From Pelagibacterales bacterium SAG-MED13 (GTDB taxonomy: Bacteria; Pseudomonadota; Alphaproteobacteria; Pelagibacterales; Pelagibacteraceae), in assembly GCA_014654165.1 (NCBI GenBank), contig JACWDK010000004.1, forward strand, positions 1 through 61,230: 61,230 nucleotides of DNA. The letters are read 5' to 3'. A program made the position numbers and the translations under genes. Of the stretch, positions 1 through 61,230 are shown in pieces. The notes under the pieces are model-generated. The model did not search any database. It had not been told where the DNA came from and saw only the letters and a program-made list of their open reading frames with translations. Position 1 is the stretch's first letter; the number at the start of each line of letters is the position of its first letter.

Positions 1-2
1 TA

Positions 3-1352
3 TTGCAAGCTGAAAATAGTCCTTACTCTAGATTTATTATGAGAGTTCCAGGTTTTGGTAGCTCAGCTAATTCATATAACAGTTTTATAATTATTGCTTT
101 ATTAGATGACTGGAAAAATAGAAAAAAAGGTCAACAAGAAGTGCTGAGAGAGGCAATTGGAAAGATAGTTACCTTACCTCAAGCTTTAGCTTTTCCAATT
201 TCTCCTCAGTCAATTAGAGTTTCCAATTATAATAAGCCAGTACAAATGGTGATCTATGGAAATACTTACGATGAGCTAGAGAAAATTCAAAAAAAAGTAA
301 TTAGAAAACTTAGATCAAATAAAAATCTTTCTAGAATTGAGTCTGATTACAATCGAAATAAACCAGAAGTTAAATTAATAATTAATAAAAACAAAGCTAA
401 GGACCTAGGAGTTTCGACAAGATCAATTGGTGAAACGCTCGAGACCCTTTATGGAGGAAAAAGAATTACCACTTTTAATAAATCTGGCAAAGAATATCCT
501 ATTATAGTCCAACAATATTTATCTGATAGAAGAAATAAGGAAGGTGTTTCAAAAATTTTTATCCGCTCTGAAACCAACAAAAAACTAATTTCTTTATCAA
601 ATTTAGTAAGCTTTAAAGAGGAAGGATCTGCAAAAGAACTAGCGCGGTACAATAGACAAAGAGCAGTCACTATTTCAGCAAATATAAGTGAAAATTATAC
701 TTTAGTTGAAGCAATTAAATATTTTGAAAAAGTAATGAATGACTTAGCTCCTGAAAACCAAATTACCTGGAAAGGTAAATCTGAGGAGATAAAAGAGACA
801 AGTAATGAGTTATTTATTATCTTCGCCTTGGCATTACTGACTGCCTACTTAGTGATGGCGGCCACTTTTAATTCTTTTATTCATCCGTTTATAATTATTT
901 TAACTGTTCCTTTAGCTATTTTTGGTGGATTAATATTTATATTATTTCTTAATAGTTCAGTAAATATTTTTTCTCAAATAGCATTAATTATACTTATAGG
1001 TATTTCAACAAAAAATAGTATTTTGATCATAGATTACGCAAATCAGATTAGAACCACTGGAAAGAATATAGAATTATCTGTCCGGGAGGCGTGTGCAGTA
1101 AGATTTAGACCTATTGTAATGACATCCTTAAGTACAATGATTGCGATGATGCCCCTTGTTATAGGAAATTTTGGTCCAGGTGCCGGAGAAGGCTCGCGAT
1201 TAGCTGTGGGTTCAACAATTCTTGGTGGGATGATTATTTCAACTTTTTTTACTTTGTATGTTACTCCATCAATGTATTTAGCATTTGCAAAAAATACTAA
1301 GAGAATTGATGCAGTGGATTTAGAACTTAAAAAGCAATTAATTAAAAAATAA
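3..1352 (+). CDS. RND-family efflux transporter inner-membrane subunit, C-terminal part (5' end outside window)
   Basis: This is the last 449 residues of what should be a protein of about 1,000 residues. The reading frame is open to the window edge, so the true start lies upstream. The first ~270 residues match the second periplasmic porter region of AcrB-type pumps. They are followed by five hydrophobic segments at about 272-292, 299-320, 326-348, 373-393 and 405-430, i.e. TM8-12 of the RND fold, with the typical GISTKNSILI and RFRPIVMTSL motifs. The family exports hydrophobic compounds by proton antiport, together with a periplasmic adaptor and an outer-membrane channel; neither partner is visible here. 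The stop overlaps the convergent lipoprotein gene by 11 bp. The family is secure; the substrate is unknown. Confidence 0.9.
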   Translation: MQAENSPYSRFIMRVPGFGSSANSYNSFIIIALLDDWKNRKKGQQEVLREAIGKIVTLPQALAFPISPQSIRVSNYNKPVQMVIYGNTYDELEKIQKKVIRKLRSNKNLSRIESDYNRNKPEVKLIINKNKAKDLGVSTRSIGETLETLYGGKRITTFNKSGKEYPIIVQQYLSDRRNKEGVSKIFIRSETNKKLISLSNLVSFKEEGSAKELARYNRQRAVTISANISENYTLVEAIKYFEKVMNDLAPENQITWKGKSEEIKETSNELFIIFALALLTAYLVMAATFNSFIHPFIIILTVPLAIFGGLIFILFLNSSVNIFSQIALIILIGISTKNSILIIDYANQIRTTGKNIELSVREACAVRFRPIVMTSLSTMIAMMPLVIGNFGPGAGEGSRLAVGSTILGGMIISTFFTLYVTPSMYLAFAKNTKRIDAVDLELKKQLIKK

Positions 1353-1941
1353 TAAACCTATTTCTTTTAAGGTTTTTTTTACATTTTAATAATTGATCCC
1401 TATAAATATTAGATTGTTTTTGAACCTTTTTTGCCAGTTTTATTACTTTTTTATTTTTTTTATAATTTTTAAAATTACCCCAGCCCTCGTGATAAGCAAG
1501 ATATTGCTTAAAAGCATCTTTCTTTGAAATTTTTAATATTTCCTCGGTCTTGTTTGTGTACCAACCAATAAAATCTACGCTATCTTTATACCTTACTCTA
1601 GTTGCTAATTTATTTCCTGTTTCTTTTTTATACTGTTCCCAGGTACCTTTGATAGCTTGAGAATATCCAAATGAACTTGAAGGTCTTTTGAAAGGTATTA
1701 CTTTAAAAATTTTTTGCCTAGGGGGTTTAGCTAACCAATCAAAGTCGGACTCCATTTTGATAATTGCTAGTTGAATATAAATTGGAGTTCCCCATTTTTG
1801 CTCAACTTTTTTACTATGTTTATACCAAAAGTATTTCTCATCAAAAATTGAACAACTGTTTGATGTATTTCCCGGGATTGAAGCACAGGCTGAAACTAGT
1901 AAAAAAATTAAAATTATTAAATTATTTTTTAAAAATTTCAT
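1342..1941 (-). CDS. Small lipoprotein, lytic-transglycosylase (SLT)-like
   Basis: The 199-residue protein begins with a lipoprotein signal: a hydrophobic run then the lipobox LVSAC, with Cys19 as the likely acylation site. The mature part looks like a compact lysozyme-fold transglycosylase: Glu64 in the IIKMESDFDW context would be the catalytic acid, and SSSFGYSQAIKGTWEQY (about 88-104) resembles the GLMQ-type motif of SLT domains. Such enzymes cleave peptidoglycan glycan strands, giving anhydromuropeptides that AmpG-type permeases import; an AmpG-like gene lies at 21006. It overlaps the VanZ-like gene by 20 bp upstream and the RND gene by 11 bp at its 3' end. The Lys-rich tail is unassigned. 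The fold is inferred from motifs only. Confidence 0.7.
   Translation of the reverse strand: MKFLKNNLIILIFLLVSACASIPGNTSNSCSIFDEKYFWYKHSKKVEQKWGTPIYIQLAIIKMESDFDWLAKPPRQKIFKVIPFKRPSSSFGYSQAIKGTWEQYKKETGNKLATRVRYKDSVDFIGWYTNKTEEILKISKKDAFKQYLAYHEGWGNFKNYKKNKKVIKLAKKVQKQSNIYRDQLLKCKKNLKRNRFIIF
1354..1380 (+). terminator. Intrinsic terminator of the RND gene, inside the neighbouring coding sequence
   Basis: AAACCT (1354-1359) pairs with AGGTTT (1370-1375) across a 10-nt loop, and the 3' arm runs into eight T residues (1373-1380). The hairpin lies just after the RND stop but within the last codons of the minus-strand lipoprotein gene. Read on the minus strand, the same stem is followed by a T-rich stretch, so it could serve both genes. 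The stem is short and AT-rich, so the strength is uncertain. Confidence 0.5.
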
Positions 1942-2317
1942 ATTTATTTATAAGATTGTTAATAAAAAATACAACAAGCACACCAATTAAATTTCCAAAT
2001 AAATCTGACCATTGGTAACTTCTTGCTGGAATATATAAATGAAATATTTCAAGAATCACAGATATTGAAATTAGATATAGAATCAAATGATGATTTTTTT
2101 TTTTATTTTTAAATGTAAGGAATCCAATAATTGAAATTAAAAAAAATACATAAAAATGATTTGATGAAATTATAAAATCATCGGTAATTTGAGGTTGAGA
2201 TTTTATATCATTATAGACTATAAGCCCCAATAAACTGCCTGGGTAAAGATATAAAATAACCAAAATTATATTAATTAGATAAAAAATTATTTTATTATTT
2301 GAAAAAAATTTTGTCAT
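1922..2317 (-). CDS. VanZ-like integral membrane protein
   Basis: A 131-residue protein with about four hydrophobic segments (roughly 10-30, 48-68, 76-94 and 105-124). The C-terminal signature EIFHLYIPARSYQWSDLFGN (Glu, Pro-x-Arg, then Asp and Asn before a Gly-rich helix) is typical of VanZ-like proteins found widely outside glycopeptide resistance. The molecular function of such stand-alone homologues is not established. It is probably co-transcribed with the downstream lipoprotein gene, since the coding regions overlap by 20 bp, and its start faces gpmA across a 45-bp AT-rich gap that must hold both promoters. Confidence 0.7.
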   Translation of the reverse strand: MTKFFSNNKIIFYLINIILVILYLYPGSLLGLIVYNDIKSQPQITDDFIISSNHFYVFFLISIIGFLTFKNKKKNHHLILYLISISVILEIFHLYIPARSYQWSDLFGNLIGVLVVFFINNLINKYEIFKK

Positions 2318-2362
2318 TAAATTATATAGTTTTATTTATAAATTTATTTTACAAATAACAAT

Positions 2363-3076
2363 ATGAGTTTTTTAATATTAATAAGACATGGTCAGAGTAC
2401 CTGGAACCTGGAAAATAGATTCACTGGTTGGGTCGATGTAGATCTAACAGAAAATGGCAAACTGGAGGCTAAGAAGGCTGGTCATTTAATAAAAGAAAAA
2501 AATATTGAAATAGGATTCTATTATTCCTCAATTCAATTAAGGGCAAATAGTACTTTAAAAATAATACAAAAAATATTGAATGATGAAAAAAGCTTCAAAA
2601 CGGCATGGCAACTTAATGAGAGACATTATGGAGCTCTTACAGGATTAAATAAAATTGAAATGAGTGACAGATTGGGTAAACAAAAGGTACTAGAGTTTAG
2701 AAGATCTTGGGATGTTAAGCCTAGACCACTAAGTAAAAAAAGCCCCTATCACCCTTTAAACATATCTACTTATAAAAAGATATCTAAAAAGGTAATTCCT
2801 GATACAGAGTCTTTAAAGGATACATATAAGAGGGTTGTTAAATATTTTGAAGAAGACATTAAAAAAAATTTAATAAAGAATAATATCTTAATTTCTGCTC
2901 ATGGAAATTCAATAAGAGCTTTATGTAAATATTTATTCAATTTAAATAACGAAGATGTTTCTAAATTAGAGATACCTACAGGAAACCCTTTGTTAATAGA
3001 AATTAATAAAGATTTTAAACTAAAATCTTGTGAGTATCTTGACAAAGAAAGAGCTAAAGATCTTCTAATTTTTTAA
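2363..3076 (+). CDS. gpmA: 2,3-bisphosphoglycerate-dependent phosphoglycerate mutase
   Basis: Interconverts 3- and 2-phosphoglycerate in glycolysis and gluconeogenesis in the cytosol. The histidine-phosphatase motif LIRHGQSTWN is at the N-terminus, with His9 as the phosphorylated residue. FTGWVDVDLTENG follows, Glu86 sits in the ERHYGALTG motif, and the second catalytic His lies in SAHGNSIRAL near residue 180. The length of 237 fits the dPGM family. No glycolytic gene is adjacent. Its 3' end overlaps the convergent murU gene by 23 bp, so no separate terminator region exists. Confidence 0.96.
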   Translation: MSFLILIRHGQSTWNLENRFTGWVDVDLTENGKLEAKKAGHLIKEKNIEIGFYYSSIQLRANSTLKIIQKILNDEKSFKTAWQLNERHYGALTGLNKIEMSDRLGKQKVLEFRRSWDVKPRPLSKKSPYHPLNISTYKKISKKVIPDTESLKDTYKRVVKYFEEDIKKNLIKNNILISAHGNSIRALCKYLFNLNNEDVSKLEIPTGNPLLIEINKDFKLKSCEYLDKERAKDLLIF

Positions 3077-3743
3077 AAGTTTGTAGATTTGTTAAATGAT
3101 AAAAATTGTTACTACTTTTAAATCCATTCAATTGATGTTTTTTTAATAATTCATTCCATATTTCAGAGACAGAAAAATTTTTTATTTTGTAATTTTTAAA
3201 CAAGTTTTTATTTAAAATCTGACAACCAATATAAATATGGTTATTCTTTGCGTCTTTTCTTATTCTATAATTTTTTAAATTGAAATCACCCTTTAAATCT
3301 TTATCAAAACTTAACTTTTTATTTACAAGTAAAAGCAGATTATTTAATTTTTTTGAAAAATAAAAGTTTTGCATTTTATTAATCTCATTAATGTAATCTT
3401 TACTCCATAATGTATCAGGGTTAAAAATTATAAAATCATTATCCTTAGAATTATTAATCATATTTAATATTCCTCCACCAGTATCCAATATCTCATCACC
3501 ATCAGCAACTATTTGAATATCAATCGGAAATTTTTTACTATTAATAAAATTAAATATTTGACTACTTAAATGAAAAGTATTCAAAAAAATCTTTTTAACT
3601 CCAAGATTTATAATTACACTAATACATCGTTCTAATACAGTAATATGATTTAATTCTATAAGTGGCTTTGGTGTCTTTAAAGTTATTGGTTCTAGTCTTT
3701 TACCAAGTCCAGCACATAATATTAATGCTGTTTTAATTTCCAT
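3054..3743 (-). CDS. murU: N-acetylmuramate-1-phosphate uridylyltransferase (MurU-like nucleotidyltransferase)
   Basis: A sugar-phosphate nucleotidyltransferase of about 229 residues. The N-terminal signature ALILCAGLGKRLEPIT followed by TPKPLIEL is the NTP-binding loop, and DTGGGILN plus NPDTLW are conserved metal and nucleotide contacts. I place the start at the internal ATG at 3743, because the minus strand carries AAGGA about 8 nt ahead of it; a longer start at 3767 would overlap amgK more. Directly after amgK (11-bp overlap), it should convert MurNAc-1-phosphate to UDP-MurNAc, completing the fosfomycin-insensitive wall-recycling bypass known in Pseudomonas and Caulobacter. A mannose/glucose-1-phosphate substrate cannot be excluded from sequence, but context favours MurU. 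Confidence 0.85.
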   Translation of the reverse strand: MEIKTALILCAGLGKRLEPITLKTPKPLIELNHITVLERCISVIINLGVKKIFLNTFHLSSQIFNFINSKKFPIDIQIVADGDEILDTGGGILNMINNSKDNDFIIFNPDTLWSKDYINEINKMQNFYFSKKLNNLLLLVNKKLSFDKDLKGDFNLKNYRIRKDAKNNHIYIGCQILNKNLFKNYKIKNFSVSEIWNELLKKHQLNGFKSSNNFYHLTNLQTFKKLEDL

Positions 3744-4689
3744 TTTTTTTTTCCTTAAAATATTCATTTAAAAGTTTTTTTAAATCTAAAAACACCTCAT
3801 TATCCATTATTCTCATGTTAATCAAAGTCCACGCGTGAGGTATTAAATTAAGGTAATCCTTTTTACCATCTCTTATCGCAAGTCTGGTGAAAATTCCGAT
3901 TATTTTAAGATTTCTTAAAACTGATAGTATTTCAAAATCATTTTTAAATTCATTTTTATCTAATTTTTTTTGCTTATTTACATATAATTCGTAGATTTTA
4001 TTTTTTAACGATCTTGAAGTTTTATGTCTCACATCATCTATTAAAGACGCCAGGTCATAAGCTTTGTTACCAATCATAGCATCTTGACTATCAATTACAC
4101 CTATTCTTTTTTTAAAAAGCATTAAATTTGAAACGTGAAAATCTCGATGTGTAAGAACATTATTTTTTAACTTTAAATTAAAACTCAACTTTTTAATAAT
4201 CTTTTTAAATTTCTTACAAAATTGATATCTTTTTTTTTTGGACAAGTTTTTTTTTATATACCAATTACAAAATAAATTTGCTTCCTTTACAAGAAACATC
4301 TTTTTATATTTTGGAATTAAATATGTTTTACCTTTAAAATTTTTTGAACTTTTATCTTTTATAGATTGAAATTTATTCAAAACTTCTATTATTTTTTTAT
4401 AATGAATAAATTTATTGTTATTTCTTTTTTTCAAAATTTTAAAAAAAGTATCATCTCCAAAATCTTCTATTTCTAAATAATTTTTATTATAATTCTCCTT
4501 ATATAAATTAGGCGCTAAAATATCATTTTTATTTAAGACTCTATTAATCGCATCATATACTAACAAATTTTTGAATTTTTCTTTTTTTGCGAATACTATT
4601 ACTGAAGTAAAAGATTTGTCTCTTTTCCTATAAAACTGTCGAAAAGATGCGTCTCCTTTTATTTTTTTTAGAAATTTAATATTTTTCAT
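3733..4689 (-). CDS. amgK: Anomeric N-acetylmuramate/N-acetylglucosamine kinase (AmgK-like, aminoglycoside-phosphotransferase fold)
   Basis: A 318-residue APH-fold kinase. HRDFHVSNLM (181-190) gives the catalytic Asp183 and metal-binding Asn188, and GVIDSQDA contains the metal-binding Asp200. The N-terminal half is Lys/Asn-rich and poorly conserved, as usual for this family in AT-rich genomes. AmgK phosphorylates MurNAc (and GlcNAc) at the anomeric carbon to feed MurU. The order tsaE-amgK-murU is a recurring alphaproteobacterial arrangement. It starts 7 bp after tsaE and overlaps murU by 11 bp, so the three are likely one transcript. The substrate is inferred from family and neighbours. Confidence 0.87.
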   Translation of the reverse strand: MKNIKFLKKIKGDASFRQFYRKRDKSFTSVIVFAKKEKFKNLLVYDAINRVLNKNDILAPNLYKENYNKNYLEIEDFGDDTFFKILKKRNNNKFIHYKKIIEVLNKFQSIKDKSSKNFKGKTYLIPKYKKMFLVKEANLFCNWYIKKNLSKKKRYQFCKKFKKIIKKLSFNLKLKNNVLTHRDFHVSNLMLFKKRIGVIDSQDAMIGNKAYDLASLIDDVRHKTSRSLKNKIYELYVNKQKKLDKNEFKNDFEILSVLRNLKIIGIFTRLAIRDGKKDYLNLIPHAWTLINMRIMDNEVFLDLKKLLNEYFKEKKNGN

Positions 4690-4696
4690 TTGATTA

Positions 4697-5143
4697 TTAC
4701 AAATCTAAACCTTTAATATTTACAGATCTTTTTTTATAATCATCCTTATATTCAAATGATATCTCTATTAAATTTTTTGGTTTTTTTTTAATTATTTGAG
4801 GCCATTCAATTAAAGTGATTATATTTGAATTATCTTCAAATAAGTTTAAATTTTTTAGTTCCTCAATTTTTTTTAGTCTAAATAAATCATAGTGATTTAT
4901 TTTAAATTTTTTAATTTGATACTCATTAAGTATATTGAATGTTGGACTAGTAACTTCAGTTTGATTTATCTTATTTTCCTTTTGAAATTTATTAATCAAA
5001 TATTTGACAAATGTTGTTTTGCCTACACCCATTTCTCCATATAGATATAACACATCACCAATTTTGATTTTTTTTTGTATATTATTTGCTAATTCTTCTG
5101 TTTTATATTCTGAAGATAAATCAATATTAGTAGCGGTAGGCAT
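4697..5143 (-). CDS. tsaE: tRNA threonylcarbamoyladenosine biosynthesis ATPase TsaE
   Basis: A 148-residue P-loop protein with the Walker A motif GEMGVGKTT at residues 36-44, followed by the family motifs [17 protein letters not shown] and LIEWPQ. TsaE works with TsaB and TsaD to make the t6A37 modification of ANN-decoding tRNAs. Its start lies 17 bp inside the 3' end of ahcY, so translation is probably coupled. The downstream partner amgK begins 7 bp later. Length and motifs are normal. Confidence 0.95.
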
Positions 5144-6413
5144 TAGGTTTAAAAGGACCTTCTACACCAACACTTATATAGTCCGCCTGATCTTTGGATA
5201 ATTTTGTTAATTTTGCTCCAACTTTTTTAAGGTGAAGAGTTGCAACTTTTTCATCTAAATGTTTAGGCAAAACGTAAACTTTATTTTCATAACTTTTATG
5301 ATTATTCCAAAGCTCAATTTGAGCAATTACTTGATTAGTAAACGAAGCACTCATTACAAAACTTGGATGACCTGTAGCACAGCCTAAGTTGACTAATCTT
5401 CCCTCTGCTAAAAGAATTATCCTTTTTTTACTTGGAAGTTCTATTTCATGTACCTGGGGTTTCACCTCAGTCCACTTATAGTTTTTTAAGGCTTCGACTT
5501 GTATCTCATTATCAAAGTGACCAATATTACACAATATAGCTCTATCTTTCATGTCTCTCATATGATCTGCGGTAACAATATCTTTGTTACCAGTTGCTGT
5601 TACTACAATATCGGCTTTACTTATTGCTTCTTCCATCAATACAACTTCGTAACCTTCCATAGCAGCTTGTAATGCACAAATAGGATCGGCTTCTGTTACT
5701 AAAACTCTGGCACCACTTTGTCTTAAGGATGCAGCACTTCCTTTTCCAACATCACCAAATCCTGCGACAATAGCTATTTTTCCTGACATCATAACATCAG
5801 TAGCTCTTCTTATTCCATCAACTAGACTTTCTCGACATCCATATAAATTATCAAACTTAGATTTTGTTACAGAATCATTCACATTGATCGCCGGTACAAG
5901 GAGTGATTTGTCATTCTCCATTTTATTTAAAGCTTTAATACCTGTAGTTGTTTCTTCAGAAACACCTTTAACATCCTTTAACAATTCTTGATATTCATTA
6001 TGCATTATAGCTGTTAGATCACCACCATCATCTAGTAACATGTTCGGTTTCCATTCTTTTTTGCCAATAATGGTTTGTTTAATACACCAAAGATATTCTT
6101 CTTCTGTTTCACCTTTCCATGCATAAACAGGTATTCCAGCTTTCGCGATTGCTGCAGCTGCATGATCTTGTGTTGAAAAAATATTACAAGAAGACCATCT
6201 CACGTCAGCACCTAGATCAACTAATGTTTCAATTAGTACTGCAGTTTGAATTGTCATGTGTAGACAACCTATAATCTTTGCACCTTTTAAAGGAGATTTA
6301 CCTGCATATTCTTCTCTCAAGGCCATCAATCCTGGCATCTCACTTTCAGCTATTGAAATTTCTTTTCGTCCAAATTCCGCTTCCGATATATCTTTTACTT
6401 TGAAATCATCCAT
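5127..6413 (-). CDS. ahcY: S-adenosylhomocysteine hydrolase (adenosylhomocysteinase)
   Basis: Splits S-adenosylhomocysteine into adenosine and homocysteine, removing the product inhibitor of all SAM-dependent methyltransferases. The 428 residues show the substrate domain ([27 protein letters not shown]), the NAD-binding GFGDVGKG at 218-225 and the C-terminal PFKPNAYRY tail. The N-terminus [19 protein letters not shown] aligns with the family start, so the ATG at 6413 is right, although it is preceded by AAAACCCCCC and no Shine-Dalgarno sequence. It lies 45 bp after chvG. In many alphaproteobacteria hprK and PTS genes stand in between; they are absent here. I see no SAH or SAM riboswitch in the short leader. 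Confidence 0.98.
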
Positions 6414-6458
6414 GGGGGGTTTTCTAACAATAAAGGGTTAATTAATCAATAGCACTCT

Positions 6459-8000
6459 TTACACTTTTGGGAATATAATTTCCATACTCGCACCTTTTTG
6501 ATCTACTCTGTTAGATGCTTTAATAGTGGCATTATGTAAATCAACTAAGTTTTTAACTATATTTAAACCAAGTCCAGAGTGCTGTCCAAATTTATCAGGT
6601 CTATTACTATAAAATCTATTAAATATTTTATTTGTATCTTTTTCTTTAAAACCTCGACCTTGATCTAGTACGTTAATGGTAACTTTACCATTATTATCCT
6701 TAGCAACTTTCACTATTACATCTTTATTATCCTCACTAAAAGAAATTGCATTTTCAAGAAGATTAGCAACTATTTGTTCAATTCTATTTTCTATTCCATA
6801 AATAAAATATTTATTTTTTTTATCGTTTTGGTAATAAATTTTAATTCCTTTTTTTAATTTATAAATACTATTAAAATCATCCACTACAGATTTAATGATG
6901 GGTTCTATATCTAATTTTTTAATTTTCTCCTTACTTAAAGCCACTTCATCTTTTAACATTTGTGAATAATCAGTAATTAACCTCTCTATTCTCTGAACAT
7001 CATGACTCAATATATTAACTAGTTTTACTCTTTGATTAACATCATTTGTGTCGTGTAATATTTCTGAAGCACTTTTTAAAGAAGCAAGAGGGTTTCTTAT
7101 TTCATGGACTAAATCAGTTGAAAAGTTTTCTGCTTGAGAAACTCTTTTTTGTAATTCTAATGTCATATCATCTAAAGAATTTGATAGTAATCCTAATTCG
7201 TCATTTCTTAACTTAAGCGACTCAATATTAGTAGCTTTAGGATCTTTTTCTTTAATTTTTTTAGTATAACTAACTAAGTTTTTTATAGGTTTGAGAAAGT
7301 ACCTATTTAAAACAAAAGAAAAAATCAATATTACGATACCAACTGCTATAGCAGTTCTTATAATAAAACTCTCCCTTTCATCTATAGCAGCTTTAATATC
7401 ATTTGCATTTTCTGTGATTGCTAAATAGCCAATATTTTTATCATTTTTCATGACATTTTTAATTGTTGTTAGCTTAAACTTGTTAAATTCATCCTCTGTG
7501 AAAGTAAAATGAATACCAAAATTTTTTGATCCTGCGTAATTAAACAAAATATCATTTAGAGATACTGTATTATCATTTCCTATATTAATATTTTTTTTTT
7601 TAGTTATATCTTCTGTTATTTCTGGACTTAATATCTCTAATTCCACTGTATCTAATCTTTTTTGGAATGATCTTGGATCCAAATCTAGTGTGTCTGTGTC
7701 ACCAACTAAATTTAGTTCATTATCAAAAAATACAACCCTATCAAGATTTTGAAAAAGAAATCTTGTAGAAAATAAAAATTTTCTTATATCTTCTTCTACA
7801 AATTTTACTTCTAATCTAATTAAATTATCAATCGTATTATTAATAATTTCAATATGGTTTGATGATTTTTTTTTAATTAAATTTGGTTGGACATTATTTA
7901 TATAAATAAAAGTAAATAATCCAATTATTGTAAAAAATATTAAATTTATAAATAAAAATTTTTTTAAGATTGATAAGTTTTTAAGAAAATTGTTGAACAT
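6459..8000 (-). CDS. chvG: Sensor histidine kinase, ChvG-like
   Basis: A 513-residue membrane kinase: TM1 at about 14-35, a periplasmic sensor region of about 175 residues, TM2 at about 214-235, a HAMP region at about 235-287, the H-box DLVHEIRNPLASLKS with phospho-accepting His299, and an ATPase domain with N-box (QIVANLLENAISFS), G1 (VLDQGRGF) and G2 (HSGLGLNIV). ChvG/ExoS-type kinases respond to acid or envelope stress in Rhizobiales and Caulobacter; the signal here is unknown. It overlaps the upstream response regulator by one base (TAATG), so the two are translationally coupled, and ahcY follows. The name rests on gene order and the strongly ChvI-like partner. Confidence 0.88.
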   Translation of the reverse strand: MFNNFLKNLSILKKFLFINLIFFTIIGLFTFIYINNVQPNLIKKKSSNHIEIINNTIDNLIRLEVKFVEEDIRKFLFSTRFLFQNLDRVVFFDNELNLVGDTDTLDLDPRSFQKRLDTVELEILSPEITEDITKKKNINIGNDNTVSLNDILFNYAGSKNFGIHFTFTEDEFNKFKLTTIKNVMKNDKNIGYLAITENANDIKAAIDERESFIIRTAIAVGIVILIFSFVLNRYFLKPIKNLVSYTKKIKEKDPKATNIESLKLRNDELGLLSNSLDDMTLELQKRVSQAENFSTDLVHEIRNPLASLKSASEILHDTNDVNQRVKLVNILSHDVQRIERLITDYSQMLKDEVALSKEKIKKLDIEPIIKSVVDDFNSIYKLKKGIKIYYQNDKKNKYFIYGIENRIEQIVANLLENAISFSEDNKDVIVKVAKDNNGKVTINVLDQGRGFKEKDTNKIFNRFYSNRPDKFGQHSGLGLNIVKNLVDLHNATIKASNRVDQKGASMEIIFPKV

Positions 8001-8707
8001 TAACTAACATTCCACCTATATCCACTCCCATATCTAGTCTCAATTGCTGAAAAATCAGGATCAATTTTTTTAAATTTTTTTCTAATTCTTTTTACATGAC
8101 TGTCAATAGTGCGATCCTCTATGTCTGTATCCTCCCGATAAGCTATATCCATTAATTGTGCTCTCTCTTTTATAATACCAGGCCTTTTTGCCAATTCTTT
8201 AACTAATAAAAATTCTGTGGTGGTTAGCTTATCTGGAAGTTGCTTACCATCCCATTCGCACTCAAGCTGAGATGGGTCTAACTTTAATCTCCCATGAGAA
8301 ATTATATTTTTACTTTCCTCTATTGTATCTTTTGTATCTTTTTTTCTTAATTGAACTCTTATTCTTTCTATCAGTACTTTGATCGAAAAACCCCCTGACT
8401 TTTTGACATAATCATCGGCCCCTAGTTTTAAACCTAGTAATTCATCAATTTCATCATCTTTAGAGGTTAAAAAAATTACTGGTAAAGAAGTTTTTTTTCT
8501 TAATTTTTTTAATAATTCTTCTCCATCCATTTTTGGCATTTTAATATCAATAATTGCTAAATCCGGTGGTGTCCTTGTGAGACCTATTAAAGCACTTTCA
8601 CCATCAATATAGGTTTGAACATTGAAACCCTCTTTTTCTAAAGCTATACTTAAGCTTGTTAAAATATTTCTATCATCATCTATGAGTGCAATTGTTTGTT
8701 TGTGCAT
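8000..8707 (-). CDS. chvI: OmpR-family response regulator, ChvI-like
   Basis: A 235-residue receiver plus winged-helix regulator. The receiver has the acidic pocket Asp10-Asp12, phospho-acceptor Asp54 in IIDIKMPKMDG, Thr81 and Lys103. The N-terminal text ALIDDDRNILTSLSIALE and SKDDEIDELLGLKLGADDY are characteristic of ChvI. The C-terminal DNA-binding domain (about 135-233) contains TTEFLLVKELAKRPG and IDSHVKRIRKKF, ending in the wing RYGSGYRW. The oddity is that the usual Lys-Pro-Phe after the last receiver strand is Lys103-Ser-Gly-Gly-Phe, an in-frame replacement that removes the cis-proline. It is probably the first gene of the chvI-chvG(-ahcY) transcript. Confidence 0.92.
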   Translation of the reverse strand: MHKQTIALIDDDRNILTSLSIALEKEGFNVQTYIDGESALIGLTRTPPDLAIIDIKMPKMDGEELLKKLRKKTSLPVIFLTSKDDEIDELLGLKLGADDYVKKSGGFSIKVLIERIRVQLRKKDTKDTIEESKNIISHGRLKLDPSQLECEWDGKQLPDKLTTTEFLLVKELAKRPGIIKERAQLMDIAYREDTDIEDRTIDSHVKRIRKKFKKIDPDFSAIETRYGSGYRWNVS

Positions 8708-8759
8708 ACCTTAACTATAAAAATACTAAATTGTTCTAATTTGGGCAATTAAATTAAAA

Positions 8760-11534
8760 TTAATGAAGTTCACCCCAATTATCCCCACTATTTAAATCTA
8801 CAGTCAATGGTATAGAAAATGAATGATGATTACTATTAACAACACTAGTCATTTCCTCAATTATAATTTTACTGATTCTTTTATTATCAAATTTAGGCAC
8901 TTCAAATATTAATTCATCATGAATTTGTAATAACATCTTGGTTTTTAGATTTTTTTGCTCTTTTAGCCTGCTATCTAATCTTATCATTGCTAACCTCATT
9001 ATTTCTGATGCAGAACCTTGGATAGGAGCATTAATCGCAGCTCGTTCCTGGAAGTTTCTGACATTATAATTTTTATCATTTATACTTATAAAGTGAGATT
9101 TTCTTCCAAAAATGTTGTTTACATAACCATTTTTTCTACAAAATTTAATTGTGGAGTCCATATAAAATTTTATTTCAGGAAATTTAGTGAAATATGAATT
9201 CAAAAATGCCTCTGCCTCATAATTTGAAACATTAATTTGTTTGGCTAGTCCATATTGAGAAATCCCATAAATAATACCAAAATTTATTGCTTTTGCTTTT
9301 CTTCTTTGATCCTGATTAACTTTTTTTATATCAACATTAAATACTTGGCTTGCTGTTAGAGAGTGAATGTCTTCATTATTTTTAAAAGCTTTTTTAAGCT
9401 CTTTTACATCAGCTAAATCAGCTAAAATTCTCATTTCAATTTGATTATAATCTGCAGAAATTAAAGTATAATCTTTTTTAGATATGAATGACTTTCTTAT
9501 ATCTTTACCATCCTCTGTTTTAATAGGAATATTTTGTAGATTTGGTTCACTAGATGCAAGCCTACCTGTGTTAGTTGCTGCGAGTAAAAAAGATGTGTGA
9601 ACTCTTTTTGTTATAGGGTTGATATGTTCTGGTAAAGAGTCAGAATAAGTATTTTTTAATTTTGAAATTTGTCTCCAATCTAAAACTAATTTAGGAAATT
9701 TGTGCCCCTTAAAAGAAAGATCTTCTAATACTAATGCACTTGTAGCAAAGCTCCCTTTTTTTGTCTTTTTTAAATCGGCTATTTTAAGTTCATTGTATAA
9801 AATTTCTCCAAGTTGTTTTGGAGATGCAATATTGAATTCTTTTTTAGATATCTTAAATACCTCTTTTTGAATTTTTTCAATTTTTTTTCCAAACTTCAGG
9901 GATAGATTTTTGAGGAAATTATTATCAATTTTAATACCCTCTATCTCCATAAGTGCTAAAATTTCTATCATAGGTTTTTCAAAAGCTTCATAAATATTAA
10001 TCATCTTTTCATCTTTAAGACTTTTATAAAATTTTTTATATAATCTAAATGTTATGTCAGCATCTTCGGCTGCATAATCTTTTGCTATTTCTAAATCTAC
10101 TTCACTAAAATTAATCTCTTTTTTTCCAGATCCTACTAAATCTTTAAAAGCAATTGTTTTATGATTTAGGTGAATTTTTGACAAAGTATCCATATTATGT
10201 CTATTTTTTCCTGCATCTAGAACATACGACATCAACATTGTATCTTCCATCGATGAAATTTTTACTCCTTGATGAAACAATATTATAAAATCAAATTTAA
10301 TATTTTGACCTATCTTTTTAACACTTGTATCTTCAAGTAGAGGTTTTAATTTTTTTATTACCATTTCTTTATTTAAATTTTTGTCTGATTTATGACCTAT
10401 GGGTATGTAACAAGCTTTTCCAATTTTGGAACTTAATGAAATTCCAACTAATTCTGCTTGATGAGGATCTAAAGAGTTTGTTTCAGTATCAAAAGCTACT
10501 TCTCCAACTTCTTCTGCTTCTTTTATCCACTTGTCAATTTCTTTAATATCTTTAATTAGATGATAATCTTTTTTGGTAATTAACTTTTGTACTTCTGTAG
10601 TTTTGTGATCTTTTTTAAATTCCTTTAAATTGGGTTCACCATAAGTTGATATCGCTGAACTTAACAATCTATTAAACTCCATTTCTCTCAAAAATTTATA
10701 AAGTTTGTCTTTATCAATTTCCTTAAGTTCAAATGTATCTAAATTTTTATCTACTGGTGCGTCGTGTTTAAGTGTAACTAATTTTTTACTTATTATAGCT
10801 TTATCTTTATTTTCTAATAGAGATTCTCTTCTTTTGTTTTGCTTAATTTCATGCGCAGATTGTAAAAGTTTTTCTAAATTTCCATATTTGTTTATTAGCT
10901 CTGCTGCAGTTTTAACACCAATACCTGGGACCCCAGGAACATTATCACTACTATCTCCTGCTAAAGCCTGAACATCAATTACTTTACGGGAGTCTACTCC
11001 AAATTTATTTTGAATATCATCCTCAGATATAAATTTATTTTTCATTGGATCAAAAATACGAACACCTTTTTTATATAGTTGCATTAAATCCTTATCAGAT
11101 GAAACGATTGTAACTTTTGCATTTTTTTTTAAAATTTGATCAGTATATGTTGCTATTAAATCATCTGCTTCATAGTTGATTAATTCTACTGACGGCAGAT
11201 TAAACGCCAAAACAGATTTTCTAATATATTCAAATTGAGGAGCTAGATCGTCAGGTGCTTCAGATCGATTAGCCTTATAGTCTTTGTAAATATCATTCCT
11301 GAACGTTTTTCTTGCTGAGTCAAAAATTACTGCAAAATGAGTTGGTTTTTGTTGATTTTGATTTGATTTAGAGTCTTCTAAAAGTTTAAAAAGCATACTA
11401 CAAAATCCACTAACAGCTCCTGTAGGTAGTCCATCACTTTTTCTAGTTAAAGGTGGTAAGGCATAATAAGCTCTAAATATATACCCTGATCCATCAATAA
11501 GATAAAAATGATCTGTTTTTTGAATTTGACTCAT
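8760..11534 (-). CDS. polA: DNA polymerase I
   Basis: A 924-residue, three-domain enzyme for Okazaki fragment maturation and gap repair. The N-terminal 5'-3' exonuclease (about 1-290) has GYIFRAYYAL, SSDKDLMQL and GDSSDNVPGVPGIG. The 3'-5' exonuclease (about 320-520) keeps its acidic residues in VAFDTETNSLD, QNIKFDFIIL and YAAEDADITF, so proofreading should be active, unlike in some bacterial PolA. The polymerase domain has motif A (DYNQIEMR), motif B (KAINFGIIYGIS, with the nucleotide-selecting Phe) and motif C (QIHDELIFE). The length is normal. It diverges from bioY across 45 bp and ends 52 bp before chvI. Confidence 0.98.
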   Translation of the reverse strand: MSQIQKTDHFYLIDGSGYIFRAYYALPPLTRKSDGLPTGAVSGFCSMLFKLLEDSKSNQNQQKPTHFAVIFDSARKTFRNDIYKDYKANRSEAPDDLAPQFEYIRKSVLAFNLPSVELINYEADDLIATYTDQILKKNAKVTIVSSDKDLMQLYKKGVRIFDPMKNKFISEDDIQNKFGVDSRKVIDVQALAGDSSDNVPGVPGIGVKTAAELINKYGNLEKLLQSAHEIKQNKRRESLLENKDKAIISKKLVTLKHDAPVDKNLDTFELKEIDKDKLYKFLREMEFNRLLSSAISTYGEPNLKEFKKDHKTTEVQKLITKKDYHLIKDIKEIDKWIKEAEEVGEVAFDTETNSLDPHQAELVGISLSSKIGKACYIPIGHKSDKNLNKEMVIKKLKPLLEDTSVKKIGQNIKFDFIILFHQGVKISSMEDTMLMSYVLDAGKNRHNMDTLSKIHLNHKTIAFKDLVGSGKKEINFSEVDLEIAKDYAAEDADITFRLYKKFYKSLKDEKMINIYEAFEKPMIEILALMEIEGIKIDNNFLKNLSLKFGKKIEKIQKEVFKISKKEFNIASPKQLGEILYNELKIADLKKTKKGSFATSALVLEDLSFKGHKFPKLVLDWRQISKLKNTYSDSLPEHINPITKRVHTSFLLAATNTGRLASSEPNLQNIPIKTEDGKDIRKSFISKKDYTLISADYNQIEMRILADLADVKELKKAFKNNEDIHSLTASQVFNVDIKKVNQDQRRKAKAINFGIIYGISQYGLAKQINVSNYEAEAFLNSYFTKFPEIKFYMDSTIKFCRKNGYVNNIFGRKSHFISINDKNYNVRNFQERAAINAPIQGSASEIMRLAMIRLDSRLKEQKNLKTKMLLQIHDELIFEVPKFDNKRISKIIIEEMTSVVNSNHHSFSIPLTVDLNSGDNWGELH

Positions 11535-11579
11535 AATATTTAATATAGATTATCAATTAAAATAAGAGTATTATTTTTT

Positions 11580-12131
11580 ATGGAAGTTATAAAGCAAAAT
11601 ACTCATTCTGGAATAATTAAATCTTTAATAATTATTTTCTTAGGGTCAATAGCTTTGATAATTTCAGCAAAAATTAAAATTCCTTTTTATCCAGTCCCTA
11701 TGACCATGCAAACATTTATTGTGTTGTTGCTGGGTCTAAGTTTTGGATATAAGATTGGACTTGCTTCAATTTGTTTATATTTGTTTGAGGGGATCATAGG
11801 TTTACCTGTTTTTTCAAACTCACCTGAAAGAGGAGTTGGATTAATCTATTTTATGGGTCCTACTATGGGTTATCTTATTGGATTTTTATTAGCTAGTTTT
11901 TTTGCCTCTAAAGTAAAAAAAGAAGATAATTATTTTTTAATCTTTATAAAATTGACTTTATCTGTTTCAATAATATATTTTATGGGTGTATTATGGTTAG
12001 GGTTTATTTTAGGTTGGGATAAACCTCTTTTTCAACTAGGTGTAGAACCTTTTTTATTAGCTGAATTATTTAAATTGGCTTTGATAACTGCTTTAGCAAA
12101 AAAATTACTTAAGTTTAGAAAGTTTATTTAG
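11580..12131 (+). CDS. bioY: Biotin transporter BioY (ECF substrate-binding subunit)
   Basis: A 183-residue, six-helix membrane protein of the BioY family. Typical motifs are IKIPFYPVPMTMQTF near residue 35, LYLFEGIIGLPVF, and MGPTMGYLIGF near 95. BioY binds biotin with high affinity and works alone or with the ECF ATPases BioM and T-component BioN; neither is present here. No biotin synthesis genes are in the window, so this suggests reliance on scavenged biotin (inference). The 3' end overlaps the convergent regulator gene by 8 bp. Confidence 0.93.
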   Translation: MEVIKQNTHSGIIKSLIIIFLGSIALIISAKIKIPFYPVPMTMQTFIVLLLGLSFGYKIGLASICLYLFEGIIGLPVFSNSPERGVGLIYFMGPTMGYLIGFLLASFFASKVKKEDNYFLIFIKLTLSVSIIYFMGVLWLGFILGWDKPLFQLGVEPFLLAELFKLALITALAKKLLKFRKFI

Positions 12132-12687
12132 GAGATCTTTTGGAAAGAATTCTTTGAAGAGTTCTTCTATGCATTTTAAGTCTTCTTGCTGTTTCAGAGA
12201 CATTTCTGTTACATAATTCAAATACTCTGTGAATATGTTCCCATTTAACTCTATCTGCTGACATAGGATTTTCAGGTGGGGCTGCTTTTTTTGATGGATC
12301 AGCCAACAAAGCTTTTTCAACATCCTCAGCATCTGCTGGTTTTGCCAAATAATCAATTGCACCCTCTTTAATGGCTGCAACTGCTGTTGGTATATTGCCA
12401 TAACCGGTAAGCATTATAATTCTGCTTGATGAGTTTGTTTCTTGTATTTTTTTTACAACCTCTAGTCCATTTCCATCACTTAATCTTAAATCAACCACAG
12501 CAAATCCTGGTTTTTTCAATTTAACTGACTCTATTCCTTTTTGTACACCTTCAGCTTGAATTACCTCAAATCCCTTCTTTTCCATTGCTCTGGAAAGTCT
12601 TTCTCTGAAAGGATTATCATCATCAACAATCAGTAGGGATTTATTGTCAAAATCTGCTAAATTTTGAAGTATGGAGTCGTTTTTCAT
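12124..12687 (-). CDS. Redox-type response regulator, ActR/PrrA/RegA family
   Basis: A 187-residue two-domain regulator. The receiver (about 16-130) has the VDDDNPFRERL pocket, phospho-acceptor Asp66 in VVDLRLSDGNG, a conserved Thr in MLTGYGNI, and Lys-Pro in YLAKPADA. The linker contains a Pro stretch typical of RegA. The C-terminal Fis-type helix-turn-helix is NVSETARRLKMHRRTLQRIL (about 163-182), almost the textbook RegA/PrrA/ActR sequence. The family globally controls redox-responsive energy metabolism with a RegB/PrrB/ActS kinase, which is not encoded nearby. It faces the polyamine operon across 149 bp and overlaps bioY at its 3' end. Confidence 0.93.
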   Translation of the reverse strand: MKNDSILQNLADFDNKSLLIVDDDNPFRERLSRAMEKKGFEVIQAEGVQKGIESVKLKKPGFAVVDLRLSDGNGLEVVKKIQETNSSSRIIMLTGYGNIPTAVAAIKEGAIDYLAKPADAEDVEKALLADPSKKAAPPENPMSADRVKWEHIHRVFELCNRNVSETARRLKMHRRTLQRILSKRSPK

Positions 12688-12836
12688 TAAACTTATATGG
12701 TTACTTTTAAGGCCAATTCAATAGGTAATTATTTACTTTACATTGAATAACTAATGAATTAATTGCTCGATTTATTAAAGTTTTTTTAAAATAAAAAGAC
12801 TTTTTTTTGTTAAATTTTTTTTAGGGGGCATTTTTA
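12688..12836. promoter_or_regulatory. Divergent intergenic region between the ActR-like gene and the polyamine operon
   Basis: One of the two largest gaps in the window, at 149 bp. It is strongly T-rich on the plus strand towards the decarboxylase gene. A possible promoter for that gene is TTGCTC (12763-12768), an 18-bp spacer, then TAAAAT (12787-12792). The leader ends in AGGGGG (about 12823-12828), 8 nt before the ATG, which is an unusually strong ribosome binding site in a region where most genes have none. I see no riboswitch or tRNA here. Confidence 0.4.
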
Positions 12837-14021
12837 ATGCAAAAATTTAAGTCAGTTGAGGAACTTGTTAATCAACTGAAACCTGATAAACCAGTTTATT
12901 GTATCAGAAAGAATTCTATTCTTTCTGCCTCAAAGTACTTTCAAAATAAATTTCCAGGAAAAATTTTGTATGCTGTAAAAACAAATCCTCATGAAGAGGT
13001 CATTAAGACTTTAATTAAAAGTGGAATAGACCAATTTGATGTGGCTTCTATAGCAGAAATAAGAACAGTCAGAAAATTCAGCCAAAATGCCAAATGTTCT
13101 TATATGCATACTGTTAAGAGTAGAGAAAATATTAAGGAAGCTTATTTCAAGTTTGGTATTAAAACATTTGTTTTAGATACAAAAGATGAATTAATAAAAA
13201 TTATTGAAAGTACTAATAATGCTAAAGATCTTGAATTATTTGTAAGAGTTGCGGTATCAAATGAACATGCTGAAATAGATTTATCTAAAAAATTTGGTGC
13301 TACAAATTCTGAGGCTTTAGGATTATTACGATTAGTTAAACAAAGCTCAAAAAAGATTGGATTAAGTTTTCACGTTGGATCACAATGTATGCATCCAATC
13401 TCTTATGCTAAAGGTATTGCTGAAATTGGAAGTATAATTAAGAAAACAAAAATTATACCTAATTACATTAATGTAGGTGGAGGTTTCCCAACAATATATC
13501 CAGATTTAGTTCCTCAATCTTTAGATAATTACATGGAAGAAATTAATCGAAGTTTAGAAAATTTAAAACTAAATAATATGCCAGAGATTATTTGCGAGCC
13601 TGGAAGGGCTTTAGTCGCAGAAAGTGGCTCTACTATAGTAAGAGTTGATCTTAAAAAAAAAAATAAGCTATATATTAATGATGGAACTTATGGAACGTTA
13701 TTTGATGCTGGCACTCCAAATATAGTTTTCCCATCTAAAATGATAAAAGATAACTCTCATAAAATTATTTCAAAAAAAATAACTGCTTTTGATTTTTATG
13801 GTCCAACATGTGATAGTATGGATTATATGAAGGGTCCTTTTCTTTTACCAAACAATATTAAAGAAAATGATTACATCGAACTTGGTCAATTAGGTGCCTA
13901 TGGTTTAACTTTTAGAACTCAATTCAATGGCTTCTTTTCTGATGAAATTTATGAAGTTGAAGATAAACCAATTATGACGCTTTATGACAAAGAGATAAAT
14001 AAAGCAACTTTGGTTGCTTAA
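12837..14021 (+). CDS. Type III PLP-dependent decarboxylase, ornithine (or lysine/ornithine) decarboxylase
   Basis: A 394-residue alanine-racemase-fold decarboxylase that should make putrescine from ornithine, or cadaverine from lysine, in the cytosol. PLP would bind Lys48 in ILYAVKTNP. EPGRALVAESG (near 253) contacts the cofactor phosphate, and Cys325 in FYGPTCDSMD is the catalytic residue donated across the dimer. A strong SD (AGGGGG) sets the start. The stop overlaps the next ATG (TAATG), so it is coupled to the deoxyhypusine-synthase-like gene. Ornithine specificity is the default for this family with these neighbours; I cannot separate ODC from dual lysine/ornithine enzymes by eye. Confidence 0.9.
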   Translation: MQKFKSVEELVNQLKPDKPVYCIRKNSILSASKYFQNKFPGKILYAVKTNPHEEVIKTLIKSGIDQFDVASIAEIRTVRKFSQNAKCSYMHTVKSRENIKEAYFKFGIKTFVLDTKDELIKIIESTNNAKDLELFVRVAVSNEHAEIDLSKKFGATNSEALGLLRLVKQSSKKIGLSFHVGSQCMHPISYAKGIAEIGSIIKKTKIIPNYINVGGGFPTIYPDLVPQSLDNYMEEINRSLENLKLNNMPEIICEPGRALVAESGSTIVRVDLKKKNKLYINDGTYGTLFDAGTPNIVFPSKMIKDNSHKIISKKITAFDFYGPTCDSMDYMKGPFLLPNNIKENDYIELGQLGAYGLTFRTQFNGFFSDEIYEVEDKPIMTLYDKEINKATLVA

Positions 14022-15064
14022 TGTCAGAAAATAAACACTTAGGTCATAATCGCAAGAAAGATTTTTTAAAAAATCCTGTAGAGCATATAGATATTACATC
14101 TTTTGATGCTCGAAAAATTATTTCATCTATGGAAAAAATGTCTTTTGTATCTAGAGAAACTGCAAAGGCTGCGAATATATATAATGAAATGCTTAAAGAT
14201 AAAGATTGTACTATCTTTCTAACTTTAGCTGGCTCTACTTCTGCTGCCGGATGTATGAATATATACAAAGATCTTGTTAAATATAATATGGTAGATGCCA
14301 TTGTTGCAACTGGAGCATCAATAATAGATATGGACTTTTTTGAGGCTTTGGGTTTCAAGCATTATCAAGGGTCTCAATTTCAAGATGATTCAGAACTAAG
14401 AAAAAACTATATTGATAGAATTTATGATACTTACATTGATGAAGAAGAACTGCAAATCTGTGATAAAAAAATTTGTGAAATAGCAGACAATTTAGAACCT
14501 AGGAGTTATACTTCTAGGGAATTTATCCATGAAATGGGTAAGTATTTAAAAAAAAATTCAATAAAGAAAGACTCATTAATTGAAACAGCATATGAAAACA
14601 ATGTTCCAATATTTTGTCCGGCATTTACAGACTCTAGTGCAGGTTTTGGATTAGTAATTCATCAAGAAAAAAATCCAAAAAAACATATAACTATTGACTC
14701 AATAAGAGAATTTAGAGAATTAACAGAAATTAAGATCCAATCGAAAGGTTCTGGTTTATTTATGATTGGTGGAGGAGTTCCAAAAAATTTTATACAAGAT
14801 ACAATAATATGTGCTGAGCTTTTAGGTAAAGAAGTTGATATGCATAAATATGCGGTACAGATTACAGTAGCAGACTCTAGAGATGGGGCTTGTAGTAGCT
14901 CAACATTAAAAGAAGCTAGTTCTTGGGGTAAAGTTGATATAACTAAAGAACAGATGGTTTTTGCGGAAGCTACAAGTGTACTTCCCTTAATAGCCAGTGA
15001 TGCCTATCATAAAGCAGAGTGGAAAAATAGAGAAAGAAAAAACTTCTCAAAAATATTTGGATAA
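14021..15064 (+). CDS. Deoxyhypusine-synthase-like protein, probable polyamine (homospermidine-type) synthase
   Basis: A 347-residue NAD-dependent enzyme of the deoxyhypusine synthase fold. The catalytic lysine that forms the enzyme-imine intermediate in human DHS (in SWGK) is retained as Lys304 in SSWGKVDI. NAD-site stretches such as LTLAGSTSAAG, GASIIDMDF and MIGGGVPKNF are present. Bacteria lack eIF5A, so the enzyme cannot act in hypusination. Homologues next to decarboxylase genes are thought to transfer an aminobutyl group to putrescine or another amine, giving homospermidine or spermidine. It lies between the decarboxylase and the agmatinase. The exact donor and acceptor cannot be read from the sequence. 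Confidence 0.85.
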   Translation: MSENKHLGHNRKKDFLKNPVEHIDITSFDARKIISSMEKMSFVSRETAKAANIYNEMLKDKDCTIFLTLAGSTSAAGCMNIYKDLVKYNMVDAIVATGASIIDMDFFEALGFKHYQGSQFQDDSELRKNYIDRIYDTYIDEEELQICDKKICEIADNLEPRSYTSREFIHEMGKYLKKNSIKKDSLIETAYENNVPIFCPAFTDSSAGFGLVIHQEKNPKKHITIDSIREFRELTEIKIQSKGSGLFMIGGGVPKNFIQDTIICAELLGKEVDMHKYAVQITVADSRDGACSSSTLKEASSWGKVDITKEQMVFAEATSVLPLIASDAYHKAEWKNRERKNFSKIFG

Positions 15065-15068
15065 CAAA

Positions 15069-15944
15069 TTGGAATATATATCAAATAAAAAAGGTTTTTT
15101 AGGGGTTGATAATAAATTTAATTTTCGAGAAAAAGTTATTATTGTCCCTTTTGGTCTCGAAAAGACTGTAAGCTATGGTAGAGGTACTAAAAATGGTCCT
15201 AGAGAAATAATTAAAGCTTCCCATCAAGTAGAGTTATATGACGAAGAACTGAATTGTGAACCTTACAAAAAAATAGGAATTAAAACATTAAAACCTTTTA
15301 GGATTGATAAAAATATAAATAAAGCTCTAAAAAAAATAGCAAATTTAAATAAACAAATCTTAGATAAAAAACTTTTTCCTATGACTTTTGGGGGGGAACA
15401 TTCAATTACCCCAGGATGCATAGAACCATTTGTAAATAAATATAAGAAAATTTGCCTATTACATTTTGATGCTCATGCAGATTTAAGAGATAGTTATAAT
15501 GGAAATAAATTCTCTCATGCATCAGCTATAAGAAGGTGCTTAGATCATAAAAATGTTTCTATCATTTCATTTGGAATAAGAAATATTTCTAAAAGTGAAA
15601 TTCCATTTCTTAAGAAGAATAAATCTAGAATAAATATTTTTTGGGCAAAAGATAAAGCAAAGTGGAATCTTAAAAGTTTCAAAAAATTAATAAAAGATAA
15701 AACTGTATATTTAACTTTTGATGTTGATAGTTTTGACTCAAGTGTAATGCCAGCTACTGGAACACCAGAACCTGGTGGATTATTTTGGAATGAAACTTTA
15801 GATATAATAAGGATGGCTGCTAAAAATTCGAATATAGTCGGAGCAGATATAAATGAACTTGCACCCATTAAAGGTTTCGATTCTTATAACTTTTTAATAG
15901 CAAAATTAGCTTATAAAATACTGGCTTATAAATATTTATACTAA
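15069..15944 (+). CDS. speB: Agmatinase / arginase-family ureohydrolase
   Basis: A metallohydrolase of about 291 residues with the full Mn2+-binding set: GGEHSITPG, HFDAHADLRD, FSHAS and the second metal motif TFDVDSFDSSVMPATGTPEP. The last is agmatinase-like. I choose the TTG at 15069 because TTTGGA lies about 8 nt upstream and this start just clears the previous stop. An in-frame ATG at 14997 would overlap the upstream gene by 68 bp. Agmatinase makes putrescine and urea from agmatine; related enzymes hydrolyse N1-aminopropylagmatine to spermidine. No arginine decarboxylase is visible, so the substrate may differ. It ends 2 bp from the convergent transporter gene. Confidence 0.88.
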   Translation: MEYISNKKGFLGVDNKFNFREKVIIVPFGLEKTVSYGRGTKNGPREIIKASHQVELYDEELNCEPYKKIGIKTLKPFRIDKNINKALKKIANLNKQILDKKLFPMTFGGEHSITPGCIEPFVNKYKKICLLHFDAHADLRDSYNGNKFSHASAIRRCLDHKNVSIISFGIRNISKSEIPFLKKNKSRINIFWAKDKAKWNLKSFKKLIKDKTVYLTFDVDSFDSSVMPATGTPEPGGLFWNETLDIIRMAAKNSNIVGADINELAPIKGFDSYNFLIAKLAYKILAYKYLY

Positions 15945-15946
15945 AT

Positions 15947-16495
15947 TTATACAGGCTTAAATGTTTTAAGCAAAAATCTAAATGGAATTAACATTATTAA
16001 TGCCACAAGAATTTTGACTGCTAAATCCCCAAAGGCAAGTGTAACCCAAGGAATACCTGATGCATAAAAAGATATTGAGAAAAATAGAAACGTATCAACT
16101 GTTGATCCTATGAGTGAAGATGTAAGTGGAGCAATAAACCAGTCTCTTTTTCTAAGCTTATCGAATATTTGAACATCTAAAAGCTGAGCTATTAAAAACG
16201 CAGTTCCTGAACCAATAGCTATTCTTAAAGATATCAGGTCTGCAAAATTTGTTGAAAACAAAAGAGTGAAACTAATTCCTATGGCAAAACCAAAATAAAC
16301 AATTTTTTTAGCTACTTGCTTACCATAAGATCTGTTAGCAAGATCAGTGATTAGGAAAGCAACTGGGTAACTGAATGCACCATAAGTTAATATTTCCTCT
16401 AAATTATAATATTTAATTGGAAACTGAACTAGATAATTAGATGCTAAAACAACAACTCCCATTAATAATGAGAGTGTTAAGAATATTTTATTCAT
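15947..16495 (-). CDS. Queuosine precursor transporter (YhhQ/VUT family)
   Basis: A six-helix membrane protein of about 182 residues. The family signature is around SYPVAFLITDLANRSYGKQV (about 41-60), together with GSGTAFLIAQLLDVQIFDKL and PLTSSLIGSTVDTFLFFSIS. Characterised members (YhhQ) take up preQ0/preQ1 for queuosine synthesis. The start is the ATG at 16495, which overlaps the rpmB stop by one base (TGATG), so it is coupled to rpmB; a TTG one codon earlier is less likely. I see no preQ1 riboswitch upstream, as no gap exists. Confidence 0.85.
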   Translation of the reverse strand: MNKIFLTLSLLMGVVVLASNYLVQFPIKYYNLEEILTYGAFSYPVAFLITDLANRSYGKQVAKKIVYFGFAIGISFTLLFSTNFADLISLRIAIGSGTAFLIAQLLDVQIFDKLRKRDWFIAPLTSSLIGSTVDTFLFFSISFYASGIPWVTLAFGDLAVKILVALIMLIPFRFLLKTFKPV

Positions 16496-16809
16496 CAAAC
16501 AGTCTTAGATTGAACAGGTTTTTTTTGAAATGGAGATTTAATTAGTAAACTCTTTTTTAGTTTTTTTAATCTTGGAGACAAATCTTTATTTTTTACAGTT
16601 TTTAAAAATTCATCGAAGCTACCTTTTTTATCAACTGATCTAACACCAGCATTGCTTACTGTTAACTTTAAGCTTCTCTTTAAAAGTTCACTCGTGAATT
16701 TAACTTTTTTTAAATTAGGCAAAAATCTTCTTTTGGTCTTGTTATTAGCATGACTAACGTTATGACCTTTCATCGGATTCTTTCCTGTAAGTTCACATTT
16801 TTTTGACAT
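16495..16809 (-). CDS. rpmB: 50S ribosomal protein L28
   Basis: A 104-residue large-subunit protein with the family start [20 protein letters not shown] and the following [13 protein letters not shown]. The C-terminal third ([18 protein letters not shown]) is a basic tail typical of alphaproteobacterial L28. The strong promoter at 16822-16850 predicts a transcript starting only about 6 nt before the ATG, so initiation may be nearly leaderless; no SD is visible. The YhhQ-like gene follows with a one-base overlap. Confidence 0.96.
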
Positions 16810-16821
16810 AATGATATCGTC

Positions 16822-16850
16822 TGTATAAGGGCTGATACTGATCTCGTCAA
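16822..16850 (-). promoter_or_regulatory. Predicted sigma70 promoter of rpmB
   Basis: On the minus strand the -35 box TTGACG (16850-16845) and -10 box TATACA (16827-16822) are separated by 17 bp. A start about 7 nt past the -10 box gives a 5' leader of only about 6 nt before the rpmB ATG at 16809. Confidence 0.6.
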
Positions 16851-16869
16851 GTTTATAAGATTTAAGTGA

Positions 16870-17913
16870 CTATTTTTTTCCTATAATTTCAGTAAAATTC
16901 TTAACACCATCTTTTAACAATAATTCTGAAAGCTCTTTTTTTATCATGCTAACTATACTTGGTCCCCTAAAAACCATCCCTGTATAAAGTTGAATGTAAT
17001 CTGCACCTGCCAAAAACTTTTCATAAGCACTTTTTCCTGAGTCTACTCCCCCTACCCCAATTATTTTAATCCTTCCCTTTAAAATTTTATAAAATCTATT
17101 TATTAATTTTGTAGATTTTTTTTGAATTGGTTTTCCAGACAGACCACCTTTTTGATGTCTTTGTATATTGGTTAAATCATCTCTACTTGAGTCAGATGTA
17201 TTTGACACAATAATGACTTCAATATTATTGCTCAGTAGCACCTCTGAGATCTTGTTAATTTCTTTATCATCAATATCAGGAGAGATTTTAACTGCAAGAG
17301 GTGTTTTCGATTTAAGATTATGTTTCTCTTTATCAATAGTTTGAAGTAATTCATCTAATTTTTCTTGTTCATGGAAACTTCTTAAATCTTCAGTATTTGG
17401 TGAAGAAATATTTACTGTAATGTAATCAGCTACATCGTTAAATGTTTTAAAGCAATTTACATAATCAACTAATTTATTTTTTGTATCTTTATTTGGACCT
17501 ACATTAATTCCCAATAAACCTAATGGTTGATTAGATTTTATTCTATCAACAACATTTGAAGATCCTAAATTGTTGAAGCCAAGTCTATTAATCAATGCCT
17601 CATCTTCCAATAATCTAAAAACTCTCGGTTTAGGATTTCCATATTGTTTTAAAGGCGTAATAGTACCTACTTCAACAAAGCCAAATCCTAGTTTAAATAA
17701 TGAGTTATATACTTCAGCATTTTTATCAAAGCCTGCTGCCACACCAAAGGGGTTTTCTAGACTTTTCTTGAATAATTCTGTTTTAAATAAAGGATTATTC
17801 TTTTTTTCATTTAAAATATTTGGCACGAGATTAAATTTTAATGATTTAATCGCTAAATTATGAGCAATTTCAGGATCTAATTTGAAAATTAAAGATCTTA
17901 AATTTGAAAACAT
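16870..17913 (-). CDS. pyrD: Dihydroorotate dehydrogenase, quinone-dependent (class 2)
   Basis: A 347-residue FMN enzyme oxidising dihydroorotate to orotate in pyrimidine synthesis and passing electrons to quinone at the membrane. The N-terminal helix region (about 1-40), which is specific to class 2, is present (RSLIFKLDPEIAHNLAIKSL). NPFGVAAGFDKNAEVY begins the barrel, YITVNISSPNTEDLR contains the class 2 catalytic Ser, and GVGGVDSGKSAYEKFLAGAD is the FMN-phosphate loop. It overlaps lysS by one base (TAATG). The sequence gives no sign of regulation. Confidence 0.97.
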   Translation of the reverse strand: MFSNLRSLIFKLDPEIAHNLAIKSLKFNLVPNILNEKKNNPLFKTELFKKSLENPFGVAAGFDKNAEVYNSLFKLGFGFVEVGTITPLKQYGNPKPRVFRLLEDEALINRLGFNNLGSSNVVDRIKSNQPLGLLGINVGPNKDTKNKLVDYVNCFKTFNDVADYITVNISSPNTEDLRSFHEQEKLDELLQTIDKEKHNLKSKTPLAVKISPDIDDKEINKISEVLLSNNIEVIIVSNTSDSSRDDLTNIQRHQKGGLSGKPIQKKSTKLINRFYKILKGRIKIIGVGGVDSGKSAYEKFLAGADYIQLYTGMVFRGPSIVSMIKKELSELLLKDGVKNFTEIIGKK

Positions 17914-19475
17914 TATTTAATCTTATTTAATATAAGATCTTTTGTTTCTTTGACACCAAAAAAACTTATAAAAAATCCCATCCTAGGACCATTTTCATCA
18001 CCAAAAACAACTTCATAAATCAATTTAAACCAATCTCTAAGGTTTTCAGAATAACCATTTTCTTTTCCTGTTGAATAAATTAAAGTTTGAATCTCTTCAG
18101 GTGACATTTCATCATCACATTTATCTAGAGTCTCCACTAAAGCATTTAAAGCTAATTTTTCAGTACTGTCTGGTTTTTTATATTTCTTTTGTAACTTAAT
18201 AAAATCATTAAAATACTTAATTGCATATCCAATCAAATTATCAAAAATGGGGTGATCTTTTTCTATTATATCTGTTTTGTATTTTTTCACGAATTTCCAT
18301 AAAAGTTTTTTATTATCTGCATTACTTGTTTCGACAAGATTGAGAAGCATCGAAAAGGACATTATCATTCCTTCCTTTGGTACTTCACTATTATGAACAT
18401 GCCATACTGGGTTCATGAGTAATTGTAATTCGTTTTGAGTTTTTGCTTTTTCTATGAAATCCAGATATTCATCTACAGCTTTTGGAACTATTTCTTTATA
18501 AAGTTTTTTTGCTCTTTTTGGATTTTGAAACATATAAAGTGAAAGGCTCTCAGGTGAAGCATATTCTAACCATTGATCAATTGTAATCCCATTCCCTTTT
18601 GACTTAGAAATTTTTTCTCCTTTTTCATCTAAAAATAATTCATAAGCAAATCCTGACGGACTTGATTTACCAATTAGATTAATTATTTTTTTTGATAAAA
18701 TTGCACTTTCTATGAGATCTTTTCCATACATTTCAAAATCAATATCCAAAGCATACCACCTCATAGCCCAATCAACTTTCCATTGTAATTTACAATTTCC
18801 ATCTAAAATACTCGTTTCTAATTCTTTTCCATTGTTGTCAAAAACAATTTTAGATTCTTCTTTATTAATGGTTTTTACAGGTATTTCTAATACTTGTCCT
18901 GAATCAGGACATATCGGTAAAAATGGGCAGTAAGTTTTCTGTCTCTCTTTACCTAATGTTGGTAAAATAATTTCCATTATTCGATCATAATTTTTCAAAA
19001 TAACTTGTAGAGATGAATTAAAGAAACCTGATTTATAAAGAGATGTTGAGCTTTTAAATTGATATTCAAAATTAAAATTATCTAAAAAATTTTTTAACAT
19101 TTCATTATTATGTTCACCAAAACTATCATATTTATTAAAAGGATCTGGCACCTTTGTTAGAGGTTTGTGTAAATTTTTTTCTAGCAATTCTTTTTTAGGA
19201 ACATTTTCAGGAACTTTTCTTAAACCATCCATATCATCAGAAAAAGTAATAATTTCCGTTGGAAGATCTGTCAGTTGATTTAAAGCATTAACCATCATTG
19301 ACGTTCTTGCAACTTCCCCAAAAGTCCCTATGTGAGGAAGTCCACTTGGACCATAACCTGTTTGAAGTGAAATTTTTCCTTTTTTTTCAATTGATATCTT
19401 TCTTTCACGAAGTAACTTTTTGGCTTCAACAAAAGGCCAAGCACTAGTTTTGTCTAAGTTTTCTTTTTTAACCAT
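17913..19475 (-). CDS. lysS: Lysyl-tRNA synthetase, class I
   Basis: A 520-residue class I (LysK-type) enzyme, unrelated to the common class II LysRS. The HIGH-like motif is PHIGTFGE near residue 50, and the KMSKS-like motif is EKISKSKGNG near 290. SGLPHIGTF and ITFSDDMDGLRKVPEN fit the Rossmann domain. Class I LysRS occurs in archaea, spirochaetes and alphaproteobacteria including SAR11. It is coupled to pyrD by a one-base overlap and diverges from trkH across 88 bp. Confidence 0.96.
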   Translation of the reverse strand: MVKKENLDKTSAWPFVEAKKLLRERKISIEKKGKISLQTGYGPSGLPHIGTFGEVARTSMMVNALNQLTDLPTEIITFSDDMDGLRKVPENVPKKELLEKNLHKPLTKVPDPFNKYDSFGEHNNEMLKNFLDNFNFEYQFKSSTSLYKSGFFNSSLQVILKNYDRIMEIILPTLGKERQKTYCPFLPICPDSGQVLEIPVKTINKEESKIVFDNNGKELETSILDGNCKLQWKVDWAMRWYALDIDFEMYGKDLIESAILSKKIINLIGKSSPSGFAYELFLDEKGEKISKSKGNGITIDQWLEYASPESLSLYMFQNPKRAKKLYKEIVPKAVDEYLDFIEKAKTQNELQLLMNPVWHVHNSEVPKEGMIMSFSMLLNLVETSNADNKKLLWKFVKKYKTDIIEKDHPIFDNLIGYAIKYFNDFIKLQKKYKKPDSTEKLALNALVETLDKCDDEMSPEEIQTLIYSTGKENGYSENLRDWFKLIYEVVFGDENGPRMGFFISFFGVKETKDLILNKIK

Positions 19476-19563
19476 GAATAATTCAAATATAATCTCAAAA
19501 TAACGATTTAACTAATTCTTATAGAGTTGAAATTTATTTACCATAAAATAATGTTTATTCAAA

Positions 19564-21003
19564 ATGTCTAATTATAAAACTGTTTTTTTTACTTTAGGGA
19601 TTCTTCAGATAATTCTTGGAATTTTTATGTTGATTCCAATAATTGTACAATTTTTTTACAATGAAATCGACGCATCTTTTTTTGCATCATCAATAATTAC
19701 AATTATTTTTGGGACTTTATTTTTACTATCTAATTTAGATCATGATAAAAGATTAAACCTTCAACAAGCCTTTTTACTTACTGCGCTGTCTTGGTTTAGT
19801 GTTGCAATTTTTGGTTCACTACCTTTTATTTTTTCTAATATTGAATTTTCTATTACAAATGCTTTTTTTGAGAGCATGTCAGGAATTACCACGACTGGAT
19901 CAACAATTATTTCAAATTTAGAGTCCATGCCTAGAAGTATCTTATTTTGGAGAGCTACACTACAATGGTTAGGTGGTATAGGTATAATTGTTATGGCAAT
20001 CACACTTATGCCAATAATGAACGTTGGAGGTATGCAATTATTTAAAATTTCAAACAATGATTCTTCGGAAAAAATTCTTCCTAAATCAAAAGAAATTGCT
20101 CTTAGATTAATATTTATCTATTTAATTTTATCTTTGATGTGTGCGTCTTCTTATAAAATTTTAGGAATGAATGTTTTTGATAGTTTAACACATTCTATGA
20201 CAACCATAGCAACTGGGGGTTTCTCTAATTACAACGAGTCAATTGGTTTTTTTAATAGTTTTTGGATAGAAATTTCTGCTATGATTTTTATAATTTTAGG
20301 TAGCTTACCTTTTATAGTATATATAAAATTTTTAAGTGGTGATAAAAAAATATTCTTTTCAGATATCCAAATTAAAACTTTCTTAAAGATTATATTTACT
20401 AGTATAATTATTTTATCAATATATTTAGCAATTAATAAATCAACTCAATTAGATTTAAGATCTATTTTTTTTAATGTAATTTCTATTTTAACTGGTACAG
20501 GGTATGTTAATGCTCAATTCGATAGCTGGGGAGGGTTTCCTTTAATGTTATTTTTAATCTTAATGTTTATAGGAGGATGTGCTGGATCTACAACATGTGG
20601 AATCAAAATATTTAGAGTACAAATTCTTTATTCCTTTGTTTCTAACCAATTAAAAAAAATTATCTATCCCCGAGGTGTATTTACCTTAAAATATAACAAA
20701 GAACCTGTCGATAATAAATTTATTGCCTCAGTTATTTCCTTTATTTACATGTACTTGGTCATTTTCTTTATTATTACTGCGCTACTATCATTAACTGGTT
20801 TGGACTTTATAACCTCAATATCTGGGGCAGCTACTTCTATTTCTAATGTTGGCCCTGGGCTTGGATCAACTATAGGTCCAAATGGTAATTTTTCATCATT
20901 ACCTAATATTTCTAAATGGATATTATCTTTAGGTATGATTTTAGGTAGACTAGAATTATTTGCAATATTAGTATTATTTTTACCATCATTTTGGAAAAAT
21001 TAA
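19564..21003 (+). CDS. Potassium uptake protein TrkH family
   Basis: A 479-residue channel-like K+ transporter with four repeats of membrane-pore-membrane. Pore glycines lie in ESMSGITTTGSTI, SMTTIATGGFSN, ISILTGTGYVNA and SGAATSISNVGPGLG. MFIGGCAGSTTCGIKIFR is a conserved TrkH stretch. The partner TrkA, which gates the channel with nucleotide, is not in the window. An AmpG-like permease starts 2 bp after the stop, suggesting an operon. The length is normal. Confidence 0.95.
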   Translation: MSNYKTVFFTLGILQIILGIFMLIPIIVQFFYNEIDASFFASSIITIIFGTLFLLSNLDHDKRLNLQQAFLLTALSWFSVAIFGSLPFIFSNIEFSITNAFFESMSGITTTGSTIISNLESMPRSILFWRATLQWLGGIGIIVMAITLMPIMNVGGMQLFKISNNDSSEKILPKSKEIALRLIFIYLILSLMCASSYKILGMNVFDSLTHSMTTIATGGFSNYNESIGFFNSFWIEISAMIFIILGSLPFIVYIKFLSGDKKIFFSDIQIKTFLKIIFTSIIILSIYLAINKSTQLDLRSIFFNVISILTGTGYVNAQFDSWGGFPLMLFLILMFIGGCAGSTTCGIKIFRVQILYSFVSNQLKKIIYPRGVFTLKYNKEPVDNKFIASVISFIYMYLVIFFIITALLSLTGLDFITSISGAATSISNVGPGLGSTIGPNGNFSSLPNISKWILSLGMILGRLELFAILVLFLPSFWKN

Positions 21004-21005
21004 AA

Positions 21006-22382
21006 ATGATAGAATTCAAAAAACAATCATTTTCTGAGATGTTTAAAATTTACTTTGATAAAAGGATGTTTAAAATTTTATTATTAGGTGCAATTTCTGG
21101 TTTCCCATGGGTTCTAATAGGTAGCAGTCTTAGTTTGTGGTTAAAAGAAGATGGATTAAGCAGATCTACAGTTGGTTGGGCAGGATTGATTTTTGGTGTT
21201 TATGCATTTAATTATTTGTGGGCTCCATTAGTAGATAGAATACAAATACCTTTTTTAACAAATAAAATTGGACATAGAAGAGGTTGGATTGTTTTAATGC
21301 AATTCATAATTTTATTATCATTAGCAATTTGGAGCATCATTAGTCCCTCAGAAAATTTAACTTTAGTTATTACTGTTGGTTTAATTATAGCAATTGCGTC
21401 AGCTACCCAAGATATAACAGTAGATGCATTAAGAATTGAACAGATTGGAGAAGAAGAAGGCAGATCAATGGCAGCGGGTGCAGCAATGGCTGTAGTAGGT
21501 TGGTGGACAGGGTATAAGTTGGGTGGAGTATTATCTTTATTCTCCGCAGATCTTTTGCAAAAAATGAATTTTGAAAATTATTGGCAATTAACTTTTTTAA
21601 TCCTGGGTATTTTAATTATTTTAATGAATATAGGTTTAATGTTCATAAATGAGACTGAGAATTTTGAGAGATCCTATCAACAAAAAAAGAATGACAAATT
21701 AATTTCTGATAAATTTAAAAATAAAAATTTATTTACAAATTTTATTGCCTGGATTGGTGGAACTATAAGTGGCCCAATAACTAGTTTTTTTAGAAAAAAT
21801 GGTTTTTCAATTGCTATTGGAATTTTGGGATTTATTTTTTTATTTAAGATCGGTGAAGCATTCCTTGGAAGAATGTCGATTATTTTTTATAAAGAAATAG
21901 GATTTAGCAAATCAGATATTGCTATCTATTCCAAAACTTTAGGATGGATTACAACTGTTATATTTACACTCTTAGGTGGGTTGTTTGTAATAAGGTCTGG
22001 AGTTTTAAAAGCTATGTTTTTAGCTGGAATTATTATGGCTAGTACTAATCTTTTATTTAGCGTTCTGGCTTGGAGTAATAAATCTGAATTGCTATTTGCA
22101 ATAGCAGTAATTTTCGATGATATCGCTGCAGCTTTTGCAACAGTAGCATTTGTCGCTTTTATTTCTTTGTTAGTAGATAGATCCTATACAGCAACCCAAT
22201 ATGCTTTGCTTGCATCCATTGGTACGGCCGGAAGAACTACTTTAGCATCCTCTTCTGGAGCTTTAGTAGATTGGCTTAATGGTGATTGGGGAACATTCTT
22301 TGTGTTAACAGCATTAATGGTTATTCCATCACTTATCATATTATGGATAATGAAAGACAAACTTAAACTAAGTGAAAAATAA
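21006..22382 (+). CDS. ampG: AmpG-like muropeptide permease (MFS)
   Basis: A 12-TM major facilitator of about 458 residues. The N-terminal signature GAISGFPWVLIGSSLSLWLK, YLWAPLVDRI and the loop HRRGWIVLMQ match AmpG, which imports anhydromuropeptides released by lytic transglycosylases. ATQDITVDALRIEQI is another AmpG hallmark. I use the ATG at 21006, just after the trkH stop, rather than the TTG at 20991. The next gene, an NlpC/P60 peptidase, overlaps it by 11 bp, which supports a role in wall salvage. A different acyl-CoA/SLC33-like substrate is possible but less likely. Confidence 0.82.
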   Translation: MIEFKKQSFSEMFKIYFDKRMFKILLLGAISGFPWVLIGSSLSLWLKEDGLSRSTVGWAGLIFGVYAFNYLWAPLVDRIQIPFLTNKIGHRRGWIVLMQFIILLSLAIWSIISPSENLTLVITVGLIIAIASATQDITVDALRIEQIGEEEGRSMAAGAAMAVVGWWTGYKLGGVLSLFSADLLQKMNFENYWQLTFLILGILIILMNIGLMFINETENFERSYQQKKNDKLISDKFKNKNLFTNFIAWIGGTISGPITSFFRKNGFSIAIGILGFIFLFKIGEAFLGRMSIIFYKEIGFSKSDIAIYSKTLGWITTVIFTLLGGLFVIRSGVLKAMFLAGIIMASTNLLFSVLAWSNKSELLFAIAVIFDDIAAAFATVAFVAFISLLVDRSYTATQYALLASIGTAGRTTLASSSGALVDWLNGDWGTFFVLTALMVIPSLIILWIMKDKLKLSEK

Positions 22383-23124
22383 CTTCTTTAATTTACCTGT
22401 TACAAATATTTATGAAAAACCTTACTCTAAGGTAGCAGTTAGTTCACAGATTTTATATGGAGAAAAGTTTAAAATTCTATCTAAAAAAAAGAAATGGTTA
22501 AAAATTAAAACAAGTTTTGATAATTATATTGGATTTATTAAGAAAAATAAATTTAACCATAATTTTAAACCTAAATTTAAAATCTTTAAATTAAAATCAA
22601 GAATTTTTAAAAAAAAAAATAATAAATTTTTAACAACAAATAATTTTCTTTACTTTGGTTCTGGAATTTCTTTAAAAAATCAAAATAAAAACTTTATTGA
22701 ATTTGAAAATAACAAATGGATTAAAAAAAAAGATTTAAAAAATATAAATCATTATGAAAAAAACTTTATAAAAATTCTTAAACTATTTTTGAACTGTAAA
22801 TATCTTTGGGGAGGCAAAACTTCTAAAGGTATTGACTGCTCTGCATTAATTCAAATTTATTTTTATTACAATAGAGTTTTCTTTCCACGAGATACTAAAG
22901 ATCAAATAAAATTTTGTAAAAAAAAATTGAATAAAAATATGACTAAAGGTGACATTATTTTTTGGAAAGGACATGTAGGCATGTGCATAAATGATTTAAA
23001 ATTTATTCATGCCTATGGACCTAAAAAGAAAGTAGTAATTATGAAAACTGATTATGCCATTAGACTGATTAAAAAAACAGCAAATTTAATTGTGAAAAAA
23101 GTTAGTAATATTAATAACTACTAG
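22372..23124 (+). CDS. NlpC/P60 cysteine peptidase with N-terminal SH3-like region
   Basis: A 250-residue protein without a signal peptide. The first ~65 residues resemble a bacterial SH3 domain (VTNIYEKPYSKVAVSSQILYGEKF...KKKWLKIKT). The NlpC/P60 domain (about 127-235) has the catalytic Cys156 in YLWGGKTSKGIDCSAL, His201 in FWKGHVGM and a polar third residue, His213. Such enzymes cleave bonds next to D-Glu in muropeptides. A cytosolic location, after AmpG (11-bp overlap), suggests trimming of imported muropeptides. The start is GTG. The protein is very Lys/Asn-rich. The 3' end overlaps tyrA by 4 bp. Confidence 0.85.
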   Translation: MKNNFFNLPVTNIYEKPYSKVAVSSQILYGEKFKILSKKKKWLKIKTSFDNYIGFIKKNKFNHNFKPKFKIFKLKSRIFKKKNNKFLTTNNFLYFGSGISLKNQNKNFIEFENNKWIKKKDLKNINHYEKNFIKILKLFLNCKYLWGGKTSKGIDCSALIQIYFYYNRVFFPRDTKDQIKFCKKKLNKNMTKGDIIFWKGHVGMCINDLKFIHAYGPKKKVVIMKTDYAIRLIKKTANLIVKKVSNINNY

Positions 23125-24017
23125 TCTCTTCCAAAATTAGGCTTATTAATATCTTGTTTTAGTTTAATAATTTTAGATCTAACTTTTTTAGTTTGAACTA
23201 GTTTTTTCAATATTGACTTGTTATTTTTTTTTGAAATATCTTTCTTAAAAGTATTTAAATTATTTATGAATAAATTGATTGCTTTAGATACATTTTCTTT
23301 ATTAGCAAAAAAAATATCTCTCCACATTATTTCATTAGAAGCTGCTATTCTCGAAAAATCTCTTAATCCTCCTGCACTATATTTTAAAATATTATATTTT
23401 TGTTTTTTTTCAAAGTCCTGTGCAGACTTAACCAAATTATAAGCTATTAAATGAGGTAAATGACTCGTAATTGAAAAAATCTGGTCATGTTTTTTAGCAC
23501 TCATGATAACAATTTTTGAGCCCATTTTCTTCCAAAAAGATCTCAAAAATAATATGTGCTTGTTGTTAAATTTTTTTTCTTTAATTAAAACACACCATTT
23601 GTTTTCAAAAAGACCTTCTTTGCCATTTTCAGGTCCACTGACCTCTGATCCAGCAATAGGATGGCTTGAAGTCCAAAATATATCTTTCTTTAATGTTTTT
23701 TTAATCATTTTTGTAGACATTAATTTTGAGGATCCAATATCAGTAATAATATGATTAGGTGTCAGATAATTGTTGATAAGTAAAATTATTTTTTTGTATT
23801 CACTCATAGGCGTACAAAAAATAATTAATTTTGATTGAACGACTGCTTCTTCAGGCTTCTTGACTATAATCCCAGGTAACTTCAAACTTTTTATTTTTTT
23901 TAAATTTTTTTTAGATTTTTCATAGATAAATATTTTTTTAGCTAATTTTTTCTTATGAATTCTTCTCAATAAAGAGGAGCCAAGTAGTCCACAACCAATT
24001 ATACATATATTTTTCAT
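23121..24017 (-). CDS. tyrA: Prephenate/arogenate dehydrogenase
   Basis: A TyrA-type dehydrogenase of about 298 residues for tyrosine synthesis. The NAD(P)-binding loop IIGCGLLGSSLLRRI is at the N-terminus. TDIGSSK, SSHPIAGSEVSGPENG (with the catalytic His) and SLTSHLPHL-like SITSHLPHLIAY follow, then SAGGLRDFSRIA. I place the start at the ATG at 24017, which overlaps the hisC stop as ATGA and directly precedes the Rossmann fold; the upstream extension to 24059 runs inside hisC. The hisC-tyrA pair opposite metX is a common alphaproteobacterial order. Whether prephenate or arogenate is preferred is not visible. Confidence 0.92.
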   Translation of the reverse strand: MKNICIIGCGLLGSSLLRRIHKKKLAKKIFIYEKSKKNLKKIKSLKLPGIIVKKPEEAVVQSKLIIFCTPMSEYKKIILLINNYLTPNHIITDIGSSKLMSTKMIKKTLKKDIFWTSSHPIAGSEVSGPENGKEGLFENKWCVLIKEKKFNNKHILFLRSFWKKMGSKIVIMSAKKHDQIFSITSHLPHLIAYNLVKSAQDFEKKQKYNILKYSAGGLRDFSRIAASNEIMWRDIFFANKENVSKAINLFINNLNTFKKDISKKNNKSILKKLVQTKKVRSKIIKLKQDINKPNFGRD

Positions 24018-25102
24018 ATCTTTAAAATACTTTCTACTGCACGAATAAACTTTAAGCAATCAGTCTTAGAACCTATCGTTAGCCGCAACATGTTTCTAAT
24101 TTTATAACCGTACTCTGTTGATCTCAAAATTATCCCTTTCATTTTAAGTTTTTCGTATAAAAATTTTGCTTTAAATTCACATTTAGTAAAATCTAATAAT
24201 AAGAAATTCGCAGAAATTTCGTTTGTTTTAATATTATATTTTTCTAAAAATTTTTTTAATTTTGTTGCATATATAATGTTGTGTCTTACAGAACGATTAA
24301 TAAATTTTGTGTCCTTGAGAGACTCAATTGCTGCAATTTGTGCTACTTCATTTATATTAAAAGGTGGCTTTATTAAATTTAAAGCCTTTATTATTTTTTT
24401 ATCTCCATAGCCCCAACCAATTCTTAAAGATGCTAGACCGTAAATTTTAGAAAAAGTTCTCAAAATAAATACATTATTTTTATTTTTAAACAATTCTAAA
24501 CCTGAAATATAATCTCGATTCTTCATGTATTCTGCATAAGCATCATCTACTACTAGTAATATATTTTTTCTTAATTTTTTTCTTAATTCAATAAGTTCAT
24601 ACTTGTTTAGATAAGTTCCAGTAGGATTATTTGGATTGGCCAAAAAAACAATTTTTGTTTTTTTTGAAACTTTTTTTAATATTTCAGGAACTGATATCTT
24701 ATATTTTTTCTCTTTAGCAAATATAACTTTTGCCCCTACTATTCTAGCATAAATTCGATACATCAAAAAACTGTATTGAGGAACTATAACTTCACTCTTG
24801 TTATTTAAAAAAAGTTGACACAACATTTGAATAACTTCATCTGATCCTGCGCCACAAATAATTCTATCTTCATCAGACTTAAACTTTTTTGATATTTGAG
24901 AAATTAATTTCTTCGATTTTCCATCTGGATATTTTGAAAAACTGAAATCCTTATTTGATATAATTTTTTTAGCTCGAGGGCTTACACCCAAAGCAGATTC
25001 ATTGGCTGAAAGCTTAATAACTTGTTTTAATGTTTTAATACTAGATTTTCCAGGTATATAAGGCTCTATATCAAATTTTTTAAATCTTAATAATGTTGTC
25101 AT
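24014..25102 (-). CDS. hisC: Histidinol-phosphate / aromatic aminotransferase
   Basis: A 362-residue fold-type I PLP aminotransferase. PLP binds Lys219 in LRTFSKIYGLASLRIGWG. NPNNPTGT (157-163) and VDDAYAEY are cofactor contacts, and KLSANESALGVSP is the substrate-side N-terminal motif. It transaminates histidinol phosphate and often also prephenate or phenylpyruvate; the tight link to tyrA (ATGA overlap) suggests a role in tyrosine/phenylalanine synthesis as well. The 196-bp region upstream is shared with metX. Confidence 0.92.
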   Translation of the reverse strand: MTTLLRFKKFDIEPYIPGKSSIKTLKQVIKLSANESALGVSPRAKKIISNKDFSFSKYPDGKSKKLISQISKKFKSDEDRIICGAGSDEVIQMLCQLFLNNKSEVIVPQYSFLMYRIYARIVGAKVIFAKEKKYKISVPEILKKVSKKTKIVFLANPNNPTGTYLNKYELIELRKKLRKNILLVVDDAYAEYMKNRDYISGLELFKNKNNVFILRTFSKIYGLASLRIGWGYGDKKIIKALNLIKPPFNINEVAQIAAIESLKDTKFINRSVRHNIIYATKLKKFLEKYNIKTNEISANFLLLDFTKCEFKAKFLYEKLKMKGIILRSTEYGYKIRNMLRLTIGSKTDCLKFIRAVESILKI

Positions 25103-25179
25103 CTTTTTTTTATTTTTTAAGCTCTTTATAAATAAAATAACAATTTTTTATATAGTATTAGTAGAAATATTTTTTAAAA

Positions 25180-25208
25180 TTGACATACTAAATAACTTCT
25201 AGTACAAA
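25180..25208 (+). promoter_or_regulatory. Predicted sigma70 promoter of metX-metW
   Basis: The -35 hexamer is a perfect TTGACA (25180-25185), followed by a 17-bp spacer and TACAAA (25203-25208) as the -10 box. A start about 7 nt downstream falls at 25215, the first base of the riboswitch P1 stem, so almost nothing precedes the aptamer in the transcript. Confidence 0.65.
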
Positions 25209-25212
25209 ATTT

Positions 25213-25266
25213 ATGCGCTGATTTAACTGAATTGCGAGCGCTTTAAAAAAACCGCTAAAAAAGTTT
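25213..25266 (+). ncRNA. SAM-II riboswitch aptamer upstream of metX
   Basis: The compact H-type pseudoknot of SAM-II can be traced by eye. P1 is GCGCT (25215-25219) with AGCGC (25237-25241). The loop begins with the conserved GATTTAACT. Pseudoknot pairs GCG (25234-25236) with CGC (25253-25255) and ACT (25225-25227) with AGT (25262-25264) flank the conserved GCTAAA stretch. Compared with the crystallised Sargasso Sea SAM-II RNA, as I remember it, the same positions pair with different bases, i.e. compensatory changes. SAM-II lies upstream of metA/metX/metC in alphaproteobacteria and turns expression down when SAM is high. Nine T residues (25264-25272) follow the last pairing strand. Confidence 0.92.
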
Positions 25267-25298
25267 TTTTTTCTCTCAATTCACTTTCAGCTTTATTT

Positions 25299-26414
25299 AT
25301 GAATATTAAAGAAAATATAAAAACAATTATTATTAAAAAGCCATTAAAACTGGACTGTGGTAAAATTATAAATAATTTTCCACTGGCATATGAAACTTAT
25401 GGATCTTTAAATGCAAAAAAAAGTAATGCAATTTTAGTTTGCCACGCATTAACTGGAGATCAATTTGTTACAGGATTAAATCCTATTACCAAAAAAGATG
25501 GTTGGTGGTCTTATGCAGTTGGTCCAAATAAATCAATTGATACAAATAAATACTTTGTTATATGTGCAAATGTTATTGGCGGGTGCATGGGTTCCTTTGG
25601 TCCTTCCCATATCAATCCAGAAACAAAAAAAATATTTGGCACAGATTTTCCAGTAATTACAATAAATGATATAGTTAATGCCCAAGTAAATTTGTTAGAT
25701 CATTTTGGAATTAAGCAACTTTTTTCTGTTGTAGGTGGTTCAATGGGGGGAATGCAAGTTTTACAGTTTGTGAGTAATTTTCCAGAAAAAACTAAAACTG
25801 CTGTGCCTATAGCCTGTACTTCTAGCCATTCAGCACAAAATATCGCATTCAATGAATTGGGAAGACAAGCGATTACAGCAGATCATAATTGGTCTGATGG
25901 TAAGTATACATCTAAAAATAATGTTCCAGAAAAAGGTTTGGCTGTTGCACGAATGGCTGCTCATATTACATATCTGTCTAAAAAAGGGCTTCAAGAAAAA
26001 TTTGGAAGAAAATTGCAAGAAAGAGATGATCTTAAATTCGGTTTTGATGCTGACTTTCAAATAGAGAGTTATTTGAGATACCAAGGATCAGTATTTGTAG
26101 ATAGATTTGATGCAAATAGTTATCTTTATATAACTAGAGCTATGGATTATTTTGACCTAGTTAAACAATTTAATGGTAATTTGTCTAATGCCTTTAAAAA
26201 TACTAAGGCTAAGTTTTTTGTAATATCTTTTACATCTGATTGGCTTTACCCTACACAAGAAAATAAAGATATAGTTATTGCTTTAAATGCTATTGGAACA
26301 GATGTTGGTTTTGTTGAGATAGAGTCAGATAAAGGTCATGATTCTTTTCTATTAGATGTTCCAGATTTTTTAAAAACTTTAAAAAACTTTTTAGATAAAT
26401 CATATATTGAATAA
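25299..26414 (+). CDS. metX: Homoserine O-acyltransferase MetX
   Basis: A 371-residue alpha/beta hydrolase-fold transferase that acylates homoserine (usually with acetyl-CoA), committing it to methionine. The nucleophile is Ser148 in VVGGSMGGMQVLQF, with Asp314 in SFTSDWLYPTQ and His347 in SDKGHDSFLLD completing the triad. CANVIGGCMGSFGPSHINPE is the oxyanion-side signature. Some MetX-like enzymes use succinyl-CoA; acetyl versus succinyl cannot be decided here. It is controlled by the SAM-II riboswitch in its leader and followed 5 bp later by metW. In a cell taking sulfur from DMSP, its product could accept methanethiol directly (inference). Confidence 0.96.
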   Translation: MNIKENIKTIIIKKPLKLDCGKIINNFPLAYETYGSLNAKKSNAILVCHALTGDQFVTGLNPITKKDGWWSYAVGPNKSIDTNKYFVICANVIGGCMGSFGPSHINPETKKIFGTDFPVITINDIVNAQVNLLDHFGIKQLFSVVGGSMGGMQVLQFVSNFPEKTKTAVPIACTSSHSAQNIAFNELGRQAITADHNWSDGKYTSKNNVPEKGLAVARMAAHITYLSKKGLQEKFGRKLQERDDLKFGFDADFQIESYLRYQGSVFVDRFDANSYLYITRAMDYFDLVKQFNGNLSNAFKNTKAKFFVISFTSDWLYPTQENKDIVIALNAIGTDVGFVEIESDKGHDSFLLDVPDFLKTLKNFLDKSYIE

Positions 26415-26419
26415 CCTTT

Positions 26420-27028
26420 ATGAAACCAGAGTATAAAATAATTATGAATATGATAAATGAAAAATCTAGAGTATTAGATGTTGGTTGTGACGATGGAATA
26501 TTAATGGAGTTTCTAAAACAAAATAAAAATGTTGATATAAGAGGTATTGAAATTTCAAAAGAAAAAGTTCAAACTTGTATATCTAAAGGTTTAACTGTTA
26601 TTGAAGGTAACGCAGAATTAGATTTAAAACAATTTCCAAATAAGTCTTTCGACTATGTTGTGCTTGGACAAACTTTACAAGCTTTTGTAAATCCAGAGAT
26701 AGTTATCAAGGAACTTTTAAGAGTAGGGGAAAAGGCAATAGTTACTATTCCCAACTTTGGACATTGGAAAGTAAGACTAAACTTGTTGATCAAGGGTACA
26801 ATGCCTGTAACTAAAACATTGCCTAATAAGTGGTATAATACACCAAATATTCACATGTGTACTATTAAAGATTTTTTCAAATTTTCTGAAACATTCAATT
26901 TTAAAATTTTTAAATCTTTAGCTCTTATTAATAGAAAAGTATCAAATATAAATTACTCTAATTTATTTATTAAAAATTTATTTTCTGAATTAGGAATATT
27001 CTTAATTGAAAAATCAGATGAAAATTAA
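26420..27028 (+). CDS. metW: Methionine biosynthesis protein MetW
   Basis: A 202-residue class I methyltransferase-like protein. The SAM-binding motif VLDVGCDDGILMEFL starts at residue 18, DYVVLGQTLQAF is motif II, and the C-terminal half carries the MetW-type RVGEKAIVTIPNFGHWKVRL and PNKWYNTPNIHMCTIKDF. MetW occurs next to metX in proteobacteria and supports MetX activity; a methyl-transfer reaction has not been clearly shown. It is in the SAM-II-controlled transcript. gloB starts 11 bp inside its 3' end. Confidence 0.95.
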   Translation: MKPEYKIIMNMINEKSRVLDVGCDDGILMEFLKQNKNVDIRGIEISKEKVQTCISKGLTVIEGNAELDLKQFPNKSFDYVVLGQTLQAFVNPEIVIKELLRVGEKAIVTIPNFGHWKVRLNLLIKGTMPVTKTLPNKWYNTPNIHMCTIKDFFKFSETFNFKIFKSLALINRKVSNINYSNLFIKNLFSELGIFLIEKSDEN

Positions 27029-27737
27029 GATAATCAAATGCCTACAAGATAATTACAGTTACTTCATTATTGATGAAAAAAATCAAAATGCCTGTGTTAT
27101 AGACCCTGGTGAACCAGGTCCGATAATAAATTTTATTGAAAACAATAATATTAAATTAAAATATATTCTTAATACTCATCACCATTATGATCATGTAGGT
27201 GGAAATGAAGAATTAAAAAAAAAATATGGGTCTAAAGTTGTTGGTTTTATAGAAGACAAGTATCGTATCCCAGAAATTGATTTATTTGTAGAAGATAATC
27301 AAATTTGGAAAAAAGATAAATTCGAAGCAAAAATCTATCATATCCCCGGTCATACAAAAGGTCATATTGCTTTCCATTTTTTTAAAGAGAAAAAAATTTT
27401 TACTGGTGACACATTATTTTCTCTAGGGTGCGGGAGAATATTTGAGGGAACATATGAACAAATGTTTAATTCATTAAAGAAAATTAAAGAACTTCCAAAA
27501 GAAACTGAAGTTTATTGTGGACATGAATATACTCTTGCAAATTCTTTTTTCTGTTTAGCAAATGATGCTAAAAATTTAAAACTCAAGAAAAAAGTTGTGG
27601 AAATTAAAGAAAAAATAAAAAATAATCTTCCTACAGTTCCAACTAGTTTAGGCGATGAACTAGACTGCAATATTTTTCTTAGAGCAAAAGATGTCGAAAG
27701 CTTTTCAAAATTGCGTGATTTAAAGGATAATTTTTAG
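27018..27737 (+). CDS. gloB: Hydroxyacylglutathione hydrolase (glyoxalase II)
   Basis: A metallo-beta-lactamase-fold hydrolase of about 239 residues that releases D-lactate and glutathione from lactoylglutathione in methylglyoxal detoxification. The metal site is complete: NTHHHYDHVGG, HIPGHTKGHIAFH, FTGDTLFSLGCGR and YCGHEYTLAN. The C-terminal GloB domain ends near SLGDELDCNIFLRA. The start is the ATG at 27018; a TTG four codons earlier is less likely. Position after metXW is the usual alphaproteobacterial order, so it may share the riboswitch-controlled transcript. Confidence 0.94.
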   Translation: MKIKIIKCLQDNYSYFIIDEKNQNACVIDPGEPGPIINFIENNNIKLKYILNTHHHYDHVGGNEELKKKYGSKVVGFIEDKYRIPEIDLFVEDNQIWKKDKFEAKIYHIPGHTKGHIAFHFFKEKKIFTGDTLFSLGCGRIFEGTYEQMFNSLKKIKELPKETEVYCGHEYTLANSFFCLANDAKNLKLKKKVVEIKEKIKNNLPTVPTSLGDELDCNIFLRAKDVESFSKLRDLKDNF

Positions 27738-27747
27738 CTTATAGAGC

Positions 27748-27775
27748 TTGACTATAAAGATGCTCTGACTATATT
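27748..27775 (+). promoter_or_regulatory. Predicted sigma70 promoter of the rplU-rpmA-obg operon
   Basis: TTGACT (27748-27753) and TATATT (27770-27775) are separated by 16 bp in the 61-bp gap after gloB. Transcription would start near 27782, giving a leader of about 17 nt without an SD before the rplU ATG at 27799. Confidence 0.6.
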
Positions 27776-27798
27776 GCGTTAATTAAAATTATCGAATT

Positions 27799-28212
27799 AT
27801 GTCATACGCAATAATACAAACTGGTGGAAAACAGTATAAAGTTAAATCTGGTGAAATCTTAAAAATAGAAAAATTGCCAAATACTAAAACTGATACAAAA
27901 ATAGAATTCAATGAGATACTAGCATATGGTGATAATAAAATTATTGAATTAGGTTTGCCAACTATTCAGGGAGCAAAAGTTGAGGCAAATTTAATAAAAA
28001 ATAGTAAAAATAGAACAGTCTTAATTTTTAAGAAGAGAAGAAGACATAACTCAAGAAGAAAAAATGGACATAGACAAGAATATTCGATGATAAGAATTAA
28101 TAAAATTTTTTCGAAAGACGGTAAAATTCTATCTGAGGCTGAAACAATTTCTAGACCTTTAAAAAAAGACATTAAAAAAAAAGAGGTAGAAAAGAAAGTA
28201 GTAAATAAATAA
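27799..28212 (+). CDS. rplU: 50S ribosomal protein L21
   Basis: A 137-residue protein whose first ~103 residues are canonical L21 (YAIIQTGGKQYKVKSGEIL at the start; IFKKRRRHNSRRKNGHRQEY with the Arg-rich rRNA-binding stretch). The remaining ~30 residues are a Lys/Glu-rich tail (KKDIKKKEVEKKVVNK), longer than in E. coli but common in this group. It is the first gene of the rplU-rpmA-obg operon, with rpmA 13 bp downstream. Confidence 0.96.
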   Translation: MSYAIIQTGGKQYKVKSGEILKIEKLPNTKTDTKIEFNEILAYGDNKIIELGLPTIQGAKVEANLIKNSKNRTVLIFKKRRRHNSRRKNGHRQEYSMIRINKIFSKDGKILSEAETISRPLKKDIKKKEVEKKVVNK

Positions 28213-28225
28213 TTAGGTAAAATTT

Positions 28226-28480
28226 ATGGCAACAAAAAAAGCAGGTGGATCATCTAGAAATGGAAGAGATAGTGCTGGTAGAAGACTTGGTGTCAAAAAA
28301 TACGGTGGAGAGACCGTTATTCCAGGTAATATAATAGTTAGACAAAGAGGAACTAAGATATTTCCAGGTGAAAATGTTGGAATGGGTAAAGATCATTCAA
28401 TTTTTTCTGTGGTAAAAGGTAAGGTGGTTTTTAAAAAAACCAAATCAGATAGAACTTTTGTTTCAGTAAAACCCAATTAA
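28226..28480 (+). CDS. rpmA: 50S ribosomal protein L27
   Basis: An 84-residue protein starting [20 protein letters not shown], the canonical L27 N-terminus that reaches the peptidyl transferase centre; no cleavable Firmicute-type leader is present. [20 protein letters not shown] is the conserved core. It follows rplU by 13 bp and precedes obg, as in most bacteria. Confidence 0.97.
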
Positions 28481-28483
28481 TAG

Positions 28484-30587
<2,104 letters not shown>

Positions 30588-30588
<1 letters not shown>

Positions 30589-31838
30589 TGAAAAAGATAT
30601 TAACAAATATTGGTAAAAATTCCCAAAAAGCCTCCTGTTTACGAATAAGTACGAAAAAAAAAAATAAAGTTTTAAAGGATTACTTAAAATTTATTGAAAA
30701 TAATAGAAATCTTATTTTAACTGAAAACAAAAAAGATGTGCTTCGTGCCAATAAAAAAAGATTAGAAGATAACCTAATAAAAAGGCTTATGTTAAATAAT
30801 AAAAAAATTACAGACATAACTTATTCAATAAAAAAAATAATTAAATTAAAAGACCCAACAAATATTGTTTTAGAAAAGTGGAAACAATCTAATGGTTTAA
30901 ATATATCAAAGGTGTCAATACCAATAGGAGTTATTGGTATAATCTATGAAAGTCGACCAAATGTAACATCAGATGTTGCATCATTATGTTTTAAATCTGG
31001 AAACAGTGTAATATTAAAAGGTGGTTCAGAAGCCTTTTACTCAAATCGAATATTATCTATTTTATTTAGAAAATCTTTAAAAAAAAATATGATTGATGAA
31101 AATTTTGTTCAATTTATTAAAATAAAAAATAGAGGTCTAGTTGATTTTTTATTAACTAAAATGAACAAGTTTATAGATGTAATTATCCCAAGAGGTGGCA
31201 AAAGCTTAGTCAAAAAAGTACAAAATTTATCTAACATACCTACTATTGGACACCTTGAAGGGATTTGTCATTCTTATGTTGATAAAGATGCTAATCCTAA
31301 AATTGCACAAAATGTTGTAATCAATGCTAAAATGAGAAACACTTCGATTTGTGGAGCAACTGAAACAATTTTGCTTCACGAAAAAATTATTAAAAAAATT
31401 GGGAATCCAATTTTAAAAAGTTTAGAGAACAATGGGTGTAAAATTATTGGTGATGATAAAATAAAAAAATTTTATAAAGGAAAAGTTCATAAAGCTACAA
31501 TTAAAGATTGGTCTAAAGAATATTTATCAGCAACAGTATCGGTAAAGTGTGTTAAAAATTTGAATGAAGCAATCTCACATATCAATAAGTTTGGAACAAT
31601 GCATACAGATTCTATAATTACCCAAAATAAGAAATCAGCAAATAAATTTTTAAAAGAAGTTAAAAGCTCTATCGCTATGCAAAATACATCAACCCAGTTT
31701 GCAGATGGAGGTGAATTTGGATTTGGAGGTGAGGTAGGAATATCAACAAATACTCTTCCTCCAAGAGGACCAGTAGGTTTAAATCAATTAGTATCTTATA
31801 AATATATAGTTTCTAGCAAAGGAAAAGTGAGAAAATAA
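30588..31838 (+). CDS. proA: Glutamate-5-semialdehyde dehydrogenase (gamma-glutamyl phosphate reductase)
   Basis: A 416-residue ALDH-fold enzyme that reduces glutamyl-5-phosphate with NADPH. The signature IGVIGIIYESRPNVTSDVAS is at about 120-140. The catalytic Cys lies in AKMRNTSICGATETIL, and the C-terminus has EFGFGGEVGISTNTLPPRGP. It is coupled to proB by TAATG and followed one base later by nadD. The length is normal. Confidence 0.96.
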
Positions 31839-31839
31839 T

Positions 31840-32361
31840 TTGGTATCTAAAAAGAATAAAATTGGAGTTTTGGGAGGTTCTTTCGATCCAGCTCATAAGG
31901 GACATCTGGCAATATCTAAAGAAGCATTTAAAAGATTTAAATTAAAAAAAGTAATATGGGCAATAACAATGAAAAATCCTTTTAAAAAAAAAAGTAACAT
32001 AACTCTTTTAGAAAAAATTAAAGCTTGTAAAAAGATTATAGGATCTAACAATTTTATAACAGTAAAATTTTATGAAAAAATAATTAAATCAAACAAAACA
32101 ATTAAATTAATTAACTACATTTCAAAAAACAAAAAAAATGAAATTTATTTCATAATGGGAGCTGATAATTTAATCAATTTTCATAAATGGTATAAATGGA
32201 AATCAATTTCGCGAAAATGTAATATCGTAGTCTATGATCGCTACGGATATAAAAGAAAATCTTTAGATTCAACCTCATTTAAAAGACTAAATTGTGAAAA
32301 TTTAAAATTTATCGAATTTGATAAGGTCAATATTTCATCTTCTCAATTAAGAAAAATTTGA
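31840..32361 (+). CDS. nadD: Nicotinate-nucleotide adenylyltransferase
   Basis: A 173-residue nucleotidyltransferase making deamido-NAD from NaMN and ATP. The ATP-binding GGSFDPAHKGHLAIS replaces the usual GGxFDPxHxGH with full conservation. FIMGADNLINFHKWYKW is the substrate region, and the C-terminal ISSSQLRK matches the ISS-T/S-x-x-R motif. It is a little shorter than E. coli NadD. The start is TTG at 31840, one base past the proA stop. The order proA-nadD-rsfS is conserved in alphaproteobacteria. Confidence 0.93.
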   Translation: MVSKKNKIGVLGGSFDPAHKGHLAISKEAFKRFKLKKVIWAITMKNPFKKKSNITLLEKIKACKKIIGSNNFITVKFYEKIIKSNKTIKLINYISKNKKNEIYFIMGADNLINFHKWYKWKSISRKCNIVVYDRYGYKRKSLDSTSFKRLNCENLKFIEFDKVNISSSQLRKI

Positions 32362-32378
32362 TAGTCTTTGACTAATTA

Positions 32379-32729
32379 ATGGATAAAATTTCAGACTTAA
32401 AAGAGGTTGTAATCAAGACCTTAGATACAAATAAAGCCTTGGACATAATTAGTATTGATCTTAAAGATAAAAGCTCTATGGCTGATTATATGATTATTGC
32501 TAGTGGTACTTCCTCAAGACATATTCAGTCACTATCAGAACAAGTCCTTGAAAAATTAAAAGATTATGGTGTGTCTAATTCTAAAATTGAAGGAAAAGAC
32601 AGTAATGAATGGAAACTAGTAGATGGTATTGATCTTATAGTTCATATTTTTCATCCTGATAAAAGAAAATTTTATGAGTTAGAGAAAATATGGTCTGAAA
32701 TGATACCAAAAGAGAAAGTAATGATATGA
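32379..32729 (+). CDS. rsfS: Ribosomal silencing factor RsfS (Iojap family)
   Basis: A 116-residue protein that binds L14 and blocks subunit joining under starvation. Conserved stretches are ALDIISIDLKDKSSMADYMI, ASGTSSRHIQSLSEQVLEKL, EGKDSNEWKLVDGIDLIVHIF and FYELEKIWSE. It ends with an ATGA overlap into ctpA. In most alphaproteobacteria rlmH stands between rsfS and the peptidase; it is missing here. Confidence 0.95.
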   Translation: MDKISDLKEVVIKTLDTNKALDIISIDLKDKSSMADYMIIASGTSSRHIQSLSEQVLEKLKDYGVSNSKIEGKDSNEWKLVDGIDLIVHIFHPDKRKFYELEKIWSEMIPKEKVMI

Positions 32730-33868
32730 AAAATCTCTTTTTAATTTTATTTTCAATTATTTTATTAAACTTTTTTACTTTAAATAAAGCTTACACAATA
32801 GAAAATAATATTTACGATAAGATAGATCTTTTTGGAGAAGTGTTGGAAAAAATAAATAACGAGTATGTAGATGAAATAAATCAATCAGAAAGTATGGACT
32901 CAGCTATAAATGGCCTACTTCAATCGCTAGATCCTTACTCGGCTTACATGTCCCCAGAAATATATGAAGAAATGCAGACAGAAACCAGTGGTGAATTTGG
33001 TGGCTTAGGAATCGAAGTCAGTATGGAGTCTGGTGTGGTCAAAGTTATATCTCCAATTGACGACACTCCTGCATCTAGAGCAGGGATTAAAGCAGGGGAT
33101 TACATTGTAAAAATAAATAATATTCAAGTTCAAGGTAAAACTTTAAGTGAAGCTGTAGAACTAATGAGGGGACCAGTTGGTTCTGGTATAGAATTAATTG
33201 TAAGGAGAATAGGACAAAAAAAAGCAATTACATTCAACATTGTCAGAGAAGTAATTCAAATAAGATCTGTTAAAACCGACCTTATAGAAAAAAATATTGG
33301 ATATATAAGATTAACCTCTTTTAATGAGAATAGTGGAAAACAAATAAAAGAAAAAATTAGAGAGTTTGAAAATAATAAAAATATAAATGCTTACATCTTA
33401 GACCTTAGAAATAATCCGGGTGGGTTGTTATCTCAAGCAATCAGAGTCTCTGATTTTTTTTTAAATGAAGGGGAAATAGTTTCCACTAAAAGTAGAAAAT
33501 CTTCAGAAAATAGAAAATGGTTTGCTAAAAAAGGAGACTTAATAGATGGAAAAACATTAATAGTATTAATTAATTATGGATCAGCATCTGCCTCTGAAAT
33601 CGTAGCTGGTGCCTTAAAAGATCACAAAAGAGCAATCATTTTAGGTGAAAATAGCTATGGAAAAGGATCAGTCCAATCAATTATTCCTTTAAAAAATAAA
33701 GGAGCGATAAGACTTACTGTAGCTAAATATTATTTACCCTCTGGAGAGTCAATTTCAGAAGTGGGGGTAAAACCAGATATAGAAGTTAATGAAGAAACTG
33801 ATGAATTTAGAATTAAGACTGAAACTGATAATCAATTATTTTACGCCATAAAACTTCTAAACGGATAA
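32726..33868 (+). CDS. ctpA: Carboxy-terminal processing serine peptidase (S41, CtpA)
   Basis: A 380-residue exported protease. An N-terminal signal or anchor (about 4-24) is followed by the helical region, a PDZ domain (about 85-165, GLGIEVSMESGVVKVISPID) and the S41 catalytic domain. The Ser288-Lys313-Gln317 set lies in YGSASASEIVAGALKDH and GENSYGKGSVQ with the usual 25-residue Ser-Lys spacing. C-terminal processing proteases trim or degrade periplasmic proteins including peptidoglycan hydrolases. It is coupled to rsfS (4-bp overlap), and rppH starts at the next base. Confidence 0.95.
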   Translation: MKNLFLILFSIILLNFFTLNKAYTIENNIYDKIDLFGEVLEKINNEYVDEINQSESMDSAINGLLQSLDPYSAYMSPEIYEEMQTETSGEFGGLGIEVSMESGVVKVISPIDDTPASRAGIKAGDYIVKINNIQVQGKTLSEAVELMRGPVGSGIELIVRRIGQKKAITFNIVREVIQIRSVKTDLIEKNIGYIRLTSFNENSGKQIKEKIREFENNKNINAYILDLRNNPGGLLSQAIRVSDFFLNEGEIVSTKSRKSSENRKWFAKKGDLIDGKTLIVLINYGSASASEIVAGALKDHKRAIILGENSYGKGSVQSIIPLKNKGAIRLTVAKYYLPSGESISEVGVKPDIEVNEETDEFRIKTETDNQLFYAIKLLNG

Positions 33869-34345
33869 ATGGAAAAAAAATATAAAAATTTACCCCTTAG
33901 GTGTGGGGTTGGAATAATAGTTTTAAATAAAGATAATAAAGTTTTTGTTGCTAGAAGAATTGATAATCCAAAAAATTTTTGGCAAATGCCTCAGGGAGGT
34001 GTCGACAAAGGAGAAGATTTTTTATCTGCTGCTTATAGAGAACTAGAAGAAGAAACTAGTATAAAAAATGTTAAGCTCATAAAAGAAATTGATGGTTTGA
34101 CTACTTATGAATTACCTAAGCATCTATTGGGTATTATATGGAGAGGTAAGTTTAGAGGTCAAAAACAGAAATGGTTTATAATGAGATATTTAGGAAGTGA
34201 TAAAGAAATAAATATTCAAACAAAAAAACCTGAGTTTTTAGAATGGAAATGGGTTGATATAGCTACAATCACTGAAATAGTAGTAGATTTTAAGCTTCAT
34301 GTTTATAAAGAGCTTAAGGAAAAGATAATTAAAATGATTAATTAA
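33869..34345 (+). CDS. rppH: RNA pyrophosphohydrolase RppH (Nudix)
   Basis: A 158-residue Nudix hydrolase that removes pyrophosphate from mRNA 5' ends and triggers decay. FWQMPQGGVDKGED and YRELEEETSI make the Nudix box at about 43-66; the last glycine of the consensus (Glu-Glu-x-Gly) is Ser64, a mild deviation. The YELPKHLLGIIWRGKFRGQK segment is typical of RppH. It is the last gene of the plus-strand operon and overlaps the convergent atpC by 8 bp. Confidence 0.93.
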   Translation: MEKKYKNLPLRCGVGIIVLNKDNKVFVARRIDNPKNFWQMPQGGVDKGEDFLSAAYRELEEETSIKNVKLIKEIDGLTTYELPKHLLGIIWRGKFRGQKQKWFIMRYLGSDKEINIQTKKPEFLEWKWVDIATITEIVVDFKLHVYKELKEKIIKMIN

Positions 34346-34729
34346 GAGACTTCAAAACATCAACTTTTTGATCTGCTAGATATTTCGATTGATCAGTGAT
34401 TTCAGATTTATTTGACTCTTTCTCGGCATTGATAAGTAAATCCTGCAGCTTGCTTTTTTCTAACTCTTTCAAATTTAAAATAGAGCTAGTTAGTAATGAT
34501 AAATTATTGTCTTTAAATTCGACGATACCATCTTCCACATAAAATTTATCCTCACCAGATTTAGAGTTAATTGTAATTATTCCAGGCTTTAGAAATGAAA
34601 TTATAGAAATATGATCTTTGAGTATTCCCATTTCTCCTTCAAATGCAGGGACTATAATTTCTGTCACGTCCTCTTTTAATAAGAAAGATTTTTCAGGATT
34701 GATAATTTCTATCTTAAATTCTTCACTCA

Positions 34730-34730
<1 letters not shown>
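34338..34730 (-). CDS. atpC: ATP synthase F1 subunit epsilon
   Basis: A 130-residue subunit of the F1 central stalk. The N-terminal beta-sandwich contains EIINPEKSFLLKEDVTEIIV, VPAFEGEMGILKDHISIISFLKPG split by the usual turn, and FYVEDGIVEFKDN. The C-terminal helical part is present (LKELEKSKLQDLLINAEKES) but diverged. It overlaps atpD by one base. It is the last gene of the F1 operon and its 3' end overlaps rppH, so its terminator must lie inside rppH. Confidence 0.95.
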
Positions 34731-37026
<2,296 letters not shown>

Positions 37027-37032
37027 AATAAA

Positions 37033-38568
37033 TTAAGATTTAAAGTTTTCCTTTAATTGAGTAATTACTTCGATTAGTAATTTTTCTTTATCATCTTCAA
37101 GTTTACCTGAGCTTTGAATTGAATCAATTATTTCAGGCTTATCAGACTTACATTTTTCAATGATTTTATTTTCAAACTCAGCAATATCTTTTAAATCAAT
37201 ATCATCCAAATATCCTTTTACTCCGCAGAATACAGAAATTACTTGTTCAGCTACTGTCATTGGAGAATATTGTTTTTGCTTAAGAAGTTCAGTTAATTTT
37301 GATCCTCTATTTAAAAGTTGCTGTGTTGATGCATCTAAATCAGAACCAAATTGAGCAAAAGCAGCCATCTCTCTGTACTGTGCTAATTCTAATTTCATTG
37401 ATCCAGAAACCTTTTTCATTGCTTTTGTTTGCGCTGAAGAACCAACCCTAGAAACAGATAAACCTACGTTAATAGCAGGTCTAATCCCTTGGTTAAAAAG
37501 TTCAGTTTCTAAGAAAATTTGACCATCTGTAATTGAAATTACGTTAGTTGGAATAAACGCTGATACGTCACCACCTTGTGTTTCAATAATTGGAAGTGCT
37601 GTTAAAGAACCTCCGCCATGTTCATCGCTTAATTTCGCAGCTCTTTCTAACAATCTACTGTGTAGATAGAATACATCGCCAGGGTAAGCTTCACGTCCTG
37701 GAGGTCTTCTTAAAAGTAGAGACATCTGTCTATAAGCTACGGCCTGCTTAGATAAATCATCATAAATAATTAATCCATGCATTCCGTTATCTCTAAAATA
37801 TTCACCCATTGTACACCCTGTATAAGGTGCTAAAAACTGAAGGGGCGCAGAGTCAGACGCTGTTGCTGCAACGATTGTTGTGTACTCCATCGCTCCAGCT
37901 TCTTCTAAAGTTTTCTGAATTTGTCTTACAGTTGATCTTTTTTGACCAATCGCAACATAAATACAATAAAGCTTTTGTTTCTCATCACCAGACTCATTAA
38001 TTTTCTTTTGGTTAATAATGGCATCGATTGCAACTGCAGTTTTACCTGTTTGTCTGTCACCAATAATTAACTCACGTTGTCCTCTTCCAACTGGAACTAG
38101 ACTATCAATAGATTTTAAACCTGTTTGCATAGGTTCACTAACTGACTGTCTTGGAATAATTCCTGGAGCTTTAACTTCAACTCTGCTTTTTTTAACACTT
38201 TTGTCTAAAGGTCCTTTACCATCAATTGGATTTCCTAATCCATCAACAACTCTACCTAACAATTCTTTTCCAACTGGAGTATCAACAATATTTCCAGTTC
38301 TTTTAACTGTGTCACCTTCTTTAATATTTCTATCATCTCCAAAAATTACAACACCAACATTTTCGCTTTCTAAGTTTAGAGCCATACCTTTAGAACCATC
38401 AGCAAACTCTACCATTTCTCCAGCCTGAACATTATCAAGACCATAAATTCTAGCGATACCATCTCCTACTGATAATACTTGCCCAACTTCGGTTACTTCT
38501 GCTTTATCACCAAAATTTTTAATTTGTTCTTTTAGTATCTTTGTTACTTCTGAAGGATTTATTTCCAT
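37033..38568 (-). CDS. atpA: ATP synthase F1 subunit alpha
   Basis: The 511-residue non-catalytic nucleotide-binding subunit. The P-loop GDRQTGKT is at 170-177 (Lys176). [14 protein letters not shown] and [20 protein letters not shown] are conserved, and the C-terminal helical domain is complete. Its ATG directly follows the atpH stop. It is part of atpHAGDC; the F0 genes are elsewhere, as usual in alphaproteobacteria. Confidence 0.99.
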
Positions 38569-39126
38569 TTATGCCTCTATCATTCTGTTTTCGATTTGTT
38601 GTAATTTATTTTTAATTGAAGTGTCCACCATAGTACTTCCGACTTGCACTATTAAGCCTCCTATTAAACTTTCGTCATGTTTGTAGTTTAATTTTATTTT
38701 TGAACTAAAGTTTTTAGTAAGCTCATCTGTGATTTTAGAAATCTCATCACTAGATAGTTCTTTTGCAGACTTTAATTCAGCTTTTAATTCTCCTCTTTTT
38801 TTAGAACATGTTTCAATAAAACTTTTTAAAATTTGTTCTACATAGAAAAAACGTCTTTTTGTAACTAAAAAACTTAAAAAATTTTTTAATAAACTCTCAA
38901 ATTTATTATTATCAGAAATACCATCAATAACTTTTAAGAGATCATCTTGGTTGCTTGTTGGATCCTTAATTAAATTTGAAAAATCTTTACTAGAAGAAAT
39001 CAAATTTAAGATAGAAGAGGATTGATCTTCTACTTGTGAAAGAACATTATTTTCACTTGCAAGCTCATACAAAGCTAAAGAATATCTTTCAGCCGAAGTT
39101 ATTGAAAATCCCTTATTTTTACTCAA
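38569..39126 (-). CDS. atpH: ATP synthase F1 subunit delta
   Basis: A 185-residue peripheral-stalk subunit joining F1 to subunit b. ERYSLALYELASEN is the N-terminal signature and the C-terminal IKLNYKHDESLIGGLIVQVGSTMVDTSI is typical. The start is a TTG at 39126 with AGAGG about 7 nt upstream on the minus strand; no better ATG exists nearby. First gene of the F1 operon, with its own predicted promoter in the 108-bp gap after priA. Confidence 0.95.
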   Translation of the reverse strand: MSKNKGFSITSAERYSLALYELASENNVLSQVEDQSSSILNLISSSKDFSNLIKDPTSNQDDLLKVIDGISDNNKFESLLKNFLSFLVTKRRFFYVEQILKSFIETCSKKRGELKAELKSAKELSSDEISKITDELTKNFSSKIKLNYKHDESLIGGLIVQVGSTMVDTSIKNKLQQIENRMIEA

Positions 39127-39170
39127 CTTAGTGCCTCTGTTATGTTGAAGATTATTTTAAAATCACGCTC

Positions 39171-39199
39171 TAATTAGCATATGACCATTATGTCTTCAA
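39171..39199 (-). promoter_or_regulatory. Predicted sigma70 promoter of the atpHAGDC operon
   Basis: On the minus strand TTGAAG (39199-39194) and TAATTA (39176-39171) are 17 bp apart, with a TATG just ahead of the -10 resembling an extended -10 element. The start would be near 39164, giving a leader of about 38 nt with an AGAGG site before the TTG of atpH. Confidence 0.5.
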
Positions 39200-39234
39200 G
39201 TAGCACATTCGATTAATAGTCCTTTTTTTAAAGG

Positions 39235-41190
39235 TTAATTGAAGTTTATTGGATCAACATCAACTGAAAGTTTTATTCCTGATGAAAATTTGTAATTTGG
39301 GATAATTTCAGCGATTGAATTCTGTAATTTGAGAGATTTTGAGCCCCTAATTAACATTCTTATTCTAAATTTTCTTTTTAATCTAAAAATTGGTGCAGTA
39401 ACTGGCCCTAAAACTTTTCCATTGATTTTTTTTTCAATATAATTTTTAAAATAAAAAGCTTCTTTTTCTAATTTTGCTTCATTGTCACCTGTTAAGATTA
39501 AAGAGATAAATCTTTGAAATGGTGGAAGCTTGTTTTGTCTTCTAATATCTAATTCTCTATCAAGAAAAATATCGGGATTACTATTTGTTAAATCAGAAAT
39601 CATTTTGGTATTAGTATTATAAGTTTGGAAATACACAGTTGCAGGTTTACCTGTTCTTCCAGCTCGTCCAGAAAGTTGGTGGTATAACTGTAAATTTTTT
39701 TCAGCACCTCTTAAGTCATGTCCTTGTAAAGAAAGATCAATATCAACTACCACAATACAGTTGAGACTTGGAAAATGAAAACCTTTTGAAATTAACTGAG
39801 TTCCAACTAAAATTTGAACTTCATTATTGATTATTTTTTCTAATTTATCACTAGAACTTTTTTTATTCATGGTATCACTTGAAAAAATTTCAATTTTATT
39901 AGATGGAAAGTTTTTTTTAACTTCTTCAGATATTCTTTCAACTCCAGGACCGCTAAAAATAAATTCACAATCCCCATCTTTTATGCAAGTTCTTTTTAAA
40001 GATGATTTAAAACCACAATAATGGCACAATAAATTATTTTTATTTTTATGATAAACTAAATTAATTGAGCAATTAGGACACGAGTAACTGTTAAAACATT
40101 TGTTACAAAGTACATGTGGAGAAAACCCACGTCTATTTAAAAAAAAAAGTACCTGATCATTTTTATCGAGATGAAAGTTTACTTTTTCAATTATTTTTTT
40201 AGAGAGCCAAGATTGTTTTTCCAATTTTGTTTGATTAAGATTAATTATTTCATAATTTGGCAATGATGCGTTTTGGTAACGTTTTTCTAATTTAGAAATA
40301 CTATATTTACCTTTTTTAATGTTTTCATAAGTTTCAATTGATGGAACTGCTGTAATTAAATTTATAGGGATATTTTCAAATGATGCTCTTGAAATAGCCA
40401 TGTCTCTTGCATTATAGGTAACGCCCTCATCTTGTTTGTAAGATTGATCATGCTCTTCATCAACAATAATTAAGCCTAGTTTTTTAAATGGTAAAAATAA
40501 TGATGATCTAGCACCAATGACAACTTTAATTTCCCCATTGGCAATTCCACTCCAAATGATTTCCTTTTTTTTGTTTGTAATGCCAGAGTGCCAAACTGCT
40601 GGGGTAAAACCAAAAAATTCTATAAATTTTTTTTCAAATTGACCTGTTAAGCCGATCTCTGGTAATAAGATTAAGCCCTGAAAACCCTTATTTATTATGT
40701 CTTTAAGGGCTTCAAAATATACCATGGTTTTTCCTGAACCCGTTGTTCCTTGAAGTACATGAACCCTAAATTTTTGATTAGAAACATTCATCTTTTTAAG
40801 TGATTTTTTTTGTTCTTCAGAGAGCTTTATTGAAATTTTTTTGACATTTTTGTCAAAAATTTTGTAAGCATCTTTTTCAAATCTTTCTACAGCATTACTG
40901 CTTAATAAAACTAATTTTAAAGACATTCCTTTTGGAATTATATTGTATTCAGAAAACCAATTAAGAAATTTGATAGTTGTTTTTTTTAATGGAGATACAT
41001 TTAATTTTTTTAAAACTCTTCTTATTTTAAAATTTCTACTATTCTTTTTTTCAAATTCATTCCAAACTACTCCTGTAATTTTAGATTTACCAAATGGTAC
41101 CACAACATAATCACCAACCTTTAAATTAATATTGCTCTCATAAGTGAAGGGATGATTAAAAATATTTGGTAAAAGAATCGGTACTTTCAT
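39235..41190 (-). CDS. priA: Primosomal replication helicase PriA
   Basis: A 651-residue superfamily 2 helicase that restarts stalled forks. The N-terminal DNA-binding domain is reduced (about 1-115). The helicase has Walker A QGTTGSGKT (148-155), the DEEH box (244-247) in IIVDEEHDQSYKQDEG, and motif VI LSGRAGRTGKPATV. A zinc-binding insert (about 365-425) has CxxC pairs in CNKC, CPNC and CHYC and a last pair spaced as CIKDGDC. It is shorter than E. coli PriA (732), mainly at the N-terminus. It lies 22 bp after lpdA. Confidence 0.96.
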   Translation of the reverse strand: MKVPILLPNIFNHPFTYESNINLKVGDYVVVPFGKSKITGVVWNEFEKKNSRNFKIRRVLKKLNVSPLKKTTIKFLNWFSEYNIIPKGMSLKLVLLSSNAVERFEKDAYKIFDKNVKKISIKLSEEQKKSLKKMNVSNQKFRVHVLQGTTGSGKTMVYFEALKDIINKGFQGLILLPEIGLTGQFEKKFIEFFGFTPAVWHSGITNKKKEIIWSGIANGEIKVVIGARSSLFLPFKKLGLIIVDEEHDQSYKQDEGVTYNARDMAISRASFENIPINLITAVPSIETYENIKKGKYSISKLEKRYQNASLPNYEIINLNQTKLEKQSWLSKKIIEKVNFHLDKNDQVLFFLNRRGFSPHVLCNKCFNSYSCPNCSINLVYHKNKNNLLCHYCGFKSSLKRTCIKDGDCEFIFSGPGVERISEEVKKNFPSNKIEIFSSDTMNKKSSSDKLEKIINNEVQILVGTQLISKGFHFPSLNCIVVVDIDLSLQGHDLRGAEKNLQLYHQLSGRAGRTGKPATVYFQTYNTNTKMISDLTNSNPDIFLDRELDIRRQNKLPPFQRFISLILTGDNEAKLEKEAFYFKNYIEKKINGKVLGPVTAPIFRLKRKFRIRMLIRGSKSLKLQNSIAEIIPNYKFSSGIKLSVDVDPINFN

Positions 41191-41212
41191 ATCTTAATAA
41201 TATGAAAATTTA

Positions 41213-42613
41213 CTAAGAGTGTATTGCTCTTTTATCTACTGATAATGCTGCTTCTTTAACAGCTTCTGAAAATGTTGGGTGAGCATGGCAAGTTCTCGCA
41301 ATATCCTCAGAGCTCGCACCAAATTCCATTGCAATACCTATTTCTGCAATAAGTTCTCCAGCGTGAGGACCTATTATGTGTGCACCTAAAACTTTATCTG
41401 TAGTTTCGTCAGCCAAAATTTTAACGAAACCCTCTGCATCATCTATTGCTTTTGCTCTTGAGTTTGCCATGAACGAAAACTTTCCGACTTTGTATTTTGT
41501 ATTTAGTTTTATTAATTGTTCTTCTGTTTTGCCAATCGTTGCAACTTCTGGAGTTGTGTAAATTACTCCAGGAATTGTGTCATAATTAACATGCCCTGAT
41601 TGACCTGCAATATTTTCGGCAACTGCAATTCCTTCATCCTCTGCTTTATGAGCAAGCATTGGTCCGCTTATAACGTCACCAATCGCATAGATATTATCAA
41701 TATTAGTTTTAAACATGTTGTTTGTTTTAACTCTTTTTCTTTCGTCTAATTCAATTCCAACATTTTCTAAATTTAAACCTTTTGTGTTTGCTTTTCTTCC
41801 AACAGCAATAAGCACAACATCACATTCAAAATTATTTTTATTTCCATTTTTATCGACCGTTGAAACAATTGCTCCAGTTTTATTATTTTGGATAACTTCA
41901 ACTTTATTTTGCATATTAAATTTAATACCTTGTTTTTTCAAAATCTTCATAAATTCTGAAGAAATTTCTTTATCCATACCAGGAGTGATATGGTCCAAAA
42001 ATTCTACCACTTGAACTTCAGATCCTAATCTTGACCAAACAGAACCCATTTCTAATCCAATATACCCACCACCAACAACAACCATTTTTTTTGGAACTTT
42101 ATCTAATTTTAATGCCCCTGTGGAAGAAACAATAACTTTCTCATCAATTTTTATTCCTGGCAATGACATTGGTATAGAACCAGTTGCTATCACTATTTTT
42201 TCAGATTCAATAATGGTCTCTTTATTTTGCTCGTCTTTAATTATAATCTTATTTTGAGATATGAAGCTTCCAATTCCTTTATAATAAGTTACTTTATTTT
42301 TTTTCAGTAAAAATTCTACTCCTTTAGTGAGTATAGTCACAGCTTTATCTTTACTCTTCATCATTTTTCCAAGATTTAACTTTACTTCTCCAACTTCAAT
42401 TCCTTTGCTAGATAAGTTTTGAACTTTATGAAATTCTTCTGATAGATTTAATAAGCTTTTAGAGGGAATACATCCTATATTTAAACAAGTTCCACCTAGC
42501 GAACCTCTAGATTCTATACATGCAGTTTTTATGCCAAGTTGTGATAATCTAATTGCACAAACATAGCCACCTGGACCTCCACCTATAACTACTGCTTGAA
42601 ATTTATCTGACAT
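41213..42613 (-). CDS. lpdA: Dihydrolipoyl dehydrogenase (E3)
   Basis: A 466-residue flavoprotein disulfide reductase that reoxidises dihydrolipoamide with NAD+. The FAD loop VIGGGPGGYVCAIR is at the N-terminus, the redox pair Cys43/Cys48 lies in GGTCLNIGCIPSK, the NAD loop is VVGGGYIGLEMGSV, and the catalytic His-Glu lies in CHAHPTFSEAVKE near the C-terminus. Placement directly after sucB (adjacent bases) indicates service to the 2-oxoglutarate dehydrogenase complex. Confidence 0.97.
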   Translation of the reverse strand: MSDKFQAVVIGGGPGGYVCAIRLSQLGIKTACIESRGSLGGTCLNIGCIPSKSLLNLSEEFHKVQNLSSKGIEVGEVKLNLGKMMKSKDKAVTILTKGVEFLLKKNKVTYYKGIGSFISQNKIIIKDEQNKETIIESEKIVIATGSIPMSLPGIKIDEKVIVSSTGALKLDKVPKKMVVVGGGYIGLEMGSVWSRLGSEVQVVEFLDHITPGMDKEISSEFMKILKKQGIKFNMQNKVEVIQNNKTGAIVSTVDKNGNKNNFECDVVLIAVGRKANTKGLNLENVGIELDERKRVKTNNMFKTNIDNIYAIGDVISGPMLAHKAEDEGIAVAENIAGQSGHVNYDTIPGVIYTTPEVATIGKTEEQLIKLNTKYKVGKFSFMANSRAKAIDDAEGFVKILADETTDKVLGAHIIGPHAGELIAEIGIAMEFGASSEDIARTCHAHPTFSEAVKEAALSVDKRAIHS

Positions 42614-43903
42614 TTAAATATTTAAAAATAACCTTCTTGGATCCTCTAAATTTTCTTTTACCATCTTTAAAAATGAAACTGACTCCTTGCCATCAATTAT
42701 TCTATGATCATAAGATAATGCTAAATACATTATTGGTCTTACTTTGATTTCATTATTAATAACAATGGGTCGATCTACAATATTATGCATTCCCAATACA
42801 CCTGATTGGGGTAAGTTTAATATTGGGGTCGAAAGCATTGAGCCATAAATCCCCCCATTGCTTATAGTAAATGTTCCCCCTTGAAGATCCTCAATAGTAA
42901 GCTTCCCATCTCTTGCTTTTTCAGAAATTTTTTTGATATTTTTTTCTATATCAGCGAATGATAATTCATCAGCATTTTTCAAAACAGGAACAACTAAACC
43001 TTTATCTGTTCCTACTGCAAAACTTATATTATAGTAATTTTTATAAATTATTTCTTCCCCTTCTATTTCTGCATTCACTGCAGGGAAAGACTTTAGCGCT
43101 ACAATACATGCTTTAACGAAAAATGACATAAATCCAAGTTTTATTCCATAACGACTTTGAAAATCATCTTGATTTTCTTTTCTCATCTGCATTACATTAA
43201 ACATATCTACCTCATTAAATGTGGTTAGTAATGCAGCATTCTCTTGGGCTTGTTTAAGTCTCTTAGCAATGGTCTGCCTTAACCTTGTCATTTTAATTCT
43301 TTCTTCTTGACCAAATTTAATTTTTCTTTCTGATGGTTGAGGCTTAACTCCCATTGAATTTATTAAATCACCTTTTAAAATTCTTCCGTCTTTTCCTGAA
43401 CCTTTCACTAAATTAATATCTATTCTATTTTCGGTAACTATTTTTCTTACTGAAGGAGATAAAGTTTTATTTTCTGATTTCTCTCGTATTTTTTCTTCTT
43501 CTTTTATTTCTTCAGTTAATACTAAAGGAGTTTCATCAATCTTGGTTAGCTCAGGAATCTCCTCTAAAACTATACTTTCTTTAGAGTCTTCAATACTAAT
43601 TTTTTTGTTTTTTATTGCTTTAGATGGGTCTATTTTTTTTATTTCGTTATTTTCTGTATTAAGTCCATTTTCTGTAACAGATCCTAATAAAGCTCCAACC
43701 TCAACTATAGATCCATCTTTAGAATTAATTTCTACAAGAGTACCACTAATAGGAGATGGGACTTCTAAATTAACTTTATCCGTTTCCAATTCTACAATTG
43801 GTTCATCTGCCTCTACACTATCTCCCTCTTTTTTAAGCCATTTCGATACTGTTGCCTCAGTGATACTTTCACCAAGAATTGGAACAACTATTTTTTCTGT
43901 CAT
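42614..43903 (-). CDS. sucB: 2-Oxoglutarate dehydrogenase E2, dihydrolipoyl succinyltransferase
   Basis: A 429-residue E2. There is one lipoyl domain (about 1-75), with the lipoylated Lys43 in ELETDKVNL. An E3/E1-binding domain lies at about 146-182 ([20 protein letters not shown]), and the catalytic domain (about 200-429) has the His/Asp motif SYDHRIIDG. The linker between lipoyl and binding domains is acidic and Ile/Lys-rich rather than Ala/Pro-rich, reflecting the AT bias. It lies 6 bp after sucA. Confidence 0.97.
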
Positions 43904-43909
43904 TATAAA

Positions 43910-46786
43910 TTATTCAAAAACCTTCTTTAAAATTTCTTTTTGTTGATAGATGTGCCTTTTAGCATATCCGGTTGCTGGGGATGCGTCTGGGCTTCTTCCT
44001 ATATAAGAAATTATATTATTATTAGCCTTAATATTGTCTAAAGTCCATTGTATATAATCCCTTACTGAAAACCATGCACCCATATTTTTAGGTTCTTCTT
44101 GGCACCAATAAAACTTAGAATTTTTAGCATATGGCTTCAATTCTTTCACAAGAGCTTTGGCTGGGAATGGATACAACTGTTCTATTCTATAGAAAACAAC
44201 ATTATCTTTTTTTAACTTTTCCCTTTCCTCTAGCAAATCAAAATAGATTTTACCTGAACAGAGAATCACTTTTTCTATTTTTTCTGCTTTTCTTAATTTT
44301 ATAAAACCATTAGTCTTTGGATCAATAGAATGGTCCCATAATACTCTATGAAATGAATTTTTTTTTCCAAAATCTTCAAGAGCGGAAATACAATTTTTAT
44401 GTCTTAATAAAGATTTTGGCGTCATAATTATTAATGGCTTTCTAAAGTCTCTATGCATTTGTCGTCTCAAAGCATGAAAATAATTAGCTGGGGTTGTACA
44501 ATTCATAACTTGCATATTGTCATTAGAACATAATTGTAAAAATCTTTCCAACCTAGCAGATGAATGCTCTGGTCCTTGTCCCTCATATCCATGAGGCAAT
44601 AACATTACCATCCCAGTTGCTCTAGACCATTTTCTCTCTCCAGATGCTATAAATTGATCAATAACTACTTGAGCGCCGTTTGCAAAATCACCAAATTGAG
44701 CCTCCCATAAAGTTAGTGTATTTGGTTCCACTAAACTATAACCGTATTCAAAACCTAAAACAGCCAATTCAGATAAAAAACTGTCTACTACTTCAAAATT
44801 TTTTTGATGCTTTGAAATATTGTTTAAGGGAACATATCTTGAATTATCTATTTGATTTCTTAAAACTGAATGTCTTTGACTGAAAGTCCCTCTTCCAGAA
44901 TCTTGACCAACTAATCTTACAGGATAACCTTCTTCTAATAGTGAGCCAAATGCAAGTGACTCAGCTGTTGACCAATCTATGCCTTTTCCTAATGAAACAG
45001 ATTTTTTTCTTTGATCTAATATCCTTGAAATCGTTTTATGAATATTTATGTCTTGAGGTATTGTATTAATTTTTTCTGAAATCTTAATTAATTTTTTAGT
45101 ATCTGCACCAGTTACTCCTCTTTTATCTTTTCCCCTTTCAGGTTTGTATCTAGACCAAGAACCTTCAAACCACTCAATTTTTGGTTTATAATTTTTTGCG
45201 TTTTTATATTGATCATCTAATAAGTCCTTAAATTTTTTAATAGAAATATTTAAAAATTCATTAGTAATAGAGCCATTTTTAACTAGTTTTTCGCCATAAA
45301 CTTTAACAGGTGATGGATGAGAACGAATTTTTTCGTACATTAATGGTTGAGTAAAAGCAGGTTCGTCTCCTTCATTGTGGCCAAATCTTCTGTAACAAAT
45401 TAAGTCAATTACAACATCTCTATTAAATTTTAGTCTAAAGTCTGTAGCTATTCTAGCTGCGTAAACTACAGCCTCAGGATCATCTCCATTCACATGGATA
45501 ATTGGTGCTTCTACCATTTTTGCAATGTCAGACGGATAGGGAGAGGATCTTGCAAATCTTGGGCTAGTTGTAAATCCAATTTGATTATTAACTATTATGT
45601 GTATGGTTCCACCAGTGTTATGTCCTGGCAACCCAGACATAGCAAAACATTCTGCAACAACACCTTGTCCTGCGAATGCAGCATCACCATGTATTAATAT
45701 TGGAATTACTTTTTTTCGCTCTTTATCTTTATGAAAATATTGTTTAGCTCTAGTTTGACCAAGAACAACTGGATTGACTGCTTCTAAATGAGATGGATTA
45801 TCAGTTAAACTCACATGAACAGAATTTCCATCAAAATCTCTATTTGATGAAGCTCCAAGATGATACTTTACGTCGCCGGTGTCATCTTTAGATTTAGAGC
45901 TTATTTCACCTGCAAATTCATTAAATATTCTCTTATATGATTTTTGCAAAACATTAGCTAACACATTTAATCGGCCTCTGTGAGACATTCCAATTTTAAC
46001 CTCTTTAACTTCAGACTGACCTCCTATCTTAATTATTTGTTCTAGTGCAGGGATTAAACTTTCACCACCATCTAGTCCAAACCTTTTTGTTCCAACATAT
46101 TTTGTATGTAAAAATTTTTCAAACCCTTCTGCTTGAATTAATTTATTTAAAATTGCTTCTTTACCATTTTGAGTGAATTTGAAGTCATCTGTTTTTTCCA
46201 CTCTATCTCTAAACCACTTTCTTTCAGTCGGATTTGAAATATGCATATATTCATAACCTAAAGATCCACAATATTTCGATCTCAAAAATTCTAAGATTTC
46301 ATTAATATTAGAATATTGTTTATTTATTACTCCATCTAAATAAATTTTTTGATTATAATCTTCTTTTCTAAATCCATAAGATTCAGGATGAAGCTCATCT
46401 AAATAATCAGTTTCGAGTAATTTTAGAGGATCTAACTTTGCAATTAAATGTCCTCTTTGTCTGTAAGATCTAATCATTGCCACTGCTTTGATTGAAGACG
46501 AATTAGACATGACATTACTCTCTTGATTTAAGTCTTCTTTTTCATTAACATTTTTTTGTTTTTTATTAATTGAAAATTTTTTAGAATAAGGGTTCCATGA
46601 AGGTCCATTGATTTCATTAATTATTGTTTCTGCTTTCTCTCCAATTTCATCAAAATATTGTTTCCAGCTATCTGGTAATGAAGGGTCTTGATTAATAAAT
46701 TTCATATACATTTCTTCTATAAAGTCACTATTTGACTTACTTAAAAATGCAGTTTTTTCTAATTCAAGATTATTGGTAGATGACAT
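43910..46786 (-). CDS. sucA: 2-Oxoglutarate dehydrogenase E1
   Basis: A 958-residue ThDP-dependent decarboxylase. RSYRQRGHLIAKLDPL (about 100) marks the N-terminal domain. GMSHRGRLNVLANV, VHGDAAFAGQGVVAE and NNQIGFTT form the ThDP/metal region, and GQDSGRGTFSQRHSV and EAQFGDFANGAQVVIDQF lie in the transketolase-like domain. An N-terminal helix for E2 binding is present (FIEEMYMKFINQDPSLPDSW). sucD ends 35 bp upstream and sucB follows 6 bp downstream, completing the complex with lpdA. Confidence 0.98.
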   Translation of the reverse strand: MSSTNNLELEKTAFLSKSNSDFIEEMYMKFINQDPSLPDSWKQYFDEIGEKAETIINEINGPSWNPYSKKFSINKKQKNVNEKEDLNQESNVMSNSSSIKAVAMIRSYRQRGHLIAKLDPLKLLETDYLDELHPESYGFRKEDYNQKIYLDGVINKQYSNINEILEFLRSKYCGSLGYEYMHISNPTERKWFRDRVEKTDDFKFTQNGKEAILNKLIQAEGFEKFLHTKYVGTKRFGLDGGESLIPALEQIIKIGGQSEVKEVKIGMSHRGRLNVLANVLQKSYKRIFNEFAGEISSKSKDDTGDVKYHLGASSNRDFDGNSVHVSLTDNPSHLEAVNPVVLGQTRAKQYFHKDKERKKVIPILIHGDAAFAGQGVVAECFAMSGLPGHNTGGTIHIIVNNQIGFTTSPRFARSSPYPSDIAKMVEAPIIHVNGDDPEAVVYAARIATDFRLKFNRDVVIDLICYRRFGHNEGDEPAFTQPLMYEKIRSHPSPVKVYGEKLVKNGSITNEFLNISIKKFKDLLDDQYKNAKNYKPKIEWFEGSWSRYKPERGKDKRGVTGADTKKLIKISEKINTIPQDINIHKTISRILDQRKKSVSLGKGIDWSTAESLAFGSLLEEGYPVRLVGQDSGRGTFSQRHSVLRNQIDNSRYVPLNNISKHQKNFEVVDSFLSELAVLGFEYGYSLVEPNTLTLWEAQFGDFANGAQVVIDQFIASGERKWSRATGMVMLLPHGYEGQGPEHSSARLERFLQLCSNDNMQVMNCTTPANYFHALRRQMHRDFRKPLIIMTPKSLLRHKNCISALEDFGKKNSFHRVLWDHSIDPKTNGFIKLRKAEKIEKVILCSGKIYFDLLEEREKLKKDNVVFYRIEQLYPFPAKALVKELKPYAKNSKFYWCQEEPKNMGAWFSVRDYIQWTLDNIKANNNIISYIGRSPDASPATGYAKRHIYQQKEILKKVFE

Positions 46787-46821
46787 TATTAAATGTTAAT
46801 ATAAACCTAAGAAGAAAATTT

Positions 46822-47697
46822 TCAATTAGCTAATTTATCTAAAAGAGTTTTTCCTATTTTCGATGGGGAGTTAGCTATTGTTATTCCACATTCTTCCATT
46901 TTTTTTATTTTATCTTCCGCTCCACCTTTTCCACCTGAAATTATAGCCCCAGCATGTCCCATTCTCCGACCTGGAGGAGCTGTAATTCCAGCAATAAATC
47001 CAACTATAGGTTTTTTAACTTCATGATTTTTCACAAATTCAGCAGCTTCCTCTTCAGCAGTGCCTCCTATTTCACCTATCATCAAAATCGATTCTGTTTC
47101 CTTGTCATTTAGAAATAAATCTAAACAGTCTATAAAGCTAGTTCCATTTATTGGATCTCCCCCAATTCCTATACAAGTTGATTGACCTAAACCATTTTCT
47201 GTAGTTTGAGCAACTGCTTCGTATGTCAAAGTTCCTGATCTAGATACAATTCCAACAGATCCTCTTTTATGAATATTTCCAGGCATTATTCCAATTTTAC
47301 ATTCCTCAGGTGTTATTATGCCTGGACAATTAGGTCCTATTAATCTGCTTTTAGATCTATCTAATTTTTTTCTTACTCTGAGCATATCCTGAATTGGTAT
47401 CCCTTCAGTAATACAAACTATGAGCTCCACCGATGCTTCTACGGCCTCAATAATTGCTGCTGCAGCGAATTTAGCTGGCACATAAATCATTGTTGCGTCG
47501 GCACCAACCTCTTTTTTGGCTTCAAGAACACTGTTAAAGACTGGTCTGTCTAAATGATTTTGACCTCCTTTTTTTGGTGTAACTCCACCAACTAAATTTG
47601 TTCCATACTGAATTGCTTGTTCTGAGTGAAAAGTGCCATGTGCTCCTGTAAAACCCTGACAAATTACTTTTGTATTTTTATTTACCAAAACAGACAT
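46822..47697 (-). CDS. sucD: Succinyl-CoA synthetase subunit alpha
   Basis: A 291-residue subunit carrying the phosphohistidine. The CoA-binding [20 protein letters not shown] is near the N-terminus. [20 protein letters not shown] and [15 protein letters not shown] (with the phospho-His near residue 246) are canonical. Generates ATP or GTP from succinyl-CoA. Starts one base after the sucC stop and precedes sucA. Confidence 0.98.
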
Positions 47698-47698
47698 T

Positions 47699-48859
47699 TT
47701 ATTTAATTGCCTCTACAATTTTTTTAGCTGCATCATCTAAATTTTCAGCAGAGATTAATTTAAGTCCTGAGTTATCTAAAATTTTCTTTCCTTCTTTGAA
47801 ATTTGTACCTGCAAGTCTAACTACTAGAGGTACGCTTATGTTAATTTCTTTAGCTGCATCAACAACTCCTTGGGCAAGAACATCACATCTCATTATTCCT
47901 CCAAAAATGTTTATTAAGATTCCTTTAACATTCTTATCTGATAAAATAATTTTTAAAGCTGCAGAAACCTTTTCTTTTGAAGCACCTCCTCCTACATCTA
48001 AAAAATTAGCTGGTTCTTTCCCATACAGCTTTATTATATCCATAGTTGCCATGGCTAAACCTGCTCCGTTAACCATGCAACCAATACTTCCATCCAATTT
48101 GATATAAGCTAAATCGTGCTTGCTGGCTTCTATTTCACTCGTATCTTCCTCATTTAAATCTCTTAACTCAACAATTTCTGGCTGCCTAAATAAGGCATTG
48201 GAATCAAAATTTACTTTTGCATCTAAACAAATTATTTTTTCTTCCTTTGTTAAAATTAACGGATTTACTTCAACCATATTTGCATCTGTTTTTATAAACA
48301 TTTGATAAATTGATTTTATTAAAGATATTGCTTGTATTTTTGTAGTATCATTTAAATTAAAAATCTTAACTATTTTTTCACAATCTTTTTCTAAAATTTC
48401 GTTATTTAAATCAACTTTTGTAGTAATAATTTTTTCTGGAGTATTTTTGGCTACTTCCTCAATATCCATTCCCCCTTGATCACTTGATATAAAAGCAATT
48501 TTTGAACTAGCCCTATCTACTAAGCAAGAAAGATAAAACTCTTTTTCTATACTTGAAGACTCTTCAACATATAATCTTTTTACTTCTCTACCTTCTGGGC
48601 CTGTTTGGTGAGTTATTAAAGTTTTTCCCATTAATTCTTTAGCAGCTTCACTTAATTCCTCAATGGTATCTAAAATTTTTACACCTCCAGCTTTACCTCT
48701 TCCTCCGGCATGAATCTGAGCTTTTAGTACATATTTCTTTGTGTTTAATGATTTTGCTTTTTCCACTAATTCATCAACAGAAAGAGCAAAAACACCTTGT
48801 GGAACAATCGCTCCATATTTTTTTAAAATTTGTTTTGCCTGATGTTCGTGAATATTCAT
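47699..48859 (-). CDS. sucC: Succinyl-CoA synthetase subunit beta
   Basis: A 386-residue ATP-grasp subunit. [17 protein letters not shown] is the standard N-terminus, [16 protein letters not shown] is the nucleotide-binding loop, [20 protein letters not shown] binds metal, and [18 protein letters not shown] and [17 protein letters not shown] follow. It lies 2 bp after mdh. The order mdh-sucC-sucD-sucA-sucB-lpdA is conserved in alphaproteobacteria. Confidence 0.98.
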
Positions 48860-48861
48860 TA

Positions 48862-49824
48862 TTATTTAGAAAGATCGGGATCTATTTTAGATGCTGCTTC
48901 CCACAAAGCTCTGACTGCATCAATAGAATGCATAAATTCTTTTTTTTCTTTTTCATCCAAATCAATTTGTTCTATCTTTTCAACACCATTCTTTCCAATA
49001 ATTACTGGAACACCAGCGTAAACATTATTAACACCATACTCTCCATTAAGTTGGATAGCACACGGTAATAATTTTTTTTCATTATTTAAGTATGCTTCTG
49101 CCATCTGAACTCCCGATGCTGCGGGTGCATAAAACGCTGATCCTTTTTCAAGATATTTCACTATCTCAGCACCACCATCTCTAGTTCTTTGATTTATTTC
49201 TTCTAATTTTTCTTGAGAAATTTTTCCCTCTTTTACTAAATCAAGTAAAGGTTTTCCTGATACTTTTGTAAATCTAGGCATTGGAACCATAGTATCTCCA
49301 TGACCTCCCATAACCATTGCATCTATCTCTTTAACTGCAACATTAAGTTCTAAAGACAAAAATAATTTAAATCTTGAACTGTCTAAAATTCCAGCCATAC
49401 CAACTACTTTATTTGCTGATAATCCTGAAAATTTTTGAAAAGCCATTACCATTACGTCTAAAGGATTTGTAATACAAATTACAAAAGCGTTAGGTGCATT
49501 CTGTTTAACCCCTTCAGCAACTTGTTTAATAATTTTTAAATTTATACCAAGTAAGTCATCTCTACTCATTCCAGGTTTTCTCGGAACCCCTGCAGTAATA
49601 ATAATTACATCAGAGTCTTTAATGTCCTTATAATTATCAGTGCCTGAAAATTTTACATTAAAACCATCAACTGATGATGATTGAGCGATATCTAATGCTT
49701 TTCCTTTAGCTATCCCACTTGCTACATCAAAAAGAACAACTTCATCAACAAGTTCTTTTGTTCCAATCAAGTGTGCTAGAGTTCCACCAATTTGACCAGC
49801 GCCAATTAAAGATATTTTACTCAT
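48862..49824 (-). CDS. mdh: Malate dehydrogenase
   Basis: A 320-residue LDH-like NAD-dependent malate dehydrogenase, the type usual in alphaproteobacteria. The NAD loop [16 protein letters not shown] is N-terminal. [17 protein letters not shown] holds substrate-binding arginines, NPLDVMV precedes SSRFKLFLS, and the catalytic His is in [13 protein letters not shown] clear SD (AAGGAG) precedes the ATG, unlike many neighbours. It leads the mdh-sucCDAB-lpdA run and starts 12 bp after mmsA. Confidence 0.97.
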
Positions 49825-49836
49825 TAATATTTCTCC

Positions 49837-51330
49837 TTATTTCATTGTTGGCATTACGAACTCAGCATTTGATCTAATTCCAGAAGGCCATCTCGAGGTT
49901 ATTGTTTTAAGTTTTGTATAAAATTTTATCCCTTCCATACCATGCATTGCACTATCTCCAAATAGCGATCTTTTCCAACCTCCAAAACTATGAAAGGCCA
50001 TTGGAACAGGGATAGGAACATTAATACCAACCATTCCAACTTGTATCTTGCTTGCAAAAGTTCTTCCTGCATCACCATCTCTTGTATAAATACTTACTCC
50101 ATTTCCATATTCATGATCATTAATGAGTTTTGTAGCCTCTTCAAAAGTTTTTACTCTTACTACAGATAAAACTGGTCCAAATATTTCCTCTTGATATATT
50201 CTCATTTCTTTTTTTACATGATCAAATAAACAGCCTCCAATATAGAAACCATCTTCATAACCTTGTAATTTTAAGTTTCTACCATCAACTACTAACTTGG
50301 CACCTTCTTTTACCCCTATATCAACATATCCTTTTACTTTTTCTAGATGCTCCTTAGTAACTAAAGGTCCCATCTCTGAACTTTTATCCATTCCAGGACC
50401 AACTTTTAAAGCCTCTGCTTTTTTTGATAATCTTGATACTAACTCATCTCCTATATCTCCAACAGCTACTGCAACTGATTGGGCCATACATCTTTCACCT
50501 GCAGATCCATATGCGGCACCCATTAAACCATTTACTGCACCATCTAAGTCACAATCTGGCATAACAACTAAGTGATTTTTTGCTCCTCCTAGAGCCTGAA
50601 CTCTCTTTTCATTTTTTGCAGAATTTTCATAAATATATTTTGCTATTGGTGTCGAACCTACAAAACTTACTGCTTTAATATCTTTGTTTGTTAAGATTGC
50701 ATCTACAACTTCTTTATCTCCGTTAACAACATTAAAAACTCCATCTGGAAGACCTGCTTCTTTTAATAATTCTGCTAGTTTTATTGCACACGATGGATCT
50801 TTTTCGGACGGTTTTAATATAAAGGTATTTCCACAAGCAATTGCGATAGGAAACATCCACATTGGTACCATTGCTGGAAAGTTAAATGGTGTGATACCTG
50901 CAACTACTCCTAATGGTTGTCGCATTGACCAACTGTCGACATTAGTTCCAACATTTTCTGAAAATTCACCTTTAAGTAAATGGGGTATTCCACAAGCAAA
51001 TTCAACAACCTCTAAACCTCTGGTTAAAGATCCCTTTGCATCTTCATAAACTTTTCCATGTTCAGAAACTATCAACTGTGTAAGCTCATCTGAATTTTTT
51101 TCTATTAACTCTTTAAATTTGAACATAATTCTAGCTCTTACAAGAGATGGTTTTAACGACCATTCCTTAAAAGCTTCTTGTGCAATATTAACTGTATGAT
51201 CTAGATCTGCTTTAGAGGCTAATCTTACTTCTTTTTCTTGTTCACCAGTCGCTGGGTTAAAAACCTTACCTTTTTTATTTGATTTACCAGGAGTTATTTT
51301 TCCACCTACAAAATGTTCAATTTGTTTCAT
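49837..51330 (-). CDS. mmsA: CoA-acylating methylmalonate-semialdehyde dehydrogenase
   Basis: A 497-residue ALDH-superfamily enzyme converting methylmalonate or malonate semialdehyde to propionyl-CoA or acetyl-CoA with CO2 and NADH. The N-terminus HFVGGKITPGKSNKKGKVFNP, GVVAGITPFNFPAMVPMWMF and the catalytic Cys in GSAGERCMAQSVAV are MmsA hallmarks; NVPIPVPMAFHSFGGWK is the C-terminal signature. No valine or inositol genes are adjacent. Between sdhB and mdh it could link 3-carbon aldehydes, for example from acrylate or beta-alanine routes, to the TCA cycle (inference). Confidence 0.93.
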   Translation of the reverse strand: MKQIEHFVGGKITPGKSNKKGKVFNPATGEQEKEVRLASKADLDHTVNIAQEAFKEWSLKPSLVRARIMFKFKELIEKNSDELTQLIVSEHGKVYEDAKGSLTRGLEVVEFACGIPHLLKGEFSENVGTNVDSWSMRQPLGVVAGITPFNFPAMVPMWMFPIAIACGNTFILKPSEKDPSCAIKLAELLKEAGLPDGVFNVVNGDKEVVDAILTNKDIKAVSFVGSTPIAKYIYENSAKNEKRVQALGGAKNHLVVMPDCDLDGAVNGLMGAAYGSAGERCMAQSVAVAVGDIGDELVSRLSKKAEALKVGPGMDKSSEMGPLVTKEHLEKVKGYVDIGVKEGAKLVVDGRNLKLQGYEDGFYIGGCLFDHVKKEMRIYQEEIFGPVLSVVRVKTFEEATKLINDHEYGNGVSIYTRDGDAGRTFASKIQVGMVGINVPIPVPMAFHSFGGWKRSLFGDSAMHGMEGIKFYTKLKTITSRWPSGIRSNAEFVMPTMK

Positions 51331-51372
51331 GAATAGGATCTTTTAGATTAAAAACTCTTGTTAGTCTATTGT

Positions 51373-52152
51373 TTATATATTAGTGGTTGCTAACATTTTT
51401 TTTATTTCAGCAATAGCTTTTGCTGGGTTTAAACCTTTAGGACATGCACTAGTACAATTTAAGATAGTATGGCATCTATAAAGTTTAAGTTCATCTGCTA
51501 CTTTTTTTAATCTAGCTTCTCTCTCTTCATCTCTGCTATCCACAATCCATCTGTAAGCCTGTAATAATACTGCTGGACCTAAATACTTGTCTCCATTCCA
51601 CCAATAACTTGGGCAAGATGTGGAACAACAAGCACACATAATACATTCATAGGCACCATCTAGTTTTTCCCTGTCTTTTTTTGATTGAATAATTTCTGTA
51701 GTTTCTGAATTTGAATTTGATTTTAACCAGGGTTCTATAGATTGATATTGTTTATATAAACCATCTAAATCACCAATTAAATCCTTTTTAACTTTTAAGT
51801 GAGGTAATGGATAAATATCTATATCCCCATCAATTTCAGAATGAGGAGTAGTACAAGCCAATCCATTTTTACCACCCATGTTCATTGCACAAGAACCACA
51901 AACTCCATGAGCACAAGATCTCCTATAAGCAATAGATGGATCAATCTCATTTTTTATTTTGTTTAAAACATCTAAAACTTTTGAAGGACAGTTATCCATA
52001 TCAACCTCATAAGTATCAATTCTAGGGTTTTTTCCTGTTGAAGGATCCCATCTGTAGACATTAACTTTTCTTAAGTTTTTAGAACCTGTTTTGTCTTTGA
52101 AATAATTACCTTTTTGAACTTTAGAGTTTTTAGGTAAATTAATCTGGACCAT
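51373..52152 (-). CDS. sdhB: Succinate dehydrogenase iron-sulfur subunit
   Basis: A 259-residue electron-transfer subunit. The [2Fe-2S] ligands are in [15 protein letters not shown] and the following GLACTT. The [4Fe-4S] and [3Fe-4S] ligands are in [17 protein letters not shown] and [20 protein letters not shown]. All expected cysteines are present, including the Trp-rich quinone-side PSYWW. Its ATG overlaps the sdhA stop by one base. It ends 42 bp before mmsA. Confidence 0.98.
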
Positions 52153-53927
52153 TAATAAACTCTTTCTTGGGGAGGAAAATATTGAACTTCATTTGTAAGA
52201 GTAGTTTTATGAACTTCTCTATAACTTATTTTTGTTTCTTTTCCATCGCACCAAGCAAGTGTATGTTGCATAAATTTTTCATCATCTCTTTTAGGATAAT
52301 CTTCTCGTGCATGTGCTCCTCTACTTTCTTTTCTATTATAAGCGGAGTCTACAGTCACAACTGCTTGTCTAATTAAATTGTCAAATTCTAAAGTTTCAAC
52401 CAAATCTGTATTAAAGATTAATGATTTATCTTTAACTGATATCGATTCTAAACCATCATAAGTTTTTCTTATTTCCTCAACACCCTCTTTTAAAGTTTTT
52501 TCTGTTCTAAAAACTGCACATTTAGATTGCATTGTTTTTTGCATTGATAATCTTAATTCTGCAGTTCCAATGTCACCATCAGCGTTTCTAATTTTGTCAA
52601 ATCTATCAAGACATTTTTGTGTTTCAGACTCACTAATTTCTTCATGTGGCATTCCTGGTGTAACTAATTCTGCTGCTCTTTTAGCTGCAGCTCTTCCAAA
52701 TACTACAAGATCAATTAATGAATTAGATCCTAATCTGTTCGCTCCATGAACAGAAACACATGCAGCTTCACCAATAGCCATTAAGCCTGGAACGGTTTTT
52801 TCTGATCCATTTACTGTTAATACCTCTCCCTTATAATTTGTCGGTATTCCACCCATATTGTAATGAACTGTAGGAACTACTGGAATTGGTTCTTTGGTAA
52901 CATCTACATTAGCAAATAATCGCGCTGCATCAGTTATACCAGGTAATCTATTTTCTATAATTTCTTTATCTAAGTGACTTAAGTTTAAATGAACATGGTC
53001 TTGATCTTTTCCTACACCTCTTCCTTCATTAATTTCTATTGACATAGATCTACTTACAACATCTCTAGAAGCTAAATCTTTAGCATTAGGAGCATACCTC
53101 TCCATAAATCTTTCACCTTTAGAGTTCGTAAGATATCCTCCTTCTCCTCTAGCACCTTCAGTTATTAACGTGCCATGACCATAAATCCCTGTTGGGTGGA
53201 ACTGAACAAACTCCATATCTTGTAAAGGTAATCCCGCTCTAAGCACCATTGCATTACCATCGCCGGTACATGTGTGTGCAGAGGTAGCAGAATAATAAAC
53301 TTTTCCATAACCACCTGTTGCGATTATAACTGAATGTGCTCTAAATCTATGAATTGTTCCATCATTTAGATTCCATGCTATTAAACCTTTGCACTCGCCA
53401 TCTTTCATTAATAAATCTAACGCAAAATATTCTATAAAAAACTCTGTCTTATGTTTTAAAGCTTGTCCATACAAGGTATGCAATATTGCATGACCAGTTC
53501 TATCTGCTGCAGCACAGGTTCTTTGAACAATTCCATTACCATAATTTTTTGTCATACCACCAAATGGTCTTTGATAAATCTTTCCATCATCCGTTCTACT
53601 AAAAGGGACACCATACTTTTCTAGCTCAATAACTGCTTTAGGTGCTTCTTTACACAGATATTCAATGCTATCTTGATCACCTAACCAATCTGCTCCCTTA
53701 ACAGTATCATACATATGCCATCGCCAATCATCTTCTCCCATATTCCCAAGTGCTGCTGAAATACCGCCTTGAGCTGCAGAGGTATGACTTCTAGTGGGAA
53801 ATACTTTTGAGATACATGCAGTTTTTAATCCAGCTTCGCTTAATCCTACTGATGCTCTTAGTCCAGAGCCACCAGCACCTAAAACTACTACATCATATTC
53901 ATGATCTATTATTTTGTAAGAACTCAT
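52152..53927 (-). CDS. sdhA: Succinate dehydrogenase flavoprotein subunit
   Basis: A 591-residue catalytic subunit. FAD is covalently linked at His48 in [23 protein letters not shown] binds the ADP moiety, [21 protein letters not shown] forms the dicarboxylate site, and [15 protein letters not shown] is the capping C-terminal motif. It overlaps sdhD by 4 bp (ATGA) and sdhB by one base. Confidence 0.99.
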
Positions 53928-54247
53928 AATTTAGATATTAATATAATTGTAATTAACGGAATTACCACCGCTGAAGCAACTAAAAGCTTATTTGCGACAT
54001 TTTTGATTTTATCATTTTGGATATAATCCTCAAAAACCTCACTAATACTCAAAGCTGAAAAGAAATATGCATTAATAATAAAAATACTGAATAAAAATTT
54101 TGATAATGAGTTTGTAAAAAAACTTTTAACTTCAATAAATTGTTGATCATAAATCGAAATTAAATTCAAAACAAACCACAACATTAATGGAATTAAAATG
54201 GCACCACTAATTTTTAAAAAAATCCATTTTTTAGTTGCTAAAATCAT
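53924..54247 (-). CDS. sdhD: Succinate dehydrogenase membrane anchor SdhD, lacking the heme-ligand histidine
   Basis: A 107-residue, three-helix anchor (about 12-32, 48-66, 84-105) identified by position in sdhCDAB and by the retained quinone-site Asp74-Tyr75 in VFEDYIQ. The protein contains no histidine at all. Aligned on Asp-Tyr, the residue 12 before the Tyr (heme b axial ligand, E. coli His71) is Phe63. The N-terminal His and Arg that contact heme propionates in E. coli (His14, Arg20) both align with Lys. So heme b cannot be ligated as in known SdhD. It is coupled to sdhC and sdhA by 4-bp overlaps. Confidence 0.9.
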
Positions 54248-54630
54248 AAAATAAAATTTTTTCCTATTAGATAAAAAATAACAGTAAAAATTATTGAGCC
54301 AAATATAACAATAAGACCTGTAATTTTAGTGGTTTGAATTTCAAAACCATATCCAAGATCCATAATTAAGTGTCTTATTTCACTTAAAATCTGAAATAAA
54401 AATGACCAAGTAATCCCTAGAATTATAAATTTGCCAATAAAAGAATTTAAAAAAGAATATATTGCTTCATAATTATTTTCTCCAAGTAAAAGTGATGAGG
54501 CCCAAAAACAAATTATCGTAATTGCAATTATATTTATTATTCCAGTTATTCTATGAGAAATTGATACCAAAGATGAAATGTGCCATCTATAAATTTGTAT
54601 ATGAGGAGAAAGAGGTTCTTTATTTTCCAT
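54244..54630 (-). CDS. sdhC: Succinate dehydrogenase cytochrome-b-type subunit SdhC, lacking the heme-ligand histidine
   Basis: A 128-residue, three-helix subunit. The N-terminus PLSPHIQIYRW is typical. The quinone-site Ser23 and Arg27 (SISHR) are kept. The conserved stretch before IRHLIMDLGYG reads FLFQILSE, where Paracoccus and E. coli have a His four residues before the Gly. Here Gln80 replaces that axial heme ligand and Glu replaces the Gly. Together with SdhD this predicts loss of heme b. It overlaps asd by 11 bp and sdhD by 4 bp, consistent with one transcript. Confidence 0.93.
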   Translation of the reverse strand: MENKEPLSPHIQIYRWHISSLVSISHRITGIINIIAITIICFWASSLLLGENNYEAIYSFLNSFIGKFIILGITWSFLFQILSEIRHLIMDLGYGFEIQTTKITGLIVIFGSIIFTVIFYLIGKNFIL

Positions 54631-55627
54631 AGAAATTATTTTTAATTAAAGTTTCGGCAATCTCTACTGCATTTAAAGCCGCTCCTCTTAAAAGATTATC
54701 TGAAACAATCCATAAATTCATTCCATTTTTAAGAGTTTTATCCTCTCTAATTCTCGAAATAAAAGTTTCATCTTTACCTTCTGCCTCAAGAGGAGTTGAA
54801 TATCCTCCATCAGCTCTTTCATCTATTACTTTGCAACCTTCAAATTTATCAAGGGCTTTTCTAACCTCTTCTAAAGTAAAAGTTTTTTCAAATTCAATGT
54901 TTACTGACTCTGCGTGAGAAACTAAAACAGGTATTCTTACACACGTTGCAGTCAAATTAATTTTATCATCTAAAATTTTCTTAGTTTCATTGACCATCTT
55001 AAGTTCCTCTTTTGTATAACCATTTTCAGAAAATATATCTATGTGAGGGATGATATTGAAAGCAATTTGTTTAGTAAAATTTCTAGGTTCTACTTTTTGG
55101 TTATTTAAAACCATTTTAGTTTGATCAATCAATTCATCCATTGGTGCTTTACCACCCCCTGAAACAGATTGATAAGTCGAAACTACTACTCTTTTAATTG
55201 TAAACAAATCATGCAATGGTTTTAAAGCTATAACCAACTGAGCTGTAGAACAATTTGGATTAGCTATAATATTTTTTTTTATATTATTCAGATCTTCAGA
55301 ATTTACTTGGGGTACTATGAGAGGAACTTCAGGATCCATTCTGTAATGACTTGAATTGTCTATAACAAAACAATTTTTAGCAGCCTTTTCAGCAAATTTT
55401 TCAGAAATTTTTCCTCCGGCAGAAAAAAAAGCAATTTTTACTTTTGAAAAATCAAAACTCTCTAGATCAGAAACCTGATATTCTTTACCTTTAAAAGAAA
55501 TTTTTTTTCCACTACTTTTAGTTGATGCTATCAAATAAAGATTATCAATAGATAGTCTCTTTTTTTCAAGAACTTCTAATATTTTTCTACCAACATTCCC
55601 CGTTGCTCCTACAATTGCTATATTCAT
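54620..55627 (-). CDS. asd: Aspartate-semialdehyde dehydrogenase
   Basis: A 335-residue NADPH enzyme giving aspartate semialdehyde for lysine, threonine and methionine. The nucleotide loop IVGATGNVGRKIL is N-terminal, FFSAGGKISEKFAEKAA follows, the catalytic Cys lies in NPNCSTAQLVIAL, and QSVSGGGKAPMDEL and the His-containing RIPVLVSHAESV region are intact. It lies 19 bp after dmdA and overlaps sdhC by 11 bp, so it links the DMSP cluster to the sdh operon. Confidence 0.97.
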   Translation of the reverse strand: MNIAIVGATGNVGRKILEVLEKKRLSIDNLYLIASTKSSGKKISFKGKEYQVSDLESFDFSKVKIAFFSAGGKISEKFAEKAAKNCFVIDNSSHYRMDPEVPLIVPQVNSEDLNNIKKNIIANPNCSTAQLVIALKPLHDLFTIKRVVVSTYQSVSGGGKAPMDELIDQTKMVLNNQKVEPRNFTKQIAFNIIPHIDIFSENGYTKEELKMVNETKKILDDKINLTATCVRIPVLVSHAESVNIEFEKTFTLEEVRKALDKFEGCKVIDERADGGYSTPLEAEGKDETFISRIREDKTLKNGMNLWIVSDNLLRGAALNAVEIAETLIKNNFYGK

Positions 55628-55646
55628 GATAACGTTTATTTTTATA

Positions 55647-56756
55647 CTAAATGAAGGGTAAATCGCAAACTGTTCCTACAAATATTTTATCGTTAATATC
55701 TATCTTAAACTGGGTTTTATTATCCCAATAAGGTTTATTAATCATTGCAATACCAATAACCTTTTTAAAAGTAGGAGAATAAGTTGCAGATCTTACATAA
55801 CCGACAACTTTATTATCATTATCTAGTAGCGTCTTCTCACAATACATATCAATTTTGTTGTGATCAATCATAACTCCCATTAGTTTCCTTTTAATCCCTT
55901 CTTGTTTTAATTTTTTAAGTTTTTCTTTACCTAAAAAGTTAACCTCACTATCTAAATTTACAAACTTATCAAAATTTGCCTCAAATGGATTATCTCTATT
56001 ATCAAAATCATTTCCGTATGATAACAGTGCGGATTCTATTCGCTCTATTAAATTTGGACATCCAGCTTTGACATTAAATTCTTTCCCATATTCAAATAGA
56101 TAATCATATAAATCTTGTCCCGCTAGATTATCTTCAACATAAATTTCAAATCCACTCTGTTTTGACCAACCTGATCTAGCAACAAAATATTTTTTTTCTT
56201 TAAATTCGTAATACTTAAAATTGAAAAATTTTAATTGTCTAATATCCTCACCAAATAATTTTGCCATTAAATCATCGGAGCGTGGACCTTGTACTGCTAA
56301 AATATTTACATTTGGTTCATGGATTTCAACATCAAATTTATTTCCTGCAGCAAGACCTTTTGCAAAAAAAATTACGTCTGAATCTGCAATTGAGAGCCAC
56401 CATTTATCATCAGCTAATTTATTAATAATTGGATCATTAACTAAAAGACCCTCATCATCAATTAATGGTGCATAGTAACATTTTCCAACTTTAGATTTTG
56501 ACAAATCTCTACAAGTCATTAATTGAACTAATTTTGCAGAGTCTTTTCCAGATATTTCAACTTGTCTTTCTGCTGCAACATCCCAAACCTGAACAAATTT
56601 TTTCAAATGCTCATAATCAGATTCTAAAGACTTAAATGATGCAGGAAGCAACATATGATTATAAACAGTATAACTGCTCACACCATGAAATTCGATCCTA
56701 TCTGTATAAGGTGTACTTCTTAATCTTCTTGATTTTGCTATTGGAAAGTTTTTCAT
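55647..56756 (-). CDS. dmdA: Dimethylsulfoniopropionate demethylase
   Basis: A 369-residue GcvT-fold enzyme that moves a methyl group from DMSP to tetrahydrofolate, leaving 3-methylmercaptopropionate. The sequence follows the crystallised P. ubique DmdA, as I remember it, almost throughout: [86 protein letters not shown] and the terminal VCDLPFI, with the same length. The middle and C-terminal lobe is more diverged, so this is a different species or clade. It begins with a 4-bp overlap of the alpha/beta hydrolase gene. Ordinary GcvT is excluded by the DmdA-specific N-terminus and the dmdB/dmdC neighbours. Confidence 0.96.
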
Positions 56757-57529
56757 TTTTTTAAAAATTCTAAGACCTTTTCTCTCATTTCAAATGCTTT
56801 TTCAATCATAATCATATGTCCACATCCAGGAATTATATGAGTAGTAGAATTTTTAACTAAGTTTGCAAATTTTTTTCCAGCTTCTAGATTAACCATTTTA
56901 TCTAACTCTCCAAAAACTAACATGATTGGACAACTAATTGATTGTGCTGCTTTAGAGCCATTCGCATAATTATTACACGCAATAAGATCAACCGCTAAAA
57001 TTTCACTTATATCCCTAGGGGATTGAATAATTCTTTCAATTGGATTTCCACCAATAAACTTTTTAAAACCTTCATAACCCCATTTCATCATTAATTTAAC
57101 AGCATCAGAGTCGCCATTTGATGCCAAATCAATTAAATCTTTATTTACTGGCATTCGATATGATCCACTTATTAAAACCATTTTTTTTAATCTTTTTTTA
57201 TATTTAAATGAGTACTCAATAGCTTCTAAGCATCCTTGAGAATGGCCAACTAATATTAAATTTTTCAAATTCAACTTCTCAAATACTTTTTCTAACCAGT
57301 CTGTAATTTTTTCAATACTATCTAAACAAGGACCTTCAGAATTTCCATGACCTGGTAAATCAATAGAAAGAACATTGAAATTTTTACTTGAAAAAAATTG
57401 TTCTGTTAAAGACCAAACAATATGAGAGAGACCACTTCCATGAAGAAATACTATCGTATCCTTTGAATTATCTACACCTTGTCCAGCATCAGATGCATGA
57501 ACACTTTTGTTTTCAATTTCAATTATCAA
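56753..57529 (-). CDS. Alpha/beta hydrolase of unknown substrate within the DMSP cluster
   Basis: A 258-residue hydrolase with a full catalytic triad: Ser97 in [11 protein letters not shown], Asp210 in VFGELDKMV and His238 in PGCGHMI, plus the oxyanion HGSG at about 30-33. It has no signal peptide, so it is cytosolic. The start is the TTG at 57529, as an in-frame stop immediately precedes it. It sits between dmdB and dmdA, overlapping dmdA by 4 bp and starting 8 bp after dmdB, so it is almost certainly co-expressed. No known DMSP demethylation step uses such a hydrolase; a thioesterase or ester hydrolase on a pathway CoA intermediate is a reasonable guess only. Confidence 0.88.
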
Positions 57530-57537
57530 TTAATTAC

Positions 57538-59154
57538 CTAAAATTTTTTTCTCAATTCAAATTTTTGAATTTTACCTGTTGAAGTTTTTGGCAATTCACA
57601 GAAAATTACTTGTTTTGGAACTTTAAAACCTGCTAATGTTTCCTTACAAAAATCTATCAATTCTTTATCTGTTGTAGGCTTGTCTTTAACCATTTCAATA
57701 AATGCACAAGGTACTTCTCCCCATTTCTCATCAGGTTTAGCAACAACTGCAGCAATTGATACTGAAGGATGTTTGGATAAAGTATTCTCGATTTCAATTG
57801 AAGAAATATTTTCTCCTCCAGAAATAATTATATCTTTTGACCTATCTTGTATTTTTACATATCCATCTGGGTGTATTACCGCTAAATCTCCTGAATGAAA
57901 CCAGCCACCAGCCATGGCTTTATCTGTTGCAGCTTTATCTTTAAAATAACCTTTCATAACTACATTTCCTCTGAGCATAATCTCACCAATTGTTTTCCCA
58001 TCTTTTGGTACTTCCTTCATTGTTTCAGGATCCATTATAGTTGCACCTTCAAGATTAGGGTATCTAACACCTTGTCTAGCTTTAATTTCATTTTGTTTGT
58101 CTTCATCGAAATCATTCCAGTCATCATTCCAAGCACATTGTGTGACATGTCCGTAAGTTTCTGTTAAGCCATACACATGCATTACCTCAAAACCAAGTTC
58201 TTTCATCTTTTTAAAAATTATACTTGGAGGAGGAGCTCCTGCAGTGAGGACGTGTACTTTATGTTTTAATTTTTTTCGGTCACTTTCTGCAGCGCCTGTT
58301 ATCATGTTTAATACTATGGGGGCACCACCAAAATGAGTTACATTGTATTTATCTATCAATTCAAAAATTTTTTTCACATCTATATTTCTTAAACAAATAG
58401 TCCTTCCATTTAACATTGGAACAGTCCATGGATAGCACCATCCATTACAATGAAACATTGGAACAATAGTTAAAAAATTTAATCTATTTGGCATATTCCA
58501 TGCTACTGCACTTCCTGTTGACATTAAGTATGACCCTCGATGATGATAAACAACCCCTTTTGGATTTCCCGTTGTTCCAGATGTATAACTTAATGATATG
58601 GCTTCCCACTCGTCATCAGGCATTTTCCAAATATAATCATCATTTCCTGTATTTAAAAAACTCTCATATTCTAATTCACCAATTTTTTCTAATTTAGATT
58701 GGTCTGCAAACTTGTCATGAATATCGATTATGGTAATTTTTTTTTCTAATTTGCTTAAAGCTTTTTTAACTTCAGTATGAAGTTGTCTATCTACAACTAA
58801 TACTTTTGCATCACTATGTTTCAAAATATATGAAATAGTATTAGCGTCTAATCTTATATTAATTGTGTTTAGTATAGCCCCTGTCATAGGAACAGCGTAA
58901 TGCGCCTCAAAAATTTCTGGCGTATTAAACGCTAAAAATGAAACTGTATCTCCTTTAATAATGCCAATCTTCTCTAACGCGCTCGCAAATTTAGTAGCTC
59001 TTTTATATACCTCACTCCAAGTATATTTTCTATCCTCATAAACTATAGCTTCATAATTAGGATAAACTTCTTTTGCTCTTTCTAAAAATGATAAAGGTGT
59101 TAATGGAACGTAATTAGCTCTATTTTTGTCTAAATTTGTTTCATAATGATTCAT
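57538..59154 (-). CDS. dmdB: 3-Methylmercaptopropionate-CoA ligase (DmdB)
   Basis: An acyl-CoA synthetase of about 538 residues. The AMP-binding P-loop is ISLSYTSGTTGNPKGVVYHH, followed by HVYGLTETYGHV, the GWFHSGDLAVIHPDGYVKI hinge region and the C-terminal catalytic Lys in PKTSTGKIQKFEL. Such enzymes activate medium-chain acids; the position between dmdA and dmdC assigns methylmercaptopropionate. I use the ATG at 59154, which lies one base past the dmdC stop; a TTG at 59169 would overlap dmdC by 14 bp. Confidence 0.92.
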   Translation of the reverse strand: MNHYETNLDKNRANYVPLTPLSFLERAKEVYPNYEAIVYEDRKYTWSEVYKRATKFASALEKIGIIKGDTVSFLAFNTPEIFEAHYAVPMTGAILNTINIRLDANTISYILKHSDAKVLVVDRQLHTEVKKALSKLEKKITIIDIHDKFADQSKLEKIGELEYESFLNTGNDDYIWKMPDDEWEAISLSYTSGTTGNPKGVVYHHRGSYLMSTGSAVAWNMPNRLNFLTIVPMFHCNGWCYPWTVPMLNGRTICLRNIDVKKIFELIDKYNVTHFGGAPIVLNMITGAAESDRKKLKHKVHVLTAGAPPPSIIFKKMKELGFEVMHVYGLTETYGHVTQCAWNDDWNDFDEDKQNEIKARQGVRYPNLEGATIMDPETMKEVPKDGKTIGEIMLRGNVVMKGYFKDKAATDKAMAGGWFHSGDLAVIHPDGYVKIQDRSKDIIISGGENISSIEIENTLSKHPSVSIAAVVAKPDEKWGEVPCAFIEMVKDKPTTDKELIDFCKETLAGFKVPKQVIFCELPKTSTGKIQKFELRKKF

Positions 59155-59155
59155 A

Positions 59156-60919
59156 TTAATTAAATTCAAAATTCATTATGTTTGAACTTCCAGATATAGC
59201 AGATTTATAGTGTTGTTCAGCTCTTGGTAAAACTTTATCAAAATAAAATTTGGCAGTATTTATTTTTTCATCATAAAACTTTTTATTTTCATTATAATCT
59301 TTGAAACTTACCTCTAAAACTTTTATCCACGCATAAGCAACTGATACGTATCCAAGTGTCTTTAGATAATCATTTGCAGCAGCACTTACATCATCTTTTT
59401 CTGTTTTAGTTTTTTCAATTGTCCACTCACTGAATTTAGTTAAAATATTAAAATAATAAGTAAATTCTTTTGTAAACTTTTTAATTTCCTCATTATTTGA
59501 GTTAACCTCTGATTTTATTAAATCTAAAAATTTATTGATAACATTTCCGTTCTTATTAGATAATTTTCTAAAGACTAAATCTGCAGCTTGTACTGAATTA
59601 GTTCCTTCATATATTGGAGTTATTCTATTGTCTCTATATAGTTGTTCTATTCCCTGATCTTTGGTGTAGCCATAACCTCCATGAATTTGCATAGCATCGT
59701 TAGTAATTTCCATACCTAAATCTGTAAATAATGATTTCACAACAGGGGTCATTAATGAAACAAAATCGGATGCTTCCTGTCGAACCTCTTCATCTGGATG
59801 ATTTAGGCTCACCTCTGTTTGTTGCGACAACCAAAAACATAATGCTCTCTCACCCTCTATAATCGATTTCATATTTAATAATGACCTTCTAATATCAGCA
59901 TGATCTATTATAAAATCTGCACCATTAGATGATTTAGAATTGTTTGTTTTACCTTGTTTTCTCTCTTTTGCATAAGCAAGTGAATTTTGATAAGCAATTT
60001 CTGAAATTCCTAGTCCTTGAATACCAACAACAATCCTCTCAAGATTCATCATTGTAAACATTGCACTTAAACCTTTATCTTTTTTACCAATCATATACCC
60101 AGTCGCATCATCAAAGTTTAAAACACAAGTAGCTGAACCTTTAATACCCATTTTACTTTCTATAGATCCTGTTGATATTCCATTCCTAGGACCAATAGTT
60201 CCATCTTCATTGACTACAAACTTAGGTACTAAAAATAAACTTATACCTTTGGTGCCAGCTGGTGAATCTGTTGCTCTAGCAATTACTAAATGGATTATAT
60301 TTTCTGTAAGATCTTGATCACCAGAAGTAATGAATATTTTCTGACCACTAATTTTATATGTCCCGTCGGTTTGTTTTTCAGCTTTAGTCTTAAGAAGCCC
60401 TAAGTCTGTTCCACAAACTGGTTCTGTCAAGCACATAGTCCCACTCCATTTTCCTTCAACAATTTTTGGTAAATATTTATTCTTTATTTCTTCAGAGGCA
60501 TGATGATTTATACAATTATATGCGCCTATACTAAGTTCACTATAAAGTTTAAAAGATAAGCTTGCAGATGAGAGCATTTCATCAAAAAAAGCACTAACAG
60601 TTTTTGGCATTCCTTGACCACCATATTTTGGATCGCAGGATAATGAAGTCCAACCATCTTCAATATATTTTTGATAGGCCTCTTTATACCCAGGAGGCGT
60701 TCTAACGACCCCATTTTCTAAAACTGCAGGATGTTCGTCTCCAATTTTAGCAAGTGGTAAGATTAAATTTTGATTAATCTTTGCAGCCTCTTCTAATATA
60801 TCTTTAACAAGATCTGAACTGACTTCTTTATATTTTTCTAATTCGTTATATTTTTTATTATCTCTAAGTTTTTCAAAGAGAAACATCATATCATCGACTG
60901 GTGCGGTATAGCTTGGCAT
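59156..60919 (-). CDS. dmdC: 3-Methylmercaptopropionyl-CoA dehydrogenase (DmdC)
   Basis: A 587-residue acyl-CoA dehydrogenase of the long subtype. The flavin region includes TMCLTEPVCGTDLGLLKTKA and YKISGQKIFITSGDQDLTEN. IHGGYGYTKDQGIEQLYRDN and the catalytic Glu in PIYEGTNSVQAADLV are present, followed by the extra C-terminal domain (about 450-587) that sets DmdC-like enzymes apart from ordinary 380-residue dehydrogenases. It would form methylthioacryloyl-CoA. The hydratase DmdD/AcuH is not in the window. It lies 26 bp after leuB. Confidence 0.92.
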   Translation of the reverse strand: MPSYTAPVDDMMFLFEKLRDNKKYNELEKYKEVSSDLVKDILEEAAKINQNLILPLAKIGDEHPAVLENGVVRTPPGYKEAYQKYIEDGWTSLSCDPKYGGQGMPKTVSAFFDEMLSSASLSFKLYSELSIGAYNCINHHASEEIKNKYLPKIVEGKWSGTMCLTEPVCGTDLGLLKTKAEKQTDGTYKISGQKIFITSGDQDLTENIIHLVIARATDSPAGTKGISLFLVPKFVVNEDGTIGPRNGISTGSIESKMGIKGSATCVLNFDDATGYMIGKKDKGLSAMFTMMNLERIVVGIQGLGISEIAYQNSLAYAKERKQGKTNNSKSSNGADFIIDHADIRRSLLNMKSIIEGERALCFWLSQQTEVSLNHPDEEVRQEASDFVSLMTPVVKSLFTDLGMEITNDAMQIHGGYGYTKDQGIEQLYRDNRITPIYEGTNSVQAADLVFRKLSNKNGNVINKFLDLIKSEVNSNNEEIKKFTKEFTYYFNILTKFSEWTIEKTKTEKDDVSAAANDYLKTLGYVSVAYAWIKVLEVSFKDYNENKKFYDEKINTAKFYFDKVLPRAEQHYKSAISGSSNIMNFEFN

Positions 60920-60945
60920 AAAATTAGTTTAGGATAATTAGTAGA

Positions 60946-61230
60946 TTATTGCAATTTTGAAATTATCGCATCTCCCATTTGAGAGGTTGAAACTTCTTTC
61001 GTTCCACCAGATATAATATCTTTTGTTCTTAGTCCGTCATTTAGTACATCCTGGACCGCTTTTTCAAGAGCTTTGGCCTCATTATCTAAGTCTAAAGAGT
61101 ACCTCAATGCCATGGCAAAGCTAAGTATAGTTGCAATAGGGTTTGCAACTCCTTGACCAGCTATATCAGGAGCTGAACCATGAATAGGCTCATACATCGC
61201 TCTCATTTCTCCATCTTTGTTTTTAGCACC
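60946..61230 (-). CDS. leuB: 3-Isopropylmalate dehydrogenase, C-terminal part (5' end outside window)
   Basis: The last 94 residues of LeuB, open to the window edge. The leucine-pathway signature [22 protein letters not shown] includes NAD-binding residues; [17 protein letters not shown] and the tail [18 protein letters not shown] are typical. It oxidises and decarboxylates 3-isopropylmalate. It lies 26 bp before dmdC on the same strand, so the DMSP genes may be read from a leuB-containing transcript. Confidence 0.95.

Follow-up and report, generated by a model that had tools for sequence, protein, structure and literature searches.

Loss of both heme b ligands from the membrane anchors of a Pelagibacterales succinate dehydrogenase suggests a heme-free complex II

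The sdhCDAB genes of Pelagibacterales bacterium SAG-MED13 very probably encode a heme-free, quinone-active complex II that is derived from the type C enzyme and has a core held together by protein. The genes are located in a 61,230-nucleotide stretch of contig JACWDK010000004.1, the whole of which is called the window below. A wider account is put forward more tentatively. According to it, a heme-free complex II would serve the TCA cycle and respiration of an abundant lineage; the loss of the SdhD histidine and the glycine-to-glutamate exchange in SdhC would have come first, and the histidine-to-glutamine exchange in SdhC later and repeatedly; a glutamate-lysine pair would mirror the one in yeast; and two glycines would read out the loss of heme.

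The sdhCDAB genes and the residues of the anchors

The four genes form a complete, tight run on the minus strand of the window, and all of them are intact and overlapping. The membrane anchor subunits of 128 and 107 amino acids are encoded by sdhC (54244–54630) and sdhD (53924–54247), which match the Pfam family PF01127 (Sdh_cyt) with 99.7 and 28.9 bits, the cut-off for the latter being 25.8. The genes sdhA (52152–53927) for the flavoprotein subunit of 591 residues and sdhB (51373–52152) for the iron-sulfur subunit of 259 residues were identified from open reading frames and Pfam matches. The sdhD gene overlaps by four bases with sdhC and by four bases with sdhA. The run follows a semialdehyde dehydrogenase gene (Pfam match), which we take to be that of aspartate-semialdehyde dehydrogenase, and the genes after it, as read from their sequence, presumably correspond to methylmalonate-semialdehyde dehydrogenase and malate dehydrogenase. 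The nearest named records (L033–L037) belong to Pelagibacteraceae or Pelagibacterales, and their SdhC is 98–99% identical to that of the window, which places the organism in SAR11. A second anchor that binds heme and is encoded elsewhere was rejected, as the same assembly (1.01 Mb, 86% complete) contains no second Sdh_cyt gene.

Heme b of the type C enzyme is ligated by one histidine from each anchor. The place of E. coli SdhC His84 is occupied by Gln80 (CAG, 54391–54393, minus strand), and that of SdhD His71 by Phe63 (TTT, 54059–54061, minus strand). Gln80 is located opposite His84 of 1nek_C in a phmmer alignment, and the alignment of SdhD to that of E. coli K-12, the reference anchors being genes of the K-12 record, has phenylalanine at position 71. 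The search by sequence for a solved relative of SdhD gave a single match, which was due to chance, and the predicted fold was used for this reason. The predicted single-chain fold of SdhD (mean pLDDT 95.2) superimposes on 1nek_D with a TM score of 0.86 and a deviation of 1.6 Å (Foldseek probability 1.00, E 0.023), and that of SdhC (mean pLDDT 88.5) on 1nek_C with a TM score of 0.73 (probability 1.00, E 6.8e-4). Since the sequence match of SdhD is weak, its alignment rests on the fold match to 1nek as well. Both exchanges, with the codons at the same places, had been named in a preliminary description of this DNA, and so had the absence of histidine from SdhD; the alignments and a count of zero histidines agree with it on each point. 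The SdhD of the window is also free of cysteine. Replacement of the lost ligand by another histidine on the SdhD side was rejected because the subunit contains none.

Further exchanges surround the two ligand places. SdhC Glu84 (54379–54381, minus strand) corresponds to E. coli Gly88 by column comparison; it is the glycine of the G-I-R-H motif itself, and the preliminary description passed over this change. In SdhD, Ser67 (54047–54049, minus strand) is aligned with Gly75, Lys6 (54230–54232, minus strand) occupies the place of His14, and Lys12 (54212–54214, minus strand) is aligned with Arg20. The two lysines had been described previously. However, the change of His14 to lysine says little because His14 is not conserved, histidine being present at SdhD-14 in 19 of 87 loci of the class.

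The residues of the quinone site are retained. SdhC Ser23, His26, and Arg27 (54550–54564, minus strand) correspond to E. coli Ser27, His30, and Arg31 in the site and its surroundings, SdhD Asp74-Tyr75 (54023–54028, minus strand) to Asp82-Tyr83, and, on the side of the iron-sulfur subunit, Trp185 and His228 encoded by sdhB (minus strand) to Trp164 and His207. The earlier statement that SdhC Ser23/Arg27 and SdhD Asp74/Tyr75 are kept thus extends to SdhB, which is 51% identical to its E. coli homologue. The ubiquinone site of the type C enzyme, composed of SdhC Ser/Arg, SdhD Asp-Tyr, and SdhB Trp/His, is therefore present. Pfam matches and predicted folds also assign both anchors to Sdh_cyt homologues with a three-helix membrane core each, as in type C.

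Ligand states across genomes and the order of loss

Ligand pairs are given as the residues at SdhC-84/SdhD-71 in E. coli numbering, and genera and families are numbered with the prefixes g and f, g1 and f1 being those of the window. The preliminary description had proposed that many genomes be aligned, and this comparison supports its reading of the ligands: both histidines are absent from all 58 loci of g1, the window included (Q/F in 48, Q/Y in 10). The 58 loci comprise 29 from a set of 37 genomes, of which eight gave no match, 27 distinct loci among the best-scoring ones of a search that matched 271 of 298 genomes in all, and L143 and L194. Two fragments (L200, L201) and three repeats (L117, L121, L124) were dropped. 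The double ligand loss is genus-wide and not a quirk of a single genome. The presence of glutamine together with phenylalanine or tyrosine in 58 of 58 genomes excludes both chance and a base error.

Within the family of the window, four genera keep both histidines: g5 (3/3), g6 (3/3), g7 (4/4), and g10 (1/1). Two genera have lost the histidine of SdhD and have either histidine or glutamine in SdhC, namely the mixed g8 (H/F in 27 of 33, Q/F in six) and g9 (two H/F, four Q/F), and g1 has lost both. The H/F state has persisted in g8 and part of g9. In f2, another family of the order, the pair is Y/H in g2 (six of the six read) and g4 (1/1) and H/H in g3 (2/2). Every matched genome was read in g3, g4, g5, g6, g7, g9, and g10.

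The rest of the class has H/H in 147 of 152 readable loci (84/87 and 63/65). These represent 152 of 153 matched genomes; in the remaining genome, G448, the locus is divided over contig ends (L402, L403), and SdhC-84 is missing. The five exceptions are H/Y in L213, Y/H in L217, L225, and L400, and Y/V in L399; the SdhD subunits of L399 and L400 are recognized weakly, with 12.8 and 23.5 bits, respectively. All 39 loci from outside the class, hand-picked from the matches, are H/H. One class locus that was read together with them, L305, has H/Y; it was chosen for its small genome and is outside the count of 152. A further 80 named loci were found by sequence patterns, one of which required F[QY], and are thus biased to loss. 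Some of them come from the same genomes as other rows and provide no independent count, yet they are among the 190 ligand-lacking rows discussed below.

The order of loss was read from trees built on SdhA and not on the anchor genes in question. Seventy-nine loci were chosen for the smaller tree, 78 of which gave SdhA, and one short sequence was dropped to leave 77 rows; the larger tree has 81 rows and leaves out the class rows. In both trees, g1, g8, g9, and g10 are joined on a single starred branch beside the H/H genera g5–g7, with a support of 100/99 in the 77-row tree and 100/98 in the 81-row tree. All rows of this branch except g10 are without the SdhD histidine, and their SdhC has histidine or glutamine. 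The SdhC glutamine label requires four changes in the 81-row tree, all of them forced by starred branches. Returns count as changes too, and position SdhC-84 is read as having changed repeatedly between histidine and glutamine, most simply by repeated loss of histidine. The fork of g10 is unresolved in the 77-row tree. In the 81-row tree g10 is located among g8 and g9 rows inside the loss clade, with an unstarred support of 83/92, and this position would imply either two losses of the SdhD histidine or a return of it. The loss of the SdhD histidine may have been only one or two events.

The columns of the anchors were contrasted between 150 rows of the loss clade, 80 of which are the biased named set, and 97 bis-His rows, before 27 genomes of g8 and 66 of the class were added. 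Position 88 ranks first among the 122 columns of SdhC, with glutamate in 150/150 rows of the loss clade and glycine in 97/97 bis-His rows, and His84 ranks fourth. Among the 109 columns of SdhD, His71 is first and Gly75 second, with Val19 in fourth, His14 in seventh, and Arg20 in 17th place. The quinone-site residues are unchanged and stand at the bottom of the ranking. Over 295 rows and the readable rows added later, 199 of 200 bis-His rows retain both glycines, and the one that does not is g10, with serine at SdhD-75. At least one of the two is replaced in all 190 ligand-lacking rows, most of which belong to one clade. Members of the window's family without the SdhD histidine have glutamate at SdhC-88 and serine or threonine at SdhD-75 (asparagine in one row). 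The two glycines are positioned one helical turn past each ligand and presumably leave room for the porphyrin. Position SdhD-20 is lysine in 147 of 150 rows of the loss clade, and the place of Lys12 is arginine in three of the 138 rows formed by g1 and the named loci. However, the arginine-to-lysine change is not specific to the loss because lysine is also found there in bis-His enzymes (five class rows and one more).

Changes at the glycine places accompany the other ligand losses. The f2 rows have cysteine or serine at SdhC-88, and L305 has cysteine there; L213 has serine at SdhD-75. Four loci from the rest of the class with a histidine-to-tyrosine change in SdhC have glutamate at SdhD-75, where yeast has Glu112: L225, L217 with serine at SdhC-88, L399 with threonine at SdhC-88, and L400 with glutamate at both places. 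Judged from sequence, the states of f2 and of these six loci may or may not mean loss of heme.

A putative heme-free complex II and its alternatives

In the E. coli enzyme, SdhD Arg20, SdhC His91, and SdhB His207 bind one of the heme propionates, and SdhC Arg31 and SdhD Gln78 bind the other, Arg20 and Arg31 being related by pseudo-symmetry (PMC3290573). The heme is not part of the route by which electrons reach quinone from the [3Fe-4S] cluster, and growth on succinate is still supported by a variant that lacks it, with lower rates and less stability (PMC3290573). Complex II of yeast is heme-free according to cryo-EM, and Glu112 of its Sdh4 occupies a glycine place and forms a salt bridge to Sdh3 Arg97 (PMC13066397). 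By its position four residues after the ligand, this glycine place is equivalent to E. coli SdhD-75.

The anchors of the window would descend from an ordinary one-heme type C enzyme and no longer bind heme b, and the last iron-sulfur cluster would pass electrons directly to ubiquinone. Without the porphyrin, the four-helix bundle would be held by packing of Phe63 and Ser67 and by a new polar pair, in which SdhC Glu84 would stand for a propionate and SdhD Lys12 would replace the propionate-binding arginine. Relative to Sdh4 Glu112/Sdh3 Arg97 of yeast, the pair would be a mirror image about the pseudo-twofold axis, because SdhC-88 mirrors SdhD-75, the place of Glu112, and SdhD-20 mirrors SdhC Arg31. 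We infer the contact between Glu84 and Lys12 from this analogy. A heme-free but quinone-active complex II had been proposed in the preliminary description; the loss of both ligands and the kept quinone site are found as it said, and they point to an enzyme that probably lacks heme and may have normal activity. The proposal is strengthened by the stepwise loss in related genera, by the exchange of glycine for glutamate, and by the example of yeast.

It is improbable that heme b is still bound through SdhC histidines, with a weak SdhD ligand or none, in a five-coordinate or loosely held form. The main candidate for such a ligand is His87 (54370–54372, minus strand), which is aligned with E. coli His91. 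Together with His26 it remains near the old heme pocket, the places of His91 and His30 are kept in 138 and 136 of the 138 g1 and named rows, respectively, and E. coli SdhCDAB with mutated axial ligands is reported to retain heme. However, the SdhD of the window offers neither histidine nor cysteine to a residual heme, and the aligned SdhD is without histidine in 118 of the 138 rows. Moreover, glutamate at SdhC-88 and serine or threonine at SdhD-75 replace the glycines that all but one of the 200 bis-His rows keep. The two SdhC histidines are kept for other reasons in enzymes with heme, His91 as a propionate partner and His30 for packing against a pyrrole (PMC3290573). Filling of the old heme cavity by a different molecule that would take over the structural role, for example a quinone or a lipid like cardiolipin, is rather unlikely. 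It has precedents in the cardiolipin found in the heme place of Tetrahymena (PMC10227065) and in the deeper phospholipid of yeast (PMC13066397), and it is opposed by the filling side chains and the putative Glu/Lys pair, which argue for a core made of protein. Such a filling would not contradict the absence of heme and would alter only the detail of the complex.

It is highly improbable that the anchors are decaying by drift in a reduced genome and form a poorly functional complex. Ligand losses in the rest of the class are restricted to genomes of at most 2.0 Mb (5 of 45, and 0 of 107 larger ones; Fisher p = 0.0019, with kinship ignored), but this test concerns the heme ligands and not decay. 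Over the 138 g1 and named rows, which include 108 distinct SdhC sequences, the glutamine, the glutamate, and the quinone residues are near-invariant, with 0.06 bit at SdhC-84 and 0.00 at SdhC-88 and SdhD-82/83, and this argues against decay. The four intact, tightly overlapping genes and the conservation of SdhB with its quinone residues do so as well. A protein-held, heme-free, quinone-active enzyme is the preferred reading.

Saving of iron or heme is a possible cause of the loss. The heme-free enzyme would contain nine iron atoms instead of ten (two, four, and three in the clusters and one in the heme). The genera that keep both histidines presumably include freshwater or coastal ones. However, the SdhD histidine may have been lost no more than once or twice, which confounds ecology with ancestry. 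Expression of an iron-transport gene increases in SAR11 under iron shortage (PMC11069385). The organism continues to make and use heme; genes for ferrochelatase and for subunit I of cytochrome oxidase (COX1), a heme-copper oxidase, are present, and an organism-wide lack of heme was rejected on these grounds. The association with small genomes is as consistent with relaxation in genomes that have become reduced as it is with saving. Relaxation around a non-essential heme in such genomes, with compensating changes afterwards, is at least as good an explanation of the data as a saving of iron.

Significance and comparison with known complexes

The role of the complex II heme has long been disputed; it is off the electron path, and the E. 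coli enzyme works without it. The graded series within one family, with both ligands, one, or none, is a natural experiment whose members are directly comparable. If the reading is true, a bacterial lineage that ranks among the most abundant on Earth respires through a heme-free complex II, which is relevant to how much iron and heme SAR11 requires. Moreover, the state of two residues could serve to predict from sequence whether the products of other complex II genes contain heme. The preliminary description knew of no earlier report, which holds in part. Natural heme-free succinate dehydrogenases have been described in Tetrahymena (PMC10227065) and in yeast and Perkinsus (PMC13066397). Among the matches listed in open-licence PubMed Central, the titles and beginnings of abstracts contained no report of a SAR11 or Pelagibacter succinate dehydrogenase without heme or of its link to iron, and the matches listed there for bacterial enzymes lacking heme contained none of the present case. 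What appears to be new is a heme-free enzyme that is derived from type C, occurs in bacteria, and has compensating residues of its own.

The window enzyme is similar to E. coli SdhCDAB in the folds of the anchors, the quinone residues, the tryptophan and histidine of SdhB, and the gene order. In contrast, wild-type E. coli has a bis-His heme b, glycines at SdhC-88 and SdhD-75, and arginine at SdhD-20. E. coli FrdABCD has two membrane anchor subunits, as here. According to a review from 2023, class C is characterized by a single b heme, and class D has no heme (PMC10238741). FrdABCD is of type D and has no heme in its anchors (PMC3290573, PMC10238741), which is probably also the case here, where the axial ligands are absent by sequence. 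However, its usual reaction is fumarate reduction (PMC3290573), and type D anchors belong to the FrdC/FrdD families. SdhC of the window matches Fumarate_red_D with only 25.4 bits (cut-off 25), compared to its 99.7 bits for Sdh_cyt, and SdhD has no Pfam match to Fumarate_red_D. Complex II of Tetrahymena thermophila is a natural succinate dehydrogenase without heme b, as the present one would be, but it has a divergent six-helix bundle, extra subunits, and cardiolipin in the heme place, and its authors assign it to type D (PMC10227065).

Complex II of S. cerevisiae shares with the window enzyme its type C origin, the retained quinone site, the replaced histidine on the SdhD side, and the change to glutamate of a glycine four residues after a ligand place (PMC13066397). 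In yeast, extra hydrogen bonds and bulky residues replace the heme (PMC13066397), to which the filling proposed here may be likened. Unlike the window enzyme, that of yeast keeps the histidine on the SdhC side, which is hydrogen-bonded to Tyr108, and its glutamate is located in the SdhD homologue, where Glu112 pairs with Sdh3 Arg97 (PMC13066397). The Pelagibacter glutamate is in SdhC, and the SdhC histidine is lost too; the genus has glutamine at SdhC-84, glutamate at SdhC-88, and serine or threonine at SdhD-75. The H/F state of g8 and part of g9, with the SdhC-side histidine kept and the SdhD-side one lost, resembles that of yeast. Yeast is a eukaryote, whereas Pelagibacter is a bacterium.

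The start of sdhC in the window

The start of sdhC overlaps the semialdehyde dehydrogenase gene by 11 bases (54620-54630), and because of this overlap the operon from which sdhC is translated may be a longer one.

Ligand places within the order

The locus L175 belongs to g10, a genus of the window's family in which both ligand histidines are kept. Its SdhD-75, the place four residues after the SdhD ligand, is already Ser, although both histidines are present. The placement of L175 in the trees is uncertain, and the locus could represent either an intermediate preceding ligand loss or a return of His.

In seven loci of f2, the second family of the order (L032, L195, L198, L199, L334, L335, and L336), the SdhC ligand His is replaced by Tyr, the Gly following the ligand place is changed to Cys or Ser, and the SdhD ligand His is retained. 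Judged from sequence, the ligand loss in f2 is one-sided and affects SdhC, the other subunit than in the window's family.

Other Alphaproteobacteria

The SdhD ligand His is replaced by Tyr, with the SdhC His retained, in L305 (G581, genome size 1.5 Mb) and L213 (G453, 1.4 Mb). The loci L217 (G400), L225 (G446), L399 (G381), and L400 (G424) possibly encode further predicted heme-free enzymes. In these four, Tyr replaces the SdhC ligand His; L399 has lost the SdhD ligand His as well, and in L400 SdhC-88 is also Glu. SdhD-75 is Glu in all four, at the position of Glu112 of Sdh4 in the heme-free complex II of S. cerevisiae.
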